Source: Micrococcales bacterium (lineage in GTDB: Bacteria > Actinomycetota > Actinomycetes > Actinomycetales > CAWJMD01). Taken from it: DNA of 63,086 nt. Shown piece after piece: positions 1-63,086 of the stretch (positions within the stretch are counted from its first letter, which is position 1; each line of letters starts with the position of its first letter). The notes under the pieces were generated by a model that ran no database searches, had not been told where the DNA came from, and worked only from the letters and a program-made list of their open reading frames with translations. The stretch lies in assembly GCA_002748415.1 (NCBI GenBank), contig PDSI01000131.1, forward strand, positions 1 through 63,086. The letters are read 5' to 3'. A program made the position numbers and the translations under genes.

Positions 1-26
1 GTGTGCGCCTCCTCCAGGCACGATCG

Positions 27-620
27 TCACCACCCAGACGAGACGTCGCCCTGGGACGACCCGCCGATCACCAGGTGGCCGCCGACCTTGTCGGCTCTGG
101 CGTCGACGCGCAGTCCGTTCTCCTCCACTCCGTCCAGGATCCGGCCGACAGCCTGGGTGACACCTTGGATGCCACCCGCATCCGTACTAGGGAAGAAGCG
201 TTTCTCGCCCGACGCGAATCCGATAAGCAACCCCGGCTTTGCTGGCCCCGCAGTGTTCACAAAGACCGCTACCAAAGGGCTGACGAACACGACGAACGCT
301 AAGAAAGCATCGAGTCCAGAAAGCCCGATCTGATTAAAAGCGAAATAGGTCGCAACAGATGCGATAGGGGCGATGAAGAATAGTACAGCAATAATGGGCC
401 ATGGTACCCAAGCGGCTTTTTTCGCTGGCCCGAACGAGCACAGACCGTCCATCGGATACACGTAGGTCCCGTCGGTTATCGTCCGGCGAGTCACCATCAG
501 CTCCACCGGCCCGGTCGATTCGAGTGAGGTAATGCGAAAGAAATTGAAGTCGGCCAAGGGTCTCACCTCGCAGGTTTGGTCCTCGGGCCGGCGCATCGCC
601 GTTCCAAGGAATCGGGTCAT
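27..620 (-). CDS. Hypothetical membrane protein
   Basis: Complete 197-residue frame that I do not recognise. It has a soluble N-terminal part of about 70 residues, two hydrophobic segments (about residues 72-92 and 97-122) separated by a short linker, and a polar C-terminal part of about 70 residues ending in a Gly/Ser-rich stretch. The topology suggests a two-pass membrane protein with both ends on the same side. No catalytic motif is visible. No clear Shine-Dalgarno precedes the ATG. It is the first gene on this edge and no partner gene is visible. Confidence 0.6.
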   Translation of the reverse strand: MTRFLGTAMRRPEDQTCEVRPLADFNFFRITSLESTGPVELMVTRRTITDGTYVYPMDGLCSFGPAKKAAWVPWPIIAVLFFIAPIASVATYFAFNQIGLSGLDAFLAFVVFVSPLVAVFVNTAGPAKPGLLIGFASGEKRFFPSTDAGGIQGVTQAVGRILDGVEENGLRVDARADKVGGHLVIGGSSQGDVSSGW

Positions 621-842
621 TCACCCAAGAGTGACCGAAACACCCGGACGATTGATACCTTGAAGCCGGTACTTCCACGGTACTCCTCGCCCGCAACGCC
701 CGAAGCTTGCATCGCGGATAGCAGTGAACCGCCGACAGGATCGGTGTCCGGCAAGTCCACGCCGATCGTCGTCCTGCCACCGTGCGCAGGGCTACCAGCG
801 CATCTGCCCTGTGTCCTCTTCGTCCTCTGTGCCGCCCGCTTC

Positions 843-1106
843 TTACTCGGTGCCCTCTTCTGCGTCCGCCGGTGCGGAAGATCCGTGCGACCGCACGTCG
901 AACAGCTTCCAGAACGCCTGCTGCATGCCCGCCGCGGGAGCGAACCACTCGCGCAGCAGTCCGGTGGTGGAGAAGGCATCCAGGTCCTCCAGCATCCGGC
1001 GCTGCACATCTTCCAGAATGGCCGTCTGCATCGGCCCCAGGTCCGGCAACCCGAAGAAGGCGCGCAACTCTTGCGGTTCTGCATCAATATCCACGTGGAT
1101 CTTCAT
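843..1106 (-). CDS. DUF6489-like small protein
   Basis: 87-residue acidic protein beginning MKIHVDIDAEPQELRAFFGL, a start typical of DUF6489-type proteins, whose function is unknown. The rest is predicted amphipathic helix (ILEDVQRRMLEDLDAF) with aromatic residues near the C-terminus. The frame is open further upstream, but the start at 1106 is chosen because an AGGGAGGGG ribosome site lies just before it and the family pattern begins there. It stands alone between a hypothetical membrane gene and a mycothiol-enzyme-type gene on the same strand. Family assignment is from recalled pattern only. Confidence 0.65.
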   Translation of the reverse strand: MKIHVDIDAEPQELRAFFGLPDLGPMQTAILEDVQRRMLEDLDAFSTTGLLREWFAPAAGMQQAFWKLFDVRSHGSSAPADAEEGTE

Positions 1107-1201
1107 CGACCCCTCCCTGCGTCGGCTTGCCCCGACTCTACGCCTATCCCCGTCACCACCGGGTAGCCCGGGCCCGGACACGGTTGTGCGGCCCAGCGAA
1201 C

Positions 1202-1831
1202 TCACATCACCGTGAAGCCTGCCCGCAGCGGGCGCCTGCCGGTCAGGGTCAACAACAACTCGGCGCCCCGCCCACTCTGCGCGGCCAGGTCGGTTGCCAG
1301 ATGCAGGCAACGGCTGATCGGTCCGATCAGGGCCTGCGACGTGGCGATGTCAGCGCTCTCGGCCAGGTCCAGGGTGTGCACCACCAGTTCGAACGTTCGG
1401 CTCGGCAGGTAGGCCACCAGGGTCATCGCTCCGGCGGGGGTGCGCAGCACCGCATCGTCGGCCGCCTCGTCCACCTGATCGAGAACTCTCGCCGCGATGC
1501 CGGCCACGGCCTGCGGCGGGTCCTCGCCCAGGTCTCTGGCCGCAGCCCGGCCGCGTTCGGCGACCGCTTGGTGGTCCACCGAGTTCACCATGGCCCGGTA
1601 GTAGCTGAGTGCATCTTCGATGTCGGGGCAGGTGCAGGGCCCCTCGTGCGGGCGCAGGTACTCCTCGACGGTCGTCAAAGCACGTGAGGTGTGCCCAACC
1701 AGGTCGCGAATCGTCCACTGCCCCAACGCGATCCGCGACCAGTCGCCGGCTTGGACCGCACCCGTCACGCGCCCGAATTCAGTTGCCGCAACCCGGAAAT
1801 CCTGCCGGACCTGGGTGGCATCGGTGCTCAT
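1202..1831 (-). CDS. Maleylpyruvate isomerase family (TIGR03086/MDMPI-type) protein
   Basis: 209 residues with the fold pattern of the DinB/MDMPI N-terminal domain: a first helix ending in QWTIRDLVGHTSRAL (metal-site His in the usual position) and a later FELVVHTLDLAES segment supplying a second His. Known members use mycothiol or another thiol as cofactor and act on small electrophiles or as transferases; the substrate here cannot be read. The ATG is preceded by TATCGT with 7 nt between, a leaderless arrangement. It supports a mycothiol-making actinomycete. It is monocistronic. Confidence 0.75.
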   Translation of the reverse strand: MSTDATQVRQDFRVAATEFGRVTGAVQAGDWSRIALGQWTIRDLVGHTSRALTTVEEYLRPHEGPCTCPDIEDALSYYRAMVNSVDHQAVAERGRAAARDLGEDPPQAVAGIAARVLDQVDEAADDAVLRTPAGAMTLVAYLPSRTFELVVHTLDLAESADIATSQALIGPISRCLHLATDLAAQSGRGAELLLTLTGRRPLRAGFTVM

Positions 1832-2003
1832 GGCGCCAACGATAGCCGCGTGGTAGTACCCACCGAGCGGTGAACACCGGCTGCGCGCCAGCCCCAGCCA
1901 TCACTGCGCCGGCCGTGCCCGAGGGACGGGCCGAGCCTGTCGGCCCCACGGCCGGCACCGAAAGGAGCGGACAGCGCCTCGGGCATGCGGCACAGTTGTG
2001 CGC

Positions 2004-3128
2004 ATGATCGAAGCCGTGACCTGGACCGCAGACGGTATGCGCCTCATCGACCAGCGGCAGCTGCCGCATCGAGAGGATTACCTGCACATCGACACCGTTG
2101 ACGGGTTGGTGGACGCCGTGTCGACCTTGGCGGTCCGGGGAGCGCCCGCGCTGGGCGCGGCCGGTGGACTCGGTGTCGTGGTCGCACTGCGGCAAGCCGC
2201 CCGGGAGGGCTGGGACCAGGAGCACCTGCGCGGGCAGATCAGTCGCATCCGCGACGCCCGCCCGACAGCGGTGAACCTGGCCTGGGGGGTGGACCGCGTC
2301 ACCGCCGCAGCTTTCGGCGGCACCGGCCACGCAGGCAGCGCCCGCCACACGCGGGCAACAACGACGGAGCCTCCTACGCCGGACCCACAGCCGGCAGCGG
2401 CCCCACCGGTCGCTCTCGACCCGGAGGTGGCGCTGGCCGAGGCGCTGGCGATCATCGAGGAAGACCGGGCGGCCAACCGGGCACTGTCCCGGCACGGAGC
2501 CGACTGGATCCTGCAGCACACCGGACAGCCCGGCCGGGTCCGGGTGCTGACACACTGCAACACCGGCGCCCTGGCAACCACCGGATGGGGAACCGCCTAC
2601 GGGATCATTCACCAGTTGCACGATCAGGACCGGCTCGGCCTGGTCTACGCCGATGAGACCAGGCCGTTGCTGCAAGGGGCCAGGCTGACCAGCTGGGAAC
2701 TGACCCATGACGGCATCGACCATGTGGTGCAGGCGGACGGCGCAGCCGCCAGCACCATCCTGCGGGGACTGGTGGACGTTGCCGTCGTCGGTGCCGACCG
2801 GATCGCCGCCAACGGCGATACCGCCAACAAGGTCGGCTCGCTCGCCGTCGCTCTGGCCTGCCGGCGGGCCGGCATTCCGTTCGTGGTGGCGGCCCCGGCG
2901 AGCACCGTGGACCTGGCCACGCCGAGCGGGCAGGCCATCACCATCGAAGACCGCGATGAGGAGGAGATCCTGGCCTGGGGCGGAGTCCGCACTGCCCCGC
3001 AGCAGGCTCGGGGCTTCAATCCGGCGTTCGACGTCACGCCGAACGACCTCATCGCCGCGATCGTCACCGAACACGGGGCCGCCCCTGCTGGCCCGGGCTG
3101 GTTCTCCTTCGCCGGGCCGACGTTCTGA
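2004..3128 (+). CDS. mtnA: S-methyl-5-thioribose-1-phosphate isomerase
   Basis: Converts methylthioribose-1-phosphate to methylthioribulose-1-phosphate in methionine salvage. The eIF2B-like fold is recognisable from VRGAPALG near residue 45, the catalytic-Cys motif THCNTGALATTGWGTA near residue 185, and the Asp motif GADRIAANGD followed by TANKVGS near residue 263. Oddity: after the NLAWGVDR motif, residues about 106-136 are a Thr/Pro/Ala-rich low-complexity insertion absent from the usual enzyme. A GTG at 1998 is also in frame; ATG 2004 is preferred. No other methionine salvage gene is nearby. Confidence 0.93.
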   Translation: MIEAVTWTADGMRLIDQRQLPHREDYLHIDTVDGLVDAVSTLAVRGAPALGAAGGLGVVVALRQAAREGWDQEHLRGQISRIRDARPTAVNLAWGVDRVTAAAFGGTGHAGSARHTRATTTEPPTPDPQPAAAPPVALDPEVALAEALAIIEEDRAANRALSRHGADWILQHTGQPGRVRVLTHCNTGALATTGWGTAYGIIHQLHDQDRLGLVYADETRPLLQGARLTSWELTHDGIDHVVQADGAAASTILRGLVDVAVVGADRIAANGDTANKVGSLAVALACRRAGIPFVVAAPASTVDLATPSGQAITIEDRDEEEILAWGGVRTAPQQARGFNPAFDVTPNDLIAAIVTEHGAAPAGPGWFSFAGPTF

Positions 3129-3679
3129 TTCCGACGGTTCGAGACCATCGGCAAGGGTGTTGCACGAAGTGTTCAGGGTGCCGCGCTGCTGCAGCCATGG
3201 GGGCCCCGACGCGGGTCGAGACGGATCAACCGCTGCTCCTGGCGAGGAGCGGACTCCAACCGATCCGCGCCCCGGCCGCAGGTGCGGTGCCGGGGTGGGC
3301 TCGTTTCGTCTCTGCTTCGCCAGACGAAGCAGAGACGAAACGGCTGCACCGGTTCCTCCCCTGCACCGACCACGATCACTCGCCGGCACCGCTCCTGGCT
3401 GACCCGGGCCCGCAAGCAAGCCATACCCGGCCATCCGCATCATCGGCGGCCGGCCCGGCCAGGGTGCGCCAGATCCTCGGTTAGCGTGCCCACACGTCAA
3501 CGCGCCTACTGCCGATGGGAACCGAACGCCGCGGGCCGGCGCCACTACCCGGTCCACGCCCGTGAGCCAGTTCTCGGCCCGCGCGACAACACACTCATCG
3601 CGACACTCGACAGGACCGCCAGCGGCCCACGCCGTGACTGCGCCTTTCACATGCATCTTCTGCTCGCTACCCTGGTCGT
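3129..3679. other. Intergenic region with one long perfect hairpin
   Basis: 551 nt between mtnA and the ferritin gene. No convincing coding frame. It holds the 18-bp stem hairpin annotated separately and, at its right end, TACCCT six nucleotides before the ferritin ATG, a likely -10 element for a leaderless transcript. Confidence 0.6.
3302..3342. terminator. Perfect 18-bp inverted repeat, 5-nt loop
   Basis: Left arm CGTTTCGTCTCTGCTTCG (3302-3319), loop CCAGA, right arm the exact reverse complement (3325-3342). It lies about 175 nt after mtnA and 340 nt before the ferritin gene, both on the plus strand. No T-run follows, so it may be a U-tract-less actinobacterial terminator or a REP-like element. 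Confidence 0.55.
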
Positions 3680-4201
3680 ATGAAAATGAACGACGATCTG
3701 CTGGCCGCTTTCAACGACCAGATCACTCTGGAGTTCACTGCTTCCCAGGTCTATCGCCAGTTGGCCATCGAGATGGAAACCCGGGACCTTCCGGGGATGG
3801 CATCCTGGTTGCGCGCCCAGGCGGACGAAGAGATCGTGCACGCGAACAAGTTCATCGACCACGTCACGGACCGGGGCGGGCATCCGCAGATCGGTGCTAT
3901 TCCGGCACCGCAGTTGGAGATCACCAAGGCTGCCGACGTGTTCGAAGCTGCGTTGGAGTACGAGCGCAACAACTCCGCAGCCATCCGGGAGCTGTACCGG
4001 CACGCGGACAAGGTCGACGACCTCGACTCCCGCCCGCTGCTCAACTGGTTCATCGACGAACAGGTCGAGGAAGAGGCCACCGTCGGTGAAATCCTCGGGT
4101 GGTTGAAGTTGATCGGCGACGACGGAACGGGACTGCTGAAACTGGACACCGAGTTGGGCACCCGCACGTCCGGCGGGACTGCGGACGACAACGGTCATTA
4201 G
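3680..4201 (+). CDS. Ferritin (non-haem, BfrB-like)
   Basis: 173-residue four-helix iron-storage protein. Ferroxidase-type ligands are visible: ITLEFTASQVYRQLA in helix A, ADEEIVHANKFIDHV in helix B, EAALEYERNN in helix C and WFIDEQVEEEATV in helix D. It would oxidise Fe2+ and store it in a 24-mer in the cytoplasm. No haem-ligand Met of bacterioferritin is obvious, so non-haem ferritin is preferred. The ATG follows a TACCCT box by 6 nt, suggesting leaderless translation. Monocistronic; no Fe-regulator box was recognised upstream. Confidence 0.92.
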   Translation: MKMNDDLLAAFNDQITLEFTASQVYRQLAIEMETRDLPGMASWLRAQADEEIVHANKFIDHVTDRGGHPQIGAIPAPQLEITKAADVFEAALEYERNNSAAIRELYRHADKVDDLDSRPLLNWFIDEQVEEEATVGEILGWLKLIGDDGTGLLKLDTELGTRTSGGTADDNGH

Positions 4202-4883
4202 GACGCGTCCCTGAACCAGCCGTGACGAGGCAGCGCCAGGCAGCCATGCAGACGTGGCCGGGGTCCCAGTGCGCAACTGGGGGACGATGGTCGCCGACGA
4301 TGCCCACCGCGTGCCAAGCTTGCGCGTCGTCCGCAACGACTGGTCCGCCGCGGGACGATGCACCCGTGACAGCCTCGGTCTGCTCTTGCTAGTAGTGCTG
4401 GGCCTGTCCGGACACGGATGTGGCGGCAACCCGGCTGGGTACCGCCGGTACGGGCTGCCCGGGGTCGAGGGTCTGCCTACGGACCGGGTTGGGGAGTCGG
4501 CGGGCGGGGAATATGAGGTGGCCCAGATCGGAATCCGTCACCGCACGCATGCCGCAGCACGAGACATCGCCGCGGCAGTGGTGCAGGCGGGACACGCCAT
4601 GCGCGCAGCGAAACAGTCTACGCACCGCAGTATCGTCATCTTCGACGACTCGATGCGGGCCACCTGGAGCGTTCGTCGCCCCGTGGCCTGGGCGTGGCCG
4701 GCGCAGCGGTCATCGTGCGCGGCATTCACCGCGATCCGCCCCCGCCCAAAACCGACGATGAGGGCTGATTCGCCACGACCAAGGCTAAAGCCCGCGGCCG
4801 GCGCCGCCGATGCAACGTCGTTCGGCAGACGAGGTGACATGTCCAAGGCTGCGCTGCTGCCGGCGGACAGGAGGAAGGTAGCG
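4202..4883. other. 682-nt region without a recognised gene
   Basis: The frame of the following PAS gene is open back to 4254, but this stretch resembles no family I know and ribosome-site evidence favours a start at 4884. A coding-like stretch at about 4590-4768 switches frame near 4650 and ends at TGA 4766-4768; it may be a degraded gene. Nothing else is evident. Confidence 0.4.
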
Positions 4884-5429
4884 GTGGTGGCGGCGGTCGC
4901 AGTGAGACCAACCGGGCGCGAGCGCACCTTCGGCGCGGAAGAGATCATCGTCTCCAAGACTGATCCCAAGGGCCGCATCACCTATGCCAACGACGTGTTC
5001 GTCCGGGTCTCCAAGTACTCGCTCAATGAACTCATCGGAAGCCCCCACAGCCTGATCCGGCATCCGAAGATGCCGCGCGGGATCTTTCACCTGCTGTGGC
5101 AGACGATCCTGTCCAAGCAGGAGATCTTCGCCTATGTCAACAACCTCGCCGCGGACGGCGCGAACTACTGGGTGCTCGCCCACGTGACCCCCACGTACGG
5201 CAATTCCGGGCAGATCATCAGCTTTCACTCCAATCGCCGGCTGCCCGCCCCCGGTGCGGTCCGGACGATCTCGACGGTGTACGAGGAGATGCTGGCCTGG
5301 GAGCAGAACCAGCAGGGGCGTCCGGCGCAGATCGCCGAGCAGTCGGCACAGCGGTTGACTCATCGATTGGCCGAGCAGTCGATGACCTACGAGGAGTACG
5401 TATGGTCGCTGATCAGCGCTGGAGCGTAG
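4884..5429 (+). CDS. PAS-domain protein, Aer-like
   Basis: About 181 residues dominated by one PAS domain (about residues 20-115): [32 protein letters not shown] and an aromatic [11 protein letters not shown] strand. The pattern RHPKMP is typical of PAS domains of Aer-type energy-taxis receptors, which bind FAD. The C-terminus is helical and has no membrane span or signalling domain. GTG 4884 is chosen because AGGAGG lies 9 nt before it; ATG 4839 is an alternative. Eight nucleotides separate it from a soluble chemoreceptor gene, so the two products probably act as sensor and signalling halves. Confidence 0.82.
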
Positions 5430-5437
5430 GCAGGACG

Positions 5438-6328
5438 ATGGCACGTACCCGCTCCACCGCCACATCGACGGGTTCTGAGCAGCCCGTTGCGGCCTCGTTC
5501 TTCGATCAGCTCGAAGAAGTCCTGGAGCGGGCCGCGGCCGGAGATCTGCAGGTACGCATGGTCTCGGTGGACGGCGACCGTGAGCGCCAGGTCGCCCACA
5601 AGCTGAATCACATGATGGACACGATGGACGCGTTCGTGCGCGAGTCGGGAGCGACGCTGATTGCGGCGGCGCAGGGTCGGTACCACCGGCGTTTTCTGCG
5701 TCAAGGTATGCCTGGCGACCTTCGTTCCGGCGCGAAGATGATCGATCAGGCCCGGGCCGAAATACAGGCGGCCAATTCGCAGATCTACGAGCAGGCGAGG
5801 ACCAGGGATCAGATCGCGAACACCGCACTGGAAATATCGACACAGCTGGCAGGTGCGGCGGTGGAACTCGGGGCATCGGCGAACAGCCTGGCAGGTACCG
5901 CCGAGGAAGCCGTGTCCCACACCGACACCGCGCTGCTGACCGTGGAAACGCTGGAAGCCGCCAGTACGCAGATCCAAGCTGCGGTAACCATGATCGCCAA
6001 CGTGGCCAAGCAGACCCGGATGCTGTCCTTGAACGCGACCATCGAGGCCGCGCGGGCCGGAGAGGCCGGACGGGGATTCAGTGTGGTCGCCGACGAAGTC
6101 CGGTCGCTGGCCGATGCCTCGGCGGACTCCTCCTCCGAAATCGGCGCTCAGGTAGTGGCCGCCCAGACCGCCGCAGCAGAGGCCGCCGCGATCATCACCA
6201 CCATCTCCCAGGCCATCAAGGAAATCGACTCCCAGATATCGGGGATCGCCGATGCGGCCGGCGGCGAAGGTGGCTTGGCCTCCTTGGCCGAAATCCTGCG
6301 CAATGAGATAGGCCGGTTCGCCAGCTAG
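5438..6328 (+). CDS. Soluble methyl-accepting chemotaxis protein
   Basis: 296 residues with no membrane segment. Residues about 30-110 look like a HAMP-like linker; from about 125 to the end lies the MA signalling domain with its hairpin tip [18 protein letters not shown] at about 197-214 and [12 protein letters not shown] following. The N-helical half is long enough to form the coiled coil that binds CheW and CheA. No ligand-binding domain is present, so the preceding PAS protein is the probable input. No che or flagellar genes occur in this window. The ATG has weak SD support (CAGGACG). Confidence 0.88.
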
Positions 6329-6357
6329 CCCGACTGTTCTCGAGTCAGTACCCCTCA

Positions 6358-6456
6358 TCGGCATTCCACCCGTCCCGCCCACGTCGGTCCCGATGGCGCC
6401 GTCAGGGAACGCATGGCGCCGGCGCGCCGCTACCCGACGTACCCCAGCAGCGCCAC
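6358..6456. repeat. Dispersed intergenic repeat, copy 1
   Basis: About 100 bp very similar to 38245-38342, sharing blocks such as ATGGCGCCGGC and CGCTACCCGACGT in the same order. It lies just after the soluble chemoreceptor gene. Palindromic GGCGCC elements occur in it. The other copy lies about 32 kb away in another intergenic gap. Confidence 0.65.
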
Positions 6457-6542
6457 AGCTGGCGGAATGACCGGTTCGCCGTGTCGCTGGGTGCCCGAAA
6501 CCGCACTTCCGCCTGGGACGACAGTGCCTGAGATGTGGGGGA

Positions 6543-7622
6543 TCAGCCAGGAAGCTCTGGTGCCGGCGGCCCAGTGGGCTGGGCGTACTGGATCGGGCCC
6601 AGGCGACCGCGGCCCCTGTGCTTGGCCCGGTACAACGAAGCGTCTGCCGCGGAATACAACTCGGCCAGTGTCCGGCCGCGTTGCGCATACCCGACGCCGA
6701 CGCTGACACCGACAGCGATCAGGATCGAACTATCTCCCCGGCTGACGGTGAACGGTTGATCTGCCACTTCCGCCATGAGCTGTTCGGCCCGCTGCTGCGC
6801 GGCGAACTGCGTACAGCCAGGCAGGAACAGCGCCAACTCGTCGCCACCCATCCGGCAGGCCAGGTCAGTGGACCGTGTTTGCGACTGGACCCGGGCCGAG
6901 ACATGCTGCAGGACGGCATCGCCCACCGGGTGACCGTATGAGTCGTTGATCTGCTTGAACCAGTCCACGTCCAGCAGGATCAGTGCCGCATTCCGCTGCG
7001 CCACAGCGCGAGTAGCTTCCGTGTCGAAAACACTTCGAGTCGCCAGCCCGGTCAGCGCGTCAACGGATGCCTGGCGACGCAGCTGCCCTTCGGCCTCTTG
7101 CTGAGCTTCCCGGGCCCGACTGACCAGAAACGCCACGGACAGCAGAATGACCGGCACGTAGAGCGAGTTATGCAGACCGGAGGCCAGCGGCTGTAGACGC
7201 AGCGCGACGAAACTGGTGGCCACCGAGGCGTAGCCCGCGCCGATCAGCGCCTCGTTCTTGGGCCGGTGGTAGGCGAGGTACAGCACAGGCAGAATCTGGA
7301 ACATCGTCGAGCCCGCGGTGGTGTCCTCGGCCACCAGATGGATCACCGACAGCACGGTGGTTGCCGTCATCGCCTCCAGCAGCCCGGCTGGGCGGATCCT
7401 GCGCCGCAGCCGGAAAACGACGAGCGCAACCGCAACGGCAGCCACGGCGACGCTCATCAGCGACAGCCGATAGGTCAGAACGTTCGCGTGCCGGCCAGGC
7501 ACGATCCACGCCATGGCCTGATCGATGAACAGGGCAGTGCCGGATGCCCCCAGCAGTCCGCTGAAGGTTGCGATGGCGTGTGATGTCTCACCCGTGGGCT
7601 CTGCCCCGCCACGGCGCTTCAT
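6543..7622 (-). CDS. Membrane diguanylate cyclase (GGDEF)
   Basis: 359 residues from the ATG at 7622 (AGGGG upstream). Five or six hydrophobic segments fill residues about 12-170; a short coiled linker (REAQQEAEGQLRRQ) leads into a GGDEF domain starting at SVDALTGLATR. The active loop reads GGDEL instead of GGDEF/GGEEF, at about 259-263, and the inhibitory RxxD site (RSTD) lies five residues before it. The domain converts two GTP to c-di-GMP if active; the last position of the motif is tolerant to change. The frame extends upstream to 7718 but without support. Confidence 0.87.
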   Translation of the reverse strand: MKRRGGAEPTGETSHAIATFSGLLGASGTALFIDQAMAWIVPGRHANVLTYRLSLMSVAVAAVAVALVVFRLRRRIRPAGLLEAMTATTVLSVIHLVAEDTTAGSTMFQILPVLYLAYHRPKNEALIGAGYASVATSFVALRLQPLASGLHNSLYVPVILLSVAFLVSRAREAQQEAEGQLRRQASVDALTGLATRSVFDTEATRAVAQRNAALILLDVDWFKQINDSYGHPVGDAVLQHVSARVQSQTRSTDLACRMGGDELALFLPGCTQFAAQQRAEQLMAEVADQPFTVSRGDSSILIAVGVSVGVGYAQRGRTLAELYSAADASLYRAKHRGRGRLGPIQYAQPTGPPAPELPG

Positions 7623-7743
7623 GCCCCTATTCTCAGGGGCTACGGCGCGAGAGGGAAACAGGTGGACAAGGCGCCACTCATCAACTACGCAAGGTGACCG
7701 GGAGCCGGTTTTCGTCAACTATCCGTCACTGAGAGGAGGTGCC

Positions 7744-8736
7744 GTGTCAAAGGTGCTGGTCACCGGTGCGTCCGGGTTCATCGCCAAACACATCACGCGG
7801 GAACTGCTTGAACGCGGTTATCAGGTACGCGCGTCGGTACGCTCGGACCGGCGCAGGGCCGAAGTCGAGGCGCTGTTTCCCGGCGCCGGAATCGAGTTCG
7901 TCACTCTTGACCTGAACAAGGACGGCGGATGGCCCGAAGCGCTGACGGGTGTTGATGCCCTGATCCACACGGCGTCGCCGCTTCCGGGCCGCCGGACCAA
8001 GAACCCGCAAGACGTGATCCGCCCTGCGGTGGACGGCACCATGCGAGCCTTCGAGGCGGCGAGCGCGGCTGGAGTGGACAGGATCGTGCTCACCTCCAGC
8101 TGTGCCGCGATCTACCGGGACAGCAGCAAGCCGGCCGACACTATTTCCACCCGGCACAACTGGACCGATCCTCGCGACAGGTCTGCCACCGCGTACGAGG
8201 TATCGAAAACCCTGGCCGAAAGAGCGGCCTGGGCCTACGTGGCCGGTCATCCAGACATCAGGCTGACCGTCATCAACCCGGGTGGGGTGTTCGGCCCGCC
8301 GATGGACGTGAACTACAACGCCGTTCTGCGTTACCTCCAGCACACTCTTGCCGGGCATCTACCGGTGCTTCCGCCGGTACGGATACCGATCGTCGATGTC
8401 CGGGACGTGGCCAGGATGCACGTCCTCCCGCTGACCGATGACAGCACGGTGGGAAAGAGATTTCCGGCCAACGCGGGTCCTCTGTCCATGGTCGAACTCG
8501 CCCAAGTGCTGAAGTCCGAATACCCGGGCCGGCGCATCTCGACCCGCCGGGTATCTCCCCGGCTGATCACCACAATGGCGCGTTTCATCCCGGCAATGGC
8601 CCGGTTCGCAGACGGCATCGAACGCAACCTCGACGTGGACGGTTCGGACGCCCCACGAGAGATGGGGTTTCAGTACATACCGGCTACGGAGGCGGTCCGG
8701 ACGTCAGCGGATTTCTTGGTGCGCCACGAGCGTTGA
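7744..8736 (+). CDS. NAD(P)-dependent epimerase/reductase (extended SDR, dihydroflavonol reductase-like)
   Basis: 330 residues. Rossmann motif GASGFIAKHI at residues 8-17, DLNKDGGW acidic strand, LTSSCAAIY with the catalytic Ser region, and AYEVSKTLAE containing the Tyr-x3-Lys pair. NPGGVFGP follows, as in the atypical SDRs that reduce carbonyls such as dihydroflavonol or cinnamoyl substrates; the true substrate is not deducible. The GTG start follows GAGAGGAGGT by 3-4 nt. Divergent from the diguanylate cyclase gene and followed by a strong hairpin. Confidence 0.85.
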   Translation: MSKVLVTGASGFIAKHITRELLERGYQVRASVRSDRRRAEVEALFPGAGIEFVTLDLNKDGGWPEALTGVDALIHTASPLPGRRTKNPQDVIRPAVDGTMRAFEAASAAGVDRIVLTSSCAAIYRDSSKPADTISTRHNWTDPRDRSATAYEVSKTLAERAAWAYVAGHPDIRLTVINPGGVFGPPMDVNYNAVLRYLQHTLAGHLPVLPPVRIPIVDVRDVARMHVLPLTDDSTVGKRFPANAGPLSMVELAQVLKSEYPGRRISTRRVSPRLITTMARFIPAMARFADGIERNLDVDGSDAPREMGFQYIPATEAVRTSADFLVRHER

Positions 8737-8760
8737 TCGTTTTCGCCCCTCGGGCCGGCA

Positions 8761-8795
8761 CCGGCTCGCCCGCCCAGACCGGGCGGGTGAGCCGG
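8761..8795. terminator. GC-rich hairpin between convergent genes
   Basis: CCGGCTCGCCCGCCC pairs with GGGCGGGTGAGCCGG across a 5-nt loop, 15 bp with one G-T pair. It lies between the SDR gene (plus) and the SufD-like gene (minus), where a bidirectional terminator is expected. Confidence 0.75.
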
Positions 8796-8863
8796 CGCCT
8801 CAGGTCTCGACGGCCCGCCGGTGCGAGGGTCATGACCGGACGGTGCAGGGGTCGTGACCGGGT

Positions 8864-9982
8864 TCAGAGTGCGCCGCTGCGGGCCTTCGCAACCATCTCC
8901 TGCACCTCGTCGGCAACCTGCTCGGGCAGCCAGTCACGGTCCAACTGCAGGAAGCCGCGCACGATGAGGTCCCGCGCCGTGTCCTCCTGCAGGCCGGTGG
9001 CCATGAGGTACGCGAGTTTGTCCTCGGTGATCATGCCGATCGAGGCCTCGTGCGAGAGCTGCGCCTGCGGGCTGTGTGCCACAAGTCCGGGAGAGGATTC
9101 GATGAAGCCCTCGATGCCGAGCTTGAGGCCGTCGCAACCCAGGTAGCCGTCCGAGCGGTCTGCGAAACCCACGAGGGTTGAGTGGTTGCGGATCACGCCG
9201 CCGCCGGTCACCATGCGGGCGATGCTCTCGGCGTGAGCGTCCTGGCCGCACAGCTCGATGCGGCTCTCGCAGAAGCGTTCGGTGCCGGCCGAGGCGAACA
9301 TGATGGACTCGTCCGTCGAGACGGCTCGGTCGTGCAGGATCGTCCGGCTGCGGGTTTCGTGCCGGGCGACGGGTGAGAGCATGACCGCAGTGTCCCCGTG
9401 TACGGCCCCGGCGCCCACGTCTGTGGCGCCGAAGCTTGCGACTTCCATGTTCTCGCCCCAGTGCTCGATCGAAACAGAGCGGTAGACCGCGCGCGGGCGC
9501 AGGTAGGTCTCGGAGACCGACAGATGCATGCCGCGACGGACCGGCTCCGCGACGGAGGAACCGGAAACGGCTTCCATCTCCGCACCCTCTTCGACGACGG
9601 TCAGGCAGTGCACGTACTGGTGCGCCTGCGGGGTCTCCAGCATGGTGAAGGTTTGCACGGGGGCCCGCACCCGGGCACCGGCCTTGACGTGCACGAAGTG
9701 CCCGATGGGTGACAGCTGCAGTTCCACGGCGCGGGCGAGTCGCACGTCCGATGTGGGGTCCACGAGGCCGAAGAGGAGGTCCTGCACCCACTCGTAGCGG
9801 AGCAGGGCCTCTGCGATCGGCAGCACTTCGATCTGTGGGTCCTCGACATCGATGTGGGCGACGTCACGGTCCACGACCACGGCGGTTGCGGCTCGCTGCT
9901 GCTCGGGCCGGTAACCCACCCGGGCCAGGTTCTCCTGTTCGGTGGGGCTGAGGGGCACGTCGGGGTGGCTGACGCTGGTCAT
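8864..9982 (-). CDS. SufB/SufD-family Fe-S scaffold protein (SmsB-like?)
   Basis: 372 residues of the SufBD beta-helix family: a polar N-terminus, a central strand-rich core, then GCDGLKLG and SHEASIGMITEDKLAYLMAT near the end, followed by ARDLIVRGFL. SufB/SufD with SufC form the complex that builds Fe-S clusters in the cytoplasm. The Glu and His of SHEASIG are retained and a Cys lies about 30 residues before it. Only one SufB/D protein and one SufC are present, overlapping by 4 nt; sufB, sufS, sufU and sufT are not in the window. This resembles the two-gene minimal SMS arrangement known from archaea. Generic SufD is the alternative. Confidence 0.8.
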   Translation of the reverse strand: MTSVSHPDVPLSPTEQENLARVGYRPEQQRAATAVVVDRDVAHIDVEDPQIEVLPIAEALLRYEWVQDLLFGLVDPTSDVRLARAVELQLSPIGHFVHVKAGARVRAPVQTFTMLETPQAHQYVHCLTVVEEGAEMEAVSGSSVAEPVRRGMHLSVSETYLRPRAVYRSVSIEHWGENMEVASFGATDVGAGAVHGDTAVMLSPVARHETRSRTILHDRAVSTDESIMFASAGTERFCESRIELCGQDAHAESIARMVTGGGVIRNHSTLVGFADRSDGYLGCDGLKLGIEGFIESSPGLVAHSPQAQLSHEASIGMITEDKLAYLMATGLQEDTARDLIVRGFLQLDRDWLPEQVADEVQEMVAKARSGAL

Positions 9983-10728
9983 GCGTGGATCTCCTTCCGC
10001 GCGGCCGGGTCCGCGGCCACCTGGTACCCGTCCCGGGCGATCGTGGCGAACAAATCGCGGGCGTTACCCGAGGCGGCGATGCGGCCGTCGAGCATGACGT
10101 GACCGTGGGTCGCTTCGATGTAGTCGAGGATGAAGCCGGTGTGAGTAATGATGAGTGCGCTACGCTGCCGACCGTTCGCGTCAGGCGTACGGATGAGCTC
10201 GTCGATGGCCTGGCCGACAGCCTGGATATGCTCCAGGTCGACACCCGACTCGGGCTCGTCGAACAGGCAGATGCGTGGTAGCTGCAGAGCCAGCTTGAGG
10301 ACTTCCCACCGCTTGACTTCGCCGCCGGAGAAGCTCTTGTTGAGGATCCGGCCGGTGAACGCGGCCAGGTCGAGCGAATCCGCGAGTTCGTCCAGCCGGC
10401 CCGTGGCCTGCATTGCCTCCACCAGCGCAGCGACCGTCACACCCTCGAAGCGGGGCGGTCGCTGGAATGCCATGCCAAGGCCCCGCCTGGCCCGTTCATC
10501 GATCGATAAATCATGGATGGGACGCCCGTCGAGTTCGATCGTCCCCTGTGCCTCGTATGGCGGAAGGCCCATGATCCCGGCGAGCAGCGAGGATTTGCCG
10601 GATCCATTCGGGCCGAAGAGGACGTGTACCTCGCCTTCTTTGATATCGAGCCGGACATCGGTGCAGATGCGCGTACCGCCCGCCTCGACGTTGACACCGC
10701 GCAGCCGGAGCGCGGATGAGCCGGTCAT
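9979..10728 (-). CDS. SufC-type ATPase (SmsC-like)
   Basis: 249-residue ABC ATPase. Walker A GPNGSGKSS at about 39-47, Q-loop in GMAFQRPP, signature SFSGGEVKRWEVLK, Walker B ICLFDEPESGVD and the H-loop in IITHTGF. The signature with KRWE, and DEPESGVD after Walker B, fit SufC/SmsC more than transporter ATPases, which lack such a close SufD partner. It powers conformational change in the scaffold. The stop overlaps the next start (ATGA), so the two are translationally coupled. A GAGGAGG ribosome site precedes the ATG. Confidence 0.87.
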   Translation of the reverse strand: MTGSSALRLRGVNVEAGGTRICTDVRLDIKEGEVHVLFGPNGSGKSSLLAGIMGLPPYEAQGTIELDGRPIHDLSIDERARRGLGMAFQRPPRFEGVTVAALVEAMQATGRLDELADSLDLAAFTGRILNKSFSGGEVKRWEVLKLALQLPRICLFDEPESGVDLEHIQAVGQAIDELIRTPDANGRQRSALIITHTGFILDYIEATHGHVMLDGRIAASGNARDLFATIARDGYQVAADPAARKEIHA

Positions 10729-10997
10729 GGTGCCTCCTCACGCGGGACCTCCATTGACCCCGCATTGCCATGGTAAGCCTTGGCTAACCTTGAGGGCTCT
10801 GTGAGTGCGGACACATCGTGCGGAAAGCCGTTGTGCCCCGGGCAAGGCGGCGCGACTCCTCCTTGCGCGTCACCGGATGCGGCTGGCCGTCGCCCCGCCT
10901 CCGGGGCGTAGGGTGCGGGCAAGACTCGTCAACGATAGGAACAGACTCGTCAGCGACAGAAACGGACTCCCCAGCAATGGAAGCGGACTCCTCAGCG

Positions 10998-11876
10998 ATG
11001 AACGAAGACCCGTCCACGACGGACGGGGCCACCGTGACCGGCGCCGGCCCCAGCCGGCAGGCACCCGATCCGCTGGCTGCCATGGGTACGCCCCAATCGC
11101 TGGTACTGGGACTCGACGGCGGCTGCCTGACCGTGACCATCAACCGGCCCACGAAGCTGAACGCGCTGAATGCCGATGTCCTCACCGAACTCGCCGAAAC
11201 CATCGCTTCCGTGGCCACGGTCCCCCGGTCGCAGATCGCCGGTGTCGTCCTGACCGGCGCCGGCGAAAAGGCTTTCATCGCGGGCGCCGACATCGCCCAG
11301 ATGTCGAGGATGACACCTGTGCAGGCCAGAGCGTTTGCGGCCTTGGGCCAGGCGGTACCGGACGCCTGCGAAGCGTTGGACCGGCCGGTCGTCGCCGCGG
11401 TCAACGGCTATGCGCTCGGCGGTGGGTGTGAACTCGCGCTCGGCTGCGACATGATCTACGCCTGCCCGCCGGCCGCGTTCGCCCAGCCCGAAGTCTCCCT
11501 CGGCATCGTCCCAGCGTTCGGCGGCTGCACTCGCCTGGTCGCTGCGGTGGGGCCCGGGCGGGCCCGCGAGATGGTCTACACCGGGCGAACGATCGACGCC
11601 GCGCAAGCCCATGCATGGGGTTTGGTGACAGCCTTGTTCGAGGACCGCGAGACGATGCTTGCAGCCGCCCGCTCGACCATCGACCTGATCGGGACTCGCG
11701 CTGCCGGCGCCGTCGCTGCCGCGAAGTCCGCGATCGCCAGCACCGTGCGAGAAGGGCCACTGGCTGGTCTCGCTGCGGAACGCACGCTGTTCGCAGCTGC
11801 TTTCAGCACCGATGACATGCGCGAGGGAACCTCCGCGTTCGTCGAGAAGCGACCGCCGGTGTTCACCGACCGATGA
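10998..11876 (+). CDS. Enoyl-CoA hydratase/isomerase family protein
   Basis: Crotonase-fold enzyme acting on acyl-CoA. TINRPTKLNALNADVL opens the domain; GAGEKAFIAGADIAQM forms the CoA-binding region and oxyanion strand; NGYALGGGCELALGCD carries the second oxyanion element and the first catalytic Glu; PEVSLGIVPAFGG carries the second catalytic Glu (enoyl-CoA hydratase type). The conserved part begins near 11082. The start is uncertain: 10998 is chosen because third-position GC becomes coding-like from there, while upstream in-frame codons form a degenerate Asp-Ser repeat. No ribosome site fits any candidate. It is divergent from sufC. Confidence 0.85.
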   Translation: MNEDPSTTDGATVTGAGPSRQAPDPLAAMGTPQSLVLGLDGGCLTVTINRPTKLNALNADVLTELAETIASVATVPRSQIAGVVLTGAGEKAFIAGADIAQMSRMTPVQARAFAALGQAVPDACEALDRPVVAAVNGYALGGGCELALGCDMIYACPPAAFAQPEVSLGIVPAFGGCTRLVAAVGPGRAREMVYTGRTIDAAQAHAWGLVTALFEDRETMLAAARSTIDLIGTRAAGAVAAAKSAIASTVREGPLAGLAAERTLFAAAFSTDDMREGTSAFVEKRPPVFTDR

Positions 11877-11902
11877 CCCGCGTCGGCGGCAGCGCGGAAG
11901 GG

Positions 11903-12259
11903 TCAGCGCCGGAACCCCTCGCCCAACTCGAAGAACCGTGGGTCCAGCTTCTTCAACGGGTCGCGCAACCGTTCCAAGTCGGATTGCGGTGCGTGCACCT
12001 CCAGCCGGCGCAGATCAGCCATGCTCAGTACCTGCTCGAGCAGGTCACCGACGTTCCTCAAATGCGCCAGCACCGCAGCAGCGTCGATGTAGTCTTCCCG
12101 GCAGTGCACCTCATTCCCGTGATGGCTAAAAGCGTAGTGAAGACAACCCGGCTCCTCACTGGTGCGGGCCACGAACGAAGGTTCGAGAGCCTGGAACTCG
12201 GCGAGCTTGCCTTCGTGGACAGCGAAGTACGGCACCAAGGTGCACACGGCGTGGGTCAT
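11903..12259 (-). CDS. Small monooxygenase-like (ABM-domain) protein
   Basis: 118 residues. The pattern CTLVPYFAVHEGKLAEFQ, then TSEEPGCLHYAF and HCREDYIDAAAVLAHL, matches the antibiotic-biosynthesis monooxygenase/YgiN ferredoxin-like fold, a dimeric alpha-beta barrel often called quinol monooxygenase. No cofactor site is expected in this fold. The ATG at 12259 follows GGAGCAACCG, which supports it over the longer frame to 12307. Its convergent neighbour is the enoyl-CoA hydratase gene; a physiological substrate cannot be inferred. Confidence 0.72.
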   Translation of the reverse strand: MTHAVCTLVPYFAVHEGKLAEFQALEPSFVARTSEEPGCLHYAFSHHGNEVHCREDYIDAAAVLAHLRNVGDLLEQVLSMADLRRLEVHAPQSDLERLRDPLKKLDPRFFELGEGFRR

Positions 12260-12484
12260 CGGTTGCTCCGTTCTACCCGTCGGGTCATGGCATGACATCG
12301 GTACCACGGTGACCCAGGGCTGGCAATAGCCGTGAGGCCACGCGGACCGCTGCGGCAGTCTGTCCCTCCTGGGCGACGCAGTGCCGTCCAGGACAGCCGA
12401 TCCCGGCGGTAGTACGCAGGTGTGCCGGTTGAGCTCCGGGGGGGCGAGCGGGTCGCGCCCGGGTGCGGCCTGCCGGGACGGGTG

Positions 12485-12763
12485 TCAGTCCAGGCCCAGG
12501 GAGAACGCTGCCTCCAGGTCGTGGCGTGAGTACGCGCGAAAGGCCAGATGCGTCTCGGTGCGCTGGATGCCTTCCGTTCGGTTCAGGGTGCCCGCGACGA
12601 CTTCGGCCACCTCATCGTGGTCGCGCACTCTGACGATCGCGATGAGGTCGAAACCGCCTGTCACCGAGTACACCTCGCTCACACCGTTCAAGGCAGCAAT
12701 CTCTTGAGCCACCTGGGGTATGCGGGCGGGGTCGGCAGTGATGAACACGAAGGCGGTGATCAC
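12485..12763 (-). CDS. Lrp/AsnC-type stand-alone ligand-binding (RAM) domain
   Basis: 92 residues covering only the beta-alpha-beta-beta-alpha-beta effector domain of the Lrp family: ITAFVFITADPARIPQVA, VSEVYSVTGGFDLIAIVRV and TEGIQRTETHLAF. The DNA-binding helix-turn-helix is absent, as in stand-alone RAM proteins that bind amino acids or modulate full-length partners. GTG 12763 is chosen because TATCGT lies 6 nt before it, a leaderless layout; the longer frame to 12892 has no support. It lies just downstream of the large membrane protein gene on the same strand. Confidence 0.85.
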   Translation of the reverse strand: MITAFVFITADPARIPQVAQEIAALNGVSEVYSVTGGFDLIAIVRVRDHDEVAEVVAGTLNRTEGIQRTETHLAFRAYSRHDLEAAFSLGLD

Positions 12764-12818
12764 GGCGCCACGATAGCGCTTTTCGACCGCACCGCGATGG
12801 ATCCGGCCGCGCTGTCGG

Positions 12819-14498
12819 CTAGGCCAGCTCGATGTCGCCCGCCTCGTCGAACAACCCACCTGCCGGGTCGTCGCGATGTGCGCCGGACTCATCGGAACGC
12901 ACCCGTACCGGATCGAGCCCGGGGTGAGCGCTCACCCGCCAGGCGAGCGTACCGACCCACACCCAGGCGAGCACCCGCACCAGCAGGAAGACCGCATACC
13001 AGGGCGCGGGCAGTCCTCGGTCGGACACGCTGAGGCCGTACAGGTAAAACCAGGTGGCAACCGCATAGCCTGCCTCGATCAGCCCCCAGGTGAGCACCAC
13101 CCGCCACGAGGGCAGCGCCAACGCCAGCAGCGGTAGCACCCACACCCCGGCCTGGACCGGCAGGGACGGGGCCACCAACCAGAACCCGAGCATCAGCCAG
13201 AGGGCTACCACCACCAACCGGGGCCGGCGCGGCATGGAGAACGACAGCCATGTCACCCCCAGCACCACCAGAACCCCGCCGACGATCGCCACCCAGCGTG
13301 CGGCCGTCGCGCCGGGCGGGTCGGTCATGAGGGTCCGCAATACCCACGGCCCGGCAAGCACCACTGCCGCTGGGGCGAGCACGATGAGGGCAGCCGCGGC
13401 CACGAAATCGGTCCCCTGCACCGGAAGCCACCGCTGGCGAGACGCGGCCGGCAGCATCAACCGCGCAGCCAGCATTGCAACCAGGATCAACACTCCGATC
13501 CCGGCCAATGGCACCGGCAGATCCACGGCCGATGGAGTGGTTGCGGGGGCCAGCAACCGCGGAATCACCAGTACCGAGCCGTAGCCAGGCTCACCGGCCG
13601 CCAGACTACGCGGGTAACGCCACCAGTCGGTGGGTGAGACCAGGAACGCGGGAATGTTGAGCAATGTCCAGGTGCCGGCCGCAGTGGCCACGGTGACACC
13701 GACCTGCGTCCACCGGCCGGAGCGCACCGCGAGAACCATCATGGCCAGCAGCGCCACGGCGGCAATCGGGCGGATGGCGGCTGCCAGCCCCAGTAGCACG
13801 CCCGCTCCCACCAAGGCCCGCAACCCGGCCTGAATCCTGCCTTGCCCTGGCCCGCCGCCCGCGGTACGGCAGGTGAGCACGGCCAGCCCAACGACCATTG
13901 CCGCTACCGCAAGCAGGTCGAAACTGACCAACGAGGCGGTGACCAGGACCGGCGACGCCGCGATCATGCCGGCGTCCCAAGGCCGATGTCCCGCCAGCCG
14001 GGTCGCGGCCAGAACCGTCAGTACCGTGGCGACGGCGACCAGTCCGGTAAGCAGGTCGACGCCGGCGCGCAGCGCTGCTGCCGGGTCCCCGCCTTGGGCG
14101 AGTAGGCCTGCCACCGCTTTGACCGCGTCGACGACCATCGTCAGGCCGGCGGGTAATGGAACGGCATTGTCGCCGAGGGCAACCGGAACATCGCTGTAGC
14201 AGGCGTGGGTGAACTGTTGCGGGCTGGTCCATCCGTTGCTGCGGCACGGTGTGCTGATCAGCACGGCCAGCATCAGCGGGAAAACGGCTACCAGGGCCAG
14301 CACCGCTCGCGAACCCCACCGCAACGCCTCGCCATCCGTGGCAACCGCCCGGCGCCGCCCAGCCGGGCCGCCGATGACTTCACTCAGCGGACGCAACTGC
14401 GGGTCGTGCCGGGACGGGGCATGCCGCAAGCCCGGCATCCGCAACACCGGTGGGGTGGCAGGCTTAGCGGCTGACGGGGCCGGGATGTCAGGCATCAA
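12819..14498 (-). CDS. Polytopic membrane protein, GT87/Rv0051-like
   Basis: 559 residues with about 10-12 hydrophobic segments after a proline-rich cytoplasmic N-terminus. Around residue 85 an extracytoplasmic loop contains STPCRSNGW and FTHACYSDVP, resembling the donor-binding loop region of GT-C glycosyltransferases. Its position directly downstream of the penicillin-binding protein gene mirrors Rv0050 (ponA1)-Rv0051 of M. tuberculosis, so a related role in envelope glycan assembly is plausible but unproven. The C-terminal tail is acidic. Start ATG ATG at 14498 is used. Confidence 0.75.
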   Translation of the reverse strand: MMPDIPAPSAAKPATPPVLRMPGLRHAPSRHDPQLRPLSEVIGGPAGRRRAVATDGEALRWGSRAVLALVAVFPLMLAVLISTPCRSNGWTSPQQFTHACYSDVPVALGDNAVPLPAGLTMVVDAVKAVAGLLAQGGDPAAALRAGVDLLTGLVAVATVLTVLAATRLAGHRPWDAGMIAASPVLVTASLVSFDLLAVAAMVVGLAVLTCRTAGGGPGQGRIQAGLRALVGAGVLLGLAAAIRPIAAVALLAMMVLAVRSGRWTQVGVTVATAAGTWTLLNIPAFLVSPTDWWRYPRSLAAGEPGYGSVLVIPRLLAPATTPSAVDLPVPLAGIGVLILVAMLAARLMLPAASRQRWLPVQGTDFVAAAALIVLAPAAVVLAGPWVLRTLMTDPPGATAARWVAIVGGVLVVLGVTWLSFSMPRRPRLVVVALWLMLGFWLVAPSLPVQAGVWVLPLLALALPSWRVVLTWGLIEAGYAVATWFYLYGLSVSDRGLPAPWYAVFLLVRVLAWVWVGTLAWRVSAHPGLDPVRVRSDESGAHRDDPAGGLFDEAGDIELA

Positions 14499-14554
14499 CG
14501 GTCAGGGCGTGGGGAACGGGCGCTGAAACCCATCGCGGAATTCTGTCGGCCGTT

Positions 14555-16876
14555 TCACCCATCGCCACCGCCACGGTCCTCACCGCCACGGTCGCCACCG
14601 CCACGGTCGCCACCGCCACGGTCGCCACCGCCACGGTCCTCACCGCCACGGTCCTCACCGCCACGGTCCTCACCGCCACGGTCCTCACCGCCACGGTCCT
14701 CACCGCCACGGTCGCCACCGCCACGGTCGCCACCGCCACGGTCCTCACCGCCACGGTCCTCACCCCAACGGTCCTCGTCGTCACCCTCGCCCTCGCTGTC
14801 ATCACCGTCGCTGGATGCATCGGTCGGCGACTCGGTGGCGGTCGACGCGGAGGTGGGCGGGCTGCTCGATGAGGAGGTCGGTTTGGGCGGCGGACGGGTT
14901 CCGTGGAAGGTGCCGCCGTACACGGGAGGTTCGAACTGCTCATATTCCGCTCCGTCGAGCGCCCCGCGCATGAACGCGGTCCAGATCCGGGTGGGGAACG
15001 ACCCACCAGTCACCGAGTACACCCCTCCGAAGCCGGGGATCGGGGCCGGATTATCGCCCTCGTCGGTGTTGTACATCGACACCGCCGCCACCAGCTGCGG
15101 GGTGTAACCGACGAACCAGGCGGACTGTGAGGAATTTGACGTGCCGGTCTTCCCGGCTGCCTGGCGGCCGAGCCCGCGCGCGTAGGAACCCGATCCGCCG
15201 TTGACCACCTGCCGCAGCGCATAGTTCAGGTCGTCCATCGAGTCGGTGCTGAAAACGCGGGTGCCTGCGGTGTTCCCGGTATAGAGCACCCGCTCTCCAC
15301 CCTTACCGTCCGGCGCCAGTACCTTGTCCACGAAGTGCGGCTCGTGTCGCTCCCCGCGGGCAGCAAAGGTGGAGTAGGCGGCGGCCATGTCGATGTTGTG
15401 CGGACTCGCCGTGCCGAGCACGTTGCCCAGATAGTCGTTCAACCCTGCGGCGTCTTCCGGGATACCCGCGCTGATCGCCGCCTGCATCGACTTTTCCGGC
15501 CCGACATCCTCGTTCAACGCCACATACACGGTGTTGACAGACTTCGCGGTTGCCCTCAGCAGATCCAGATACCCGTAGGTGGAATCACCGTAGTTGCGGA
15601 CCGGTTTGAGCCGGCCCCCGTCGGTGTAGCCCTTGAAGGTCCGGTTGTTGGCCCCGCTGAACGTGCTGCGCAACGACACACCGTCCTCCAGCGCCGCGGC
15701 GAGGGTGAACGGTTTGAAGGTCGAACCGGCCTGGGCGACGTCCTGGGTGGCCGCGTTGCGTTGCCGCTTGAGATAGTCCGGCCCGCCGTACATCGCCCGC
15801 ACCGCGCCCGTGGTGGGGTCAATGGCGGTCAGCGCGGCGTGCAAACCTTCCGGGCGGTTGTAGCTGGGGAAGGCGTCGGTGTTGTTCATCGAATCGACGG
15901 CCGCCTTCTGCATATTCGCGTCGAAGGTCGAGATGATACGGAACCCACCACCGTCGATGAGTTTCTCGTCCAGCCCCGCCGCCAACAGCTCGTCGCGAAC
16001 GGCCTGCATCAGGTAGCCGTTCGGCCCGGCAAGGTCGTTGGTGTTCTCCCGCACCGGCGCCTTGGGAAACTCCAGGGTGGCGCGTTCGGCCCGATCCAGG
16101 TATCCCTCGGCAACCATCTGGTCCAGCACCGAGTTCCACCTTTCGGTAGCCCGCTGCGGATCGTTGGCCGGGTCCCACCGGATCGGGGAAGGCAGGATGC
16201 CGATCAGCATGGCCGACTGAGAAACGTTCAAGTCTTTGGCCTCGACGCCCCAATAAGTCTGCGCCGCCGCCTCCAGCCCGTACGCACCACGCCCGAAGAA
16301 CACCGTGTTCAGGTAGTTCTGCATGATCTCGTCCTTGGACAGCTGCCGATCGATCTTCATCGCGATCAGCGCTTCCTTGGCCTTGCGCGTGTAGGTGCGC
16401 GAATCGTCCAGATAGTAGTTCTTCACGTACTGCTGGGTGATCGTGGACCCGCCCTGCTGAGAATTGCCCCGCGCGTTGTTCCAGAACGCGCGCACAATTC
16501 CGGTCGCAGACACGCCACGGTTCTCGTAGAAGCTCTGGTCCTCGGACGCGATCAGCGCCTGCTGGGTGTGCTGCGGCATCTGCGACAGTGGGATCGAGGT
16601 GCGGTTGGCCACCGCGAACGACCCGATCTTCGCCCGGCCGTCGTTGTAATAGATGGTCGACTTCTGGGCCGCCATCACCTCGTTCGGATCGGGAATACCG
16701 ATGGTCTGGTAGGCCACGGCAAAGGCCCCCGCCAGAATGAGACCCAGCGCGAAGATCGTGCCGAGGACGCCTTTCCACCCCGGCACGAGGCGCCGCCATC
16801 CAGTCTTGGGCCGTCGCTGACGCGGACCCAGCCCGGCTGGGCGGCGCGGCGCGCTCCCCCCGTCATACTTACCCAC
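14555..16876 (-). CDS. ponA: Bifunctional class A penicillin-binding protein (PonA1-like)
   Basis: 773 residues. One N-terminal membrane anchor (about 35-57); the glycosyltransferase domain shows SEDQSFYENRGVS (catalytic Glu), GGSTITQQYVKNYY and FFGRGAYGLEAAAQ; the transpeptidase domain shows STFKPF (catalytic Ser), SVNT and KTGTS. It polymerises lipid II and cross-links peptidoglycan outside the membrane. The tail after about residue 645 is Ser/Thr/Pro-rich, then acidic, then 14 five-residue units of the type D-R-G-G-E/G, an unusual low-complexity end. The GTG start has GAGGA about 10 nt upstream. The gene following it is Rv0051-like. Confidence 0.95.
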   Translation of the reverse strand: MGKYDGGSAPRRPAGLGPRQRRPKTGWRRLVPGWKGVLGTIFALGLILAGAFAVAYQTIGIPDPNEVMAAQKSTIYYNDGRAKIGSFAVANRTSIPLSQMPQHTQQALIASEDQSFYENRGVSATGIVRAFWNNARGNSQQGGSTITQQYVKNYYLDDSRTYTRKAKEALIAMKIDRQLSKDEIMQNYLNTVFFGRGAYGLEAAAQTYWGVEAKDLNVSQSAMLIGILPSPIRWDPANDPQRATERWNSVLDQMVAEGYLDRAERATLEFPKAPVRENTNDLAGPNGYLMQAVRDELLAAGLDEKLIDGGGFRIISTFDANMQKAAVDSMNNTDAFPSYNRPEGLHAALTAIDPTTGAVRAMYGGPDYLKRQRNAATQDVAQAGSTFKPFTLAAALEDGVSLRSTFSGANNRTFKGYTDGGRLKPVRNYGDSTYGYLDLLRATAKSVNTVYVALNEDVGPEKSMQAAISAGIPEDAAGLNDYLGNVLGTASPHNIDMAAAYSTFAARGERHEPHFVDKVLAPDGKGGERVLYTGNTAGTRVFSTDSMDDLNYALRQVVNGGSGSYARGLGRQAAGKTGTSNSSQSAWFVGYTPQLVAAVSMYNTDEGDNPAPIPGFGGVYSVTGGSFPTRIWTAFMRGALDGAEYEQFEPPVYGGTFHGTRPPPKPTSSSSSPPTSASTATESPTDASSDGDDSEGEGDDEDRWGEDRGGEDRGGGDRGGGDRGGEDRGGEDRGGEDRGGEDRGGEDRGGGDRGGGDRGGGDRGGEDRGGGDG
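14564..14773. repeat. 15-bp tandem repeat encoding DRGGE/DRGGG units
   Basis: Fourteen tandem 15-bp units (consensus on the plus strand CACCGCCACGGTCCT or ...GTCGC), the most upstream one degenerate (DRWGE). They encode the C-terminal tail of the penicillin-binding protein. Two alternating versions of the unit occur in blocks, suggesting expansion by slippage or unequal exchange; length polymorphism between strains is likely. Confidence 0.95.
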
Positions 16877-17128
16877 GAATCACGTCCTCGGTACCGATCA
16901 TCCACTCAAGCTCGCCACCAGTATGACGCTTGCACACAACTGGCCGAACCCACATCGTCCACACCACGCCCCATCTGGGACTAATGTCCGCTATGCGACA
17001 ACGTTGGGTTCGGCTGAAGGTGCGCTCAAGCGGTGGGCGTTCGCCCACACCCGGCTCAACGTCTCCACCGCAGGGTTGAGTTCCGCGTACCGCCGTGCAC
17101 CCGCCGGCCCGCCTGCTTGACTAAGGCC

Positions 17129-17839
17129 GTGACCCATCCCGATCCCGCGGAGCATCCAGCACCCGAACCCACGAGTCCTGCCGGCGAGCCCGGCGACGCC
17201 GAACCCGTGACAACGGGAGAGCGAATCCGCCGGGCCGCCGTCCTGCTCAGCGCTCTCGCTGCCGACGGTCTGGCCCACAGCAGCGGCGAGTACGACCTGG
17301 ACCGCTACCGCAAGATGGCTGACATCGCCGATGAGCTGCTGTCCGCCGTGTCCGGTCATGACGCGTCGGCCATCCGCGTCTCACTGGGTTTGGACGGCGG
17401 ATACGTGACGCCGAAGGTGGACGTCCGCGGTGCACTCTTCGACAACCGGGAACGAGTGCTGTTGATCCGGGAACGCACCGACGGCCGCTGGTCCCTGCCC
17501 GGCGGGTGGGCCGACCCGGGCGACTCCCCAGCCCGGGCGGTGCAGCGGGAGATGCTGGAGGAGAGCGGACACCCGGTGCGAGCGGTCAAGCTGGTCGGAT
17601 GCTGGGACCGGGGCGTGCAGTGGCACCTGCCGGCGCTGTCCGTGGCGGTGTACAAGTTGTTCTTCTTGTGCGAACTGGACGGCACACCGCGTCCGCCCGA
17701 TGAGCTGGAAACCTTGGATATCGGCTGGTTCGGCGTGCACGAGCTGCCCGAACTGTCTGAAGGGCGAGTGCGGGCCGGACAACTGCACACCCTGCTGGAA
17801 CACCACCGGAACCGCGCACTGCCGACCTTGTTCGACTGA
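17129..17839 (+). CDS. NUDIX hydrolase with NUDIX_hydro_N-like domain
   Basis: 236 residues. An N-terminal helical region (about 35-75: ERIRRAAVLLSALAADGL, RYRKMADIADELLSAV) precedes a NUDIX domain from about 90. The box reads GGWADPGDSPARAVQREMLE then ESG: the usual Glu after G-x5 is replaced by Asp, while REMLEESG retains the metal-binding Glu residues. Such proteins hydrolyse nucleoside diphosphates linked to another group, for example ADP-ribose. The GTG start has AAGG 5 nt upstream and is placed before the first domain; the longer frame to 17033 is not supported. Convergent with the ribH remnant. Confidence 0.82.
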   Translation: MTHPDPAEHPAPEPTSPAGEPGDAEPVTTGERIRRAAVLLSALAADGLAHSSGEYDLDRYRKMADIADELLSAVSGHDASAIRVSLGLDGGYVTPKVDVRGALFDNRERVLLIRERTDGRWSLPGGWADPGDSPARAVQREMLEESGHPVRAVKLVGCWDRGVQWHLPALSVAVYKLFFLCELDGTPRPPDELETLDIGWFGVHELPELSEGRVRAGQLHTLLEHHRNRALPTLFD

Positions 17840-17938
17840 TCGGTATCAGCCGGTCCTGCGCGGCCTTTCCTGCGTGCCCAACGCGGCCGGGTTCGCCGCC
17901 GTCGCCGGTGGTGGTGCCCCCGGCCTGCGCCGAATCGT

Positions 17939-18420
17939 TCACACCACCGGCATCTCGCGCGCAAGAACCGCGTACCGGGTGGCCAGTACGGCCTGGGCTG
18001 CCTAGAGTCCCTTGTTATCGGTCGAGTCGGACAGTCCGGCTCGGCCCAACACGTGCTGCATCGAGTCGCCGGTCAGCACTCCAAAGCCGATCGGGACGCA
18101 GGTCCGGACCGAAACCTCGGTCAAACCGAAAGCCGTCACCTGGCTGAGGTGGTCGAACAGGCTCGTCTGCCCACGCACGATGACGCCGAGAGCGACGATG
18201 CCGTCCCACCCGGCGTTGGCCGCGCTCGCTGCAGCAACAGGCAATGCGAACGCCCCAGGCACCCGGAACACTGATGGCTTGCTCCGGCGGCATCCAAGGC
18301 GCGCTGCGCTCCGGCGATAATGCCTGCCACAACCTCGTCGTGCCAGCGCGCTGCGACGACCGCGACCCGTGCATTGATCACACCTGGTGGTTCGACCCGG
18401 GGGGCTCCGGTAGCGGCCAG
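17939..18420 (-). pseudogene. ribH: Decayed 6,7-dimethyl-8-ribityllumazine synthase
   Basis: A RibH-like sequence is spread over two frames. Frame 1 (to about 18281) gives VAVVAARWHDEVVAGIIAGA; after a one-base shift frame 2 gives FRVPGAFALPVAAASAANA and GWDGIVALGVIVRGQTSLF. An amber TAG at 18002-18004 then interrupts NKGL(E)AAQAVLATRYAVL, which continues in frame to TGA 17939-17941; TAG is one change from GAG. The usual catalytic His in RGxTxHFD is Leu here (TSLFDHL). Allowing one lost base, the length is 160 residues, normal for RibH. Its first codon would be CTG 18420. It follows ribA by 4 nt. A functional copy would need to be elsewhere. Confidence 0.85.
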
Positions 18421-18424
18421 CTGC

Positions 18425-19261
18425 CTATTCTCCTGTCGTGTTTCGAGCCGAGTCCGTGGGCTGGCACCCTGGCGAATCCGGGGCGATGCATCGGTACTCG
18501 GACAGGTGGTGGCCCATCCGGTCCCGCTTGGTGCGCAGGTAACGGTCGGCCTCCACCGCAACCTCGACGACCAGCGGCACCCGTTGGGTGACGTCGATGC
18601 CGTGCCTGCGCAGCGCGGTGACCTTGCCCGGGTTGTTGGTCAACAGCGAAACCGTCCACAGCCCCAGGTGTCCCAGGATTGCCGCGGCCACCGAGTAGTC
18701 CCGGGCATCCACGGGGTAGCCGAGCCGCAGGTTCGCCTCGACCGTATCGAGACCGGCATCCTGCAGCCCATAGGCGGAGATCTTCGCGGCCAGGCCGATC
18801 CCGCGACCCTCATGCCCGCGCAGGTAGATCACCGCTCCGCGCCGGGCGGCGCTGACCCGACGCATCGACTCGTGCAGCTGCTGTCCGCAGTCGCAGCGCA
18901 GCGAGCCGAGCACATCGCCGGTCAGGCATTCGGAGTGGATCCGGACCAGCGGCGCGGGGCCGGTGCTGACGGCAGCAGGCGCTTGGGAAGCTTCTACCGG
19001 CACCGCCGACGCCGAGGCCGGAACCGGCGCGGATTCTGGTGCGGACGGCGGGATCAGCGCTAGGTGCTCTCTACCGGTGCGCTCGCGGAAGGAGGCGACG
19101 TCGAAGACCCCCCACGTGGTGGGCAGTCGTGCCCCGCCCACCTGGCGCACCTCTGGGACGCAGTCCGACACATTCGCCATTGTGAGCAGATGATGCCTCG
19201 AATCGGTAGCAGCAGCACGGTCCGGCGCGGCCGCCGCCTGGACGGTCTCGGGGAACGTCAC
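18425..19261 (-). CDS. ribA: GTP cyclohydrolase II
   Basis: 278 residues; opens GTP to diaminohydroxyribosylaminopyrimidine phosphate, the first riboflavin step. The zinc ligands are in [17 protein letters not shown] (Cys 112, 123, 125), followed by [12 protein letters not shown] and the C-terminal [10 protein letters not shown]. No RibB domain is fused. Oddity: residues about 71-104, between REHLALI and LVRIHSEC, form a Pro/Ala/Ser-rich insertion absent from most RibA proteins. The GTG start overlaps the ribD stop as GTGA; ATG 19180 nearer the conserved domain is the alternative. The next gene is the ribH remnant. Confidence 0.93.
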
Positions 19262-20295
19262 CGGTCCGTTCCGGGAACGAGATCGATCATGACGTCCGGA
19301 CCCAGTGAGTGCACCTCGCGCACCTGGAGGCGGTGGGCGTCTGCCAGCGTGTGCACACCGGCCGGACCAAGCGCTGGCGGCCCGGCGCCCAGCAGGACCG
19401 GCGCCACGTAGGCGACCACCCGGTCGATGAGTCCGGCCGCGGCGAACACGCCGGCCACCGTCGGACCACCCTCGACCAAGACCCGGCGAACACCTTTGTC
19501 CCACAGTGCACTCAGCGCTTCGGCCGGATCGTGGGTAGGCAACTCGACGGTCGGGGCCGAGCCGTCGAGCAGGGCCGCGGCGGCGGGCAGGGGGCGCAGT
19601 CCCATGACCGCCCGGACCGGCTGTTGGTCCGGCGGCAACGGCGCGTCGTCGACGCGTACCGTCAGCCGGCAGTCATCAGCCAACGCCGTACCGGTACCGA
19701 CCAACACGCAGTCCGCAGCTCGGCGTAATTCGTGGCCGTGCCGGCGGGACGCAGGCCCGGAGATCCAGCGGCTGGTGCCGTCCGCCGCAGCCACTCGCCC
19801 GTCCACGCTCGCGGCGAGCTTCCAGGTCACGTGGGGGCGGCCGGTGCGGACGGAATGAAACCAGGCCTCGTCCACGCGTTCGCACACATCGGCCAGTACG
19901 CCGGACTGCACCTGGACTCCGGCCGAGCGCAGCCGCTGCGCACCACCGGCGGCGACCGGATTGGGGTCGGGCGCGCCGATGACAACGCGACGAATGCCGG
20001 CGGCCAGCAACGCATCGGTACACGGTGGGGTCCGTCCGGTGTGGATGCACGGTTCCAGCGTGACCACGGCAGTGTGGGCAGGCTCGCAAACCCCGGATCG
20101 ATGCAGATTCTCCAGTGCCTCCACCTCAGCGTGCGCCGTTCCGGCGCCGCGATGAACGCCCTCGGCAAGCACCCGGCCGGCGGTGTCCAGGAGGACACAG
20201 CCGACCCGCGGGTTGGTGCCCGGCCGCACGGTCGGTGTAGCGGCCAGCAGGACAGCCCGGCGCATGGCCGACTCGACATCCAACCGGGTGGGCAC
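19258..20295 (-). CDS. ribD: Bifunctional riboflavin deaminase/reductase
   Basis: 345 residues. The N-terminal deaminase has the zinc site [10 protein letters not shown] plus [13 protein letters not shown]; the C-terminal reductase domain begins around [18 protein letters not shown] and ends with [18 protein letters not shown], fitting NADPH-dependent pyrimidine reductase. It performs the second and third riboflavin steps in the cytoplasm. The GTG start has a strong AAAGGAG site. It is the promoter-proximal gene of ribD-ribA-(ribH remnant). ribE and ribB are not in the window, and no FMN riboswitch was recognised upstream. Confidence 0.95.
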
Positions 20296-20627
20296 GGCCG
20301 CTCCTTTCCGCGCGGTCTCACGGTGCGAGGAGGCCTCCTAGCCTGGTCCGTGTCGGCTGGCATGACGCGCCGCAGCGACTCGCTCGGCTCGGGTGCCGGC
20401 GCAACGCGCTCATTGTGACATGCCAACGGCATGAGTTTGGATGGCGTTGGGCGACGCGGTCGACGGGTCTCACCCAACCCCCAGCACGGTCAGGAAATCC
20501 TTGCCCCGAGATGGACACTGGCCCAGGAACCGGCCACCGAGGCTGGGCACGCCTGCCGGCACTCGGGAGTTTTCATGGAGGTTCTTGGGAGCGTGAGGTG
20601 TGGACGCGCCTGGGTGTCGTATCAGGT
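20296..20627. other. Gap between ribD and the island
   Basis: 332 nt. Contains the palindrome AGGAGGCCTCCT near 20328-20339, about 30 nt before the ribD start, possibly an operator. The rest, 20400-20627, resembles no gene and starts the decayed island. Confidence 0.4.
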
Positions 20628-20990
20628 GATGTGGTTTCTGATGAGGTGTGGGCGGTGATCGCGCCGTTGTTGGCGGCGGTGGCGAGGACGGGCCAGCCGC
20701 CGGTGGATCGGCGGACCGTGATGCAACGCTGCACGGTTCATCTCGTCGCAGGCGGGCGGGGCCGGACCCGGTGCGCGCTGATCACCGGCGGCACCGGTCA
20801 GGCAGGCTGATCGGCTTCGGACCTCGGCAGCGTCACCGTTATCGCGCCTGCAATGTCCTCCAGCGGGCATCACCAAACTCAAACATTGGCGCGGGATCGC
20901 GAGGTGGTTCGACAAGACAGCCCGCAACTGCCCGCCGGGCTCTGCCTCACCGCCCCCTTCACCGGGTCACCAGCGGCTTTGGCAACACGC
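20628..20990 (+). mobile_element. IS5-family transposase remnant A
   Basis: N-terminal piece (20634-20735): VSDEVWAVIAPLLAAVARTG followed by a PPVDRRTV motif, typical of IS5-type transposases. After a disordered stretch, a C-terminal piece (about 20861-20990) gives ITKLKHWRGIARWFDKTARN, also IS5-like. The catalytic middle is missing, so the element is inactive. Remnant B at 23079-23153 repeats the N-terminal piece in inverted orientation. Confidence 0.75.
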
Positions 20991-21039
20991 CCTAGGAGTC
21001 TGAGTCCATACCAGCACGCTCCGGTCGCGGTCACCGGGT

Positions 21040-21700
21040 TGATGCGCGATGCGGTGACCCGCGATGGTGCCCGGGCGATGTCGGCGCAGGTGCTACCGGC
21101 CAGGGTCGACACCGATATCGACGCCTACGCTCGCCAAGTCGATGAAGCAGACCACCGGTTGGTGGTCCGCAGTGCTCGCCACCAGCCATGCCAAGTCGGC
21201 ACGCCCGCGTGGCGGTCGAGGTCCGTTGATGACTGGGCCCGTGCGGACGATTCGAAGGAACTGCTCGCGCGTAAGTCTTGGAAGGCGAGTCGCGAAGCCT
21301 CTCCGACACCACGGAATATCCCCGAAAGCCTTCGTGGCCGACTATGGTGCTCGTGGCCCACAGCAGCCGGGAACATCAGCGACCACCTCAACCCCTTGTT
21401 GCGGTTCTCCGAATACCCCGCCGAGTACCGGATTCACCTGCGCACCACGAACCTGGGGGAGTGGATGCACGCCACCATGCGACTGCGTCAACGCATCGCC
21501 TAAGGGCCCCGGACCCGCGCGCTACGGGGGATCGCCATAGCATTCAAGCTCAGCCAGTCCGCCTTGCACCGCTCGCGCGCGGGTCAACGCATACCGCATC
21601 CTCGCCCTCGTCCGCTGCGAGAAAGGCACTCTCACCGAACGAGACGACGAGCAGCCAGCGAGCCAACAACTCGCCTCATGCCACACCGATCCACGAGTAT
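21040..21700 (+). mobile_element. IS256-family transposase remnant
   Basis: The 5' part gives LPARVDTDIDAYARQVDEAD and HRLVVRSARHQP, resembling the start of IS256/mutator-type transposases. After deletions and frameshifts, the C-terminal part gives YPAEYRIHLRTTNLGEWMHA and MRLRQRIA, then in other frames RGIAIAFKLSQSALHRSRA and ILALVRCEKGTLTERDDE. The order matches the family (RTTN-x-E block, then AFKL, then the terminal region). No single frame spans it. Confidence 0.7.
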
Positions 21701-21903
21701 TGACAATGTCTCTCGCCATTTCGGCTGTGCTCCGTCTGAGCTTGACGACCTACCGCTCACTGAGTCACTCCGGCCTCAGTTGTCTCACCCGAGTCGGTGC
21801 GTGCCATTGCGGTGCGCGTTTGCGGAACCCCGGCGTGCATCAGGCCGTCAGGCTGTGCCGAGAAGCCATGTTTGCCAGGGTGTAGGGGCCACCACCGTCG
21901 TCG

Positions 21904-22338
21904 TCAGTCGTCATCGTCATCATCGCAATCGTCATCGCAATCGTCATCGCAGTCGTCGCCACCCGGGTAGCCGGGGTAACCCTTGGGGCCGGGGTAACCC
22001 TTGGGGCCGGGGTAGTAACCATCGTCGTCGTCATCATCGCAATCGTCATCGCAATGGTGGCCACCCGGGTAGCCGGGGTAGCCCTTAGGGCCGGGGTAGT
22101 GGCCATGGCCATGGCCATGGCCATGACCATGACCATGGTGGTAGCCGACACCCGCGTCCCTCGCCGCATGGCTTTCTTCTGCGGCCTGCGCCGGGACAAC
22201 GGCCGTTAGGGTGAGGCCGACGGCGGTGAATGAAGCAGAGGCTACCGAGGCGGCGACTTTGCGCCGCAGGCCGTTGCTCTTAGGAGCGCGGTGCGCCGGA
22301 ACGTACTGGCTGCTGAAGGAAGGGCGTGCCTGAGGCAT
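21904..22338 (-). CDS. Secreted His/Asp/Cys-rich protein with collagen-like GPKGYPG repeats
   Basis: 144 residues; I recognise no family. A basic start and hydrophobic segment (about 24-52: VAASVASASFTAVGL, ending AVVPAQAAEE) indicate Sec export with cleavage after AQA. The mature part is (HG)6-type histidine repeat, then PGPKGYPGYPGG, an acid block HHCDDDCDDDDDDGYY, PGPKGYPGPKGYPGYPGG and a final DDCDDDCDDDCDDDDDD. Alternating Gly-Pro-Lys-Gly-Tyr-Pro units and His/Asp/Cys clusters suggest a surface or extracellular metal-binding or matrix protein; this is inference. Start ATG has AGAGGAAC upstream. It sits alone in the decayed island and is the only intact gene there. Confidence 0.72.
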   Translation of the reverse strand: MPQARPSFSSQYVPAHRAPKSNGLRRKVAASVASASFTAVGLTLTAVVPAQAAEESHAARDAGVGYHHGHGHGHGHGHGHYPGPKGYPGYPGGHHCDDDCDDDDDDGYYPGPKGYPGPKGYPGYPGGDDCDDDCDDDCDDDDDD

Positions 22339-22729
22339 GGGGTTCCTCTTTTCTCTCGATTTTCTGTCGACACGACATCCCTACCGCATTGCACTGCAGA
22401 TGACAAATATCAAAAGTTCAAGTAATGCGACGAGGTAGCCCTGTGTGGTCACTCTGTTACCCTCTACTACCTGTGTCGGGCTAAGCATGGTTGCGCCATC
22501 GATGAGGGACTGAAAATCATTGATCCATCAATCGTGTCTTTCGTGGCGGAACAGCCGCCGTCAGAGTTCAACTGGCGCAGACGGCCGCGAATACAGCCCG
22601 GGTTTCCTGTGGGTGCAAGTAGATACGGAGAACCGTCGCGGCGCGGTCGCAGCGACTCTATCGCTTGCGGCCGGCACGTTCTTCGTGGACCCCAGGGCCA
22701 ACGGAGCGCCGGTCAGCTGCTTGGTGTTC
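22339..22729. other. Gap within the island
   Basis: 391 nt. The first 150 nt contain the secreted-protein gene's 5' region and are relatively AT-rich around 22390-22440. Short frames at 22520-22738 and 22534-22884 lack family features. Nothing else is supported. Confidence 0.35.
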
Positions 22730-22856
22730 CCGGCGTGACGATCTGGATTCCGTCCTGGAGGTTTCTTAGCATCTCGATGACTCCACCCGTCGCTGTGGCG
22801 ACGATGAGTTCGCCCGCCGCCATCGCCTCGATCAGCGCGCGTGGTTGTTGTTCCAT
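22730..22856 (-). pseudogene. Fragment resembling a GT4-type glycosyltransferase C-terminus
   Basis: On the minus strand about 40 residues read PRALIEAMAAGELIVATATG and GVIEMLRNLQDGIQIVTPG, the pattern of the nucleotide-sugar binding region of family 4 glycosyltransferases (EAMA..G..VVAT..GG). It ends in a stop soon after and has no 5' part. A chance likeness is possible because it is short. Confidence 0.45.
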
Positions 22857-23078
22857 TGCGGACGGCAGCATAGGCGCGTGGTGAGTCGCAAGGGGCCGAG
22901 AAATGTCCCACCGGCACCCGAGGTAACGGACGGTCGGTCCAAGTCCTTGGGCTTGCCTCTACGGGGCGACGCGTTCCGGACCCTCACCGGCGACGTCCAC
23001 CAGTGAATGAGGTGAATCACGAAGCGTGGCCACCAGCGCGTAGCGGAGTACGTGGACGTCAAACCACTCCGGTCCACG

Positions 23079-23153
23079 GATCCACCGACGGCCGGCCCGT
23101 ACGCGCCACCGCCGCCAACAACGAGCCGATTACCGCCCACACCTCATCAGAAA
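23079..23153 (-). mobile_element. IS5-family transposase remnant B
   Basis: Minus strand gives VSDEVWAVIGSLLAAVARTG then RPSVD, nearly the same as remnant A and in inverted orientation to it. A stop follows within about 10 codons. The two remnants bracket the secreted-protein gene and the glycosyltransferase fragment. Confidence 0.7.
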
Positions 23154-23201
23154 CCACAGCACGTGACATGACACCCAGACCCACCCACCCAAAACCCTCT
23201 A

Positions 23202-23437
23202 TCAACACGCCAGTCCCTCATGTCGAGCTTGCCGGATCGCCCTGCCGCGGCCCTCGTGCGCGTCATCGGGGGTGCGGTAGCCGATGCCCGAGTACAGCCG
23301 GGAAGAGTCGTCCTCGCCCCGGACGTGCTCGAGCTCGGCGCGCAGCACGGACGGGTCCTCGACGAACAGCGCGGTCATGCCGCACCTGGTGACGTGCGTG
23401 GAGTCCTCGATCCAGATCGTGTCCGGGGTGCAAAAGA
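23202..23437 (-). pseudogene. Unrecognised coding-like fragment
   Basis: The minus-strand frame gives TIWIEDSTHVTRCGMTALFV, EDPSVLRAELEHVRG and YSGIGYRTPDDAHEGRG up to TGA at 23202, with nearly every third codon position G or C, so it is coding-like. No start or matching N-terminal part in the same frame is present; another frame upstream (about 23450-23600, GYAVGQGWPLVMGCAVLGP) may be the other half. I do not know the family. Confidence 0.35.
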
Positions 23438-23658
23438 GGCCCGGCCTGGGAACGGGCGCCGTTGACCGCGCGGTGGCTCCAGCGCCGGGCCCGGCGAACG
23501 TCCGGCCCGAGCACGGCGCAGCCCATGACCAGCGGCCACCCCTGGCCCACGGCATACCCGACTAGGTCCAGCAGTGCCTGCCTCGTGGCCGCGTCGACCC
23601 GATCCGGAACCCAGGGCGTGGCTACTCAATTCCGAGCCCCCCTTGTTCTCCAGCAAGG

Positions 23659-23913
23659 TCAGAACGTGATCACCAGCCCCTTGACCACCTCACCGAACCG
23701 TTCGATCTCGGCGTGGGCCTGCGCCCACTCCACGTCCCAGGCCGACTCACCCGGCCAGCCAGGCTCGGACACGGCCAGCGCACCGTCGTGAGCGACCTGC
23801 CGCACCCGGATGATCCTGGACCGGCCCACCCCAACCTGGCTCGCGGCCCGGGCGACCTTGACCTCACCCCGGACCACCAGCAACCACACCCCGTACTTCG
23901 CCGACGGCGACAA
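23659..23913 (-). mobile_element. IS3-like transposase OrfA remnant
   Basis: 84 residues: SAKYGVWLLVVRGEVKVAR, AASQVGVGRSRIIRVRQVAH and AHAEIERFGEVVKGLVI, the helix-turn-helix plus leucine-rich pattern of IS3-type OrfA proteins. No OrfB follows. The frame ends in a stop, and flanking sequence on both sides is disordered. Confidence 0.55.
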
Positions 23914-24057
23914 AAACCCTCCTCGGCCGCCGCTTCCACGACACCGACGACTCGACCGTGCTCACCGCGCACCCTCCAACAGGTGCCACGAAGACCGCAA
24001 CGACGCGGCACGATCCTCAGCCCACAACCAGACACAAACGCTGGAGCGACCTGCCCT

Positions 24058-25243
24058 AAAGTGTCCATGTTTGCGTCGGCAGGCCGCTGGCTAGACTCCT
24101 CGCTACGAACGCCGACGATGAACAGTTCCGCACCGAGCTGCACCAAGCTCTTTCCCAAGAGGCGATCAAGTCAAACGATCCGCGTCATGTCCATGCCGAG
24201 GAAATGCCGGAGGTGTTCGGGCCTGACGTGGTGCCCGAGTTGGGACGTGACGTCCGGCGAAGCACCGAAGGAAGCGTTGCTTTCCTGACCGGAAACCGAG
24301 GCTCGGGTAAGAGCACCCAGGTCCTGCGGTTGCGCGACAATCCAGCGGAATCCGGGTACGCCGTGACCTACGTGTCGCTGGAGGAGTACCTCAACCTGCA
24401 CAGGCCGGTGGAAGTCGTCGAGGCTTTCTACGCCATGGTGGGATCCGTATCCGACGCCTTGTCCGACGCTGAACTGCTGCCCGACCGTGCGCTCGGCTGG
24501 AACCAGCTGCGCGACTGGTTCATCCGGTTCACCCGGCGGATCGAGGTCACTGCCGAAGTGTCTGCCCACCTCGGCGTCGATGTTCCGGGCATTCCGCAGG
24601 CCGATGCGAGGGTGAAGGCACGGTTACAGAAGGACGAGTCGTTCGTTGCCGAGATGAACCGGCTGCTCAGCGGACGAATCCTACGAGTTGTCTGCCCAAG
24701 CCGATCAGGTGATCGGCGGGATACGAGACCAGCTCCGGGAGAAGTGGGCACAGGAGGGCAGGGACTCGCGCGGGCCGGTGTTGGTCTTCGACTCCTTGGA
24801 TCATGTGCGTGGAACCGATTTCACAAAGGCGCGCCGGGCCCTACAGGATCCGTTCGACCTGCACCTTCGGACACTTGCTCTTGAGTCGGTGCGCACAGTT
24901 CTTGTCGTGCCGCAGTGGCTCTCCCTGAACGGGCCGCCAATTCGCCGGACGAGCCTCGTACTGCTGCTGCACCGGGCCGAAAGCCGTGCGGCAACGGGCG
25001 ACGCGGCGGCTGGTCGACCAGATCGGCGGCCCCCAAGAACTGCGCGATCTGTCCATCTCCCTGAACAACGTCGGGAGAGCGCGGGCCGCCCAAGGCGACT
25101 GGCCCGCCGCCGAAACCGCCTACCGTGCGGCCCTGGAACTGCTCGACCGCTTGGCAGAGGCCGGGGCGCTCGGGCCGGGCGATGAGTCCAGGCGCGGCAA
25201 CCTTCGCCGCTCGCTGCACCGGGGACGGCCGGACCCTGGCTGA
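24058..25243 (+). pseudogene. Frameshifted P-loop NTPase with TPR-like tail
   Basis: Three frames form one broken gene. Frame 1 (about 24058-24680) has VAFLTGNRGSGKSTQVLRLR (Walker A) after an acidic N-terminal region. Frame 2 (about 24688-24950) has GGIRDQLREKWAQ and PVLVFDSLDHVRGTDF, a Walker B-like segment. Frame 3 (about 25020-25190) has LRDLSISLNNVGRARAAQGD and WPAAETAYRAALELL, a tetratricopeptide-type helical pair. The layout is of a STAND-like or defence ATPase, but at least two frameshifts and no intact start make it non-functional. No 5' partner remains. Confidence 0.6.
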
Positions 25244-25252
25244 CTCGTCGGG

Positions 25253-26110
25253 TCAGACCTCGTCGTCCTCCGCCGCCGCGGCACCGCCCTCAGCCACCTT
25301 TGCGTCGCGCCGGCTGGCCCGCACCGAGGTCCATACGACAAAGACCACCAGTACGGCGGTGAGGTACCAGGCGTACTTGGCCAACGAGTCCAGGAATTGG
25401 ACCACCGGCTCCCCGATGGTGTAACCCAAGTACAGGTAGATGCTCTGCGCCAGCAGCGCCCAGGACAAGCTGATGGCGAGGAACCGGCGCAGGCTGGTAC
25501 CAGCTGTGCCGAGCACGGCGTAGATGATCCCGGCCGGGACAGGGACGTACGGGATGTAGGTCAGGCCGATGGCCCACACGTCGAACTTGCGGGCCATCGC
25601 TTCGGCCCGTTTGGCCCGGCGCCGCCCGCGGTCGGTCTGGGTGACCATGCTCGCGATGAACGCCTCACCCCACAGCTTGCCGGCCCACCAGTAGACGAGG
25701 TCGAACTTCACCACGCTCACAGTCCCCAGCACCAGGGGTGCGATCCACGGCAACCCGGTGGTTGCGGCCAGCGCCCCGCACGCCACCATTGCGGACCGGG
25801 ACCCGGTCAGGGCCACCAGTAGGAGTGGTGCGTGCGTCAACAGCATGGGTCTGGCCGCAATCATGACGAGCCCGAACACCACCACGAACGCCAGCAGAGC
25901 GACACAGTACTTGTCGGTCCGCCCGAAGGAATGCCCGAGCGGCCAGGGCTGCGTTGCCGGCTGCGCGGCAGGGCTACCGGTCTGCGCCGGCACCCGGCCC
26001 CGATCAGCGGTTGCTTCCGGGTCAGCGCCCGCGGCCCGGCCCGCCCGGTCGCTGGGGGGCGGGTCAGGCTCCGTGGCGGGCTCGTCGGGAAGCTCCTGCG
26101 CTGCGCTCAC
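25253..26110 (-). CDS. DedA-family membrane protein
   Basis: 285 residues. After a polar, Pro/Ala-rich N-terminus of about 70 residues come four to five hydrophobic segments; the conserved block GLPWIAPLVLGTVSVVKFD, then ARKFDVWAIGLTYIPYVPVP (a DedA-type re-entrant helix with its Pro residues), and FLAISLSWALLAQSIYLYLG. Known DedA/VTT-domain proteins act in lipid scrambling and undecaprenyl phosphate recycling. The GTG start follows TACTGT by 6 nt (leaderless). Divergent from the ion-channel gene 166 nt away. Confidence 0.82.
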   Translation of the reverse strand: MSAAQELPDEPATEPDPPPSDRAGRAAGADPEATADRGRVPAQTGSPAAQPATQPWPLGHSFGRTDKYCVALLAFVVVFGLVMIAARPMLLTHAPLLLVALTGSRSAMVACGALAATTGLPWIAPLVLGTVSVVKFDLVYWWAGKLWGEAFIASMVTQTDRGRRRAKRAEAMARKFDVWAIGLTYIPYVPVPAGIIYAVLGTAGTSLRRFLAISLSWALLAQSIYLYLGYTIGEPVVQFLDSLAKYAWYLTAVLVVFVVWTSVRASRRDAKVAEGGAAAAEDDEV

Positions 26111-26275
26111 CTGACGACAGTAGGGCACACCGTGGACGACCGTCGCCCCTCTTGCCCACCCCGACACGATCTGCGCTCGCGCACTCCCCTGATGTGGGCC
26201 GGCGTCGCCGGGGCGAGCTGCCAGCCCGGCGGGGATCCAGCAAGATGAGACAGCGGGAAAACACTCGGAGTGAAC

Positions 26276-27277
26276 ATGCAGACGTCCCAAGCCCCCTCGG
26301 CACGGCAGCGATGGTTCGACGTTCTGGAACGCCCGGAGTCCGGCCGCACTGCCCGGGTGTTGCAGGAGGCGCTGATGGTCCTCATCGCGCTGAACGTGCT
26401 GGGCGTGCTGTTGGAGACCGTGCCCAGCATCTACCAACCGGCCGCGCCGCTGTTCGACTGGTTCGACACCTTCTCGGTGGCGGTATTCACCCTCGAGTAT
26501 GCGGCCCGCATCTGGGCTAGCCCGCAGGCCAGCCCCGACCAGCCTCCCGGCAAGGTCCGGCTGCGGTACCTGCGCAGCCCGATGGCGATCACCGACCTGT
26601 TGGCGATCGCCCTGTTCCACATCTCCTCCGTCATCGGTATCGATCTACGCGTGCTGCGTTCACTGCGGCTGCTTCGACCGTTCAAGCTCACCCGATACAC
26701 CTCGGCGATGTCGATCCTGCTCGAGGTGTTGCGTGAGGAGGCCAGCAGCCTCCTCGCCGCCCTCTGCATCCTGTCCGTGCTGCTGGTCCTGGCCTCCAGC
26801 GGTGCCTACCTGGCCGAACACGACGCCCAACCCGAGGCGTTCGGGTCTATCCCGGAGGCGATGTGGTGGGCGATGGCGACGCTGACCACGGTCGGATACG
26901 GCGACGTCACTCCGATCACCGCGTTGGGACGGATCTTCGGCGGCCTGGTCGCCGTGGTCGGTGTCGGCATGGCTGCGCTGCCCACGGTGCGGGCACGAGT
27001 CCAACCCCGGCGCACATGCGGCCAGCACGTAGCGGGCGGCTACCGGCGTCGCCACACCAACGCCAGCCATGCGATCAGCAAAGCCCGGGTCCCGGCCACC
27101 GGACCCAACCGCAGTACGGCTCATCGCCGACGGCGGCCAATACCTGCGCGGCGGCAAGTACAGTCGTGCCATGGTTCTCCGGCGGTGCCGCAGCAGGCGT
27201 GGCAGCTCCGTGTTCCCCGGGGGGCTCGCCGTGGCCGTCCTGCTGACGTCGGCACTGACGGCCTGTTCGGCCGATGA
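26276..27277 (+). CDS. Voltage-gated potassium channel, C-terminus abnormal
   Basis: Six-segment Kv-type channel: S1 LIALNVLGVLLE, S3 ITDLLAIALF, an S4 RVLRSLRLLRPFKLTR with arginines every third residue, and the pore TLTTVGYGDVTP. Up to the S6 start (GRIFGGLVAVVGVGMAALPT) it is normal; the GILASGF-type S6 end is missing and is replaced by Arg/Pro-rich sequence to 27277, which overlaps the next gene by 107 nt. This suggests deletion or frameshift near 26985. ATG 26276 has GGAG 5 nt upstream. Function may be impaired. GTG 26270 is also in frame. Confidence 0.82.
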   Translation: MQTSQAPSARQRWFDVLERPESGRTARVLQEALMVLIALNVLGVLLETVPSIYQPAAPLFDWFDTFSVAVFTLEYAARIWASPQASPDQPPGKVRLRYLRSPMAITDLLAIALFHISSVIGIDLRVLRSLRLLRPFKLTRYTSAMSILLEVLREEASSLLAALCILSVLLVLASSGAYLAEHDAQPEAFGSIPEAMWWAMATLTTVGYGDVTPITALGRIFGGLVAVVGVGMAALPTVRARVQPRRTCGQHVAGGYRRRHTNASHAISKARVPATGPNRSTAHRRRRPIPARRQVQSCHGSPAVPQQAWQLRVPRGARRGRPADVGTDGLFGR

Positions 27278-28025
27278 GCCCGTCGCCGCGCCGGTCGGTG
27301 AGTTACGCCTGGGGGACGTGCACCTGGTCACCCCGGGAACGCTGACCGTGTGTGTACGGGAACAGTCGCCGTTCGTGCTCGACCAGTCCGGGCAGCCGGC
27401 TGGTTTCGATGTCGACCTCACCAAGCACCTGGCCGCGATGTACGACCTGGACTACCAGGCCGTCTGGGCCGACCCGACGGACCTCGAGACCGCCCAGAGC
27501 CTGAACACCCGGCAGTGCGACGTCGCCGCCGGCGCGATCCCGGTCAGCGGCCGGCTGCACCGGATCATGGACTTCACCGATCCGTACTTCGTTTCCACCC
27601 AGGTGGTTCTGGTGACGGCGGACTCCGAGGTCGAGCACGCCGACGACCTGGCCGGGCGCACTGTAGCTCTGCTGTCCGACAGCGTCGGTGAGAGCTACGT
27701 GCGCGAACAGCTGGAGCCGCGTGGGGCCACCATCACCAGCTACCCGGACACCGCGGCGCTCATCGCCGCAGTGACCTCCGGTCAGGCGGAGGCGGCCATC
27801 GCCGATGACGTCCGGCTGGATGCCTACGCCGCGCACCACCCGGAAGTGGCGGTGGTCGACGGTATCAACGTGTTTCAGCGGTACGCCCTGGCGACCCGGG
27901 ACAAGCACTACGACCTCACCGCGGCATTGGACAGAGCACTCGCGCGGATGCGCGCGGAGGGCGAGTACGACCAGTTGCTGGCCACCTGGCTGCCCGGCGT
28001 CCAGCAAGAGGAAGAACCGCGGTAG
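27171..28025 (+). CDS. Solute-binding lipoprotein (polar amino acid type)
   Basis: 284 residues. Basic start and hydrophobic segment end in a lipobox LTSALTAC (Cys about 29), so it is a lipid-anchored extracytoplasmic protein. The body fits family 3 solute-binding proteins: LTVCVREQSPFVLDQSGQPA, GFDVDLTKHLAAMYDL, then IMDFTDPYFVSTQVVLV. The substrate is probably a polar amino acid or similar. No permease or ATPase gene is beside it. The ATG follows TACAGT by 6 nt (leaderless), which also argues that the overlapping tail of the channel gene is not essential. Confidence 0.87.
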   Translation: MVLRRCRSRRGSSVFPGGLAVAVLLTSALTACSADEPVAAPVGELRLGDVHLVTPGTLTVCVREQSPFVLDQSGQPAGFDVDLTKHLAAMYDLDYQAVWADPTDLETAQSLNTRQCDVAAGAIPVSGRLHRIMDFTDPYFVSTQVVLVTADSEVEHADDLAGRTVALLSDSVGESYVREQLEPRGATITSYPDTAALIAAVTSGQAEAAIADDVRLDAYAAHHPEVAVVDGINVFQRYALATRDKHYDLTAALDRALARMRAEGEYDQLLATWLPGVQQEEEPR

Positions 28026-28105
28026 CCGGGTGCGGCGGACCGAGCCGTCCGCCCGCCGGCCCGCATCCGCACCGCGCTGTCAGCCCACCTGTCTGTAGGC
28101 CGGAC

Positions 28106-30451
28106 TCACACCTCGACCGGCTCGCGTGGATGCAGGTCCCCGCGCGGCCGCGCGTCCAACCACGCCTCCAGCTGCTCGGCCGGTACGGGCTTGGAGTAGA
28201 AGTACCCTTGCGCGACGTCGCACCCGTACTCGCCCAGCTGCATGGCCGCCTCGTGGTCCTCCACTCCTTCGGCCACGATGGCCAGGCCCAGTGAGTGCGC
28301 CAGGTGCACCGTGGACTGCACGATCTTCGCGGCCCGCTCGTCCTTGGACATCGGCAGGATGAAAGAACGGTCCAGCTTCAGCTCGTCGACCGGCAACTCC
28401 CGCAGGTAGGCCAGCGAGGAGTATCCGGTCCCGTAGTCGTCGATGGAAACCGAGACTCCCCTGGACCGCAGCTGCGCCAACACCTCGCGAGCGCGGATGC
28501 GGTCATTCAGCAACGACTCCTCGGTGATCTCCAGGGTCAGCATGCCCGGCTGCAGACCGTAGGTCTCCAGCCGAGCGCACAACCGGTCCGGCAACTGGGA
28601 GTCCACCACCGAGGCGGGCGGTAGGTTGATCGACATCGTCAGGCTGCGGCCGGCCCTTTTCCACGTGGCCAGCTGCCGCAACGCCTGCTCGATGATCACA
28701 TCGGTCATGGCCGGCATCAGGGCGGCGCGGTCCACCATCGGCAGGAACGCGTCCGGGTACAACAGCCCGTCCACGGGGTGCTGCCAACGCACCAACGCCT
28801 CCACCCCGGTGACAACACCGGTGACCAGGTCGGCCTTCGGTTGATAGTGCAGCACCAGCTCGTTCCGAGTCAGGGCCGCCCGGAATTCCGAGACCCGCCA
28901 TGCGTCCACGGTGTCCCGGGTGCTTGCCGGGTCGAAGACGGCGTAGTCGGCGTGACTGAGTTTGGCGTGGTTCAGCGCGGTGTCAGCCGACCGCAACAGC
29001 CCCGAGAGCGAGTTGCCGTCCCGAGGCGCCAATGACACACCGACGCTCATCCGGGCCCGGACGGTGGCCCCGCCGATCTGGAACGGCTCGATCAAGATGT
29101 CGGTCATCCGGTCGACCGCCTCGGCCACGGTGTTCATGTTTGCCCCCGGAACGAACAAAGCGAACTCGTCGCCGCCCAACCGGGCGACCACCTCGCCCGG
29201 GGCAGTGGTTTCGCGTAGCCGCTGGGCGACCTCGGCCAGCATCAGGTCACCCGCGATCTCTCCGAGCGCAGCGTTGATCTCCTTGAACTCGTCCAGGTTG
29301 CACAACACCAACGCCGCTTCGTCGACGTTCTCGGAGTTGCTGAACCAGGCTGCCGTCGCGTTCTCCAACCCGCGGCGGTTGGCCAGCCGGGTCAACCCGT
29401 CCAGGCCGGCTTCGATCCGGGCCTCGGCCAGCATCCGGACCGAGCGGATGGTCACGAATCCCCGCATGGCGCCCAGCACCAGCGCGCCTCCCGCCACCCA
29501 CTGAGCCATCCGCTGGGCTTCCCAGCCTCCGAGCGGCAACACCAACAGCAGCGACAACGCCGTCGCTGCGAACGGCAGCGCGAGGACGGCGATCCCGGAG
29601 GACGCGTTCAGCTGGGCCCGGTACCGTTCGTCGCGTGACTGGCCGCGGGCGGGGGCGACGAACGCGTCCGCAGCCGCGCACGTGACCAAGCACGCGCCGG
29701 CCAGCAGGGTCGTCTCGACGACGAACGAGCCTGTGCTGCGGATGTCGGGACGCGGGAAGCTGAGCCGGACGATGTCGCTGGTCCCCAGCGCGAGTAAAGC
29801 CGACGCCATGAGCAGCCATTGCCGGTCCACCTGTCGCCCGAGCATGGTGATGCCAGCCAGCCCGACGCTCATCAACAGGATCGCACCGACGGGGTACAAC
29901 ACTTGCACCACGGCGGCCTGCAGGTCGCCGATCGAGGCGAACAAGTCCGCGAACAGGAACTGGGTGCCGACAGCCAGCGTGGTCAGCGCCACGAGCAGCC
30001 CGTCGAGGACCAAGCCGGGATGGAAGTCCTGGATGCGCGCCCGTAGCTGAATGCTCAGCGCCACGTAGGACAGCACCACGAACGCACCCCGGCCGACGTC
30101 GGCCCAGGTGAGCCAGCCCATGCCGGGGTTCTGCAGCACGACGCGCTGCTGGTAGATGGTTGCGAAAATGGCCACCAGGTAGGCGGCGGTCATCACCCAC
30201 CAGGCCGTCTGGCCGGGTTCGTCCCGCAACCCGCGAGTGAAAACGGCCACCAGGGAACACAACAGAATGGCGGCGGTCAGGCTGAGGCTCGTCGCCGCCC
30301 AGTGATTGACGAACAGGCGCGACACGACCAGAAAGACGAACAGCACGGTTGCCGTCAGAGCGGCCGTGTGCTCGACCAGGTACTCACGACGTGGACGACT
30401 GGTAAGCCCACCGGCGCCGGGGCCAGTACCGGCAGGAGGTACCTGCGCCAC
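28106..30451 (-). CDS. Membrane GGDEF-EAL c-di-GMP protein
   Basis: 781 residues. About eight hydrophobic segments fill residues 20-335 (a MASE-like sensory region). The GGDEF domain starts at LDGLTRLANRRG and has an intact RLGGDEFALF; an I-site RxxD is not evident before it. The EAL domain has EALVRWQHP, then LEITEESLL, SIDDYGTGYSS and QGYFYSKP near the end, retaining the metal-binding Glu and Asp residues. It may make or break c-di-GMP. The GTG start is followed by ACCT... codons and no SD. A second c-di-GMP protein lies at 6.5-7.6 kb. Confidence 0.93.
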   Translation of the reverse strand: MAQVPPAGTGPGAGGLTSRPRREYLVEHTAALTATVLFVFLVVSRLFVNHWAATSLSLTAAILLCSLVAVFTRGLRDEPGQTAWWVMTAAYLVAIFATIYQQRVVLQNPGMGWLTWADVGRGAFVVLSYVALSIQLRARIQDFHPGLVLDGLLVALTTLAVGTQFLFADLFASIGDLQAAVVQVLYPVGAILLMSVGLAGITMLGRQVDRQWLLMASALLALGTSDIVRLSFPRPDIRSTGSFVVETTLLAGACLVTCAAADAFVAPARGQSRDERYRAQLNASSGIAVLALPFAATALSLLLVLPLGGWEAQRMAQWVAGGALVLGAMRGFVTIRSVRMLAEARIEAGLDGLTRLANRRGLENATAAWFSNSENVDEAALVLCNLDEFKEINAALGEIAGDLMLAEVAQRLRETTAPGEVVARLGGDEFALFVPGANMNTVAEAVDRMTDILIEPFQIGGATVRARMSVGVSLAPRDGNSLSGLLRSADTALNHAKLSHADYAVFDPASTRDTVDAWRVSEFRAALTRNELVLHYQPKADLVTGVVTGVEALVRWQHPVDGLLYPDAFLPMVDRAALMPAMTDVIIEQALRQLATWKRAGRSLTMSINLPPASVVDSQLPDRLCARLETYGLQPGMLTLEITEESLLNDRIRAREVLAQLRSRGVSVSIDDYGTGYSSLAYLRELPVDELKLDRSFILPMSKDERAAKIVQSTVHLAHSLGLAIVAEGVEDHEAAMQLGEYGCDVAQGYFYSKPVPAEQLEAWLDARPRGDLHPREPVEV

Positions 30452-30697
30452 GTGCCACCTACTCTCTACGGCTCGTCCGACATCGACGTGGGGCGGGGTG
30501 CTTTCTCTCGCTCCACGTCTCGGCGCACCGACGCGGTCACTGAAGAGGCCGGGCCAAGGATGCGCCGCCGGAACCGTGTGGTTGCCTCAAGTGACCGCGA
30601 GCGCCCGTCCGGCTGGTTGCCGCCACGCTCTGACCGGGGACAGCGCTGCTCGGCCACCCGCCGGCAGTCCCGCCGGGCAGAAGTGGCCGCAATGCGG

Positions 30698-32239
30698 TCA
30701 GTCCAGGTGTTCGGCGGCCCACTCCCGCAGCGCCCGCTCCGCGGCCTGCGGACCCAGCGGGCCTTCCTCCAAGCGCAGATTGAGCAGGAACCGGTACGCC
30801 TTGCCCACCGCCGGACCGGGTGGAGTATCCAGGATGCGCATGATCTGGGTTCCGTCCAGATCGGGGCGAATCCTGGCCAGTTCCTCCGATTCCCGCAACT
30901 GGGCGATGCGATCCTCCAAATCGTCGTACGCCGCCCGAAGCCGGGCCGCCTTACGACGGTTACGGGTGGTGCAATCGGCTCGGGTCAAGCGGTGCAGGCG
31001 CTCCAGCAACGGGCCGGCGTCCGTGACGTAACGTCGCACCGCGGAGTCGGTCCAGGCCTGGTCGCTGTAGCCGTGAAAACGCAGATGCAGTTCCACCAGC
31101 CGGGCAACCTGCTTCGTGGTGTCCTTGTCGAACTTCAACGCCCTCATCCGCCGGGCGGTCATCTTGGCGCCGACCACCTCGTGGTGGTGGAAGCTGACCC
31201 CGCCGCCGGGCTCGAAGCGGCGGGTCGCCGGTTTGCCGATGTCATGCATGACCGCGGCAAACCGCAACACGAAGTCGGGGCCGGGCACCGGGCCGTCCGG
31301 GCCGGTCTCCAAGTCGATGGCCTGATCCAGCACCGTCAGCGTGTGCTCGTAGACGTCTTTGTGCCGGTGGTGCTCGTCGACCTCCAGCTTCAGTGCCGGC
31401 AGCTCGGGCAACATGACACCGGCCAGTCCCGAGTCCACCAACACCTGCAAGCCAGCCCTGGGATGCGCGCCGGCGATCAGCTTGCGCAATTCCTGCTGGA
31501 CGCGTTCGGCAGACACGATGCCGATCCGATCGCTCATCTGCCGCATCGCGGCCAGTGCTGCGTCATCGATGGTGAAGCCCAACTGGGCAACGAACCTGGC
31601 CGCGCGCATCATTCGCAACGGGTCGTCACCGAAGGAGACGCTCGGGTCGATGGGGGTGCGCAGCACCCCGAAGGCCAGATCCATCAGGCCGTCGAACGGG
31701 TCCAGCAGTTCCAGGCCGGGTAGCCGCAGCGCCATGGCGTTGACGGTGAAATCGCGCCGGGACAGGTCGGTGGGCAGATCGGACCCGAGGACGACCTGCG
31801 GCTTGCGGGAGGCGTCAGCGTAGGTGTCGCTGCGGTAGGTGGTGATCTCCACGACCAGGCCCTGCCGCGCTGCGCCGATGGTGCCGAAAGCGCGGCCGAT
31901 CTCCCAGTGGGTGTCCGCCCACCCACGCACCAGCTCCAGCGTCTGGTCCGGGGTGGCATCCGTCGTCAGGTCGAGGTCGCTGACCGCCAGGTGTCCCCCG
32001 TCGGTACTTGCCCGGCCGAGCAATGCGTCACGAACCGGGCCACCGACCAGGGCCAGTTCGAAGCCGGCGCCGGTGAATCGTTCGGTCAGCCCGGCCAGCA
32101 TGCGCACGTGCTGGGCAAGCGCGTCTTTCGCCCGCGCCTGCGCATCGATCCGCGCCTGCGCCACCAGCGCGTTCAGGCCGGTGACAGGAGTGGTCGCGGC
32201 CCGGGCGGCGTCGTGATCGGGGGGCTGGGACGTGGGCAC
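30698..32239 (-). CDS. cca: CCA-adding tRNA nucleotidyltransferase
   Basis: 513 residues; adds or repairs the 3' CCA of tRNA. Class II signature GGPVRDALLGR with the catalytic pair SDLDLTTDATPDQ, then RDFTVNAMALRLPG and DPLRMMRAARFVAQLGF, then an HD domain (VMHDIGKPATR) as in PcnA of mycobacteria. It is divergent from the MutT4-like gene with 51 nt between, as in M. tuberculosis Rv3907c-Rv3908. GTG start. Nothing odd. Confidence 0.95.
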   Translation of the reverse strand: MPTSQPPDHDAARAATTPVTGLNALVAQARIDAQARAKDALAQHVRMLAGLTERFTGAGFELALVGGPVRDALLGRASTDGGHLAVSDLDLTTDATPDQTLELVRGWADTHWEIGRAFGTIGAARQGLVVEITTYRSDTYADASRKPQVVLGSDLPTDLSRRDFTVNAMALRLPGLELLDPFDGLMDLAFGVLRTPIDPSVSFGDDPLRMMRAARFVAQLGFTIDDAALAAMRQMSDRIGIVSAERVQQELRKLIAGAHPRAGLQVLVDSGLAGVMLPELPALKLEVDEHHRHKDVYEHTLTVLDQAIDLETGPDGPVPGPDFVLRFAAVMHDIGKPATRRFEPGGGVSFHHHEVVGAKMTARRMRALKFDKDTTKQVARLVELHLRFHGYSDQAWTDSAVRRYVTDAGPLLERLHRLTRADCTTRNRRKAARLRAAYDDLEDRIAQLRESEELARIRPDLDGTQIMRILDTPPGPAVGKAYRFLLNLRLEEGPLGPQAAERALREWAAEHLD

Positions 32240-32290
32240 GGGGGACTAGCCTGCCAGATCGGCGGGGCGCGCGTCGTTAGAGTTGTTCGC

Positions 32291-32815
32291 ATGCCTCGCC
32301 GCCCGCCCCGCCGCCCTGCCCCACCACGGGCGCTGCGGATCGCGGCGGCCCGCCAAGCGGTCACCCAGCGATCGAATCCGCGAGCGATCGAGGAGGTCAG
32401 CGCGGGTGGTCTCGTGGTCGATCTCGGCGCAACCGCGCGAGTCGCGCTGATCGGACGCCGCAACCGGGCCGGACGGACGGACTGGTGCCTACCCAAGGGG
32501 CACCTGGAAAAGGACGAGACACCGGCGCAAGCCGCGGTGCGCGAGATCGCCGAAGAAACCGGCATCCACGGCCGCATCACGCACGAGATCGGAACCATCG
32601 ACTATTGGTTCTCCCACCGGGGGCAACGTATTCACAAGACCGTGCACCATTTCCTGCTCATCGCGGCCGGAGGCCAGTTGTCGCTGGATGGCGACCCGGA
32701 CCAGGAAGCCGACGACGTGGCCTGGGTGGACCTGGCCGACCTGCCCACCACGCTGGCCTTCGTCAACGAGCGCCGGATCGCCGCTGTCGCCGCTGACATC
32801 CTGGCCAGGTCGTGA
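32291..32815 (+). CDS. NUDIX hydrolase, MutT4-like
   Basis: 174 residues. After a basic N-terminal tail (PRRPPRRPAPPRALR), the box GHLEKDETPAQAAVREIAEE plus TG is canonical G-x5-E-x7-REUxEExG. It probably removes oxidised or abnormal nucleotides. It starts the block that continues as DUF6049-murJ, with a GTGA overlap to the next gene. TAGAGT lies 7 nt before the ATG (leaderless). Position matches Rv3908 (mutT4). Confidence 0.9.
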   Translation: MPRRPPRRPAPPRALRIAAARQAVTQRSNPRAIEEVSAGGLVVDLGATARVALIGRRNRAGRTDWCLPKGHLEKDETPAQAAVREIAEETGIHGRITHEIGTIDYWFSHRGQRIHKTVHHFLLIAAGGQLSLDGDPDQEADDVAWVDLADLPTTLAFVNERRIAAVAADILARS

Positions 32816-34938
32816 GCACGCCGGACCCCCGGTGGTACCGGATGTTGGCAACGTTACTGTCGATCACCGTCTTGTTGGTGTGCTGGGCTCCGGCCTGGTC
32901 CGCGCACCCGGCCCCGGCCGCCGACGAGTTCACGCCTGCCGCTCGGCTGGACATCCTCGACATCGCTCCGGTGGCGATGAAGGCCGGTGACCCGTTGTCG
33001 GTCCAGGTGCGGGTACGGGCCGGCGACAAGCCGCTACCCGCGTCGAGCAAGCTTGAGTTGCGCCTTCAGCGGCCCGTGCTGAGCACTAGATACGCGGTAG
33101 GGCAGTGGGGCAGCCAGTCCGGTAGCACTGGCGCCGGCTCCGTATTGACGACCGGGTCGCTGCCGCGGGACCTGCCGGCCGGGAAATCGGTGGTGGTGCG
33201 CTTGACGGCCGATGCCGCCCGCGTCGGACTGGAGGAGGGCCCGTTCGGCCCGCGGGGGCTGGCTGTCGTGCTGCGCGACAGCACCGCGCACCGATTGGCA
33301 GTCAGCCACGGGTTCACCGTGTGGGCGCAGGATCCGCCGCCGCCGGTGAATGTGGCCGTCCTGATCCCGCTCGGTGCCGGAACACCCGATGCTGCCACCG
33401 GACAGGCGGATCTGGACCGGCTCAGCGCCGACACGGCGCCCAGAGGACGACTGACGGAGGTGCTGGCAGCCTGCCGCCGGCCAGGGGTGAGCCTGGCGAT
33501 CGACCCGCTGGTCCTCACGCCGGCGGCCGGCAGGCAACCGTTGCCGGCGAATCCTGATGCTGCGCCAACACCAGGTGCGGAGGGGATCGCCGCCTGGCAG
33601 CGGACCGCCAGGGTGGTTGCGGCAGAGCGGGACAGCATCGTGGTTCCGGCCGGGAATGCCGATGCGATGGCGGCGGTGAATACCGGGCACCCGGATCTGC
33701 TGGGACAAGCGCATGCACTCGCGGCCGGTACCGCGACGCACTGGCCGCGGTCAACGCTGCGGGTGGCCTGGCCCGCGGGCGGACTGCTGGACGAAGCCAC
33801 CGCCCACGTGCTGGCCGGTCAGGGGGTCAGCGTGGTGGTGCTTCCGCAAGCCGCCTATCCCGCCGACCGGCCGCCGCCGGTGACACCGAACGCGCTGGCC
33901 GAGCTGCCGTGGTCTCGCCCGAATGGGCTGCCGATGCGGGCCGTGATGGCCGATGCGGCACTGAGCGATGCCCTTTCCGTGGTTGGGCTGGCGCATGCAG
34001 GAGGTAGCCAGGACGCGGAGCAGCAGGACCGGTCGGCCGCGGGAGCAGTGGCCCGGTCGCGGCTGGCCGCGGAAACGGCAGCCATCGCCGCGGAGAATCC
34101 GGGCCGGGTGCGTCACGTCGTCGCTACGGCTGGGTGGGACTGGCAACCGGGCGAATTCGGCCGGGCGACGGTGGCGGAGCTGACCGCGCAACCGTGGACT
34201 CGGCCGTCACAGTTATCCGAAGTGCTCAGTTCCGAACCGAGTCCGACAGCCCGGCACTTGGCCCCACTGAGCCAACTGTCCGGCGAGCCGTTGCCGGCCG
34301 ATGGCATCACCACCTTGCTGACCGCGGGAAACTCGGCCAACCGGGTAGCCGCGGCCTGGCAGGAGCCGGAGTTGTTGCTGGCTGGGGTCCGCGCCCGGCA
34401 GCGGGGACTCTTGTCCAGTTTCTGGCGTGCCGACGTGGCGAGTTGGCGGACCGAGGTGGCTCGCTTCCGGCGGGACGCGCGGGGGCTGGGTGGCCTGGTG
34501 TCGGTGGTGCCGGGCTCAAAGGTCACCCAGGTCTCGCACAACGTGGAGTTGCCGGTGCGCATCCGCAACAACGGACCCTCCGCGGTGACAGTCCGGGTGC
34601 GAGCCACGCCGCGGTCCTCCCGGCTACAGGTGACTCAACAGGACCGCGGGGTGCGCATTCCGGCGAACGGCACCCAAGTCACGTCCATTCCGGTGCGCGG
34701 GCTCGGCAGCGGAGACACCTCGGTGCGGGTGCGGTTGTTGGGACCGGACGGAACACAGCTGGGACCTGCCAGCGAGATCGACGTGGCGGTCCGGGCCGAT
34801 TGGGAGACCTGGGGCACCGCGGCGGTGGGTGGGCTGGCGGCACTGGTACTCGTCGTCGGTGTGGTGCGGACGATTCGCCGACAACCGACCCGGGCTGAGT
34901 CGATGCGACAGGCGGGTACCTGGCGGGCCGGGTCGTGA
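32812..34938 (+). CDS. DUF6049 secreted/anchored protein (Rv3909-like)
   Basis: 708 residues. Signal peptide of about 30 residues (LATLLSITVLLVCWAPAWSA), a long extracytoplasmic part, and one C-terminal membrane segment (about 665-690, GGLAALVLVVGVVRTI). Near the end the pattern VELPVRIRNNGPSAVTVRVR resembles an Ig-like domain. Function is unknown; in mycobacteria the gene lies between mutT4 and murJ. Its GTG start overlaps the previous stop, and its own stop overlaps the murJ GTG (GTGA), indicating an operon. Confidence 0.88.
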   Translation: MSTPDPRWYRMLATLLSITVLLVCWAPAWSAHPAPAADEFTPAARLDILDIAPVAMKAGDPLSVQVRVRAGDKPLPASSKLELRLQRPVLSTRYAVGQWGSQSGSTGAGSVLTTGSLPRDLPAGKSVVVRLTADAARVGLEEGPFGPRGLAVVLRDSTAHRLAVSHGFTVWAQDPPPPVNVAVLIPLGAGTPDAATGQADLDRLSADTAPRGRLTEVLAACRRPGVSLAIDPLVLTPAAGRQPLPANPDAAPTPGAEGIAAWQRTARVVAAERDSIVVPAGNADAMAAVNTGHPDLLGQAHALAAGTATHWPRSTLRVAWPAGGLLDEATAHVLAGQGVSVVVLPQAAYPADRPPPVTPNALAELPWSRPNGLPMRAVMADAALSDALSVVGLAHAGGSQDAEQQDRSAAGAVARSRLAAETAAIAAENPGRVRHVVATAGWDWQPGEFGRATVAELTAQPWTRPSQLSEVLSSEPSPTARHLAPLSQLSGEPLPADGITTLLTAGNSANRVAAAWQEPELLLAGVRARQRGLLSSFWRADVASWRTEVARFRRDARGLGGLVSVVPGSKVTQVSHNVELPVRIRNNGPSAVTVRVRATPRSSRLQVTQQDRGVRIPANGTQVTSIPVRGLGSGDTSVRVRLLGPDGTQLGPASEIDVAVRADWETWGTAAVGGLAALVLVVGVVRTIRRQPTRAESMRQAGTWRAGS

Positions 34939-36683
34939 CCGCATCTCGGCCGGCATGGCCTTCCCGGGGGCGCCTGAGTACCGGGCCACGGCACGCGCGA
35001 CCGGAGTCCGGTAGTCCCGGCGCACCGCACCGCCCACCAAGGGATGCGAAACGCGGCGACGGGCCCGCGGGCCGCCCGGAGCCGGTGCGATTGCTTCGTT
35101 CCAGCGCCGTGATGGCAGCGGGAACGGTCACCTCCCGCGCACTGGGCTTCGTCAGGCTCCTGGTGCTGAACATTGCACTGGGTGCGTACTTCGACTCGGC
35201 GAACACGTTCGCACTGGCCAACACGGTGCCCAACATGATCTACATGCTGGTCGCCGGTGGCGTGCTCAACGCGGTCTTGGTTCCGCAGATCGTGCGGGCA
35301 AGTAGGCACCCGGACGGCGGGCAGGCCTATGTCAACCGGCTGATCACCTGGTCGTTGCTGCTGCTGGCCGCGATCGCGTTCGTGGCGACGGCGGCTGCCC
35401 CCCTGATCGTGCGGTTGTATTCGGACAACGACAACGGCGCCTGGCTGGCATTGGCCACCGCGTTCGCGTTCTGGTGCCTGCCGCAGGTGTTCTTCTACGG
35501 CATGTACACGGTGCTGGGGCAGATACTCAACGCACACGGCCGGTTCGGGGCGTTCATGTGGGCGCCTGTCCTGAACAACGTGGTAGGGGTGGCCGGTCTC
35601 GGCTTGTTCATCTGGCTGTACGGGCCGGCCGGGAAACCGGACGCGCACCCGGTGTCCTCGTGGAATGCACAGATGATCGCGGTCCTGGCCGGGACCGCGA
35701 CCCTCGGGGTGGTGGCACAGGCAGTGGTGCTGATCCGGCCGTTGCGGCGCACGGGCCTGCGGTACCGGCCGGACTTCCGCCTGCGTGGCACCGGGCTGGG
35801 CCGGGCCAGCCGGGTGGCGCTGTGGACCTTCGCGGCGCTGGTGGTGACCCAGATCGCGCTGTGGGTGTCCACCAGGGTGGCCACCTCGGTGACGGCCCCG
35901 GCCGGTGAGTCGGTTCCCGGCCTGCAGGTGATGCAGAACGCCCTGCTGTTGTTCATGCTTCCGCACTCGGTGGTGACGGTCTCGCTGGTGACCGCACTGT
36001 TCACCGCGATCAGCCGGGCCGCGGGGCGGGGCGACCTGGCGCGGGTGGTCGACCAGTTGTCGTTCGGGCTGCGGACCGTGGGGTTGTTCACCGTGCTGGG
36101 CACCGCGGGCCTGGTGGGACTGGCCTGGCCGGCGGCCAAGGTGTTCACCGGGGCGGCCGAGGCGGACGGGCTGGCGTGGGTCATCATCGCCCGGTCCCTC
36201 GGGCTGGTGTTCTTCAGCGCCACGTACCTGTTCCAGCGGCTGTCCTACGCCTACGAGGATGCGCGCACCCCGTTCTGGGTGCAGATGCCTGGAGTCATCC
36301 TGATCATGTCCGGTTCGCTGGCGGCCGGCCGGTTACCGCCGCAGTGGGTGGTGGCCGGGGTGTCCCTGGCCTGGACGGCGGGCGCGGTGTCCAACGCGCT
36401 GCTCAGCCCCGTGGTGCTGCGCGGTCAGTTCGGGTCGTTGGGACTGCGCCGGGTCCTCGGCTCGCACCTGCGCATGCTGGTGGCCGGGGCAGTGGCGGCC
36501 GCGGCCGGGCTGGTCACATCGACGATACTGATGGCGATGTTGCCGGGCCGGGCCGGGGCGGTGTTGGTGTGCGCAATGGCGGGCATCGTCATCGTGGCCG
36601 TCTACGCGGCCACCTGCTGGGTGGTGCGGGTCCCGGAGCTGACCGACGCGGTGCAGGTGCTGCGCCGGCGGATCCGGCGCTGA
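34935..36683 (+). CDS. murJ: Lipid II flippase MurJ (MviN)
   Basis: 582 residues with about 14 hydrophobic segments after a polar N-terminal tail of about 55 residues. MurJ-type features: SRALGFVRLLVLNIALG near residue 65, NMIYMLVAGGVLNAVLVPQI, and LLLFMLPHSVVTVSLVTAL. It moves lipid II across the membrane for peptidoglycan synthesis. In M. tuberculosis the homologue is fused to a pseudokinase; here no kinase domain is attached, and only a remnant lies at 42.4 kb. GTG start overlaps the previous gene. Confidence 0.93.
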   Translation: MTASRPAWPSRGRLSTGPRHARPESGSPGAPHRPPRDAKRGDGPAGRPEPVRLLRSSAVMAAGTVTSRALGFVRLLVLNIALGAYFDSANTFALANTVPNMIYMLVAGGVLNAVLVPQIVRASRHPDGGQAYVNRLITWSLLLLAAIAFVATAAAPLIVRLYSDNDNGAWLALATAFAFWCLPQVFFYGMYTVLGQILNAHGRFGAFMWAPVLNNVVGVAGLGLFIWLYGPAGKPDAHPVSSWNAQMIAVLAGTATLGVVAQAVVLIRPLRRTGLRYRPDFRLRGTGLGRASRVALWTFAALVVTQIALWVSTRVATSVTAPAGESVPGLQVMQNALLLFMLPHSVVTVSLVTALFTAISRAAGRGDLARVVDQLSFGLRTVGLFTVLGTAGLVGLAWPAAKVFTGAAEADGLAWVIIARSLGLVFFSATYLFQRLSYAYEDARTPFWVQMPGVILIMSGSLAAGRLPPQWVVAGVSLAWTAGAVSNALLSPVVLRGQFGSLGLRRVLGSHLRMLVAGAVAAAAGLVTSTILMAMLPGRAGAVLVCAMAGIVIVAVYAATCWVVRVPELTDAVQVLRRRIRR

Positions 36684-36843
36684 GTTCGCCCGCCCCGGCG
36701 ATTCCGCCGCGCCGCCGCCGGCTTCCAGCGGTGGGGGCCGGAACTACCGGGTGCGGGTAGAACTGCCGGCGGCGATGACCTCCGACCGGACCAAGTGCCT
36801 TAATTAGGTCAAGTTTCTCAACCTGGGTGCCGAGTCAGCGAGT

Positions 36844-37242
36844 ATGCGGACGAGTGATGCGACGTGCCCCGACGCGGGCAGCATCGTGTCCAGTTGGTTG
36901 ATCAAGGTGGTCGTCGCAATCGGGCTGGTCGCCGTGGTGATCATGGACGGGGTGTCGGTGGTCTCGGCAAACATCCAGCTCAAGGACGCCACCGTCCAAG
37001 CGGCCAGGGACGCCAGCGCCGTGCGGTCCTCGAACAAGCGCGTCGTGGTGGCCGCGGCGGACGCCTCGCTGGCCTCGGCCAACGCGGACAACGTGCTCGT
37101 CACGCGCAGCGTTCAGGTATCCCCGGACGGCACCGTGACGTTATCCGCGCAGCGCACCGCGCCCACGCTGGTGATGCACTACATCCCGCGGCTGCGCGAC
37201 TACGCCACCGTGCACGCGACTGGCAGCGGGAAAGCCGTCTAG
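36844..37242 (+). CDS. Hypothetical TadE/pilin-like membrane protein
   Basis: 132 residues. A single hydrophobic segment (about 19-42: WLIKVVVAIGLVAVVIMDG) near the N-terminus is followed by an Ala/Asp/Ser-rich part and a beta-like C-terminus (VLVTRSVQVSPDGTVTLSA). This resembles TadE-like or Flp-pilin-associated proteins but lacks a clear prepilin cleavage motif. I do not recognise it firmly. It lies alone between murJ and the peroxiredoxin gene, on the same strand. Confidence 0.6.
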   Translation: MRTSDATCPDAGSIVSSWLIKVVVAIGLVAVVIMDGVSVVSANIQLKDATVQAARDASAVRSSNKRVVVAAADASLASANADNVLVTRSVQVSPDGTVTLSAQRTAPTLVMHYIPRLRDYATVHATGSGKAV

Positions 37243-37423
37243 AACCCGCTCCGGGTGCTGCACCGCACCGGCCGCTCCCGGGCCACTCCGGCTACGGCAG
37301 AGAAAACAACACACGCACAATGTGTTTGAAGAATCACCATAAGTGGGGTGCGCTTATCCCGGGAGATATCATCACGGGTGTCCCTCGCCCCGGACGCCCG
37401 CACCCATCTGCCCAAGGAGAGCC

Positions 37424-38143
37424 ATGACCGAGAACACCGCAGCCGCTGCCCCGTCCATGCCCCGGATCGGCGACCAGGCACCCCAGTTCACCGCTGAAAC
37501 CACCCAGGGCCCCATCAACTTCCCGGCCGACTACTCAGGCAAGTGGGTCATTCTCTTCTCGCACCCGGCCGACTTCACCCCGGTGTGCACCAGTGAATTC
37601 ATGACCTTCGCATCGATGAAGGAGGAGTTCGCCGCCTACAACTGTGACCTGGTCGGGCTGTCGGTCGACGGCCTCTTCAGCCACATCGCCTGGCTGCGAA
37701 CCATCCAGGACAAGATGGTCTTCCGCGACATGAAGAACGTGGAAGTCACGTTCCCGCTGATCGACGACGTGTCGATGAAGGTCGCCAGCTTGTACGGAAT
37801 GATCATGCCTGGCGAGTCGGCCACCCAGGCCGTTCGTGCGGTGTTCATCATCGACCCGAAGGGCGTGATCCGCACGATCCTGTACTACCCGCTCAGCACC
37901 GGGCGGAACTTCCGGGAGATCCTGCGCACCGTCAAGGCGCTGCAGACCACCGACGCGTTCTCCGTTTCCACCCCCGCGGATTGGGTTCCGGGTGAGGACG
38001 TCATCGTGCCGACGGCTGGTTCGTGCGGCACCGCGAAGGAGCGGATGGAAGGAAACGTCGAAGGGGTGACGTGCGTCGACTGGTTCTTCTGCACCCGCGA
38101 GATCTCCGAGGACGACGTGGAATCAGCAATCCGCAAGCCCTGA
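37424..38143 (+). CDS. Peroxiredoxin (Prx6/archaeal AhpC-type)
   Basis: 239 residues. Peroxidatic Cys in HPADFTPVCTSEF at about residue 50, and FIIDPKGVIRTILYYPLSTG. The extended C-terminus carries further Cys residues in GSCGTAKERME, VTCVDWFFCTRE. Reduces H2O2 and organic peroxides in the cytoplasm; the thioredoxin genes some 7 kb on may supply electrons. ATG has an AAGGAGA site. Monocistronic. Confidence 0.9.
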   Translation: MTENTAAAAPSMPRIGDQAPQFTAETTQGPINFPADYSGKWVILFSHPADFTPVCTSEFMTFASMKEEFAAYNCDLVGLSVDGLFSHIAWLRTIQDKMVFRDMKNVEVTFPLIDDVSMKVASLYGMIMPGESATQAVRAVFIIDPKGVIRTILYYPLSTGRNFREILRTVKALQTTDAFSVSTPADWVPGEDVIVPTAGSCGTAKERMEGNVEGVTCVDWFFCTREISEDDVESAIRKP

Positions 38144-38244
38144 AGCTCCATCCCCCGTCGCCTCGGTCTGGGGCGTCGGGCAGTGGTACGTGCACTACCC
38201 GACACCCCTGGCTGGCGCCGTGGCCCGAGGACCGGCATCCCTCG

Positions 38245-38342
38245 TCGGCATTCCCCCGTCCCGCTCACATCGACCCCTATGGTGCCGTCAGAGGACGTAT
38301 GGCGCCGGCACACCGCTACCCGACGTCCCTCAACGGCGCCAT
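38245..38342. repeat. Dispersed intergenic repeat, copy 2
   Basis: Related to 6358-6456. In this copy a 14-bp imperfect inverted repeat, CCCTATGGTGCCGT (38275-38288) and ACGGCGCCATAGGG (38333-38346), brackets the core, so it could fold into a cruciform or be a small mobile element. One mismatch between arms. Confidence 0.65.
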
Positions 38343-38384
38343 AGGGTCCAGAGTGACCGTTTAATCGGCGCTGTGGGCGCCAGG

Positions 38385-38420
38385 AGCCAGAGTCCCTGAC
38401 GAAGCCAGAGTCCCTGACGA
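38385..38420. repeat. Tandem 18-bp direct repeat
   Basis: AGCCAGAGTCCCTGACGA occurs twice head to tail (38385-38402 and 38403-38420), exact. It lies just after repeat copy 2. Confidence 0.9.
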
Positions 38421-38531
38421 CACCGGCCTAAACCGGATCGCCGACGGGTGACCGCGCGCACCCGGCAGTTCCACCCCGATCACGGGGCAGCCCCGAGGAT
38501 CCGCCCAGGGTGCCCAGGAGTACGCATCGGT

Positions 38532-39737
38532 TCAGCGCAACAACGCGACGAACGCGCCGGCGATGATCGCCGATGTGATCACACCGCTGATGCTGGCGCC
38601 CAGCGCTGCCGGCATCACGACCGCGCGCGGGTTGTCGTGTGCGGCCACCTTCTGGGCCACCTTGGCGGTGGTCGGCAAACAGCTGACGCCCGCGATACCG
38701 ACGACCGGGTTCACCTTGCCACCGCTGAGGAAGTACAACGCGTACCCACCGAGAATGCCACCGGTACCGGACACCAGCAGGGCCAAGATGCCCAGCACCA
38801 GCAGCTTCAGCACCACCGGGTCCAACAGCGTGCTGGCTTCGCAGAGCACACCGAGCGTCAGGCCGAGGAAGAAAGTCGCCCCGTACAAGAAGACGGTACT
38901 GAGCAGTTCCTGGAACTGTGGGATTCCGGCTTCGCGCACAGCGACCCCGATGAACAACGACAAGAACAGGGGTGCGGCGACCGGGAACAGCAGGCATAGC
39001 AGGGTGCAGACGATGACGGCGAAGGACAGCTTCTGGCCCGAGGTGATCGCCCGCTGCTTACCCGCCGGCATCTCTAACCCACGCAGGCGGGCCGGGACGA
39101 GTAACCGGATCAGGTAGGGGTAACCCCCGTAGGTCAAGCCCAGGTACAGGTAGCCGACCACGGTGATCGGCACGAACAGTTCCGGTGCCAGCACCAGGGA
39201 GGTGAACAGCACCATCGGGCCGTCGGCACCCCCGATGGTGGCCACCGACGCGGATTGCGCCTCCGTCATGCCCAGATAGCGGGCCAGCGGGTACACCACG
39301 AAGGTGCCGGCCTCGGCGAACAGCGCGATGAACATCGACTGGAACGGTCTGGCCATCACATAGCCGACGTCCAGCAGCACCCCGATTCCCATGAATACCA
39401 AGCAAGCGATCAGACCGTTGCTGAACATGAACGTGTAGATCGGCTGCAGCCAGTCGATCTGCAGGACCGTGACCACCCGGTCGGTGTCCTCCACCAGCGG
39501 ATCGATGAACAGCGTCCCGGTGCGGCCGCCGTCCAGCACGAGGACGCCGGCGTTCACTGATGCCATGCCGAGACCCATCGGGATCATCAGCAGTGGCTCG
39601 AGCACCTCTTTCTTGCCGAGGTAGATCAGCAGGAACCCGAGCGCGATCAGGGCTATCCGGCCGAGCGCGACCTGCGGATCCTGCTGAAACAGCGTAGCGA
39701 CGCCTTGAAAGACGTCACCGAAGTCGGTGAGATCCAT
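38532..39737 (-). CDS. mmdB: Na+-translocating decarboxylase, membrane beta subunit
   Basis: 401 residues with about 10 hydrophobic segments. Conserved motifs of the carboxybiotin decarboxylase/Na+ pump: ATIGGADGPMVLFTS, GTGGILGGYALYFLSGG and KVNPVVGIAGVSCLPTTAK. It releases CO2 from carboxybiotin and couples this to Na+ export. Last gene of the minus-strand set; biotin carrier gene precedes it by 8 nt. mmdB is chosen over oadB or gcdB from the carboxyltransferase type nearby. Confidence 0.93.
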   Translation of the reverse strand: MDLTDFGDVFQGVATLFQQDPQVALGRIALIALGFLLIYLGKKEVLEPLLMIPMGLGMASVNAGVLVLDGGRTGTLFIDPLVEDTDRVVTVLQIDWLQPIYTFMFSNGLIACLVFMGIGVLLDVGYVMARPFQSMFIALFAEAGTFVVYPLARYLGMTEAQSASVATIGGADGPMVLFTSLVLAPELFVPITVVGYLYLGLTYGGYPYLIRLLVPARLRGLEMPAGKQRAITSGQKLSFAVIVCTLLCLLFPVAAPLFLSLFIGVAVREAGIPQFQELLSTVFLYGATFFLGLTLGVLCEASTLLDPVVLKLLVLGILALLVSGTGGILGGYALYFLSGGKVNPVVGIAGVSCLPTTAKVAQKVAAHDNPRAVVMPAALGASISGVITSAIIAGAFVALLR

Positions 39738-39745
39738 GCGGGTCC

Positions 39746-40135
39746 TCAGGACAGCGTCATGAGAGTTTGCCCGGCCTGGACAGGCTCACCGACCGCGGCG
39801 TCGATACCGGCCACCGTGCCCGACTGATCCACGACCAGCCGGCTCTTCATCTTCATCGCCTCGATGATCGCGACGGCGTCCCCGGGGTTGACCTGGTCTC
39901 CGACACCGACCAGAAGCTCGACGAGCACTCCACTCATCGACGCGACGACGGCGCCGCTGGCTGGCGGTGGGGTGGTTGCACCGGACTGGGGCGGGGCAGA
40001 AGGCGCCGGGGCCGGTGCTGAGGGTGGCGGTGCCATCGTGCTCGGGTTCGGGTACAGGTTGCCGGTGTTGGTGAGGTCTTCGACGGTGACGTCGTAGGTG
40101 TGACCGTCGACGGTGACGCGGAGTTGTCGCTGCAT
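39746..40135 (-). CDS. mmdC: Biotin carboxyl carrier subunit
   Basis: 129 residues. A small N-terminal part (RQLRVTVDGHTYDVTVED), a Pro/Ala/Ser-rich flexible linker of about 40 residues, and the biotinyl domain with the EAMKM attachment motif near residue 95. It carries carboxylate from the carboxyltransferase to the membrane subunit. Position between the gamma/delta-like and beta genes fits the set. Confidence 0.93.
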   Translation of the reverse strand: MQRQLRVTVDGHTYDVTVEDLTNTGNLYPNPSTMAPPPSAPAPAPSAPPQSGATTPPPASGAVVASMSGVLVELLVGVGDQVNPGDAVAIIEAMKMKSRLVVDQSGTVAGIDAAVGEPVQAGQTLMTLS

Positions 40136-40248
40136 GGTGGTCTCGTCTCTGTTGCTCGGCGATGAGCCGTGGCCGGAACGGGATCTTCAGGTAGTTCGGG
40201 TCGGCTGGTCGTGGTTGGCCTGGGTCTTGAGTGGTTGCTGGTGGGGCC

Positions 40249-40608
40249 TCAGCGTCTGAGGTTGTGGGATCCGAAGTGAGCGGCCCGGCCCTGCGCGGAC
40301 CAGCCCATGTGCGAGCGGACCCGCTCGATGTGCACGACCTGGACACCGTCCATCGTCGCGGCGACGGCCGCGGCGATCGCCGCCACGTGGTGCGGGGCAG
40401 GCTTGCCTGCCTCGGCCACCGGTGCCGGGTGGCCAGGTCCGGTACCCGGTGACCGGCCGCCGTCGCGGGCCGCGGCCCGGGCTCGCTGCTCTCCGCGCCC
40501 GAGCACGCCGACCAGTCCCTGGATCAGCACCGCGACCAGCAACGCGACGACGACCACGATCACCGCGACAGTGACGGTAACGCCGGTGGTAGTCATGGTC
40601 CCATCCAT
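40249..40608 (-). CDS. mmdD: Small membrane subunit (OadG/MmdD-like)
   Basis: 119 residues with one N-terminal membrane segment (about 10-36, VTVAVIVVVVALLVAVLIQG) and a flexible Pro/Ala/Gly-rich linker, then HHVAAIAAAVAATMDG, the typical end motif of OadG/MmdD subunits. It holds the carboxyltransferase to the membrane part. The ATG overlaps the stop of the carboxyltransferase gene (ATGA at 40605-40610), so the longer upstream frame is rejected. Confidence 0.85.
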   Translation of the reverse strand: MDGTMTTTGVTVTVAVIVVVVALLVAVLIQGLVGVLGRGEQRARAAARDGGRSPGTGPGHPAPVAEAGKPAPHHVAAIAAAVAATMDGVQVVHIERVRSHMGWSAQGRAAHFGSHNLRR

Positions 40609-42152
40609 CACAACGGGATGTTTCCGTGCTTCTTGGCGGGGCGTAGATCCCGTTTGGACAGTGTCTTGCTCAGACTCAGCGCAATGGTGGCTCTGGTCTC
40701 GGAGGGCTCGATGACGTCGGTGATGTAGCCGCGGCCCGCCGACAAGTACGGGGAGGCGTACTCGCTGCGGTACTGCTCCACCAGCTGAGCACGTTCGGCT
40801 GCCGGGTCTTCTGCTTTCGCGATGCGTTTGCGGTGCAATACGTTCACCGCGCCTTCCCCGCCCATGACTGCGATCTCGGCGTTCGGCCATGCGTACACGA
40901 AATCCGCGCCCATCTCCCGGCTGCACATGGCCAGGTAGGCGCCGCCGTAGGCCTTGCGCAGGATCAGGGTCAGTTTGGGCACGGTGGTGGAGGTGTAGGC
41001 GAACAGCATCTTCGCGCCGTGCCTGATGATGCCGCCGCGCTCCTGCTCCACCCCGGGCAGGAAGCCGGGTACGTCCACCAGCGTCACCAGCGGGATGTTG
41101 AACGCGTTGCAGAACCGGATGAACCGTGCACCCTTGTCGGAGGCGTCGATGTCCAGCGCGCCGGCCAGGTGCATCGGCTGATTGGCCACCAACCCGACAA
41201 CGATGCCCTCGATGCGAGCGAACCCGACGATCAGGTTGCGAGCGAACCCGGCATGCACCTCCAGCAGCTTGCCGTCGTCGACCAGCCGCGAGATCACCGC
41301 ACGCACGTCCATCGGCTCGGCCGGATCCTCGGGAACGAGGGAGTTCATCGACTCGTCGCGGCCTAGCCGCAGGTCCGCCCGGATGTCGTGCGGCGGGTCC
41401 TGGGTGTTGTTGGACGGCAGATAGGACAGCAGCTCCTTGACGATGCGGATCGCGTCCGCGTCGTCCTCGGCGATAAAGTGCGCGTTCCCGCTCACGGTGG
41501 CATGCATCACGGCCCCGCCGACCTCGTCCATCGAGGTTTCCCGCCCGGTGACGGCTTTGATCACCTGGGGTCCGGTGATGAACATCTGGGACGTGGACTT
41601 GGTCATGATGACGAAGTCCATCAACGCCGGTGAGTAGGCGGCACCGCCCGCGCAGGGCCCGGCGATGACCGCGATCTGCGGCGCCAGCCCGGACATCAGC
41701 ACGTTCTGGTAGAACACCGCCCCGTAGCCGGACAACGCGTCGACGGCCTCCTGGATCCGCGCACCGCCCGAATCCTGGAACGCCACCAGGGGAACACCGG
41801 TCTGCAGCGCAAGGTGCATCAGCTCGACGATCTTCGAGGCGTGCATCTTGCCCAGCGTCCCGGCGGCGACCGTGAAGTCCTGGGCAAAGGCGGCCACCAG
41901 CTGCCCGTCGACGAAACCGGTGCCGGTGACGACCCCGTCCGCGGGCAGGACCTTGTCACCGAGTTCCGCGGAACGGTGCCGCGCGTGCATGCCCATTTCC
42001 TGGAACGTGCCGGGCTGGAACAGCCACTCCAGGCGTTCTCGTGCGGTCGGCAATCCCTTCTCGTGTCTGCTTTTCAGCTTGCCCTGGCCGCCGCCGGCGG
42101 TGATGGCCCGCCGGCGGCGATACAACTCGGTCAGATCGTCGTCTACAGGCAC
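40608..42152 (-). CDS. mmdA: Methylmalonyl-CoA decarboxylase carboxyltransferase, alpha subunit
   Basis: 514 residues of the acyl-CoA carboxyltransferase family: N-half AGTLGKMHASKIVELMHLAL and DSGGARIQEAVDAL, GPCAGGAAYSPALMDFVIM; C-half DVPGFLPGVEQERGGIIRHG and GGAYLAMCSREMGADF. Transfers the carboxyl group from (methyl)malonyl-CoA to biotin on MmdC. Together with mmdD, mmdC and mmdB it forms a complete Na+-pumping decarboxylase in the Propionigenium/Veillonella order. A propionyl-CoA carboxylase beta reading is excluded by the neighbours. No biotin carboxylase gene is adjacent. Confidence 0.93.
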   Translation of the reverse strand: MPVDDDLTELYRRRRAITAGGGQGKLKSRHEKGLPTARERLEWLFQPGTFQEMGMHARHRSAELGDKVLPADGVVTGTGFVDGQLVAAFAQDFTVAAGTLGKMHASKIVELMHLALQTGVPLVAFQDSGGARIQEAVDALSGYGAVFYQNVLMSGLAPQIAVIAGPCAGGAAYSPALMDFVIMTKSTSQMFITGPQVIKAVTGRETSMDEVGGAVMHATVSGNAHFIAEDDADAIRIVKELLSYLPSNNTQDPPHDIRADLRLGRDESMNSLVPEDPAEPMDVRAVISRLVDDGKLLEVHAGFARNLIVGFARIEGIVVGLVANQPMHLAGALDIDASDKGARFIRFCNAFNIPLVTLVDVPGFLPGVEQERGGIIRHGAKMLFAYTSTTVPKLTLILRKAYGGAYLAMCSREMGADFVYAWPNAEIAVMGGEGAVNVLHRKRIAKAEDPAAERAQLVEQYRSEYASPYLSAGRGYITDVIEPSETRATIALSLSKTLSKRDLRPAKKHGNIPL

Positions 42153-42355
42153 GTGTGGGCTCCCGTCGGCAGGATGCAGTCACGCTCCACGGGGCCGGGA
42201 GCGTTCAACCGTCTGCGACCAACCTAGTCGACCCGGATCGCGCCCTACCAGGAGCCGCCAAAAAACGGTGGCCGCCACAGCGGGTGCTGATGCCGCTGCG
42301 GCCGGTGAGACGACTAGCATGGGGGGTGTTTGCGCCACCCCCAGAAGGAGAACTC

Positions 42356-42595
42356 TTGGTCGCCGCCTCGCCACGCATCGTGGCCGGCCGGTACCGCCCG
42401 CAACGGCGGTTGACGTCCTCACCCGTCCACACCCGTTCGGTGGCCCGGTCAGGGCCCTGGGAGCCCGATCTGACCTGGGCCGGACACCACGGCCGGTTGC
42501 GTCGACACTGGTGCCGATCCCGCCGACACCACGGCGGCAAGCCGAGGAGTTCTGCCGCCGCTGCCGACACCGGTGGAGGAACCGACCATGGCTGA
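42356..42595 (+). pseudogene. N-terminal remnant of the MurJ-partner pseudokinase gene
   Basis: TTG 42356 has AAGGAG 5 nt upstream and begins LVAASPRIVAGRYRPQRRL, like the VLxGRYRLxxRL entry of Ser/Thr kinase-like domains. After about 20 residues the likeness ends, and the frame continues as unrelated Arg/His-rich sequence to 42595, overlapping the next gene. In mycobacteria and relatives a pseudokinase lies between murJ and sigM; here about 250 residues are missing. The likeness is short, so confidence is low. Confidence 0.4.
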
Positions 42596-43451
42596 ACCCG
42601 ACAACAGCACAGCCGCCGCGGACTCGACCGGGGCGGACGCTACGAGCCCGCCGCCGACACCACGCCCCGGATGGCAGCGTGCCGCCGAGTCTCCCGGGCC
42701 GCAGCGCCAACAGGACGGCGCGACCTCCGTGGCCAGGATGCGCGGAATCGCGGCCGACCGGGCCAGCACCACGGCGGCCACGCTGGCCAGCCGGCTGCAC
42801 CCGGACGTGCCCAGGCTGACCGAAGAGGAGAAGGCGGAACGGACCAAGCTGGTCGGCAGGGTGCTGGGTGGAGTCATGCTGGTCGCACTGTTGCTGGCGC
42901 TGCTGTCGCTGCGTGGAATTGCCAACGCACCGTCGGTCAACGATGTTCTCGGAGACCCCAACCCGAACCCCACCGCGTTGGCCGCCGCCTCCGCCCAGCC
43001 GAGTGAGCCAGCGGCAGCGGCAGTAGCCCCGGTGATCGCGACCGTGTCCACCAGGGATCCGCTGGGTGACAACGAGGAGAACGACGACCGGGTGGCCGCG
43101 ATGCTGGACAACAATCCGGAAAGCACCTGGGCGTCGAGCACCTATCGCAACTCCCAGTTCAGCGGTTTGAAAACAGGCGTCGGTGTGCTCATCACGCTGA
43201 AAGAGACAGCAACCGTGAACACGGTCACCATCACCCAACGTGGCCAGGGCGGAGCGGTCGAGGTGCGCACCGCGCCCAACGGAACGTTCGAGGGCTCCTC
43301 GGTGGTCTCTACGGTCCCCATGGAATCACCGACCACGACCATAGCCTTGGGCCAGAAGCCGACGACCAATCAGTTGCTCCTGTGGTTCACCGAAGTACCG
43401 AGGACCGATGGTCGCTACCGCATCGACATCAGCGAAATCACCGTATCCTGA
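42588..43451 (+). CDS. Membrane-anchored sensor protein, Rv3910 C-terminus-like
   Basis: 287 residues. An N-terminal Thr/Pro/Ala-rich cytoplasmic part of about 85 residues, one membrane segment (about 86-106, VLGGVMLVALLLALLSLRG), a linker and a discoidin-like C-terminal domain (NNPESTWASSTYRNSQFSG, GVGVLITLKETATVNTVTI). This is the extracytoplasmic glycan-binding part found at the end of the MurJ-pseudokinase protein of mycobacteria. ATG has GGAGG 8 nt upstream. It is followed by sigM. Confidence 0.75.
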   Translation: MAEPDNSTAAADSTGADATSPPPTPRPGWQRAAESPGPQRQQDGATSVARMRGIAADRASTTAATLASRLHPDVPRLTEEEKAERTKLVGRVLGGVMLVALLLALLSLRGIANAPSVNDVLGDPNPNPTALAAASAQPSEPAAAAVAPVIATVSTRDPLGDNEENDDRVAAMLDNNPESTWASSTYRNSQFSGLKTGVGVLITLKETATVNTVTITQRGQGGAVEVRTAPNGTFEGSSVVSTVPMESPTTTIALGQKPTTNQLLLWFTEVPRTDGRYRIDISEITVS

Positions 43452-43504
43452 CCACGCAACGCTACGATCTAGTTACAGTTGGCCAGGAACGAAGGAGATG
43501 CCGG

Positions 43505-44188
43505 ATGCCACCGGTGCTGCACCCCGCAGAGCCGAGCGAAGATGCCGGTGGGCGCTCCGATTCCGCGCTGCTGCGGGCCCATATCGCCGGTGACGGCACC
43601 GCCTTCGAGCACCTGCTGCGCCGCCACCAAAGCCGCCTGTGGTCGGTGGCCCTGCGCACCGCCCGGGACGAGGACCTGGCGACGGAGGGGATGCAACAGG
43701 CGATCATCAACGCCTACCGCAAAGCGGCCACCTTCCAGGGCAAGTCGTCGGTGGGCACCTGGCTGCACCGGGTGACCGTGAACGCGACGCTCGATGTGCT
43801 GCGTCGGCAGCGTCCGGCCGAGGAACTGTCCGAAGACGTGCTGCCACCCACCACCGAGACCACCGACCCAGCCTTCGACCAGGTCGATTCCCGGCTGGTC
43901 CTCGTCGAGGCCTTGGGACGCCTGCCGCCCGCCCAGCGGGTGGCGCTGGTGCTGGTCGATATCGAGGGACTGTCGATGGCGGAAGCCGCCGAATCGCTGC
44001 GCGTGCCGGTCGGAACACTCAAGGCGCGATGCTCGCGTGGCCGAGCCGCGCTGGCCCGCATCCTGGTGACCGATCAGCCAGGGGATGCAACCGTCCACGA
44101 CGCTCGATCGTCCAACCGGGAGAGCCCGCAAGCCACGCCTGTGCGCGACCAGCATGCCCCGACGGCCAGGTCAGGAGGTGAGTCATGA
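43505..44188 (+). CDS. sigM: ECF sigma factor SigM
   Basis: 227 residues. Region 2: FEHLLRRHQSRLWSVALRT and AIINAYRKAATFQGKSSVG with the WLHRVTVNATLD core; region 4: RLPPAQRVALVLVDIEGLSM and VPVGTLKARCSRGRAAL (helix-turn-helix). Directs RNA polymerase to envelope or oxidative stress promoters in mycobacteria. AAGGAGA precedes the ATG by 6 nt; the frame further upstream is not used. The stop overlaps the anti-sigma start (ATGA). The order murJ-...-sigM-anti-sigma-trxB matches Rv3910-Rv3913. Confidence 0.92.
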   Translation: MPPVLHPAEPSEDAGGRSDSALLRAHIAGDGTAFEHLLRRHQSRLWSVALRTARDEDLATEGMQQAIINAYRKAATFQGKSSVGTWLHRVTVNATLDVLRRQRPAEELSEDVLPPTTETTDPAFDQVDSRLVLVEALGRLPPAQRVALVLVDIEGLSMAEAAESLRVPVGTLKARCSRGRAALARILVTDQPGDATVHDARSSNRESPQATPVRDQHAPTARSGGES

Positions 44189-45072
44189 GCCGGTGGCACC
44201 CCACCGACGAGGAGATCGACGACACGATCGACACTGCGGTTCCCACCACCACCCGTGGACGAGTCCTCGCGCGCCATCTCGCACAGTGTGAGCAATGCAC
44301 TCGAACCCGGGAGGGCTTGCAGAACGTCCGGGCCCGGCTGCAGGCGTTACGCGACGACGAGCTGCCGCTGCCGGCCGGCTGGGACGACATCATCTCCGGC
44401 GCGCTGGCACAGGCCGAACAACAGGGACCGTTACCGGCACCCCGCAGCACTCGAACCCGGACGTGGTTCGCACTGGCGGCTTCAGCCGCCCTCCTGGTCG
44501 CCGTCGGCGGCGGCGTGTGGTGGTCGAGCGCGAGTCCGGACCAGCCGTCGGCGGCCAAGAACGCCGTGGCCCCGCAGCGAACGAACCTGGAGGCCCACGA
44601 AGCGCCAAAGGCCCAAGCGACCCCCGCTGCGGATGCCGGAGCCGAGGTCCGTGCCGACCAGTCACCGCACGCTCTCGACGCGGCCGCGGGCACTGCTCTC
44701 GATGCCGTGCCGGTATTGGACTCCGGCACCGACTACCGGCCGGCGTCCGTCGACGAACAGGCTCGCGCCACACTCGCCGAGGCGCGGTCGGGCTCGGAGC
44801 CGCCGAACACCGCCGAGGACGCCGCCCTGGCCCAACGCTGCGCGAGAATCATGACGGCGGCCACGAGTGGCGGGACCTCGGCCTCCCCTACCAACGACCG
44901 GCAGCTACCGCAGGTGCTGGTCCTGGACCGGGCCCGGTGGCAGCAGGAGTCCGCGGTCATCGTGCTGACCGAAGCAGCGACCGGTAACGGCATGGATGTC
45001 TGGGTCATGCCGGCGCGGTGCGAAGGCGAAGAGCGACTGGCCAAGGTCGCCGACGTCGCGACGCAGCCCTGA
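44185..45072 (+). CDS. Anti-sigma factor for SigM (Rv3912-like)
   Basis: 295 residues. A zinc-type anti-sigma segment near the start (ARHLAQCEQCTR, His-x3-Cys-x2-Cys), a single membrane segment about 92-112 (WFALAASAALLVAVGGGVWW), and an Ala-rich extracytoplasmic part ending in LPQVLVLDRARWQQESAVIV. It probably holds SigM at the membrane until stress. CAGGAGGTGAG precedes the ATG. The downstream ORF is trxB after 212 nt that contain a sigma-R-type promoter. Confidence 0.85.
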   Translation: MSRWHPTDEEIDDTIDTAVPTTTRGRVLARHLAQCEQCTRTREGLQNVRARLQALRDDELPLPAGWDDIISGALAQAEQQGPLPAPRSTRTRTWFALAASAALLVAVGGGVWWSSASPDQPSAAKNAVAPQRTNLEAHEAPKAQATPAADAGAEVRADQSPHALDAAAGTALDAVPVLDSGTDYRPASVDEQARATLAEARSGSEPPNTAEDAALAQRCARIMTAATSGGTSASPTNDRQLPQVLVLDRARWQQESAVIVLTEAATGNGMDVWVMPARCEGEERLAKVADVATQP

Positions 45073-45074
45073 CG

Positions 45075-45137
45075 GTCGCACCACCCTGCCAGACAGTCGC
45101 ACCACCCTGCCTGGCTTTCGACACCACCCTGCCCGAC
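45075..45137. repeat. Three tandem ~21-bp repeats
   Basis: Units GTCGCACCACCCTGCCAGACA, GTCGCACCACCCTGCCTGGC and TCGACACCACCCTGCC follow each other between the anti-sigma gene and the trxB promoter. They share the core CACCACCCTGCC. Confidence 0.75.
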
Positions 45138-45178
45138 TCCCGGTGGCAAGCCTGCTGGTCACCGTCCCACGATCCGTG

Positions 45179-45206
45179 GGGAATACCTGCAGGGGGCGAC
45201 GCGGTT
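45179..45206 (+). promoter_or_regulatory. Sigma-R/SigH-type promoter for trxBA
   Basis: GGGAAT (45179-45184), 19-nt spacer, GTT (45204-45206), the consensus of disulphide-stress sigma-R/SigH promoters in Streptomyces and mycobacteria. It lies about 80 nt upstream of trxB; trxBA is a known member of that regulon elsewhere. The site is a pattern match, not proven. Confidence 0.7.
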
Positions 45207-45284
45207 TCCCCGGTGCAGAGCTCCGGAGCACCGAACAACGCCTAAGCACGAGTGCCCGAACGCGATCGGCAACAGGAGGAATGA

Positions 45285-46322
45285 GTGAGTGACAGCGGCG
45301 AGCACACGAGCGCGGAGAACCATGACAGCACTGACGTCGTGGACATCCGCGATGTGGTGATCATCGGATCCGGGCCGGCCGGGTACACCGCTGCTGTGTA
45401 TGCGGCCCGGGCAGACCTGAAACCACTGGTCGTCGCCGGCTCGGTCACCTCGGGTGGCGCACTGATGAACACCACCGAGGTGGAGAACTATCCAGGCTTC
45501 CCCACCGGGCTCATGGGTCCGGAGTTGATGGACGCGATGCGCCAGCAGGCAGAGCGGTTCGGTGCCGAGGTGAGCTACGACGACGCCACGGCAGTGGAGC
45601 TGTCCGGGCCGGTGAAGACCGTGCGCACCGGTAACGGAGAGACCTATCGCGCGCGTGCGGTGATTCTCGCGACCGGTTCGGCCTACCGCGAACTCGGGCT
45701 TGCGAACGAGAAGCGGCTGTCCGGACGGGGCGTCAGCTGGTGCGCGACATGCGACGGATTCTTCTTCCGCGACAAGGACATCGCCGTGGTCGGCGGCGGA
45801 GACTCCGCCATGGAAGAGGCCACCTTCCTGACCAGGTTCGCCAACTCGGTCACGGTCATTCATCGCCGAGACGCACTGCGGGCATCGAAGATCATGGCCG
45901 ATCGGGCGCACACAGACCCCAAGATCACGTTCGCCTGGAACAGTGAGGTGGCCGACATTGTGGGTGAGGACGCGGTGACCGCGGTGACGCTGCGGGACAC
46001 CAAGACGGGTGAGAACCGTGATCTTGAGGTGTCCGGTGTGTTCGTGGCGATCGGCCACGACCCGCGCACCGAGTTGTTCGCCGATGAAGTCGACCTGCTG
46101 CCGAACGGATACGTCGCGGTGCAGGGCCGGTCCTCCCGAACGAACCTTCCGGGTGTGTTCGCCTGCGGGGATGTGACCGACCACGAGTACATGCAGGCCA
46201 TCACCGCCGCCGGGTCAGGTTGCGTCGCGGCGCTCGATGCGGAACGCTACCTGGCCGGCCTGGACGCAGCGGCCGACACGGTACAGCACCCCAGCGATGA
46301 GGTTGCCGAAGCCGCACAGTAA
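45285..46322 (+). CDS. trxB: Thioredoxin reductase
   Basis: 345 residues; NADPH-dependent flavoprotein that reduces thioredoxin. FAD motif [16 protein letters not shown], active CATC ([14 protein letters not shown]), NADPH motif [17 protein letters not shown], and [22 protein letters not shown] follows GGAGGAATGA. 54 nt separate it from trxA; both probably leave the promoter at 45179. Confidence 0.96.
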
Positions 46323-46376
46323 AGCAACACCCCGGAGCACCGGCACACCCCACAACGACCACATGGAAGGTAGGAA

Positions 46377-46703
46377 ATGACGAAGGAAACCACTGACGCC
46401 ACGTTCACCGCGGATGTCCTCAATGCAGACAAGCCGGTCGTAGTGGATTTCTGGGCGCCCTGGTGCGGACCATGCCGACAGGTGTCACCGATCCTGGATG
46501 AACTGGCCCAGACCTACGCGGACCAGATCGAGATCGTCAAACTCAACACGGACGAAAACCCTCGGACCGCGGCACAGTACGGCATCACCTCGATTCCGAC
46601 GCTGAACGTCTACTCCGGCGGTGAAGTGGTCAAGACCATCGTCGGGGCCCGGCCGAAGCCGGTCTTGGTCAAGGAGATCAGTCAGGTGGTCCCGCTCGGC
46701 TGA
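46377..46703 (+). CDS. trxA: Thioredoxin
   Basis: 108 residues with WCGPC in FWAPWCGPCRQVSP and the cis-Pro segment ITSIPTLNVYSGG. Reduces disulphides of client proteins in the cytoplasm. GGAAGGTAGGAA lies before the ATG. The last 22 nt overlap a convergent small gene. In mycobacteria cwlM would follow at this point. Confidence 0.96.
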   Translation: MTKETTDATFTADVLNADKPVVVDFWAPWCGPCRQVSPILDELAQTYADQIEIVKLNTDENPRTAAQYGITSIPTLNVYSGGEVVKTIVGARPKPVLVKEISQVVPLG

Positions 46704-46867
46704 CCTGCTGGCTGGGCGTTGACGGCTGCGTCCGGGCGTATCGGTTCAGTGCACGGTCCGGCTGCGACCGCGTCGACCGAGCGCTTGGGCCGCAGCAGGG
46801 CTACCAGGAACGCGACCGTGGCTCCCAGAGCCAACGCGCTGATCACGATTCTCAGGTACCGAACCAC
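46682..46867 (-). CDS. Small hypothetical membrane protein
   Basis: 61 residues from GTG 46867: VRYLRIVISALALGATVAFL gives a single membrane segment, then a polar tail rich in Pro/Ala. GAGAAAGG lies 7 nt upstream. It is convergent with and overlaps trxA by 22 nt. Function unknown; a frame this short may also be chance, but the ribosome site and membrane segment support it. Confidence 0.45.
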   Translation of the reverse strand: MVRYLRIVISALALGATVAFLVALLRPKRSVDAVAAGPCTEPIRPDAAVNAQPAGQPSGTT

Positions 46868-46949
46868 TCCACGGCCTTTCTCTCCAACTGCGCACACAAC
46901 ACGTCCGGCGCACAGTATCGCAGGACAGCGGACGGGCCGGCGGGCTGGG

Positions 46950-48599
46950 TCAGACCCGGAAACCGGCGACCAGAGCCTGCAGGTTCTGGGCGACCTCGCT
47001 CAGCTCGGCGGCGCTGTGCTGAGCGCTCTGCGCATTGTCCGCGGTCTGCAATGAAGAGGTAGACACCCGGGTCACGTTGTCCACGATGCCGGACGCCCCA
47101 GTCGCGGCCTCCTGCACCGTGCGGCCCATTTCTTGCGTGGTAGCGGTCTGCTCCTCGACCGCGGAAGCGATCGTTATCTGGGTTTCGTTGATGCGGGAGA
47201 TGACCTCGCTGATCTCGGTCAGCACCGTCGCCGTGCGTTGCGCATCGCCCTGAATCTCCGCCACCCGGGTGGTGATGTCGTGGGTGGAGCGCGCGGTCTG
47301 ATCGGCCAGTTCCTTGACCTCTGTCGCGACGACGGCGAAGCCTTTGCCTGCTTCTCCCGCCCGGGCTGCCTCGATCGTGGCGTTCAACGCGAGCAGGTTG
47401 GTCTGCTCCGCGATCGAGTTGATGGTCTTGACCACTTCGCCGATCAGGGCGGAAGACTGGCTGAGTTGATTCACTGTTTCACCGGCGGTGCTGGCGGCAT
47501 GCACGGCCTCAGCCGCGACCCCGGACGCGTTCTGCGCCGCACCGGCGATCTCGCGGATGGACAGACCCATCTCGTCGGTGCCAGCGGCAACCGCGTGGAT
47601 GTGCCGGCTGACCGATTCGGCGTTCTCGGTGGCGACCGAGGACTCTTCACTGGTGGAGCGAGCCACGCTGCCCAGTGCGTCGGAGACGCCGGTCAGCTGA
47701 GAGGCCATCCCGTACAGGGTGTCGGCGATGTCCCTGACGGTACTGAGCACGCCCGCCATAGCCTCGCTGCGTTCGTTGAACGCGTCCGCGACATCTTGCA
47801 ACTCTACCGCCCCTCGCGGCTCCAGCCGGGTCTGCAGATCCTGCACGTCGTGGCCGCGCAGGGTCTCGACATAGCTGTGCAGGACGGCGATGATCCGGAC
47901 GCGAACCAACTGCAGGCTGCCGAAGACGGACAAGATCAGCAACAGCGCGATCCCGATCAGGGCGTACGCCCAGCGAGTGGTGGACGCATGCGCCGCCCTG
48001 AATTCGCCCTGGACCCGTTCATGCAGTTCGGTCTGAAACTGCGTGACCGGGGCCATGATCTTGTCTATCTCGGCCTCGTAGGAATCGTCGAAAACCAGGT
48101 CACGGGCCAGCGCGAGCTGCTGCTCCGGGGACAGTGCCTGGTCCTGGGCCGAGAAGTCCCATTCGGCCACGGCGTCGGGGTAGGTATCTTTGGCGGCCCC
48201 GGTGGCTTCCAGCACCAAGCGCATGGCGCGGGTCTCGGTAGCCACCAGCGCGGTGCTCTTGACCGAGGCCTCTTCCAGCAGGGCAAGCTCTGACTGCGGA
48301 GTACCGAGATCGGCCAAGGTCTCGATGGCCTTGTCCTGGTTCTTGTCGACGAGGATCTCGTTCCAGTACTCCGCGAGGTGCCGGGAATCCGTCGTAACCA
48401 CGTACTCACGGATGTTGTCGGTGAGGAACGCGGAGGAGTCACTGATGGCCCGTGCGGCAGCGATGGACTGCGTTTCGACTTCGTTCGCAGCTTTCTCTGC
48501 ACGGTGCGCCCGAACAACGAAGACCGAGGATGCGAGCGTCAACACGGTCAGAACCGCCATGAGTATGTAGGTGCCTCGAGAGATGGTGGACAAGCGCAT
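46950..48599 (-). CDS. Transmembrane methyl-accepting chemotaxis protein
   Basis: 549 residues. A first membrane segment about 12-30, a helical extracytoplasmic sensor of about 160 residues (CHASE3-like), a second segment about 205-227 ([20 protein letters not shown]), HAMP, and a C-terminal MA domain with [20 protein letters not shown] then [12 protein letters not shown]. Signals via CheW/CheA. ATG 48599 follows GAGG. It occupies the place where mycobacteria have cwlM between trxA and parB. Confidence 0.92.
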
Positions 48600-48745
48600 C
48601 GAATGACCTCGGTACTCGAACAGGCTGAGCGCCCAGTCGGCACTCGGTGACCTTGGCGGCATCGGTATACCGCGCCGCACACTTGAGGCGATGAGTCACG
48701 ATTCGTCGTCTCTGCACCGACCGTCGCGTACTCGAGGGCAACCGG

Positions 48746-49915
48746 TCAGCTGAGCAACCTGACGATACGATCCAAGTCGTCCGCGTCGGCGAAATCCACC
48801 GTGAGTCTGCCCTTGGTGCGCCCCATCGTCACGTGCACACTGGTTTCCAACCGCTCGGCCAGCTTCGCTGCGATGCCGGACAGTCGTTCCGACTCGGGGT
48901 GTTCGGTGTCGTCCGGCCGCGTCGCTTTGCGGGAGGGCGGCCGGTCGGGTTCTCCGCCCAGAGCGACCACTTCCTCGGCGCCACGCACGGACAGGCCTTC
49001 GGCAACGATGCGCTGGGCCAGGCGTTCCATTGCCGCACCATCCGGCAACCCCAGCAGGGCGCGAGCGTGCCCGGCGGACAGGACGCCCGCCGCCACCCGC
49101 CGCTGCACCAGTGCGGGCAACTTCAGCAATCGCAGCGTGTTGGAGATGTGCGGGCGGGACCGGCCGATACGAGCGGCCAGTTCGTCGTGGGTGCAGTCGA
49201 AGTCGTCGAGTAACTGCTGATACGCGGCCGCTTCCTCCAGCGGGTTCAGATCGGCCCGGTGCAGGTTCTCTAGCAACGCATCGCGCAGCAGCGCATCGTC
49301 GCCGACGTCACGGATGATGGCAGGCACCAGATCCAGGCCCGCCTCCCGGCTGGCCCGCAGCCGCCGTTCGCCCATGATGAGCTCGAAGGCATCATCGACG
49401 CGACGCACCACAACGGGTTGCAGCACCCCGACGAGGCGGACCGATTCCACCAGCTCGGCCAACGCGTCCTCGTCGAAGACGGTTCGCGGCTGTCTCGGAT
49501 TCGCCCGGATCAGGTCGACGGGCAGCTCGGCGAACGATGCGCCGGGCACCTCGACCAGTTCCGCAGCGGTGGGGGTGCCGGAATGCTCGCCGACGGGCGC
49601 TGCGAGGGCCGCGTCCTGCTCATCCGGTTCGGGCACCACCGCGGCCGCGTGGCGGGCGGGCTGGGTGACGGTGGCGGTAGGTTCGGCCAGCTCCGCTGAC
49701 CCTTCATCGGGGCCGGTCGGTTCATGCGGCGGTTGCGCAACGCGGGCCCGGGGAGCGAATACGTCGGGCATCGGCGCCCGTTGGTGGTGGTTTCCCGTGA
49801 AACGTCGCTCCGTGAAGAACACGTCGACCGGCCGTGCCGCATCCTCCCCGTCGGGTGCGCCGCTGGGGATCAAGGCTCCCAGTCCTTTACCCAGTCCTCG
49901 TGGTCGATCGCTCAT
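48746..49915 (-). CDS. parB: Chromosome partitioning protein ParB
   Basis: 389 residues. Starts [14 protein letters not shown] as typical; after a low-complexity linker of about 100 residues comes the CTPase/parS-binding core: [57 protein letters not shown] and the [23 protein letters not shown]. The C-terminal dimerisation helix ends [17 protein letters not shown]. The ATG overlaps the parA stop (ATGA). A near-parS site lies inside the gene. Confidence 0.95.
49790..49803. promoter_or_regulatory. Degenerate parS-like site in parB
   Basis: GTTTCCCGTGAAAC differs by one base (position 6 of 14, A to C) from the parS core GTTTCACGTGAAAC. It lies within the parB coding sequence and may be a weak ParB site. 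Confidence 0.5.
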
Positions 49916-51846
49916 CGGGCGTGCTCCTTGGTGGTGGTGGCGGGCTGATCCGGGTCGCCGGGATACCGACCGGCCAGCTCCCGGGCCGCAGCCGCGTAGC
50001 ACATGGCCCCGCTACTGCCCGGGTCGTAGGTCATCACGGTCTGGGCGTGGCTGGGAGCCTCGGAGATCCGTACGGACCGGGGGACCGCGGTGCCCAGCAC
50101 CGTATCGGTGAAGTGCTGGCGCACCTCCTCGGCGACCTGCGCGGACAGCCTGGTCCGCCCGTCGTACATGGTGAGCAGGATCGCCGACACATGCAGGTCC
50201 GGGTTCAGGTGCCGGCGCACCAGCTGGATGTTGTTCAACAGCTGGCTGAGCCCCTCCAGTGCGTAGTACTCGCACTGGATAGGGATGAGGACCTCGGTGC
50301 CGGTGACGAAGGCATTGACGGTCAGCAAGCCGAGGCTAGGTGGGCAGTCGATGAGCACATAGTCCGGCCGCGGCAGACCCTCGGCGGATCGCTGGTTCAG
50401 ATACTCGGCGAGGGCCCGTTGCAGACGCACCTCCCGGGCCACCATGGGCACGAGCTCGATCTCCGCCCCGGCCAGATGCATGGTGGCCGGGGCACATTCC
50501 AGCCGGGGGAGGGTGGTGGAGGCTTGCACGACGCCGGCCAGCGGTTCGGAGTCGACCAGGACCTCGTACAGACTCGCCACGCCGCCGTGGTGCGGCACCC
50601 CGAGGGCCGTGGACGCGTTGCCCTGCGGATCACAATCCAGGACCAACACATGCTGGCCGGACAACGCCAGCGCGGCCGCCAAGTTCACGGTCGAGGTGGT
50701 CTTGCCGACGCCACCCTTTTGATTGGCGATGGTGATGATCCGGGTCGCGGGCGGATGCGGCAGCTGCGGCAACGTCGTCGCGGCAAGCCGGCGAGATGCT
50801 TCGCTGCCGGTCCGGGGGGTGGCCGAGCAGGTGCCGGGTTTACCCGGCGTGGAGTCCGGTACGGTGTCCTCCGGCGCAAGCGCGGGAGCAGAACGACCGG
50901 CCAGTGCACTCAGCTCCGCGGAGCCCGGCAGGGGCCGCGTGGGTGGGGTCCGGCTGGTCTCGGCGGTGTCGACAGCTCCGTTGCGCGGATCCAGGCCAAC
51001 CGTATCTGCGGCCGGGCCGGGCAAGGCTTCGTGTTCTTCCGGACGCTCATCGGGGCCGGACCGTCGGTCGCGGGAGTCCGAACCGGTCGTTTCCGTGCGC
51101 GCCCCGGCTTGGCGGTCCATGTCTCGTTGCGGGGACGGGTCTCGGTCGTCGCCGGCACCCATGTCATGGGCCCCGGCGGGTGATGGGTCCGCAGGTTGCT
51201 GGCGTGGCGGCGCAACGGCTTTGGTTTCGGTGCCGGTGGAGGTGTAGCCGGCCACGAGATCCACGATGTGGGGGGCTGCCGGGCGCGGCCCGCGGTGCGT
51301 GCTCTCGCCGGCCGTCCGGTCGGGCACCTGGGCGATCGCCGCCGGCCAGCCTGGCCGCGCCGGGTTAGGACGCGATGCCGAGCGTGCCGCCTCCGCCCTG
51401 TCGCCGGCGACGGCAGCGGCGGTCGTGGTCGTCGCCGTGGCCGCGGATGCCTCCGATGGGTGTGGTCCGGCAACGCCCTCCCCCGGGGACTCGTCCCGGG
51501 CCGAATCGACTGAAGAAGGTGTCGCCTCGTCGCGGCCTAGGGCAGCAACACCGGCCGAGGCGCGATCCGATGTCCGGCTCATGTCATCCATAGTGGCGTC
51601 CGTGAGGTCATCCGTGCCGCCACTGCGGGTGGGCGTGTCGGCTCCTCGAACGGGATGCCGGATCGGGCCTGCCAGCTGATTCGATTCTGCTGGCTGAGTC
51701 AGGTCTGCCGCCTGGGTCACGTCTATGGACGGGGTGGAGCCGTCGCCAGCCGAGGCTGGTGCGGGTTCGATGTCCGGCGCGTGTTGCGGTGCTGCCGCAC
51801 ATGACCGCGGCGCTGTTTCACGTGAAACACGACGCCCTGCGGGCAC
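49912..51846 (-). CDS. parA: Chromosome partitioning ATPase ParA, long N-terminal extension
   Basis: 644 residues from GTG 51846. The C-terminal 290 or so hold the ParA core: [20 protein letters not shown] (Walker A), [46 protein letters not shown]. The first about 355 residues are a disordered Asp/Pro/Ala/Thr/Ser-rich extension with coding-like third positions, far longer than usual. A parS site lies within the extension at 51814. GTG 51846 is a guess placed just before it; the frame is open to 52218. ATG/GTG overlap to parB gives an operon. It moves the ParB-parS complex. Confidence 0.88.
51814..51829. promoter_or_regulatory. parS site 1
   Basis: TGTTTCACGTGAAACA, exact consensus palindrome, inside the N-terminal extension of parA (encodes VSRET in that frame). 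Confidence 0.95.
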
Positions 51847-52307
51847 CGGGAGCCGAACCGTCTCGGCCACCTCGGTGTTCGGCGAAGGATCTCCCACGCC
51901 CGGCCGAGGCGTGCTGGGCCAGCCCAAGGATGTCGTGCTTGTTCCGCCGCTGCTGCGGTGCCGTGGATTGCCCATGCCGTCGGGCCAACCCAGGTCGGAT
52001 CGTCCTCTCACCAGGATCGCGGTTCCTTCCTCCGTTGTGGTCCTCGGCCGGCGCCGACGGCTCTCGGCGGCCATCTCCAGACCGGCTGGCCCGTTGTGCT
52101 GACCCACATCGCCACGGAAACCCCAGGGGCGTGCACAGCCGGTCTTGCTGTGCCTGCCGGGCGGCTGGCTGCGGCCTGCCGCTGACCATGGCCACCGCCA
52201 ATCCCGCACCACCTCCAACGGTACTTGGCTGCTCTGACACTTCCCACTCGGGCCCCCGGCACGCCGCCGTGGCCGTGGGGATGCCTATGCGGGGGCGACC
52301 CGTCCGC

Positions 52308-52323
52308 TGTTTCACGTGAAACA
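52308..52323. promoter_or_regulatory. parS site 2
   Basis: TGTTTCACGTGAAACA, exact palindrome in the gap between parA and rsmG. Confidence 0.95.
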
Positions 52324-52569
52324 GCGGGCCCGCTCGCACTTGCGGACCGGGCGCCGGCAATCGTGGTTGTGCCAGGCAACCCCCAACTCTCGGCGTGCGC
52401 GTCCGCGTACCCGAACACTCAGCCAGGACCGCAGACAGGCCGACAAGCGGCCGGCATCCGTGCAGTCCTCCTCCGGGCCCGCCGCTGCGCCCCGGCAGCC
52501 ACACCACCGACGGGATCGGGTTGCGCCGTCGCCCTCGGCCGTTCCCGATCCCCAGTAGTCCGATGCGCA

Positions 52570-52585
52570 TGTTTCACGTGAAACC
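52570..52585. promoter_or_regulatory. parS site 3
   Basis: TGTTTCACGTGAAACC; full 14-bp core GTTTCACGTGAAAC at 52571-52584, 44 nt before the rsmG stop. Confidence 0.93.
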
Positions 52586-52628
52586 GGCTGGCCCGACAGT
52601 TCACGGCGCTACTCGCGAACGCCCGGAT

Positions 52629-53282
52629 TCATGGTCCGGACCGCCGGGGACGCCCCGCCCGCGGATATGCCGTCACCACCGTCGCCGGCTCATCGAGAAT
52701 CCCGGTCCCGCAGCAGCACACCTCGATGACCGGGTTGCCGAGCTCAGTCAGCTGATGACGGTACTTGCGCAATTCGTCTTGGACACTGCGCCCCTTCACC
52801 GCGACCACCCGTCCTCCCGGCCGCACCAGCGGCAATGACCAGTCAAGGAGCTTCCCGATCGGGGCAAGAGCCCGCGAGGTGACAACATCAGCCTGTTCTG
52901 TGGTCTCCTCGGCCCTGGCCCGCAGTACCCGGACCGGAACTCCCAGCTGCGGGATGATCCTTTCCAACCAGCGGACCCTTCGCTCCATCGGCTCCACGAG
53001 CAGCACTTCAAGGTCCGGCCGCGCCAGTGCCAGCGGTATGCCCGGCAACCCCGCCCCACTTCCGACATCGATCACGGACGCCCCCTGCGGGATCACTTCC
53101 TCGATCACCGCGCAATTGACGATGTGGCGCGTCCAGAGCCGGGCGGTCTCACGTGGCCCGATGAGCCCCCACTCGACACCGGTCGTCGCCAGTTCCTCCG
53201 CGTACCGGTGAGCGGCCGGCAACCGGTCTCCGAACACCGTGCCCGCCACCACCGGTGGCGGGCATGTTTCACGTGAAACCAC
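52629..53282 (-). CDS. rsmG: 16S rRNA (guanine527-N7)-methyltransferase
   Basis: 217 residues. SAM motif VIDVGSGAGLPGIPLALARP, then RVRWLERII and VTSRALAPIGKLLDW. It methylates G527 of 16S rRNA. The GTG start falls just before parS site 4, whose sequence encodes VSRET at residues 2-6, a common arrangement in actinobacteria. Lies between jag and parA. Confidence 0.95.
   Translation of the reverse strand: MVSRETCPPPVVAGTVFGDRLPAAHRYAEELATTGVEWGLIGPRETARLWTRHIVNCAVIEEVIPQGASVIDVGSGAGLPGIPLALARPDLEVLLVEPMERRVRWLERIIPQLGVPVRVLRARAEETTEQADVVTSRALAPIGKLLDWSLPLVRPGGRVVAVKGRSVQDELRKYRHQLTELGNPVIEVCCCGTGILDEPATVVTAYPRAGRPRRSGP
53265..53280. promoter_or_regulatory. parS site 4
   Basis: TGTTTCACGTGAAACC, core GTTTCACGTGAAAC at 53266-53279, at codons 2-6 of rsmG. 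Confidence 0.95.
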
Positions 53283-53326
53283 CGAGCGACCGTGAATCCG
53301 TCCGAGCGAGCCTCGATCCTTCCACG

Positions 53327-54046
53327 CTATTCGGCGTCGCGGCGGATGACGACGTGGCGGTCCTGAGTTTCACCTTCTGACTCGCTCACCAGCCCGGCTT
53401 GCGCCACCACATCATGGACGACCTTTCGCTCGAACGGCGTCATCGGGTCCAAGTGCACCGCTTCCCCGTCCTCCTGAACTCGCTCAACGGCCTTCCGGGC
53501 CACTTTCTCCAGCTCCGTGCGGCGCTCCGCACGGAATCCGGCGATATCGAGCATGAGCCTGCTGCGGTCGCCCGTCTTCGTCTGCACTGCGAGCCGGGTG
53601 AGCTCCTGCAGAGCCTCCAGCACCGCCCCGTCGCCCACCAACTTGCGCAGTCCGCGCTGCGCTACCCCGTCACCGATGACGGACACCGCCGCACGTTCGT
53701 TTTCCACATCGATGTCGATGTCGCCGTCCAGGTCGGCGATGTCCAGCAACTCTTCGAGGTAGTCAGCGGCGATATCGCCTTCCTCCTCCAGCTGCGCTTT
53801 GGTGGGCGCCCGCCGATTCCGCTCCGGCTTGCCGGCCACCGCGCCTCTCTCCGCGGCCTCGCCGGTGTTCTCGGCTCCGCTCCCGTCATGCTCATCAGGC
53901 TCGTTCGCGACCGCAGCGGCCGGGTCATCGGCTTCTTGAGCGGTCGAGGACTCCGCGCACACCTGTTCCTGCATCGGTGCGGCAGATTCGATACCGGCAT
54001 CGGCACCGCTGCCTACTGCACTGGACTGTGTCACCTGGTTCTCCAT
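53327..54046 (-). CDS. jag: RNA-binding protein Jag/KhpB (KH and R3H)
   Basis: 239 residues. An acidic N-terminal third (many Glu/Ala/Asp), then a KH-like domain around YLEELLDIADLDGDIDIDVE, and an R3H motif RRTELEKVARKAVERV with the conserved Arg-x3-His-like end (DPMTPFERKVVHDVV). Known as KhpB/EloR in Gram-positives, linked to wall elongation. It follows yidC on the same strand by 98 nt. Confidence 0.92.
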   Translation of the reverse strand: MENQVTQSSAVGSGADAGIESAAPMQEQVCAESSTAQEADDPAAAVANEPDEHDGSGAENTGEAAERGAVAGKPERNRRAPTKAQLEEEGDIAADYLEELLDIADLDGDIDIDVENERAAVSVIGDGVAQRGLRKLVGDGAVLEALQELTRLAVQTKTGDRSRLMLDIAGFRAERRTELEKVARKAVERVQEDGEAVHLDPMTPFERKVVHDVVAQAGLVSESEGETQDRHVVIRRDAE

Positions 54047-54144
54047 TCATGTCGCTGGCAGCACGGGTATCGCGGACGATCTGGCTACCGGTCACGACTC
54101 GTCGGGCTGAGGCGAGCGTCCTCGCCGCAACTGATCCGGCTGGG

Positions 54145-55377
54145 CTAGCTGGCTCGGTCTTCATGCGCGGAGCGGGGCCGAGTGGTTCGGCCGCGGTTCT
54201 TCTTCTTGCCACGCCTCGGCTGCTCCTGCTGCCCGCCGGTGACTGGGGTCCCACCTTTCGCGGAGGTGGCGGAACCGTCGACCGCGCGGCCGTTCGGACT
54301 CTGCGCGTCCGGCGTGACAGCGCCCGGCACCGACCCGGCCACCTTCGCAGGGCCACCGTCCTTGCCAGCGCCCGGTTGACCGGCACCGGCACTGCGTGCC
54401 TGCTGGTGCCCGCTCGCGCTGCCCGGCGTTGCCTTTTGCCGGTTCTTCCGCTTGGGCTGCTGACGTTGCCCACTGACCGGCTCGGGATCTGCCTCCACCG
54501 TGGCTGCGGTGGTTGCCTTCTTCTTGCCATGGGTGATCGGCGGTTTGCCGCGGCGCGCCCTGCGCTCGTTCAGCTCTCGCTCGGCTTGCGACCCGGGAGC
54601 CGGCATCCGGTGAATGACGTAGAACTGCTGACCCGCAGCCCACAAGTTCGACGCCACCCAGTAGATGAGGACACCGATCGGGAAGCTGACACCGGACACG
54701 GCGAAGATCACCGGGAACACGTACAGCATGATCTTCTGCTGCTGCATGAAGGGGTTGCTCTCCATCGCAGCCGCGGGCATGTTCTTGGTCATCAGCATGC
54801 GCTGGGAGTAGAACGTCGCTCCCGACATCAGCACGATCATGACCAGGCACAGGATCTTGACCGCCAGGCCCTCCGAGCCCATGAATGTGGAGGACATGGA
54901 CGCCCCGAACAACTCCGACGCCTCGATCTGCCGGGCCACATCCTGCGTGATCAGCCCGATCTCCGCGTGTGTTCCGGCAGCGACCTCGTCCAGGTTGTTC
55001 AGCACCCGGAACAACGCGAAGAAGATCGGCATCTGCGCCAGGATGGGCAAGCAGGACGAGAACGGATTCGTCCCGTTCTCCCGGTAGAGGGCCATCATTT
55101 CCCGGCTCATGGCCTCCCGGGAGGCCTGATCGGTCTTGCCCTTGTACTTCTGCTGGATCTTGCGCATCTCCGGCTGGATCAGTTGCATGCCCCGGGACGC
55201 GTTGATCTGGCGGACGAACAGAGGAATGATCAAGACCCGGATAAAGACTGTCAACCCGACGATGGACAGTGCCCACGTCCACCCTGACGTGCCCGCCATA
55301 CCGATGGCATCCAGGACGTCGTGGATCTGGACCATGATCCATGCGACAGCGATCTCGATTGGCCTGAGGATTCCCAC
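54145..55377 (-). CDS. yidC: Membrane protein insertase YidC
   Basis: 410 residues; five hydrophobic segments, the conserved core in VLIIPLFVRQINASRGMQLI with the Arg of the hydrophilic groove, NGTNPFSSCLPILAQMPIFF, and FPVIFAVSGVSFPIGVLIYW. It inserts proteins into the membrane with or without Sec. The last about 140 residues are basic, Gly/Gln/Ala-rich and unstructured, longer than usual. GTG start. Followed by jag, preceded by yidD with 45 nt. Confidence 0.95.
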   Translation of the reverse strand: MGILRPIEIAVAWIMVQIHDVLDAIGMAGTSGWTWALSIVGLTVFIRVLIIPLFVRQINASRGMQLIQPEMRKIQQKYKGKTDQASREAMSREMMALYRENGTNPFSSCLPILAQMPIFFALFRVLNNLDEVAAGTHAEIGLITQDVARQIEASELFGASMSSTFMGSEGLAVKILCLVMIVLMSGATFYSQRMLMTKNMPAAAMESNPFMQQQKIMLYVFPVIFAVSGVSFPIGVLIYWVASNLWAAGQQFYVIHRMPAPGSQAERELNERRARRGKPPITHGKKKATTAATVEADPEPVSGQRQQPKRKNRQKATPGSASGHQQARSAGAGQPGAGKDGGPAKVAGSVPGAVTPDAQSPNGRAVDGSATSAKGGTPVTGGQQEQPRRGKKKNRGRTTRPRSAHEDRAS

Positions 55378-55422
55378 GGTGTCTGCTCTCCTAGACCGCA
55401 GCCTGCCGGCCGCGGATACTGG

Positions 55423-55725
55423 TCAGGGGTGGTCTTGGCTGGTTGACTCGAGCGGCCTGGGCCGCGCGGATCGCGGTGGCGGGACGTCATCTACGCCACC
55501 CTTGCTCCACGGGTTACACCGGGCCAACCGGTAGGCGATCAGCCACAGGCCGACAATGGGCCCCCGCAACCGGAGTGCCTGGACCGCGTAGGAGGAGCAC
55601 GAAGGGTAGTACTTGCAGGTAGGCCCGAGCAACGGCGAGATCAGGAGTTGATAGCTGCGAACCAGCAGCACAAGAACCCAGGTCACGGCCGACGACAGCA
55701 CTTGCAACGGTGAGCGGATGGTCAC
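55423..55725 (-). CDS. yidD: Membrane protein insertion factor YidD
   Basis: 100 residues from GTG 55725, which overlaps the rnpA stop (GTGA). Contains the family motif PTCKYYPSCSSYAVQAL and RLARCNPW. Helps YidC insertion. The longer frame (to 55830) lies over rnpA and is rejected. Confidence 0.93.
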   Translation of the reverse strand: MTIRSPLQVLSSAVTWVLVLLVRSYQLLISPLLGPTCKYYPSCSSYAVQALRLRGPIVGLWLIAYRLARCNPWSKGGVDDVPPPRSARPRPLESTSQDHP

Positions 55726-56066
55726 GACAGGCCCCACCGGGCGAAGCACGCGTCGAGTTCGTTGCCCAACTCGTGGCTGGCGGCGTGACCGGCTGCGGGA
55801 CGAGCTCGGACCACAAACCTTCCGCCGCACGGCAGCACGGGCAACCGCAACGCAATCTGGTGACGCAGCCGGCGCTTGACCCGGTTTCGGTCCACCGAGC
55901 CACCGACGGCCCGGGACACGATGAACCCCACCAGTGGCGGCGCGGCGTCCTGATCATGAGCCAGGTGATAGTGCACGACGAGGTGTTCCCGTCCGCAGCG
56001 GCGGCCGCGGCGCACGGTGTCGGCGAATTCCTGGGACCGCCGCATCCGGTGCGCGGCAGGAAGCAT
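55722..56066 (-). CDS. rnpA: Ribonuclease P protein component
   Basis: 114 residues. RRSQEFADTVRRGRRCGREH, GFIVSRAVGGSVDRNRVKRR (RNR motif) and LVVHYHL. Binds the RNase P RNA for tRNA 5' maturation. Follows rpmH by 6 nt; overlaps yidD. Confidence 0.94.
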   Translation of the reverse strand: MLPAAHRMRRSQEFADTVRRGRRCGREHLVVHYHLAHDQDAAPPLVGFIVSRAVGGSVDRNRVKRRLRHQIALRLPVLPCGGRFVVRARPAAGHAASHELGNELDACFARWGLS

Positions 56067-56072
56067 CGGGGC

Positions 56073-56210
56073 TCAGGCCGACAGCGCTTGGCGACCCTTG
56101 CTGCGGCGGCGGGCGAGGATCGCCCGGCCGGCCCGGGTGCGCATCCGAAGACGGAAGCCGTGCGTCTTCGCGCGCCGGCGATTGTTGGGCTGGAAAGTAC
56201 GCTTGCTCAC
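56073..56210 (-). CDS. rpmH: Ribosomal protein L34
   Basis: 45 residues: [20 protein letters not shown] and [21 protein letters not shown] start at 56210 has CGGAG 5 nt upstream; the longer frame to 56372 is not used. First gene of the leftward operon. Confidence 0.96.
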
Positions 56211-56677
56211 GGCCACTCCGCGTTTCCTGATGTGCTTCCACACCATCCGTGCGGGCAGACCGGCATCGGCACCACCCGGCTTGACGACAGGGACAAGTCT
56301 ATGACTACCGCCGGGAACAAGCTTGACCACCGTGTACACAGGTGCCCGCGACAGTAGTTTCGCCGTGTACACGGTAGGTCCTTGCTCACAGTCTGGTCAA
56401 ACACAGAGACGGCTGACTCGGCGCGCCGTCATCGAGGGTTTTGGCGCCTGACGCGTGACCCTCTCACGGGTCATCCCGCCCGTCTGCCCTTTGTACCAGG
56501 ACGGCTGGCACTGACTCGGTTTCAGTCGTATAGTCGGTCGCACCCTGTCTCCGAGGTAAGCGCGCAACGTCGTCATTGCATTCGTCGCGCAACCGGGGCC
56601 GAGTCTGTCGCACTGTGCACCCACAGCTTGTGGACAACTTTGTGGACAAACCACACGCCGTACAGAAAGGTGGGGGT
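56211..56677. promoter_or_regulatory. rpmH-dnaA divergent control region with DnaA boxes
   Basis: 467 nt. Two exact DnaA-box sequences TGTGGACAA (56629-56637 and 56641-56649) lie 12 bp apart, just before dnaA, probably for autoregulation. Two copies of CGTGTACAC (56331-56339, 56364-56372) lie 33 bp apart upstream of rpmH and may be an operator pair. No gene. Confidence 0.7.
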
Positions 56678-58165
56678 GTGACAGTCGAGGAAACCAGTCT
56701 CGGTGAGCTATGGCCACAGATTCTGACGGACCTGAACTCCGCCGGGGCAGTCTCCAGCCAGCAGTTCGGCTTCCTGCGCTTGGCTCGCCCCGACGGACTC
56801 CTCCAGGACGCGGCCTTGATCAGCGTGCCGGACGACCTCACGAAAGGCATCCTCGAAGAGAAGCTCCGGTTACCGCTACAGGAACAACTCGCAAACCGGC
56901 TAGGCCGAAGTGTCCGGCTTGCCGTGTCGGTGGATCCCGCGTTGGACACTGAGCCCAATCACGAACCCGATCCGGCCACCAATGGTGCCGCCGACGGCTC
57001 CACCCCCACCGAGCATTTCGTCGATGTCCACGAAACGCAGGCCGGGGCCATCCCGCAGGAGTTCGAAGAGGAAGCGCCGCGACCCACAACCGGCCGGCGA
57101 CGTGCCCGGGATGCCGCCCGACCGGTGGCACCGGTACGCCTGAACCCCAAATACGTGTTCGAGACATTCGTCGTCGGGGCCAGCAACCGGTTCGCCACCG
57201 CTGCCTCCACCGCGGTCGCCGAAGCCCCGGCGAAGGCGTACAACCCGTTGTTCATCTACGGAGACTCGGGACTGGGCAAGACCCACCTGCTGCACGCGAT
57301 CGGCGAGTACGCGCACCGGCTGTACCCGGAACTGTCGGTCCGGTATGTGAACTCCGAGGAATTCACCAACGAGTTCATCAACTCCATCCGGGACGACAAG
57401 GCGAGCGTATTCCAGCGCCGCTACCGGGACATCGATGTGCTCCTCATCGACGACATCCAGTTCCTGCAAGGCAAGGTGCAGACGCAAGAAGAGTTCTTCC
57501 ACACGTTCAACAGCCTGCACAACACCAACAAGCAAGTGGTCATCACCTCCGATGTCGCGCCGAAGTGGCTGTCCGGGTTCGAAGAGCGCATGCGGTCCCG
57601 GTTCGAGAGCGGGCTGATGGTCGATGTGCAGCCCCCCGACCTGGAAACCCGCATCGCGATCCTGCGCAAGAAGGCGATCGGTGAGCGGTTGTCCGCGCCG
57701 GACGACGTGCTGGAGTACATCGCGAAGCGAATCAGCACGAACATCCGGGAGCTGGAAGGAGCGCTGATCAGGGTCACCGCGTTCGCCAACCTGAACCGGC
57801 AGCCCGTGGACCTGTCCCTGACCGAGATGGCACTCAAGGACGTCATCAGCGACGAGGACGATCAGGAAATCACCGCGGCCACGATCATCGCCATCACCGC
57901 CGAGTACTTCAACCTGACCTTGGACGACATCGTGGGCACCTCACGCTCGCGCACGCTGGTGACCGCCCGGCAGATCGCCATGTACCTGTGCCGCGAGCTA
58001 ACCCCGCTCTCCCTGCCCAAGATCGGGGCGGAGTTCGGCGGCCGCGACCACACCACGGTGATGCACGCGAACAAGAAGGTCGCCGAACTGATCTCCGAGC
58101 GTCGTTCGATGTACAACCAGGTGACCGAACTCACTACCCGGATCCGCCAGCATCACCGCGTCTGA
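56678..58165 (+). CDS. dnaA: Chromosomal replication initiator DnaA
   Basis: 495 residues. N-terminal domain I, an acidic variable linker (about 95-150), the AAA+ domain with NPLFIYGDSGLGKTHLLHAI (Walker A), DVLLIDDIQFLQGK (Walker B), and the DnaA-box binding domain at the end with LSLPKIGAEFGGRDHTTVMH. Opens the origin. GTG 56678 has GAAAGGTGGGGG upstream; the upstream frame contains the DnaA boxes and is not used. Confidence 0.97.
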   Translation: MTVEETSLGELWPQILTDLNSAGAVSSQQFGFLRLARPDGLLQDAALISVPDDLTKGILEEKLRLPLQEQLANRLGRSVRLAVSVDPALDTEPNHEPDPATNGAADGSTPTEHFVDVHETQAGAIPQEFEEEAPRPTTGRRRARDAARPVAPVRLNPKYVFETFVVGASNRFATAASTAVAEAPAKAYNPLFIYGDSGLGKTHLLHAIGEYAHRLYPELSVRYVNSEEFTNEFINSIRDDKASVFQRRYRDIDVLLIDDIQFLQGKVQTQEEFFHTFNSLHNTNKQVVITSDVAPKWLSGFEERMRSRFESGLMVDVQPPDLETRIAILRKKAIGERLSAPDDVLEYIAKRISTNIRELEGALIRVTAFANLNRQPVDLSLTEMALKDVISDEDDQEITAATIIAITAEYFNLTLDDIVGTSRSRTLVTARQIAMYLCRELTPLSLPKIGAEFGGRDHTTVMHANKKVAELISERRSMYNQVTELTTRIRQHHRV

Positions 58166-58756
58166 CGCACACACCGCACCCACGCACCACACCGAGTTCC
58201 TGGCAAGGTTCCGTCCATCACACACAGCTGTGGAAAAGTCTGTGGATCTGTGGACCTTCGCCGGGCCGGGCGTGGATAAGCACCGGCCCACATCGGGACG
58301 GGACCGTGAACGAGTCCGAGACCGGCTGCTGTATCCACGTGGTGTTCCGCTCGCCGTCCTCACCGGGGCAATGGCTGTCCCCAAGGGCGGACCCGGGGTG
58401 GCCTGCACAGATCCCTGGCATCCACATGCTCCACAGGCGCGATGACGACAACTGGAAAGGGGAATGAATCACAAGAAAAGCCATCAGTCTTTCGGGCATG
58501 TGGACGACGATTCCCGCGGCCGCCGGTGTGGCGCCTGTCCCTGACCGCCTTCACCTGCGGCGAGGGTTGAGACGGCGCAACACCCATATCGGCCCGCACA
58601 CCCGCACCTTGAAAGGATAGGGCTGAATGGGTGATTTGCTCGGATACGCCCAGCCGGGCGTCACCTGCCCGGCGCAGGTAGGCTGACCCGGACCGCAAGC
58701 GCGGCCAGCCGTGTCATTCCGGCTGCCCGCGGCGCCAGGATGTGTGAGGAGTCAAC
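58166..58756. other. Origin region oriC between dnaA and dnaN
   Basis: 591 nt. DnaA-box-like sequences: TGTGGAAAA (58229), TGTGGATCT (58241), TGTGGACCT (58249), CGTGGATAA (58271), TATCCACGT (58332), CATCCACAT (58419), TGTGGACGA (58499). A more AT-rich stretch (about 58455-58495, GAATGAATCACAAGAAAAG) could be the unwinding element. GAGGAG precedes dnaN. No coding frame is convincing. Confidence 0.85.
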
Positions 58757-59893
58757 ATGAAGTTCACCGCCGAGCGGGACGTCCTGGCCGAAGCAGTGAC
58801 GTGGACCGCGCGCACCTTACCGACCCGGCCCACCTCGACCGTGCTGGCCGGTGTTCTCGTCCAGGCATGCGACGGCGGTGAACTGGTGCTGTCGGGATTC
58901 GATTACGAGGTCTCCGCCCGCGTCGCCGTTCCTTGTGACGTCCTCACCCCCGGCGAAGTGCTGGTCTCGGGCCGGTTGCTGGCCGACATTGCCCGCAGCC
59001 TGCCGGACCGGCCGGTCACTTTCGCCCAGGACGGGCCGAAGGTCACCCTGACCTGCGGTTCCTCCCGGTTCACGCTGATGACCATGCCGGTGGAGGACTA
59101 CCCGGCTCGCCCACCGATGCCGCCGGAGGCCGGCACCGTCGATGCCGAGGTATTCGCTGCCGCCGTCAACCAGGTCAGCATCGCCGCCAGCCGTGACGAC
59201 ACCCTGCCCATCCTCACCGGCGTACGGATGGAAATGGACGACGAGACGGTCACATTGCTGTCCACCGACCGCTACCGGTTGGCGATGCGGGAAATTCCCT
59301 GGCGACCGGCCAGCCCCGGAACCGAGGCAGTCGCCCTGGTTCGTGCCCGGACTCTCAGCGAAGTGGCCAAGACCATCGCCGGCGGCGGCGACGTGACGCT
59401 AGCACTGTCCACGGAAGAGGATTCGCCCCGTGGACTGGCCGGGTTCAGCGCCGGCGGCCGGCAGCTCACCTCGGTGCTGGTCGACGGGGAGTACCCCAAG
59501 GTCCGCGCCTTGTTCCCGGCCGAGACCAACATCTATGCGATCGTGCAGACCAGCGCCCTCATCGAGTCGGTCAAACGCGTGGCGCTGGTCGCGGAGCGCA
59601 ACTCCGCCGTGCGGTTGTCGTTCACCGAGGGTCAACTCACCATCGAAGCCGGGCAGGGTGAGGATGCGCAGGCCACCGAAGCCCTTGATGCCGCCCTGCA
59701 CGGTGCGGAGATCGCCATCGCGTTCAACCCCCATTTCCTGCTCGACGGATTGACCGCGTTGGGGCAGCCGTTCGTCCGGTTGTCCTTCACCCAGCCCAGC
59801 AAGCCTGCCGTCCTGACCGGTCAGCAAGAACTGGACGGCGAGCCCGCCACCGCCTACCGCTATCTGTTGATGCCGGTCCGACTGGCCGGCTGA
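58757..59893 (+). CDS. dnaN: DNA polymerase III beta clamp
   Basis: 378 residues: MKFTAERDVLAEAVTWTART, three clamp domains, TLPILTGVRMEMDDETVTLL and LLMPVRLAG at the end. Ring clamp for polymerase III. The ATG follows GAGGAGTCAAC. Confidence 0.97.
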   Translation: MKFTAERDVLAEAVTWTARTLPTRPTSTVLAGVLVQACDGGELVLSGFDYEVSARVAVPCDVLTPGEVLVSGRLLADIARSLPDRPVTFAQDGPKVTLTCGSSRFTLMTMPVEDYPARPPMPPEAGTVDAEVFAAAVNQVSIAASRDDTLPILTGVRMEMDDETVTLLSTDRYRLAMREIPWRPASPGTEAVALVRARTLSEVAKTIAGGGDVTLALSTEEDSPRGLAGFSAGGRQLTSVLVDGEYPKVRALFPAETNIYAIVQTSALIESVKRVALVAERNSAVRLSFTEGQLTIEAGQGEDAQATEALDAALHGAEIAIAFNPHFLLDGLTALGQPFVRLSFTQPSKPAVLTGQQELDGEPATAYRYLLMPVRLAG

Positions 59894-59906
59894 GGGGGAG
59901 ACCACC

Positions 59907-60830
59907 ATGCACATCGGCATCGTCGGCCTGGGCAAAATGGGAAAGAACATGCGCGACCGGCTACGCAACGCCGGCATCGAGGTCACCGGCTACGACACCA
60001 ACCCACAGGTCAGTGACGTTTCCGGCCTGCCCGAGATGGTCCAGGCCCTGCCCGCACCGCGGCACGTGTGGGTCATGGTCCCGGCCGGCGACATCACCCG
60101 ATCGGTCATCGACGAACTCGGTGGGCTGCTGGAGGAAGGCGACCTGGTCTGTGACGGTGGGAACTCGCTGTACACCGATGACCGCAAGCGGGCCGGCGAA
60201 CTCGCCGGCAACGGCATCGACTACATCGACTGCGGAGTCTCTGGCGGCATCTGGGGACTGGAGCAGGGGTACGGCCTGATGGCCGGCGGCGAGAAGAAGA
60301 ACATCGAGCGGATGATGCCGGTGTTCGATGCGTTGCGCCCGGAGGGGCCCCGCGACGAAGGATTCGTCCATGCCGGTGACGTGGGTGCCGGGCACTACGC
60401 CAAGATGGTCCACAACGGCATCGAGTACGGCCTCATGCATGCCTACGCCGAGGGCTACGAACTGTTGGCGAAGAAGGACATCATTTCCGACGAACGTGGC
60501 TGCTTCAAGGCGTGGTCGCGCGGCACCGTCGTACGGTCGTGGTTGCTGGAGCTCCTGGCCAACGCGCTGGAAGAAAACCCTGGCCTGGAAGGGGTTTCCG
60601 GTTACACCGAGGACTCCGGAGAAGGCCGGTGGACCCTTATCGAGGGCGTGGACAACGCGGTGCCGATGCCGGTGCTGTCCGCGGCGCTGTTCGCCCGGTT
60701 CGCGTCGCGGCAGCAGAACTCCCCGGCCATGCAGGCGGTGGCCGCGTTGCGTGGCCAGTTCGGCGGGCACGAGGTGATGCGTCTCGGTGAGGAGCCGTGG
60801 AGTGAGCAGCGCGACGCGCCGTCACACTGA
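59907..60830 (+). CDS. gnd: 6-phosphogluconate dehydrogenase, short form
   Basis: 307 residues, the size of the short decarboxylating form. GLGKMGKNMRDRLRNAG (dinucleotide motif), VCDGGNSLYTDDRKR, CGVSGGIWGLEQGY and HNGIEYGLMHAYAEG with catalytic Lys in GHYAKMVHNG. Makes ribulose-5-P in the pentose pathway. GGGGGAG precedes the ATG. Its place between dnaN and recF is seen in several actinobacteria. Confidence 0.95.
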   Translation: MHIGIVGLGKMGKNMRDRLRNAGIEVTGYDTNPQVSDVSGLPEMVQALPAPRHVWVMVPAGDITRSVIDELGGLLEEGDLVCDGGNSLYTDDRKRAGELAGNGIDYIDCGVSGGIWGLEQGYGLMAGGEKKNIERMMPVFDALRPEGPRDEGFVHAGDVGAGHYAKMVHNGIEYGLMHAYAEGYELLAKKDIISDERGCFKAWSRGTVVRSWLLELLANALEENPGLEGVSGYTEDSGEGRWTLIEGVDNAVPMPVLSAALFARFASRQQNSPAMQAVAALRGQFGGHEVMRLGEEPWSEQRDAPSH

Positions 60831-60868
60831 GGCGGCTTCCTGATGCCCGGGCGGGGCGGGTCGCGGTC

Positions 60869-62098
60869 GTGCTGCTGAATCGCCTGTACCTTGCCGACTT
60901 CCGCAACTACCGGGCTGCGGACCTGGAGTTCGGCCCCGGGGTCACCACGCTGGTCGGAAACAACGGGCAGGGCAAGACGAATCTTGTTGAGGCTGTGGGG
61001 TTCTTGGCCACCCAGTCCAGTCATCGGGTAGCCACGCCGGCACCGTTGATCCGGCACGGCGCGCAGCAGGCGATCGTGCGCGCGGGGACCTCTCGGGACG
61101 GCCGTGACCTCAGCATCCAACTGAGCATCACCCCCGGCCAACCGTTGCGCGCGATGGTCAACAAGTCGGCGATGCCGCGGGCCAGGGATGCCCTCGGGCT
61201 GTTGCGGGTGGTGGTGTTCGCACCGGAGGACCTCAGCCTGGTCAAAGGGGATCCGCAGAGCAGGCGGCGATTCCTGGACGACCTGCTGGTGGTGCGTGCC
61301 CCCCGGTTCGCCGCCGTGCGATCCGAGTACGACCGGGTTCTCAAACAACGAAACTCGCTGCTGCGCAACCTCTCCGGGCGAATTGATGCCACCGGCGAGG
61401 CGACGTTACAGGTATGGGACGAACAGCTGGCCGGATACGGTGCCCAACTGCTGGAGGCACGGTTCTATCTGCTGGCCCAGTTGGCGCCCCTGGTCGCTCA
61501 GGCCTACGAACAGGTTTCCGACGGCGGTGGTACCGCGTTGCTGGGCTACCGCTGCTCGGTCTGTGCGGAGTTGTCCGTGACGGTGACCGAGCAGTTGGCG
61601 GCCGCGGCCACCGGAAACCCGCAACCCACCCCCGGTCGCGGGGACATCGAAACGGCGATCCGGGCCCGGCTGGTCGAGCTGCGGGACAAGGAGGCCCAGC
61701 GTGGCCTGACGCTGGTGGGACCACACCGTGACGACGTGGAGCTACGGCTGGGTGAATTGCCGACGAAGGGTTACGCCAGCCACGGAGAGTCCTGGTCGTT
61801 CGCGCTCTCGCTGAAGCTGGCCTCCTTCAACCTGTTGCAGGCCGACGCCGATACCCAGGACGGCGAGCCCGTGCTCGTCCTCGACGACGTCTTTGCCGAG
61901 TTGGACGCCAGCCGCCGGGCCCGGCTGGCCGAACAGGTGGGCACCGCCGGGCAGGTGCTGATCACCGCTGCCGTCCGCGCGGACATTCCTGGCGAACTCA
62001 CCGGCCGGCTGATCCGGATCGAGGCAGGCGGTGTCCTGGACGACGAAGACACTGCGCAATCCGGTGCCGGCCCGGCGGAGGTTCGGGCGTGGTCATGA
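60869..62098 (+). CDS. recF: DNA repair/recombination protein RecF
   Basis: 409 residues. GNNGQGKTNLVEA (Walker A), the RecF-type FLDDLLVVRAP segment, RGLTLVGPHRDDVEL and VLVLDDVFAELDASRRARL (signature/Walker B). Loads RecA at gaps. GTG start without SD; overlaps dciA (ATGA). Confidence 0.96.
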   Translation: MLLNRLYLADFRNYRAADLEFGPGVTTLVGNNGQGKTNLVEAVGFLATQSSHRVATPAPLIRHGAQQAIVRAGTSRDGRDLSIQLSITPGQPLRAMVNKSAMPRARDALGLLRVVVFAPEDLSLVKGDPQSRRRFLDDLLVVRAPRFAAVRSEYDRVLKQRNSLLRNLSGRIDATGEATLQVWDEQLAGYGAQLLEARFYLLAQLAPLVAQAYEQVSDGGGTALLGYRCSVCAELSVTVTEQLAAAATGNPQPTPGRGDIETAIRARLVELRDKEAQRGLTLVGPHRDDVELRLGELPTKGYASHGESWSFALSLKLASFNLLQADADTQDGEPVLVLDDVFAELDASRRARLAEQVGTAGQVLITAAVRADIPGELTGRLIRIEAGGVLDDEDTAQSGAGPAEVRAWS

Positions 62099-62688
62099 AC
62101 CACCACCCCGGTGCAGAACCCGGGCCGGACAGTGACCGGCCCGAGACAGCTGGGCCGGCCGGCGGCGACGCGGTCAAAGCAGCGCTGGCAGCGGCGAAAG
62201 CGGCCGCGCAGGCCCGGGGCGTCCGGCCCGGCGACGCTCCCAGCCACGATGCCAGCAGGCACGCCAGATCCCGGCGCGCCGCCCGGGCGCGGCGCCGCTC
62301 GACGCGCTACACCGGTTCCGGGCCGGACGAGCGTGACCCACAGCCGCTGGGTGCGCTGGCCGATGCTGTCCTGCAACAACGCGGCTGGACCCGGGAGGTG
62401 GCGGCCGGGGGGGTCTTCGGCCGCTGGCGTGAACTGGTCGGTCACCAGGTGGCCGAGCACGCCGAACCGGAGTCGTTCATCGACGGGACGCTGACCATCC
62501 GCACGTCGTCAACCGCCTGGGCCACTCAGATGAGACTGCTGGTTCCGTCGTTACTGCGACGGCTGCACGACGAGCTGGGCGAGGATGTCGTCGGCAGGCT
62601 CGTCGTGCTGGGCCCGGATGCCCCGTCGTGGCGTCGAGGTCCCCGATCCGCGCCCGGCGGTCGGGGACCACGAGACACCTACGGGTGA
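62095..62688 (+). CDS. dciA: DUF721 protein, DciA-like helicase-loader
   Basis: 197 residues. A Pro/Ala-rich and basic N-terminal part, then the DUF721 core GRWRELVGHQVAEHAEPESF with TLTIRTSSTAWATQMRLLVP. DciA loads the replicative helicase DnaB in many bacteria, including actinobacteria. ATG 62095 overlaps the recF stop. Confidence 0.88.
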   Translation: MNHHPGAEPGPDSDRPETAGPAGGDAVKAALAAAKAAAQARGVRPGDAPSHDASRHARSRRAARARRRSTRYTGSGPDERDPQPLGALADAVLQQRGWTREVAAGGVFGRWRELVGHQVAEHAEPESFIDGTLTIRTSSTAWATQMRLLVPSLLRRLHDELGEDVVGRLVVLGPDAPSWRRGPRSAPGGRGPRDTYG

Positions 62689-63006
62689 CGGCTCGGCCCG
62701 GCAGGTACCCGGCCGAATCCGGCCTGACCTGCATCGACGTGTCGCGCTCGTAGAGCGCTCAAGATCATGGGGGCGGTATCCCCGGTCGAGTGCTGGACGA
62801 TTCGTTCGGCAAATCGACGGGCAGATGCCTGTACGGGCGTGTTTTGTCACCCTGAAGGGGTAGAATTGGGACTGTCCAAACGTGGAGCCTCACCCACCGC
62901 CCGAGCTCAGCCTCGGTGGGGGTGGACAACACGGCCATCATACCGGGTGGGCACCGGGACCCACCCGGGTACCCCGTGCAACACCCCTGAGGGAACGAGC
63001 TGACGC
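62689..63006. other. Region upstream of gyrB
   Basis: 318 nt. TAGAAT at 62861-62866 could be a -10 element for gyrB; a matching -35 is unclear. No gene or RNA is recognised. Confidence 0.4.
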
Positions 63007-63086
63007 GTGCAGTCAACCGGCGACCAGACCCCCGGCGGTCACAACTCTGAGTCTCAGGACAACGCCAGCACCGAAGACACCGAACG
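63007..63086 (+). CDS. gyrB: Probable 5' end of gyrB (partial)
   Basis: GTG 63007 opens a frame of 26 codons to the window end (VQSTGDQTPGGHNSESQDNA...), polar as the N-terminal tail of actinobacterial GyrB often is. GAGGGAACGAG lies upstream. The name rests on position after dciA; no conserved GyrB residue is reached. Partial at the right edge. Confidence 0.5.
   Translation, partial: MQSTGDQTPGGHNSESQDNASTEDTE

Follow-up and report, generated by a model that had tools for sequence, protein, structure and literature searches.

An extra, cysteine-poor SmsCB-like gene pair in a Micrococcales genome with a complete suf operon

Two-gene minimal assemblers of iron-sulfur (Fe-S) clusters are considered an ancestral type. 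For the SMS systems (SmsC2B2) of methanogens, two recent studies place the cluster on the ATPase SmsC: in M. jannaschii (MJ0034/MJ0035) one [4Fe-4S] cluster is held via C218, C239 and C242 (PMC12192291), and in M. thermolithotrophicus the same SmsC cysteine triad is involved and mutation of the SufB Cys/His leaves binding unimpaired (PMC12584684). The M. jannaschii system complements E. coli only without oxygen and with sulfide; also, archaeal SmsC C-terminal regions were reported to contain 0 to 5 cysteines, with CXXC in 292 of 415, and it was predicted that these regions generally bind clusters and that SMS is a system of anaerobes (all PMC12192291). For the SmsB2C2 complex of T. kodakarensis, the ligands C357, H385 and E386 were proposed on SmsB, matching SufB Cys405, SufD His360 and SufB Glu434 (PMC12442378). 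In the E. coli SUF system, sulfur enters at Cys254, Gln285 serves sulfur production and channelling, and the ligands SufB Cys405 and SufD His360 are buried at the SufB-SufD interface and exposed by ATP-driven dimerisation of SufC (PMC6006206).

Here, we describe a gene pair of this type in a stretch of 63,086 nucleotides (the window; contig PDSI01000131.1 of assembly GCA_002748415.1, a Micrococcales bacterium). The pair is new as a variant of SMS, being extra and poor in cysteines, and its cluster is likely built or held at a different spot than in the studied relatives, because the cluster-holding cysteines of the latter are absent. Our literature search returned no paper recognised as treating this lineage; the original description of SMS (Garcia et al. 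2022) lay outside its coverage.

A gene pair outside the suf operon of its genome

Both genes are located on the minus strand. The smsC-like gene (9979..10728) encodes an ABC ATPase of 249 aa and overlaps by 4 nt (ATGA, 9979..9982) with the smsB-like gene (8864..9982), which encodes a SufB/D-family beta-helix scaffold of 372 aa; a 4-nt overlap is also present in two related loci (L005 and L006). The scaffold carries the motifs SHEASIG (residue 310), YLMAT (325) and ARDLIVRGFL (336) and one Pfam domain, PF01458 SUFBD_core, at 77-79 bits (cut-off 27). ORF coordinates and translation thereby confirmed the two ORFs, the overlap and the motifs named in a sequence-only reading of this DNA. Its statement that no sufB, sufS, sufU or sufT lies near the pair held as well: with the genome's own SufB, SufD, SufC, SufS, SufU and SufT-like proteins as queries, tblastn (E 1e-4) matched only the pair within the window, and a Pfam search of seven flanking ORFs between 1998 and 12892 detected no Suf gene. 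A search for RNA families and tRNAs across the window gave no match. The pair is not a chance arrangement, as nine other loci carry it too, one of them (L065) with a split smsB.

The source genome (2.84 Mb, 248 contigs, 91.9% complete) encodes three SUFBD proteins, two of them adjacent on contig C73 and the third being the SmsB of the window. On C73, sufB, sufD, sufC, sufS and sufU stand in one row with a SufT/PaaD-like ORF, which reaches 84.7 bits with the PaaD model, below that model's cut-off. Ahead of this row lies an ORF reading as a helix-turn-helix regulator, with no NCBIfam model match at 1e-20. The search for a full suf operon elsewhere in the genome thus found it complete, and the SMS-like pair suspected beside a full SUF set is real and extra to this operon. 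A displaced member of the genome's own suf operon was rejected, since the operon on C73 is complete. A contaminant contig was not supported, since the tetranucleotide composition of the window matches that of C73, though contamination of the genome is given as 5.02%: four 15-kb window pieces correlated with the C73 stretch at 0.903-0.932 and among themselves at 0.910-0.934. By base composition, the window does not stand out as foreign.

Relationship to SMS and SUF proteins, and hosts

The scaffold remained below the cut-offs of the models for SmsB (NCBIfam NF052511, 101 bits, cut-off 650), SufB (TIGR01980, 97 bits, cut-off 346.4) and SufD (TIGR01981, 63.7 bits, cut-off 222); a classical SmsB (locus L069) also misses the NF052511 cut-off, with 174.6 bits. 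Its partner ATPase reached 168 bits with the SufC model TIGR01978 (cut-off 212.8), compared to 338 bits for the genome's own SufC, and shares 40-50% identity with classical SmsC and 37% with this SufC. By profile and fold, the scaffold is closer to SmsB of the 4dn7 type than to SufB or SufD; M. mazei 4dn7 is the nearest solved structure, and M. jannaschii SmsB is farther away than SufD is. Database names of the 'SufD family' type cover a separate SMS-like lineage.

SmsB trees were calculated in a quick version with 66 rows and a careful version with 58 rows, the eight omitted being MJ0034 and E. coli SufB, which are both long, and six others. The lineage formed one clade in both (100 and 100/100, respectively). 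In the careful tree it grouped with classical SmsB at 100/99 and in 997 of 1000 bootstrap trees, and with SufD in 3. The AU test rejected a grouping with SufB (p-AU 5e-5) and retained one with SufD (p-AU 0.125). The bootstraps thus favour a placement next to SmsB and kinship with SufB is rejected, but the AU test keeps the SufD grouping and leaves room for such kinship. An ordinary SufD was nevertheless set aside, because the scaffold retains the Cys405 and Glu434 equivalents and is closest to SmsB in profile and fold. Neither a sufB partner adjoining the pair nor a position inside actinobacterial SufD, the outcomes named beforehand as speaking against the SMS assignment, was seen. In the tree of the partner ATPases, the lineage was again monophyletic (15 rows, 100/100) and separate from 12 SufC rows (100/100); in the free ATPase tree, classical SmsC was not a single group.

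An own ATPase gene stood beside smsB in 10/10 loci examined. Among the SmsB matches listed are sphingomonads, Rhodobacterales, Castellaniella, Arcobacter, Pseudenhygromyxa, Pseudoclavibacter and Mycolicibacterium; SmsC matches, taken regardless of smsB linkage, add Hyphomicrobium, Gordonia and Corynebacterium. The lineage is rare among kin of the source genome: in the class sample it occurred in 1/296 genomes, which is the window's own, in family f5 in 2/349, one of them split over two reading frames, and in family f11 in 1/251. The split smsB (L065, G923:C1, 8888-10002) lies in two overlapping frames and may be a decayed copy or a sequencing error. Of the 396 genomes of the phylum sample, 75 matched at 1e-40: classical SmsB was present in 49 (200-263 bits), 25 others scored 140-153 bits, and the remaining one is the source genome. 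The SmsB of the window is distant from the phylum's classical SmsB. One classical-SmsB genome (G624), outside the 11 contrasted below, has two SmsB-like genes.

The hosts were contrasted in 16 genomes, namely four with the lineage, 11 of the 49 with classical SMS, and G622, one of the 25 others. All four lineage hosts encode three SUFBD proteins including SufB and SufD, a haem-copper oxidase and a SufS-like protein at 50-100% identity. Classical bacterial SmsCB shares the gene pair, the family and the fold of the B protein with the lineage; unlike the latter, its hosts have a single SUFBD protein (11/11 tested), with a haem-copper oxidase (COX1) in 1/11 and a best desulfurase-like match of 32-35% identity in each. 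G622 encodes two SUFBD proteins, SufB and SufD, with SufS and SufU adjoining, and gave no haem-copper oxidase match. The one classical-SMS genome with an oxidase match (G384, C7:58462-59715) is without SufB/SufD and may represent a respiring bacterium that has SMS only. In two lineage hosts (G878, L079; G923, L080), sufB, sufD and sufC lie together with no sufS or sufU beside them in the stretches examined, and a SufS-like protein (50% identical) is encoded elsewhere.

Retained and lost residues, and a candidate cluster site

Residues were compared, in E. coli SufB numbering, across 128 lineage SmsB rows (best 120 of 203 matches, the window and seven loci; some near-identical), 150 classical SmsB rows (30 loci and the best 120 of 7703 matches, which are therefore close to the query profile), 17 SufB and 10 SufD rows. 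A thinned lineage set comprised 115 rows (<90% identity, >=340 aa). Equivalents of Cys405, His433 and Glu434 were kept in 127, 127 and 126 of the 128 lineage rows, respectively, the sole row without the Cys405 equivalent (P0003) being partial, and each of them in 115/115 non-redundant members. In the window, these are C283, the equivalent of the cluster ligand (codon 9134..9136, minus strand), and H311 and E312 (codons 9047..9052, minus strand; SufD His360 column). C283 is the only conserved one of the four cysteines of the protein. In SufD, the Cys405 and Glu434 columns hold Asn and Ala (10/10), so the Cys and Glu of the SmsB site that the earlier reading wanted located are kept, unlike in SufD. 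The Trp287 equivalent is present in 128/128 lineage rows. SufBC2D of E. coli and of the source genome has the same ligand residues, and so, by its published description, has the proposed set of T. kodakarensis SmsB2C2, whose SmsB is SufB-like with 430-450 aa.

That the pair supplies spare subunits to the host's own SUF scaffold, with the SmsB-like protein joining SufB in the place of SufD, is improbable: SufD lacks the Cys405 and Glu434 kept here, the own ATPase found in every locus examined is nearer to SmsC than to SufC, and sufD is already present in 4/4 hosts tested.

The sulfur-entry position differs. In the Cys254 column, the lineage has Ser or Ala in 108/115 and Cys in 2/115 rows (P0030, P0031), the window having S142 (codon 9557..9559, minus strand), compared to Cys in 150/150 classical SmsB and 17/17 SufB rows. 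A second cysteine of classical SmsB (150/150) is absent from 128/128 lineage rows and is F112 in the window (codon 9647..9649, minus strand). Of methanogen SmsB, both upstream cysteines (Cys145 and Cys175 of M. thermolithotrophicus) have no counterpart in lineage SmsB. The Gln285 column holds Glu in 126/128 lineage rows (Glu173 in the window) and the Lys303 column holds Gly185 in the window. Compared to SufBC2D, the lineage has one scaffold protein, not two, and lacks the equivalents of Cys254, Arg226, Asn228, Gln285 and Lys303.

On the ATPase side, Walker A K45, Walker B E158 and switch H196 are kept in the window, and the respective Lys, Glu and His in 130/130, 130/130 and 129/130 lineage SmsC rows. 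The C-terminal region (9982..10095, minus strand), which in methanogen SMS is the site of the cluster-binding cysteine triad (PMC12192291, PMC12584684), is free of cysteine in 10/10 lineage-linked SmsC including that of the window, and short and cysteine-free like that of the genome's own SufC. Among 120 SmsC database matches, taken regardless of smsB linkage, 112 had no and 8 had one C-terminal cysteine. Classical SmsC linked to smsB has three (8 of 30 loci) or four (22 of 30). In any one SmsC column, Cys occurs in at most 47/130 rows, and 37/130 rows are wholly cysteine-free. The two-component layout suggested from sequence alone stood insofar as the pair consists of SmsC and SmsB only, with neither SufD nor a desulfurase encoded in the locus, and the scaffold does not look like ordinary actinobacterial SufD; a plain copy of the SMS type it is not, as the SmsC cysteine site and the equivalents of Cys254 and methanogen Cys145 are missing. 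It is an extra SMS-like pair and is not filed as a standard SMS member, because the two SMS cysteine features examined are absent.

The lineage most likely works like SMS, with the cluster site on the scaffold. Specifically, we put at about 0.5 the probability that the pair forms an SmsB2C2 Fe-S scaffold with the cluster at the SmsB-SmsB interface rather than on SmsC, because conserved cysteines are lacking in SmsC and the scaffold retains exactly the SufB/SufD interface ligands. In an SmsB homodimer, each C283 would be close to the H311 of the partner, by analogy with SufBC2D, where SufB Cys405 is near SufD His360. This would create a two-fold symmetric pocket of two C283, two H311 and possibly two E312, and binding of ATP and dimerisation of SmsC would open the SmsB-SmsB interface. 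This placement is suggested by homology; in methanogen SmsB, the same ligands are conserved yet dispensable. Since the Cys254 equivalent is gone, sulfur would presumably not arrive via a SufB-type relay; it may enter as sulfide, directly onto C283, with SufU/SufE as one candidate supply, or as a ready-made cluster. A more elaborate version, which we propose only tentatively, is that a mobile SMS lineage of the oxygen age moved the cluster from SmsC to the SmsB homodimer centre, into a symmetric site of 2 Cys + 2 His (+ 2 Glu) that would be supplied without a Cys254 persulfide relay and would perhaps hold a [2Fe-2S] cluster with Rieske-like ligation.

With its cysteine-free SmsC C-termini and, in contrast to methanogen SMS, hosts that have a terminal oxidase and SufB/SufD, the lineage looks like a natural counter-example to the cluster placement in the methanogen studies and to the prediction made in one of them; cysteine-free SmsC as such falls within the published count (PMC12192291). 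Were the cluster indeed at the SmsB homodimer centre, the pair would replace the SufB-SufD interface by that of a homodimer, and the much-debated location of the SUF cluster would be settled in the simplest scaffold possible. A two-protein scaffold with a single conserved cysteine opens the cluster location to a clean mutational answer.

It is possible, though rather unlikely, that the pair is a cluster carrier or repair ATPase, which accepts finished clusters from SUF, or damaged clusters, and hands them on, without being a de novo scaffold. This would explain the dispensable sulfur-entry cysteine, its equivalent being missing in 113/115 rows beside an invariant ligand set, and the Glu in the Gln285 column; it also suits the SufB, SufD and SufS-like desulfurase of all four hosts. 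However, the M. jannaschii system works with sulfide in E. coli (PMC12192291), so a missing persulfide relay is compatible with assembly. Reuse of the ATPase-scaffold fold in a role outside Fe-S metabolism would agree with the loss of the two SMS cysteine sites and with the lack of a linked client or Fe-S gene in the loci read, but appears very improbable given the strictly kept Cys-His-Glu triad, which is the proposed SUF cluster ligand set (PMC6006206).

Gene neighbourhoods, regulation and repeats

Six copies of the pair are on plasmids; of the four records examined, two were classed as conjugative and two as non-mobilizable. The pair appears to move without constant neighbours, and no conserved neighbour was found across the loci read. 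Between the window and L005 or L006, DNA similarity is confined to the pair and 57-85 bp upstream of it (10729..10813, minus strand; to 10813 in L005 and to 10785 in L006), the contigs of both loci ending less than 2 kb downstream. Neighbours, with names read from translations, are leuA-like and era-like genes (L005), gltX-like and antiporter-like genes (G878), glycosyltransferase/EPS-type genes (G923), and SDR-like and TetR-like genes (G1059). Gamma-lyases of the cystathionine/methionine type can release sulfide, and in L006 a gene resembling them by translation (7321-8541) follows smsB; it is not beside the pair in other loci read. In the window, a ferritin-like gene (3680-4201) about 4.7 kb from the pair is likewise not beside it in other loci read.

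On both Rhodovulum plasmids (L010, L011), smsCB has as neighbours NnrS, regulators of the Crp/Fnr type and the Fur family, and a manganese/iron ABC transporter, and on a Sphingomonas panacis plasmid cytochrome bd (cydABD) and universal stress genes are near the pair. These neighbours may point to use when oxygen or iron is scarce or NO is present. NnrS with Crp/Fnr, and cytochrome bd with stress genes, would fit carriage or repair of clusters, but neighbours are not conserved across the lineage. For the preferred SmsB2C2 reading, we speculate that respiring bacteria may use the pair as an accessory scaffold or carrier when stressed by iron, NO or low oxygen.

Upstream of four plasmid loci, the best FNR box had 2/10 mismatches and occurred in one of them (L009, two sites), which was not significant by estimate. 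A DtxR-type iron box upstream of the window pair matched 13/19 positions, a score reached by a fraction of 0.002 of shuffles; this fraction was 0.006 in L065, 0.024 in L006 and at least 0.23 in seven others. At up to 3 mismatches, three DtxR-type sites exist in the genome, none at the pair, and we make no claim of its regulation by DtxR.

Prophage or viral cargo was rejected, with no match in viral contigs. Flanking repeats as traces of a mobile element were also rejected, as the region 7500-12500 contains merely short imperfect repeats and a two-copy 22-bp direct repeat (8819-8861) right behind the smsB stop. By translation, a PAS-like protein in the window (4254-6328) is directly followed by a soluble methyl-accepting-type protein, an arrangement that resembles an Aer receptor divided between two genes. 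A 21-bp repeat (10923-10999, 3.7 copies) lies at the N-terminal end of an enoyl-CoA hydratase-like ORF divergent from smsC, and a 15-bp tandem repeat (14566-14776, 14 copies) encodes the Gly/Glu/Asp/Arg-rich tail of an ORF (14555-16876) that is penicillin-binding-protein-like by translation.
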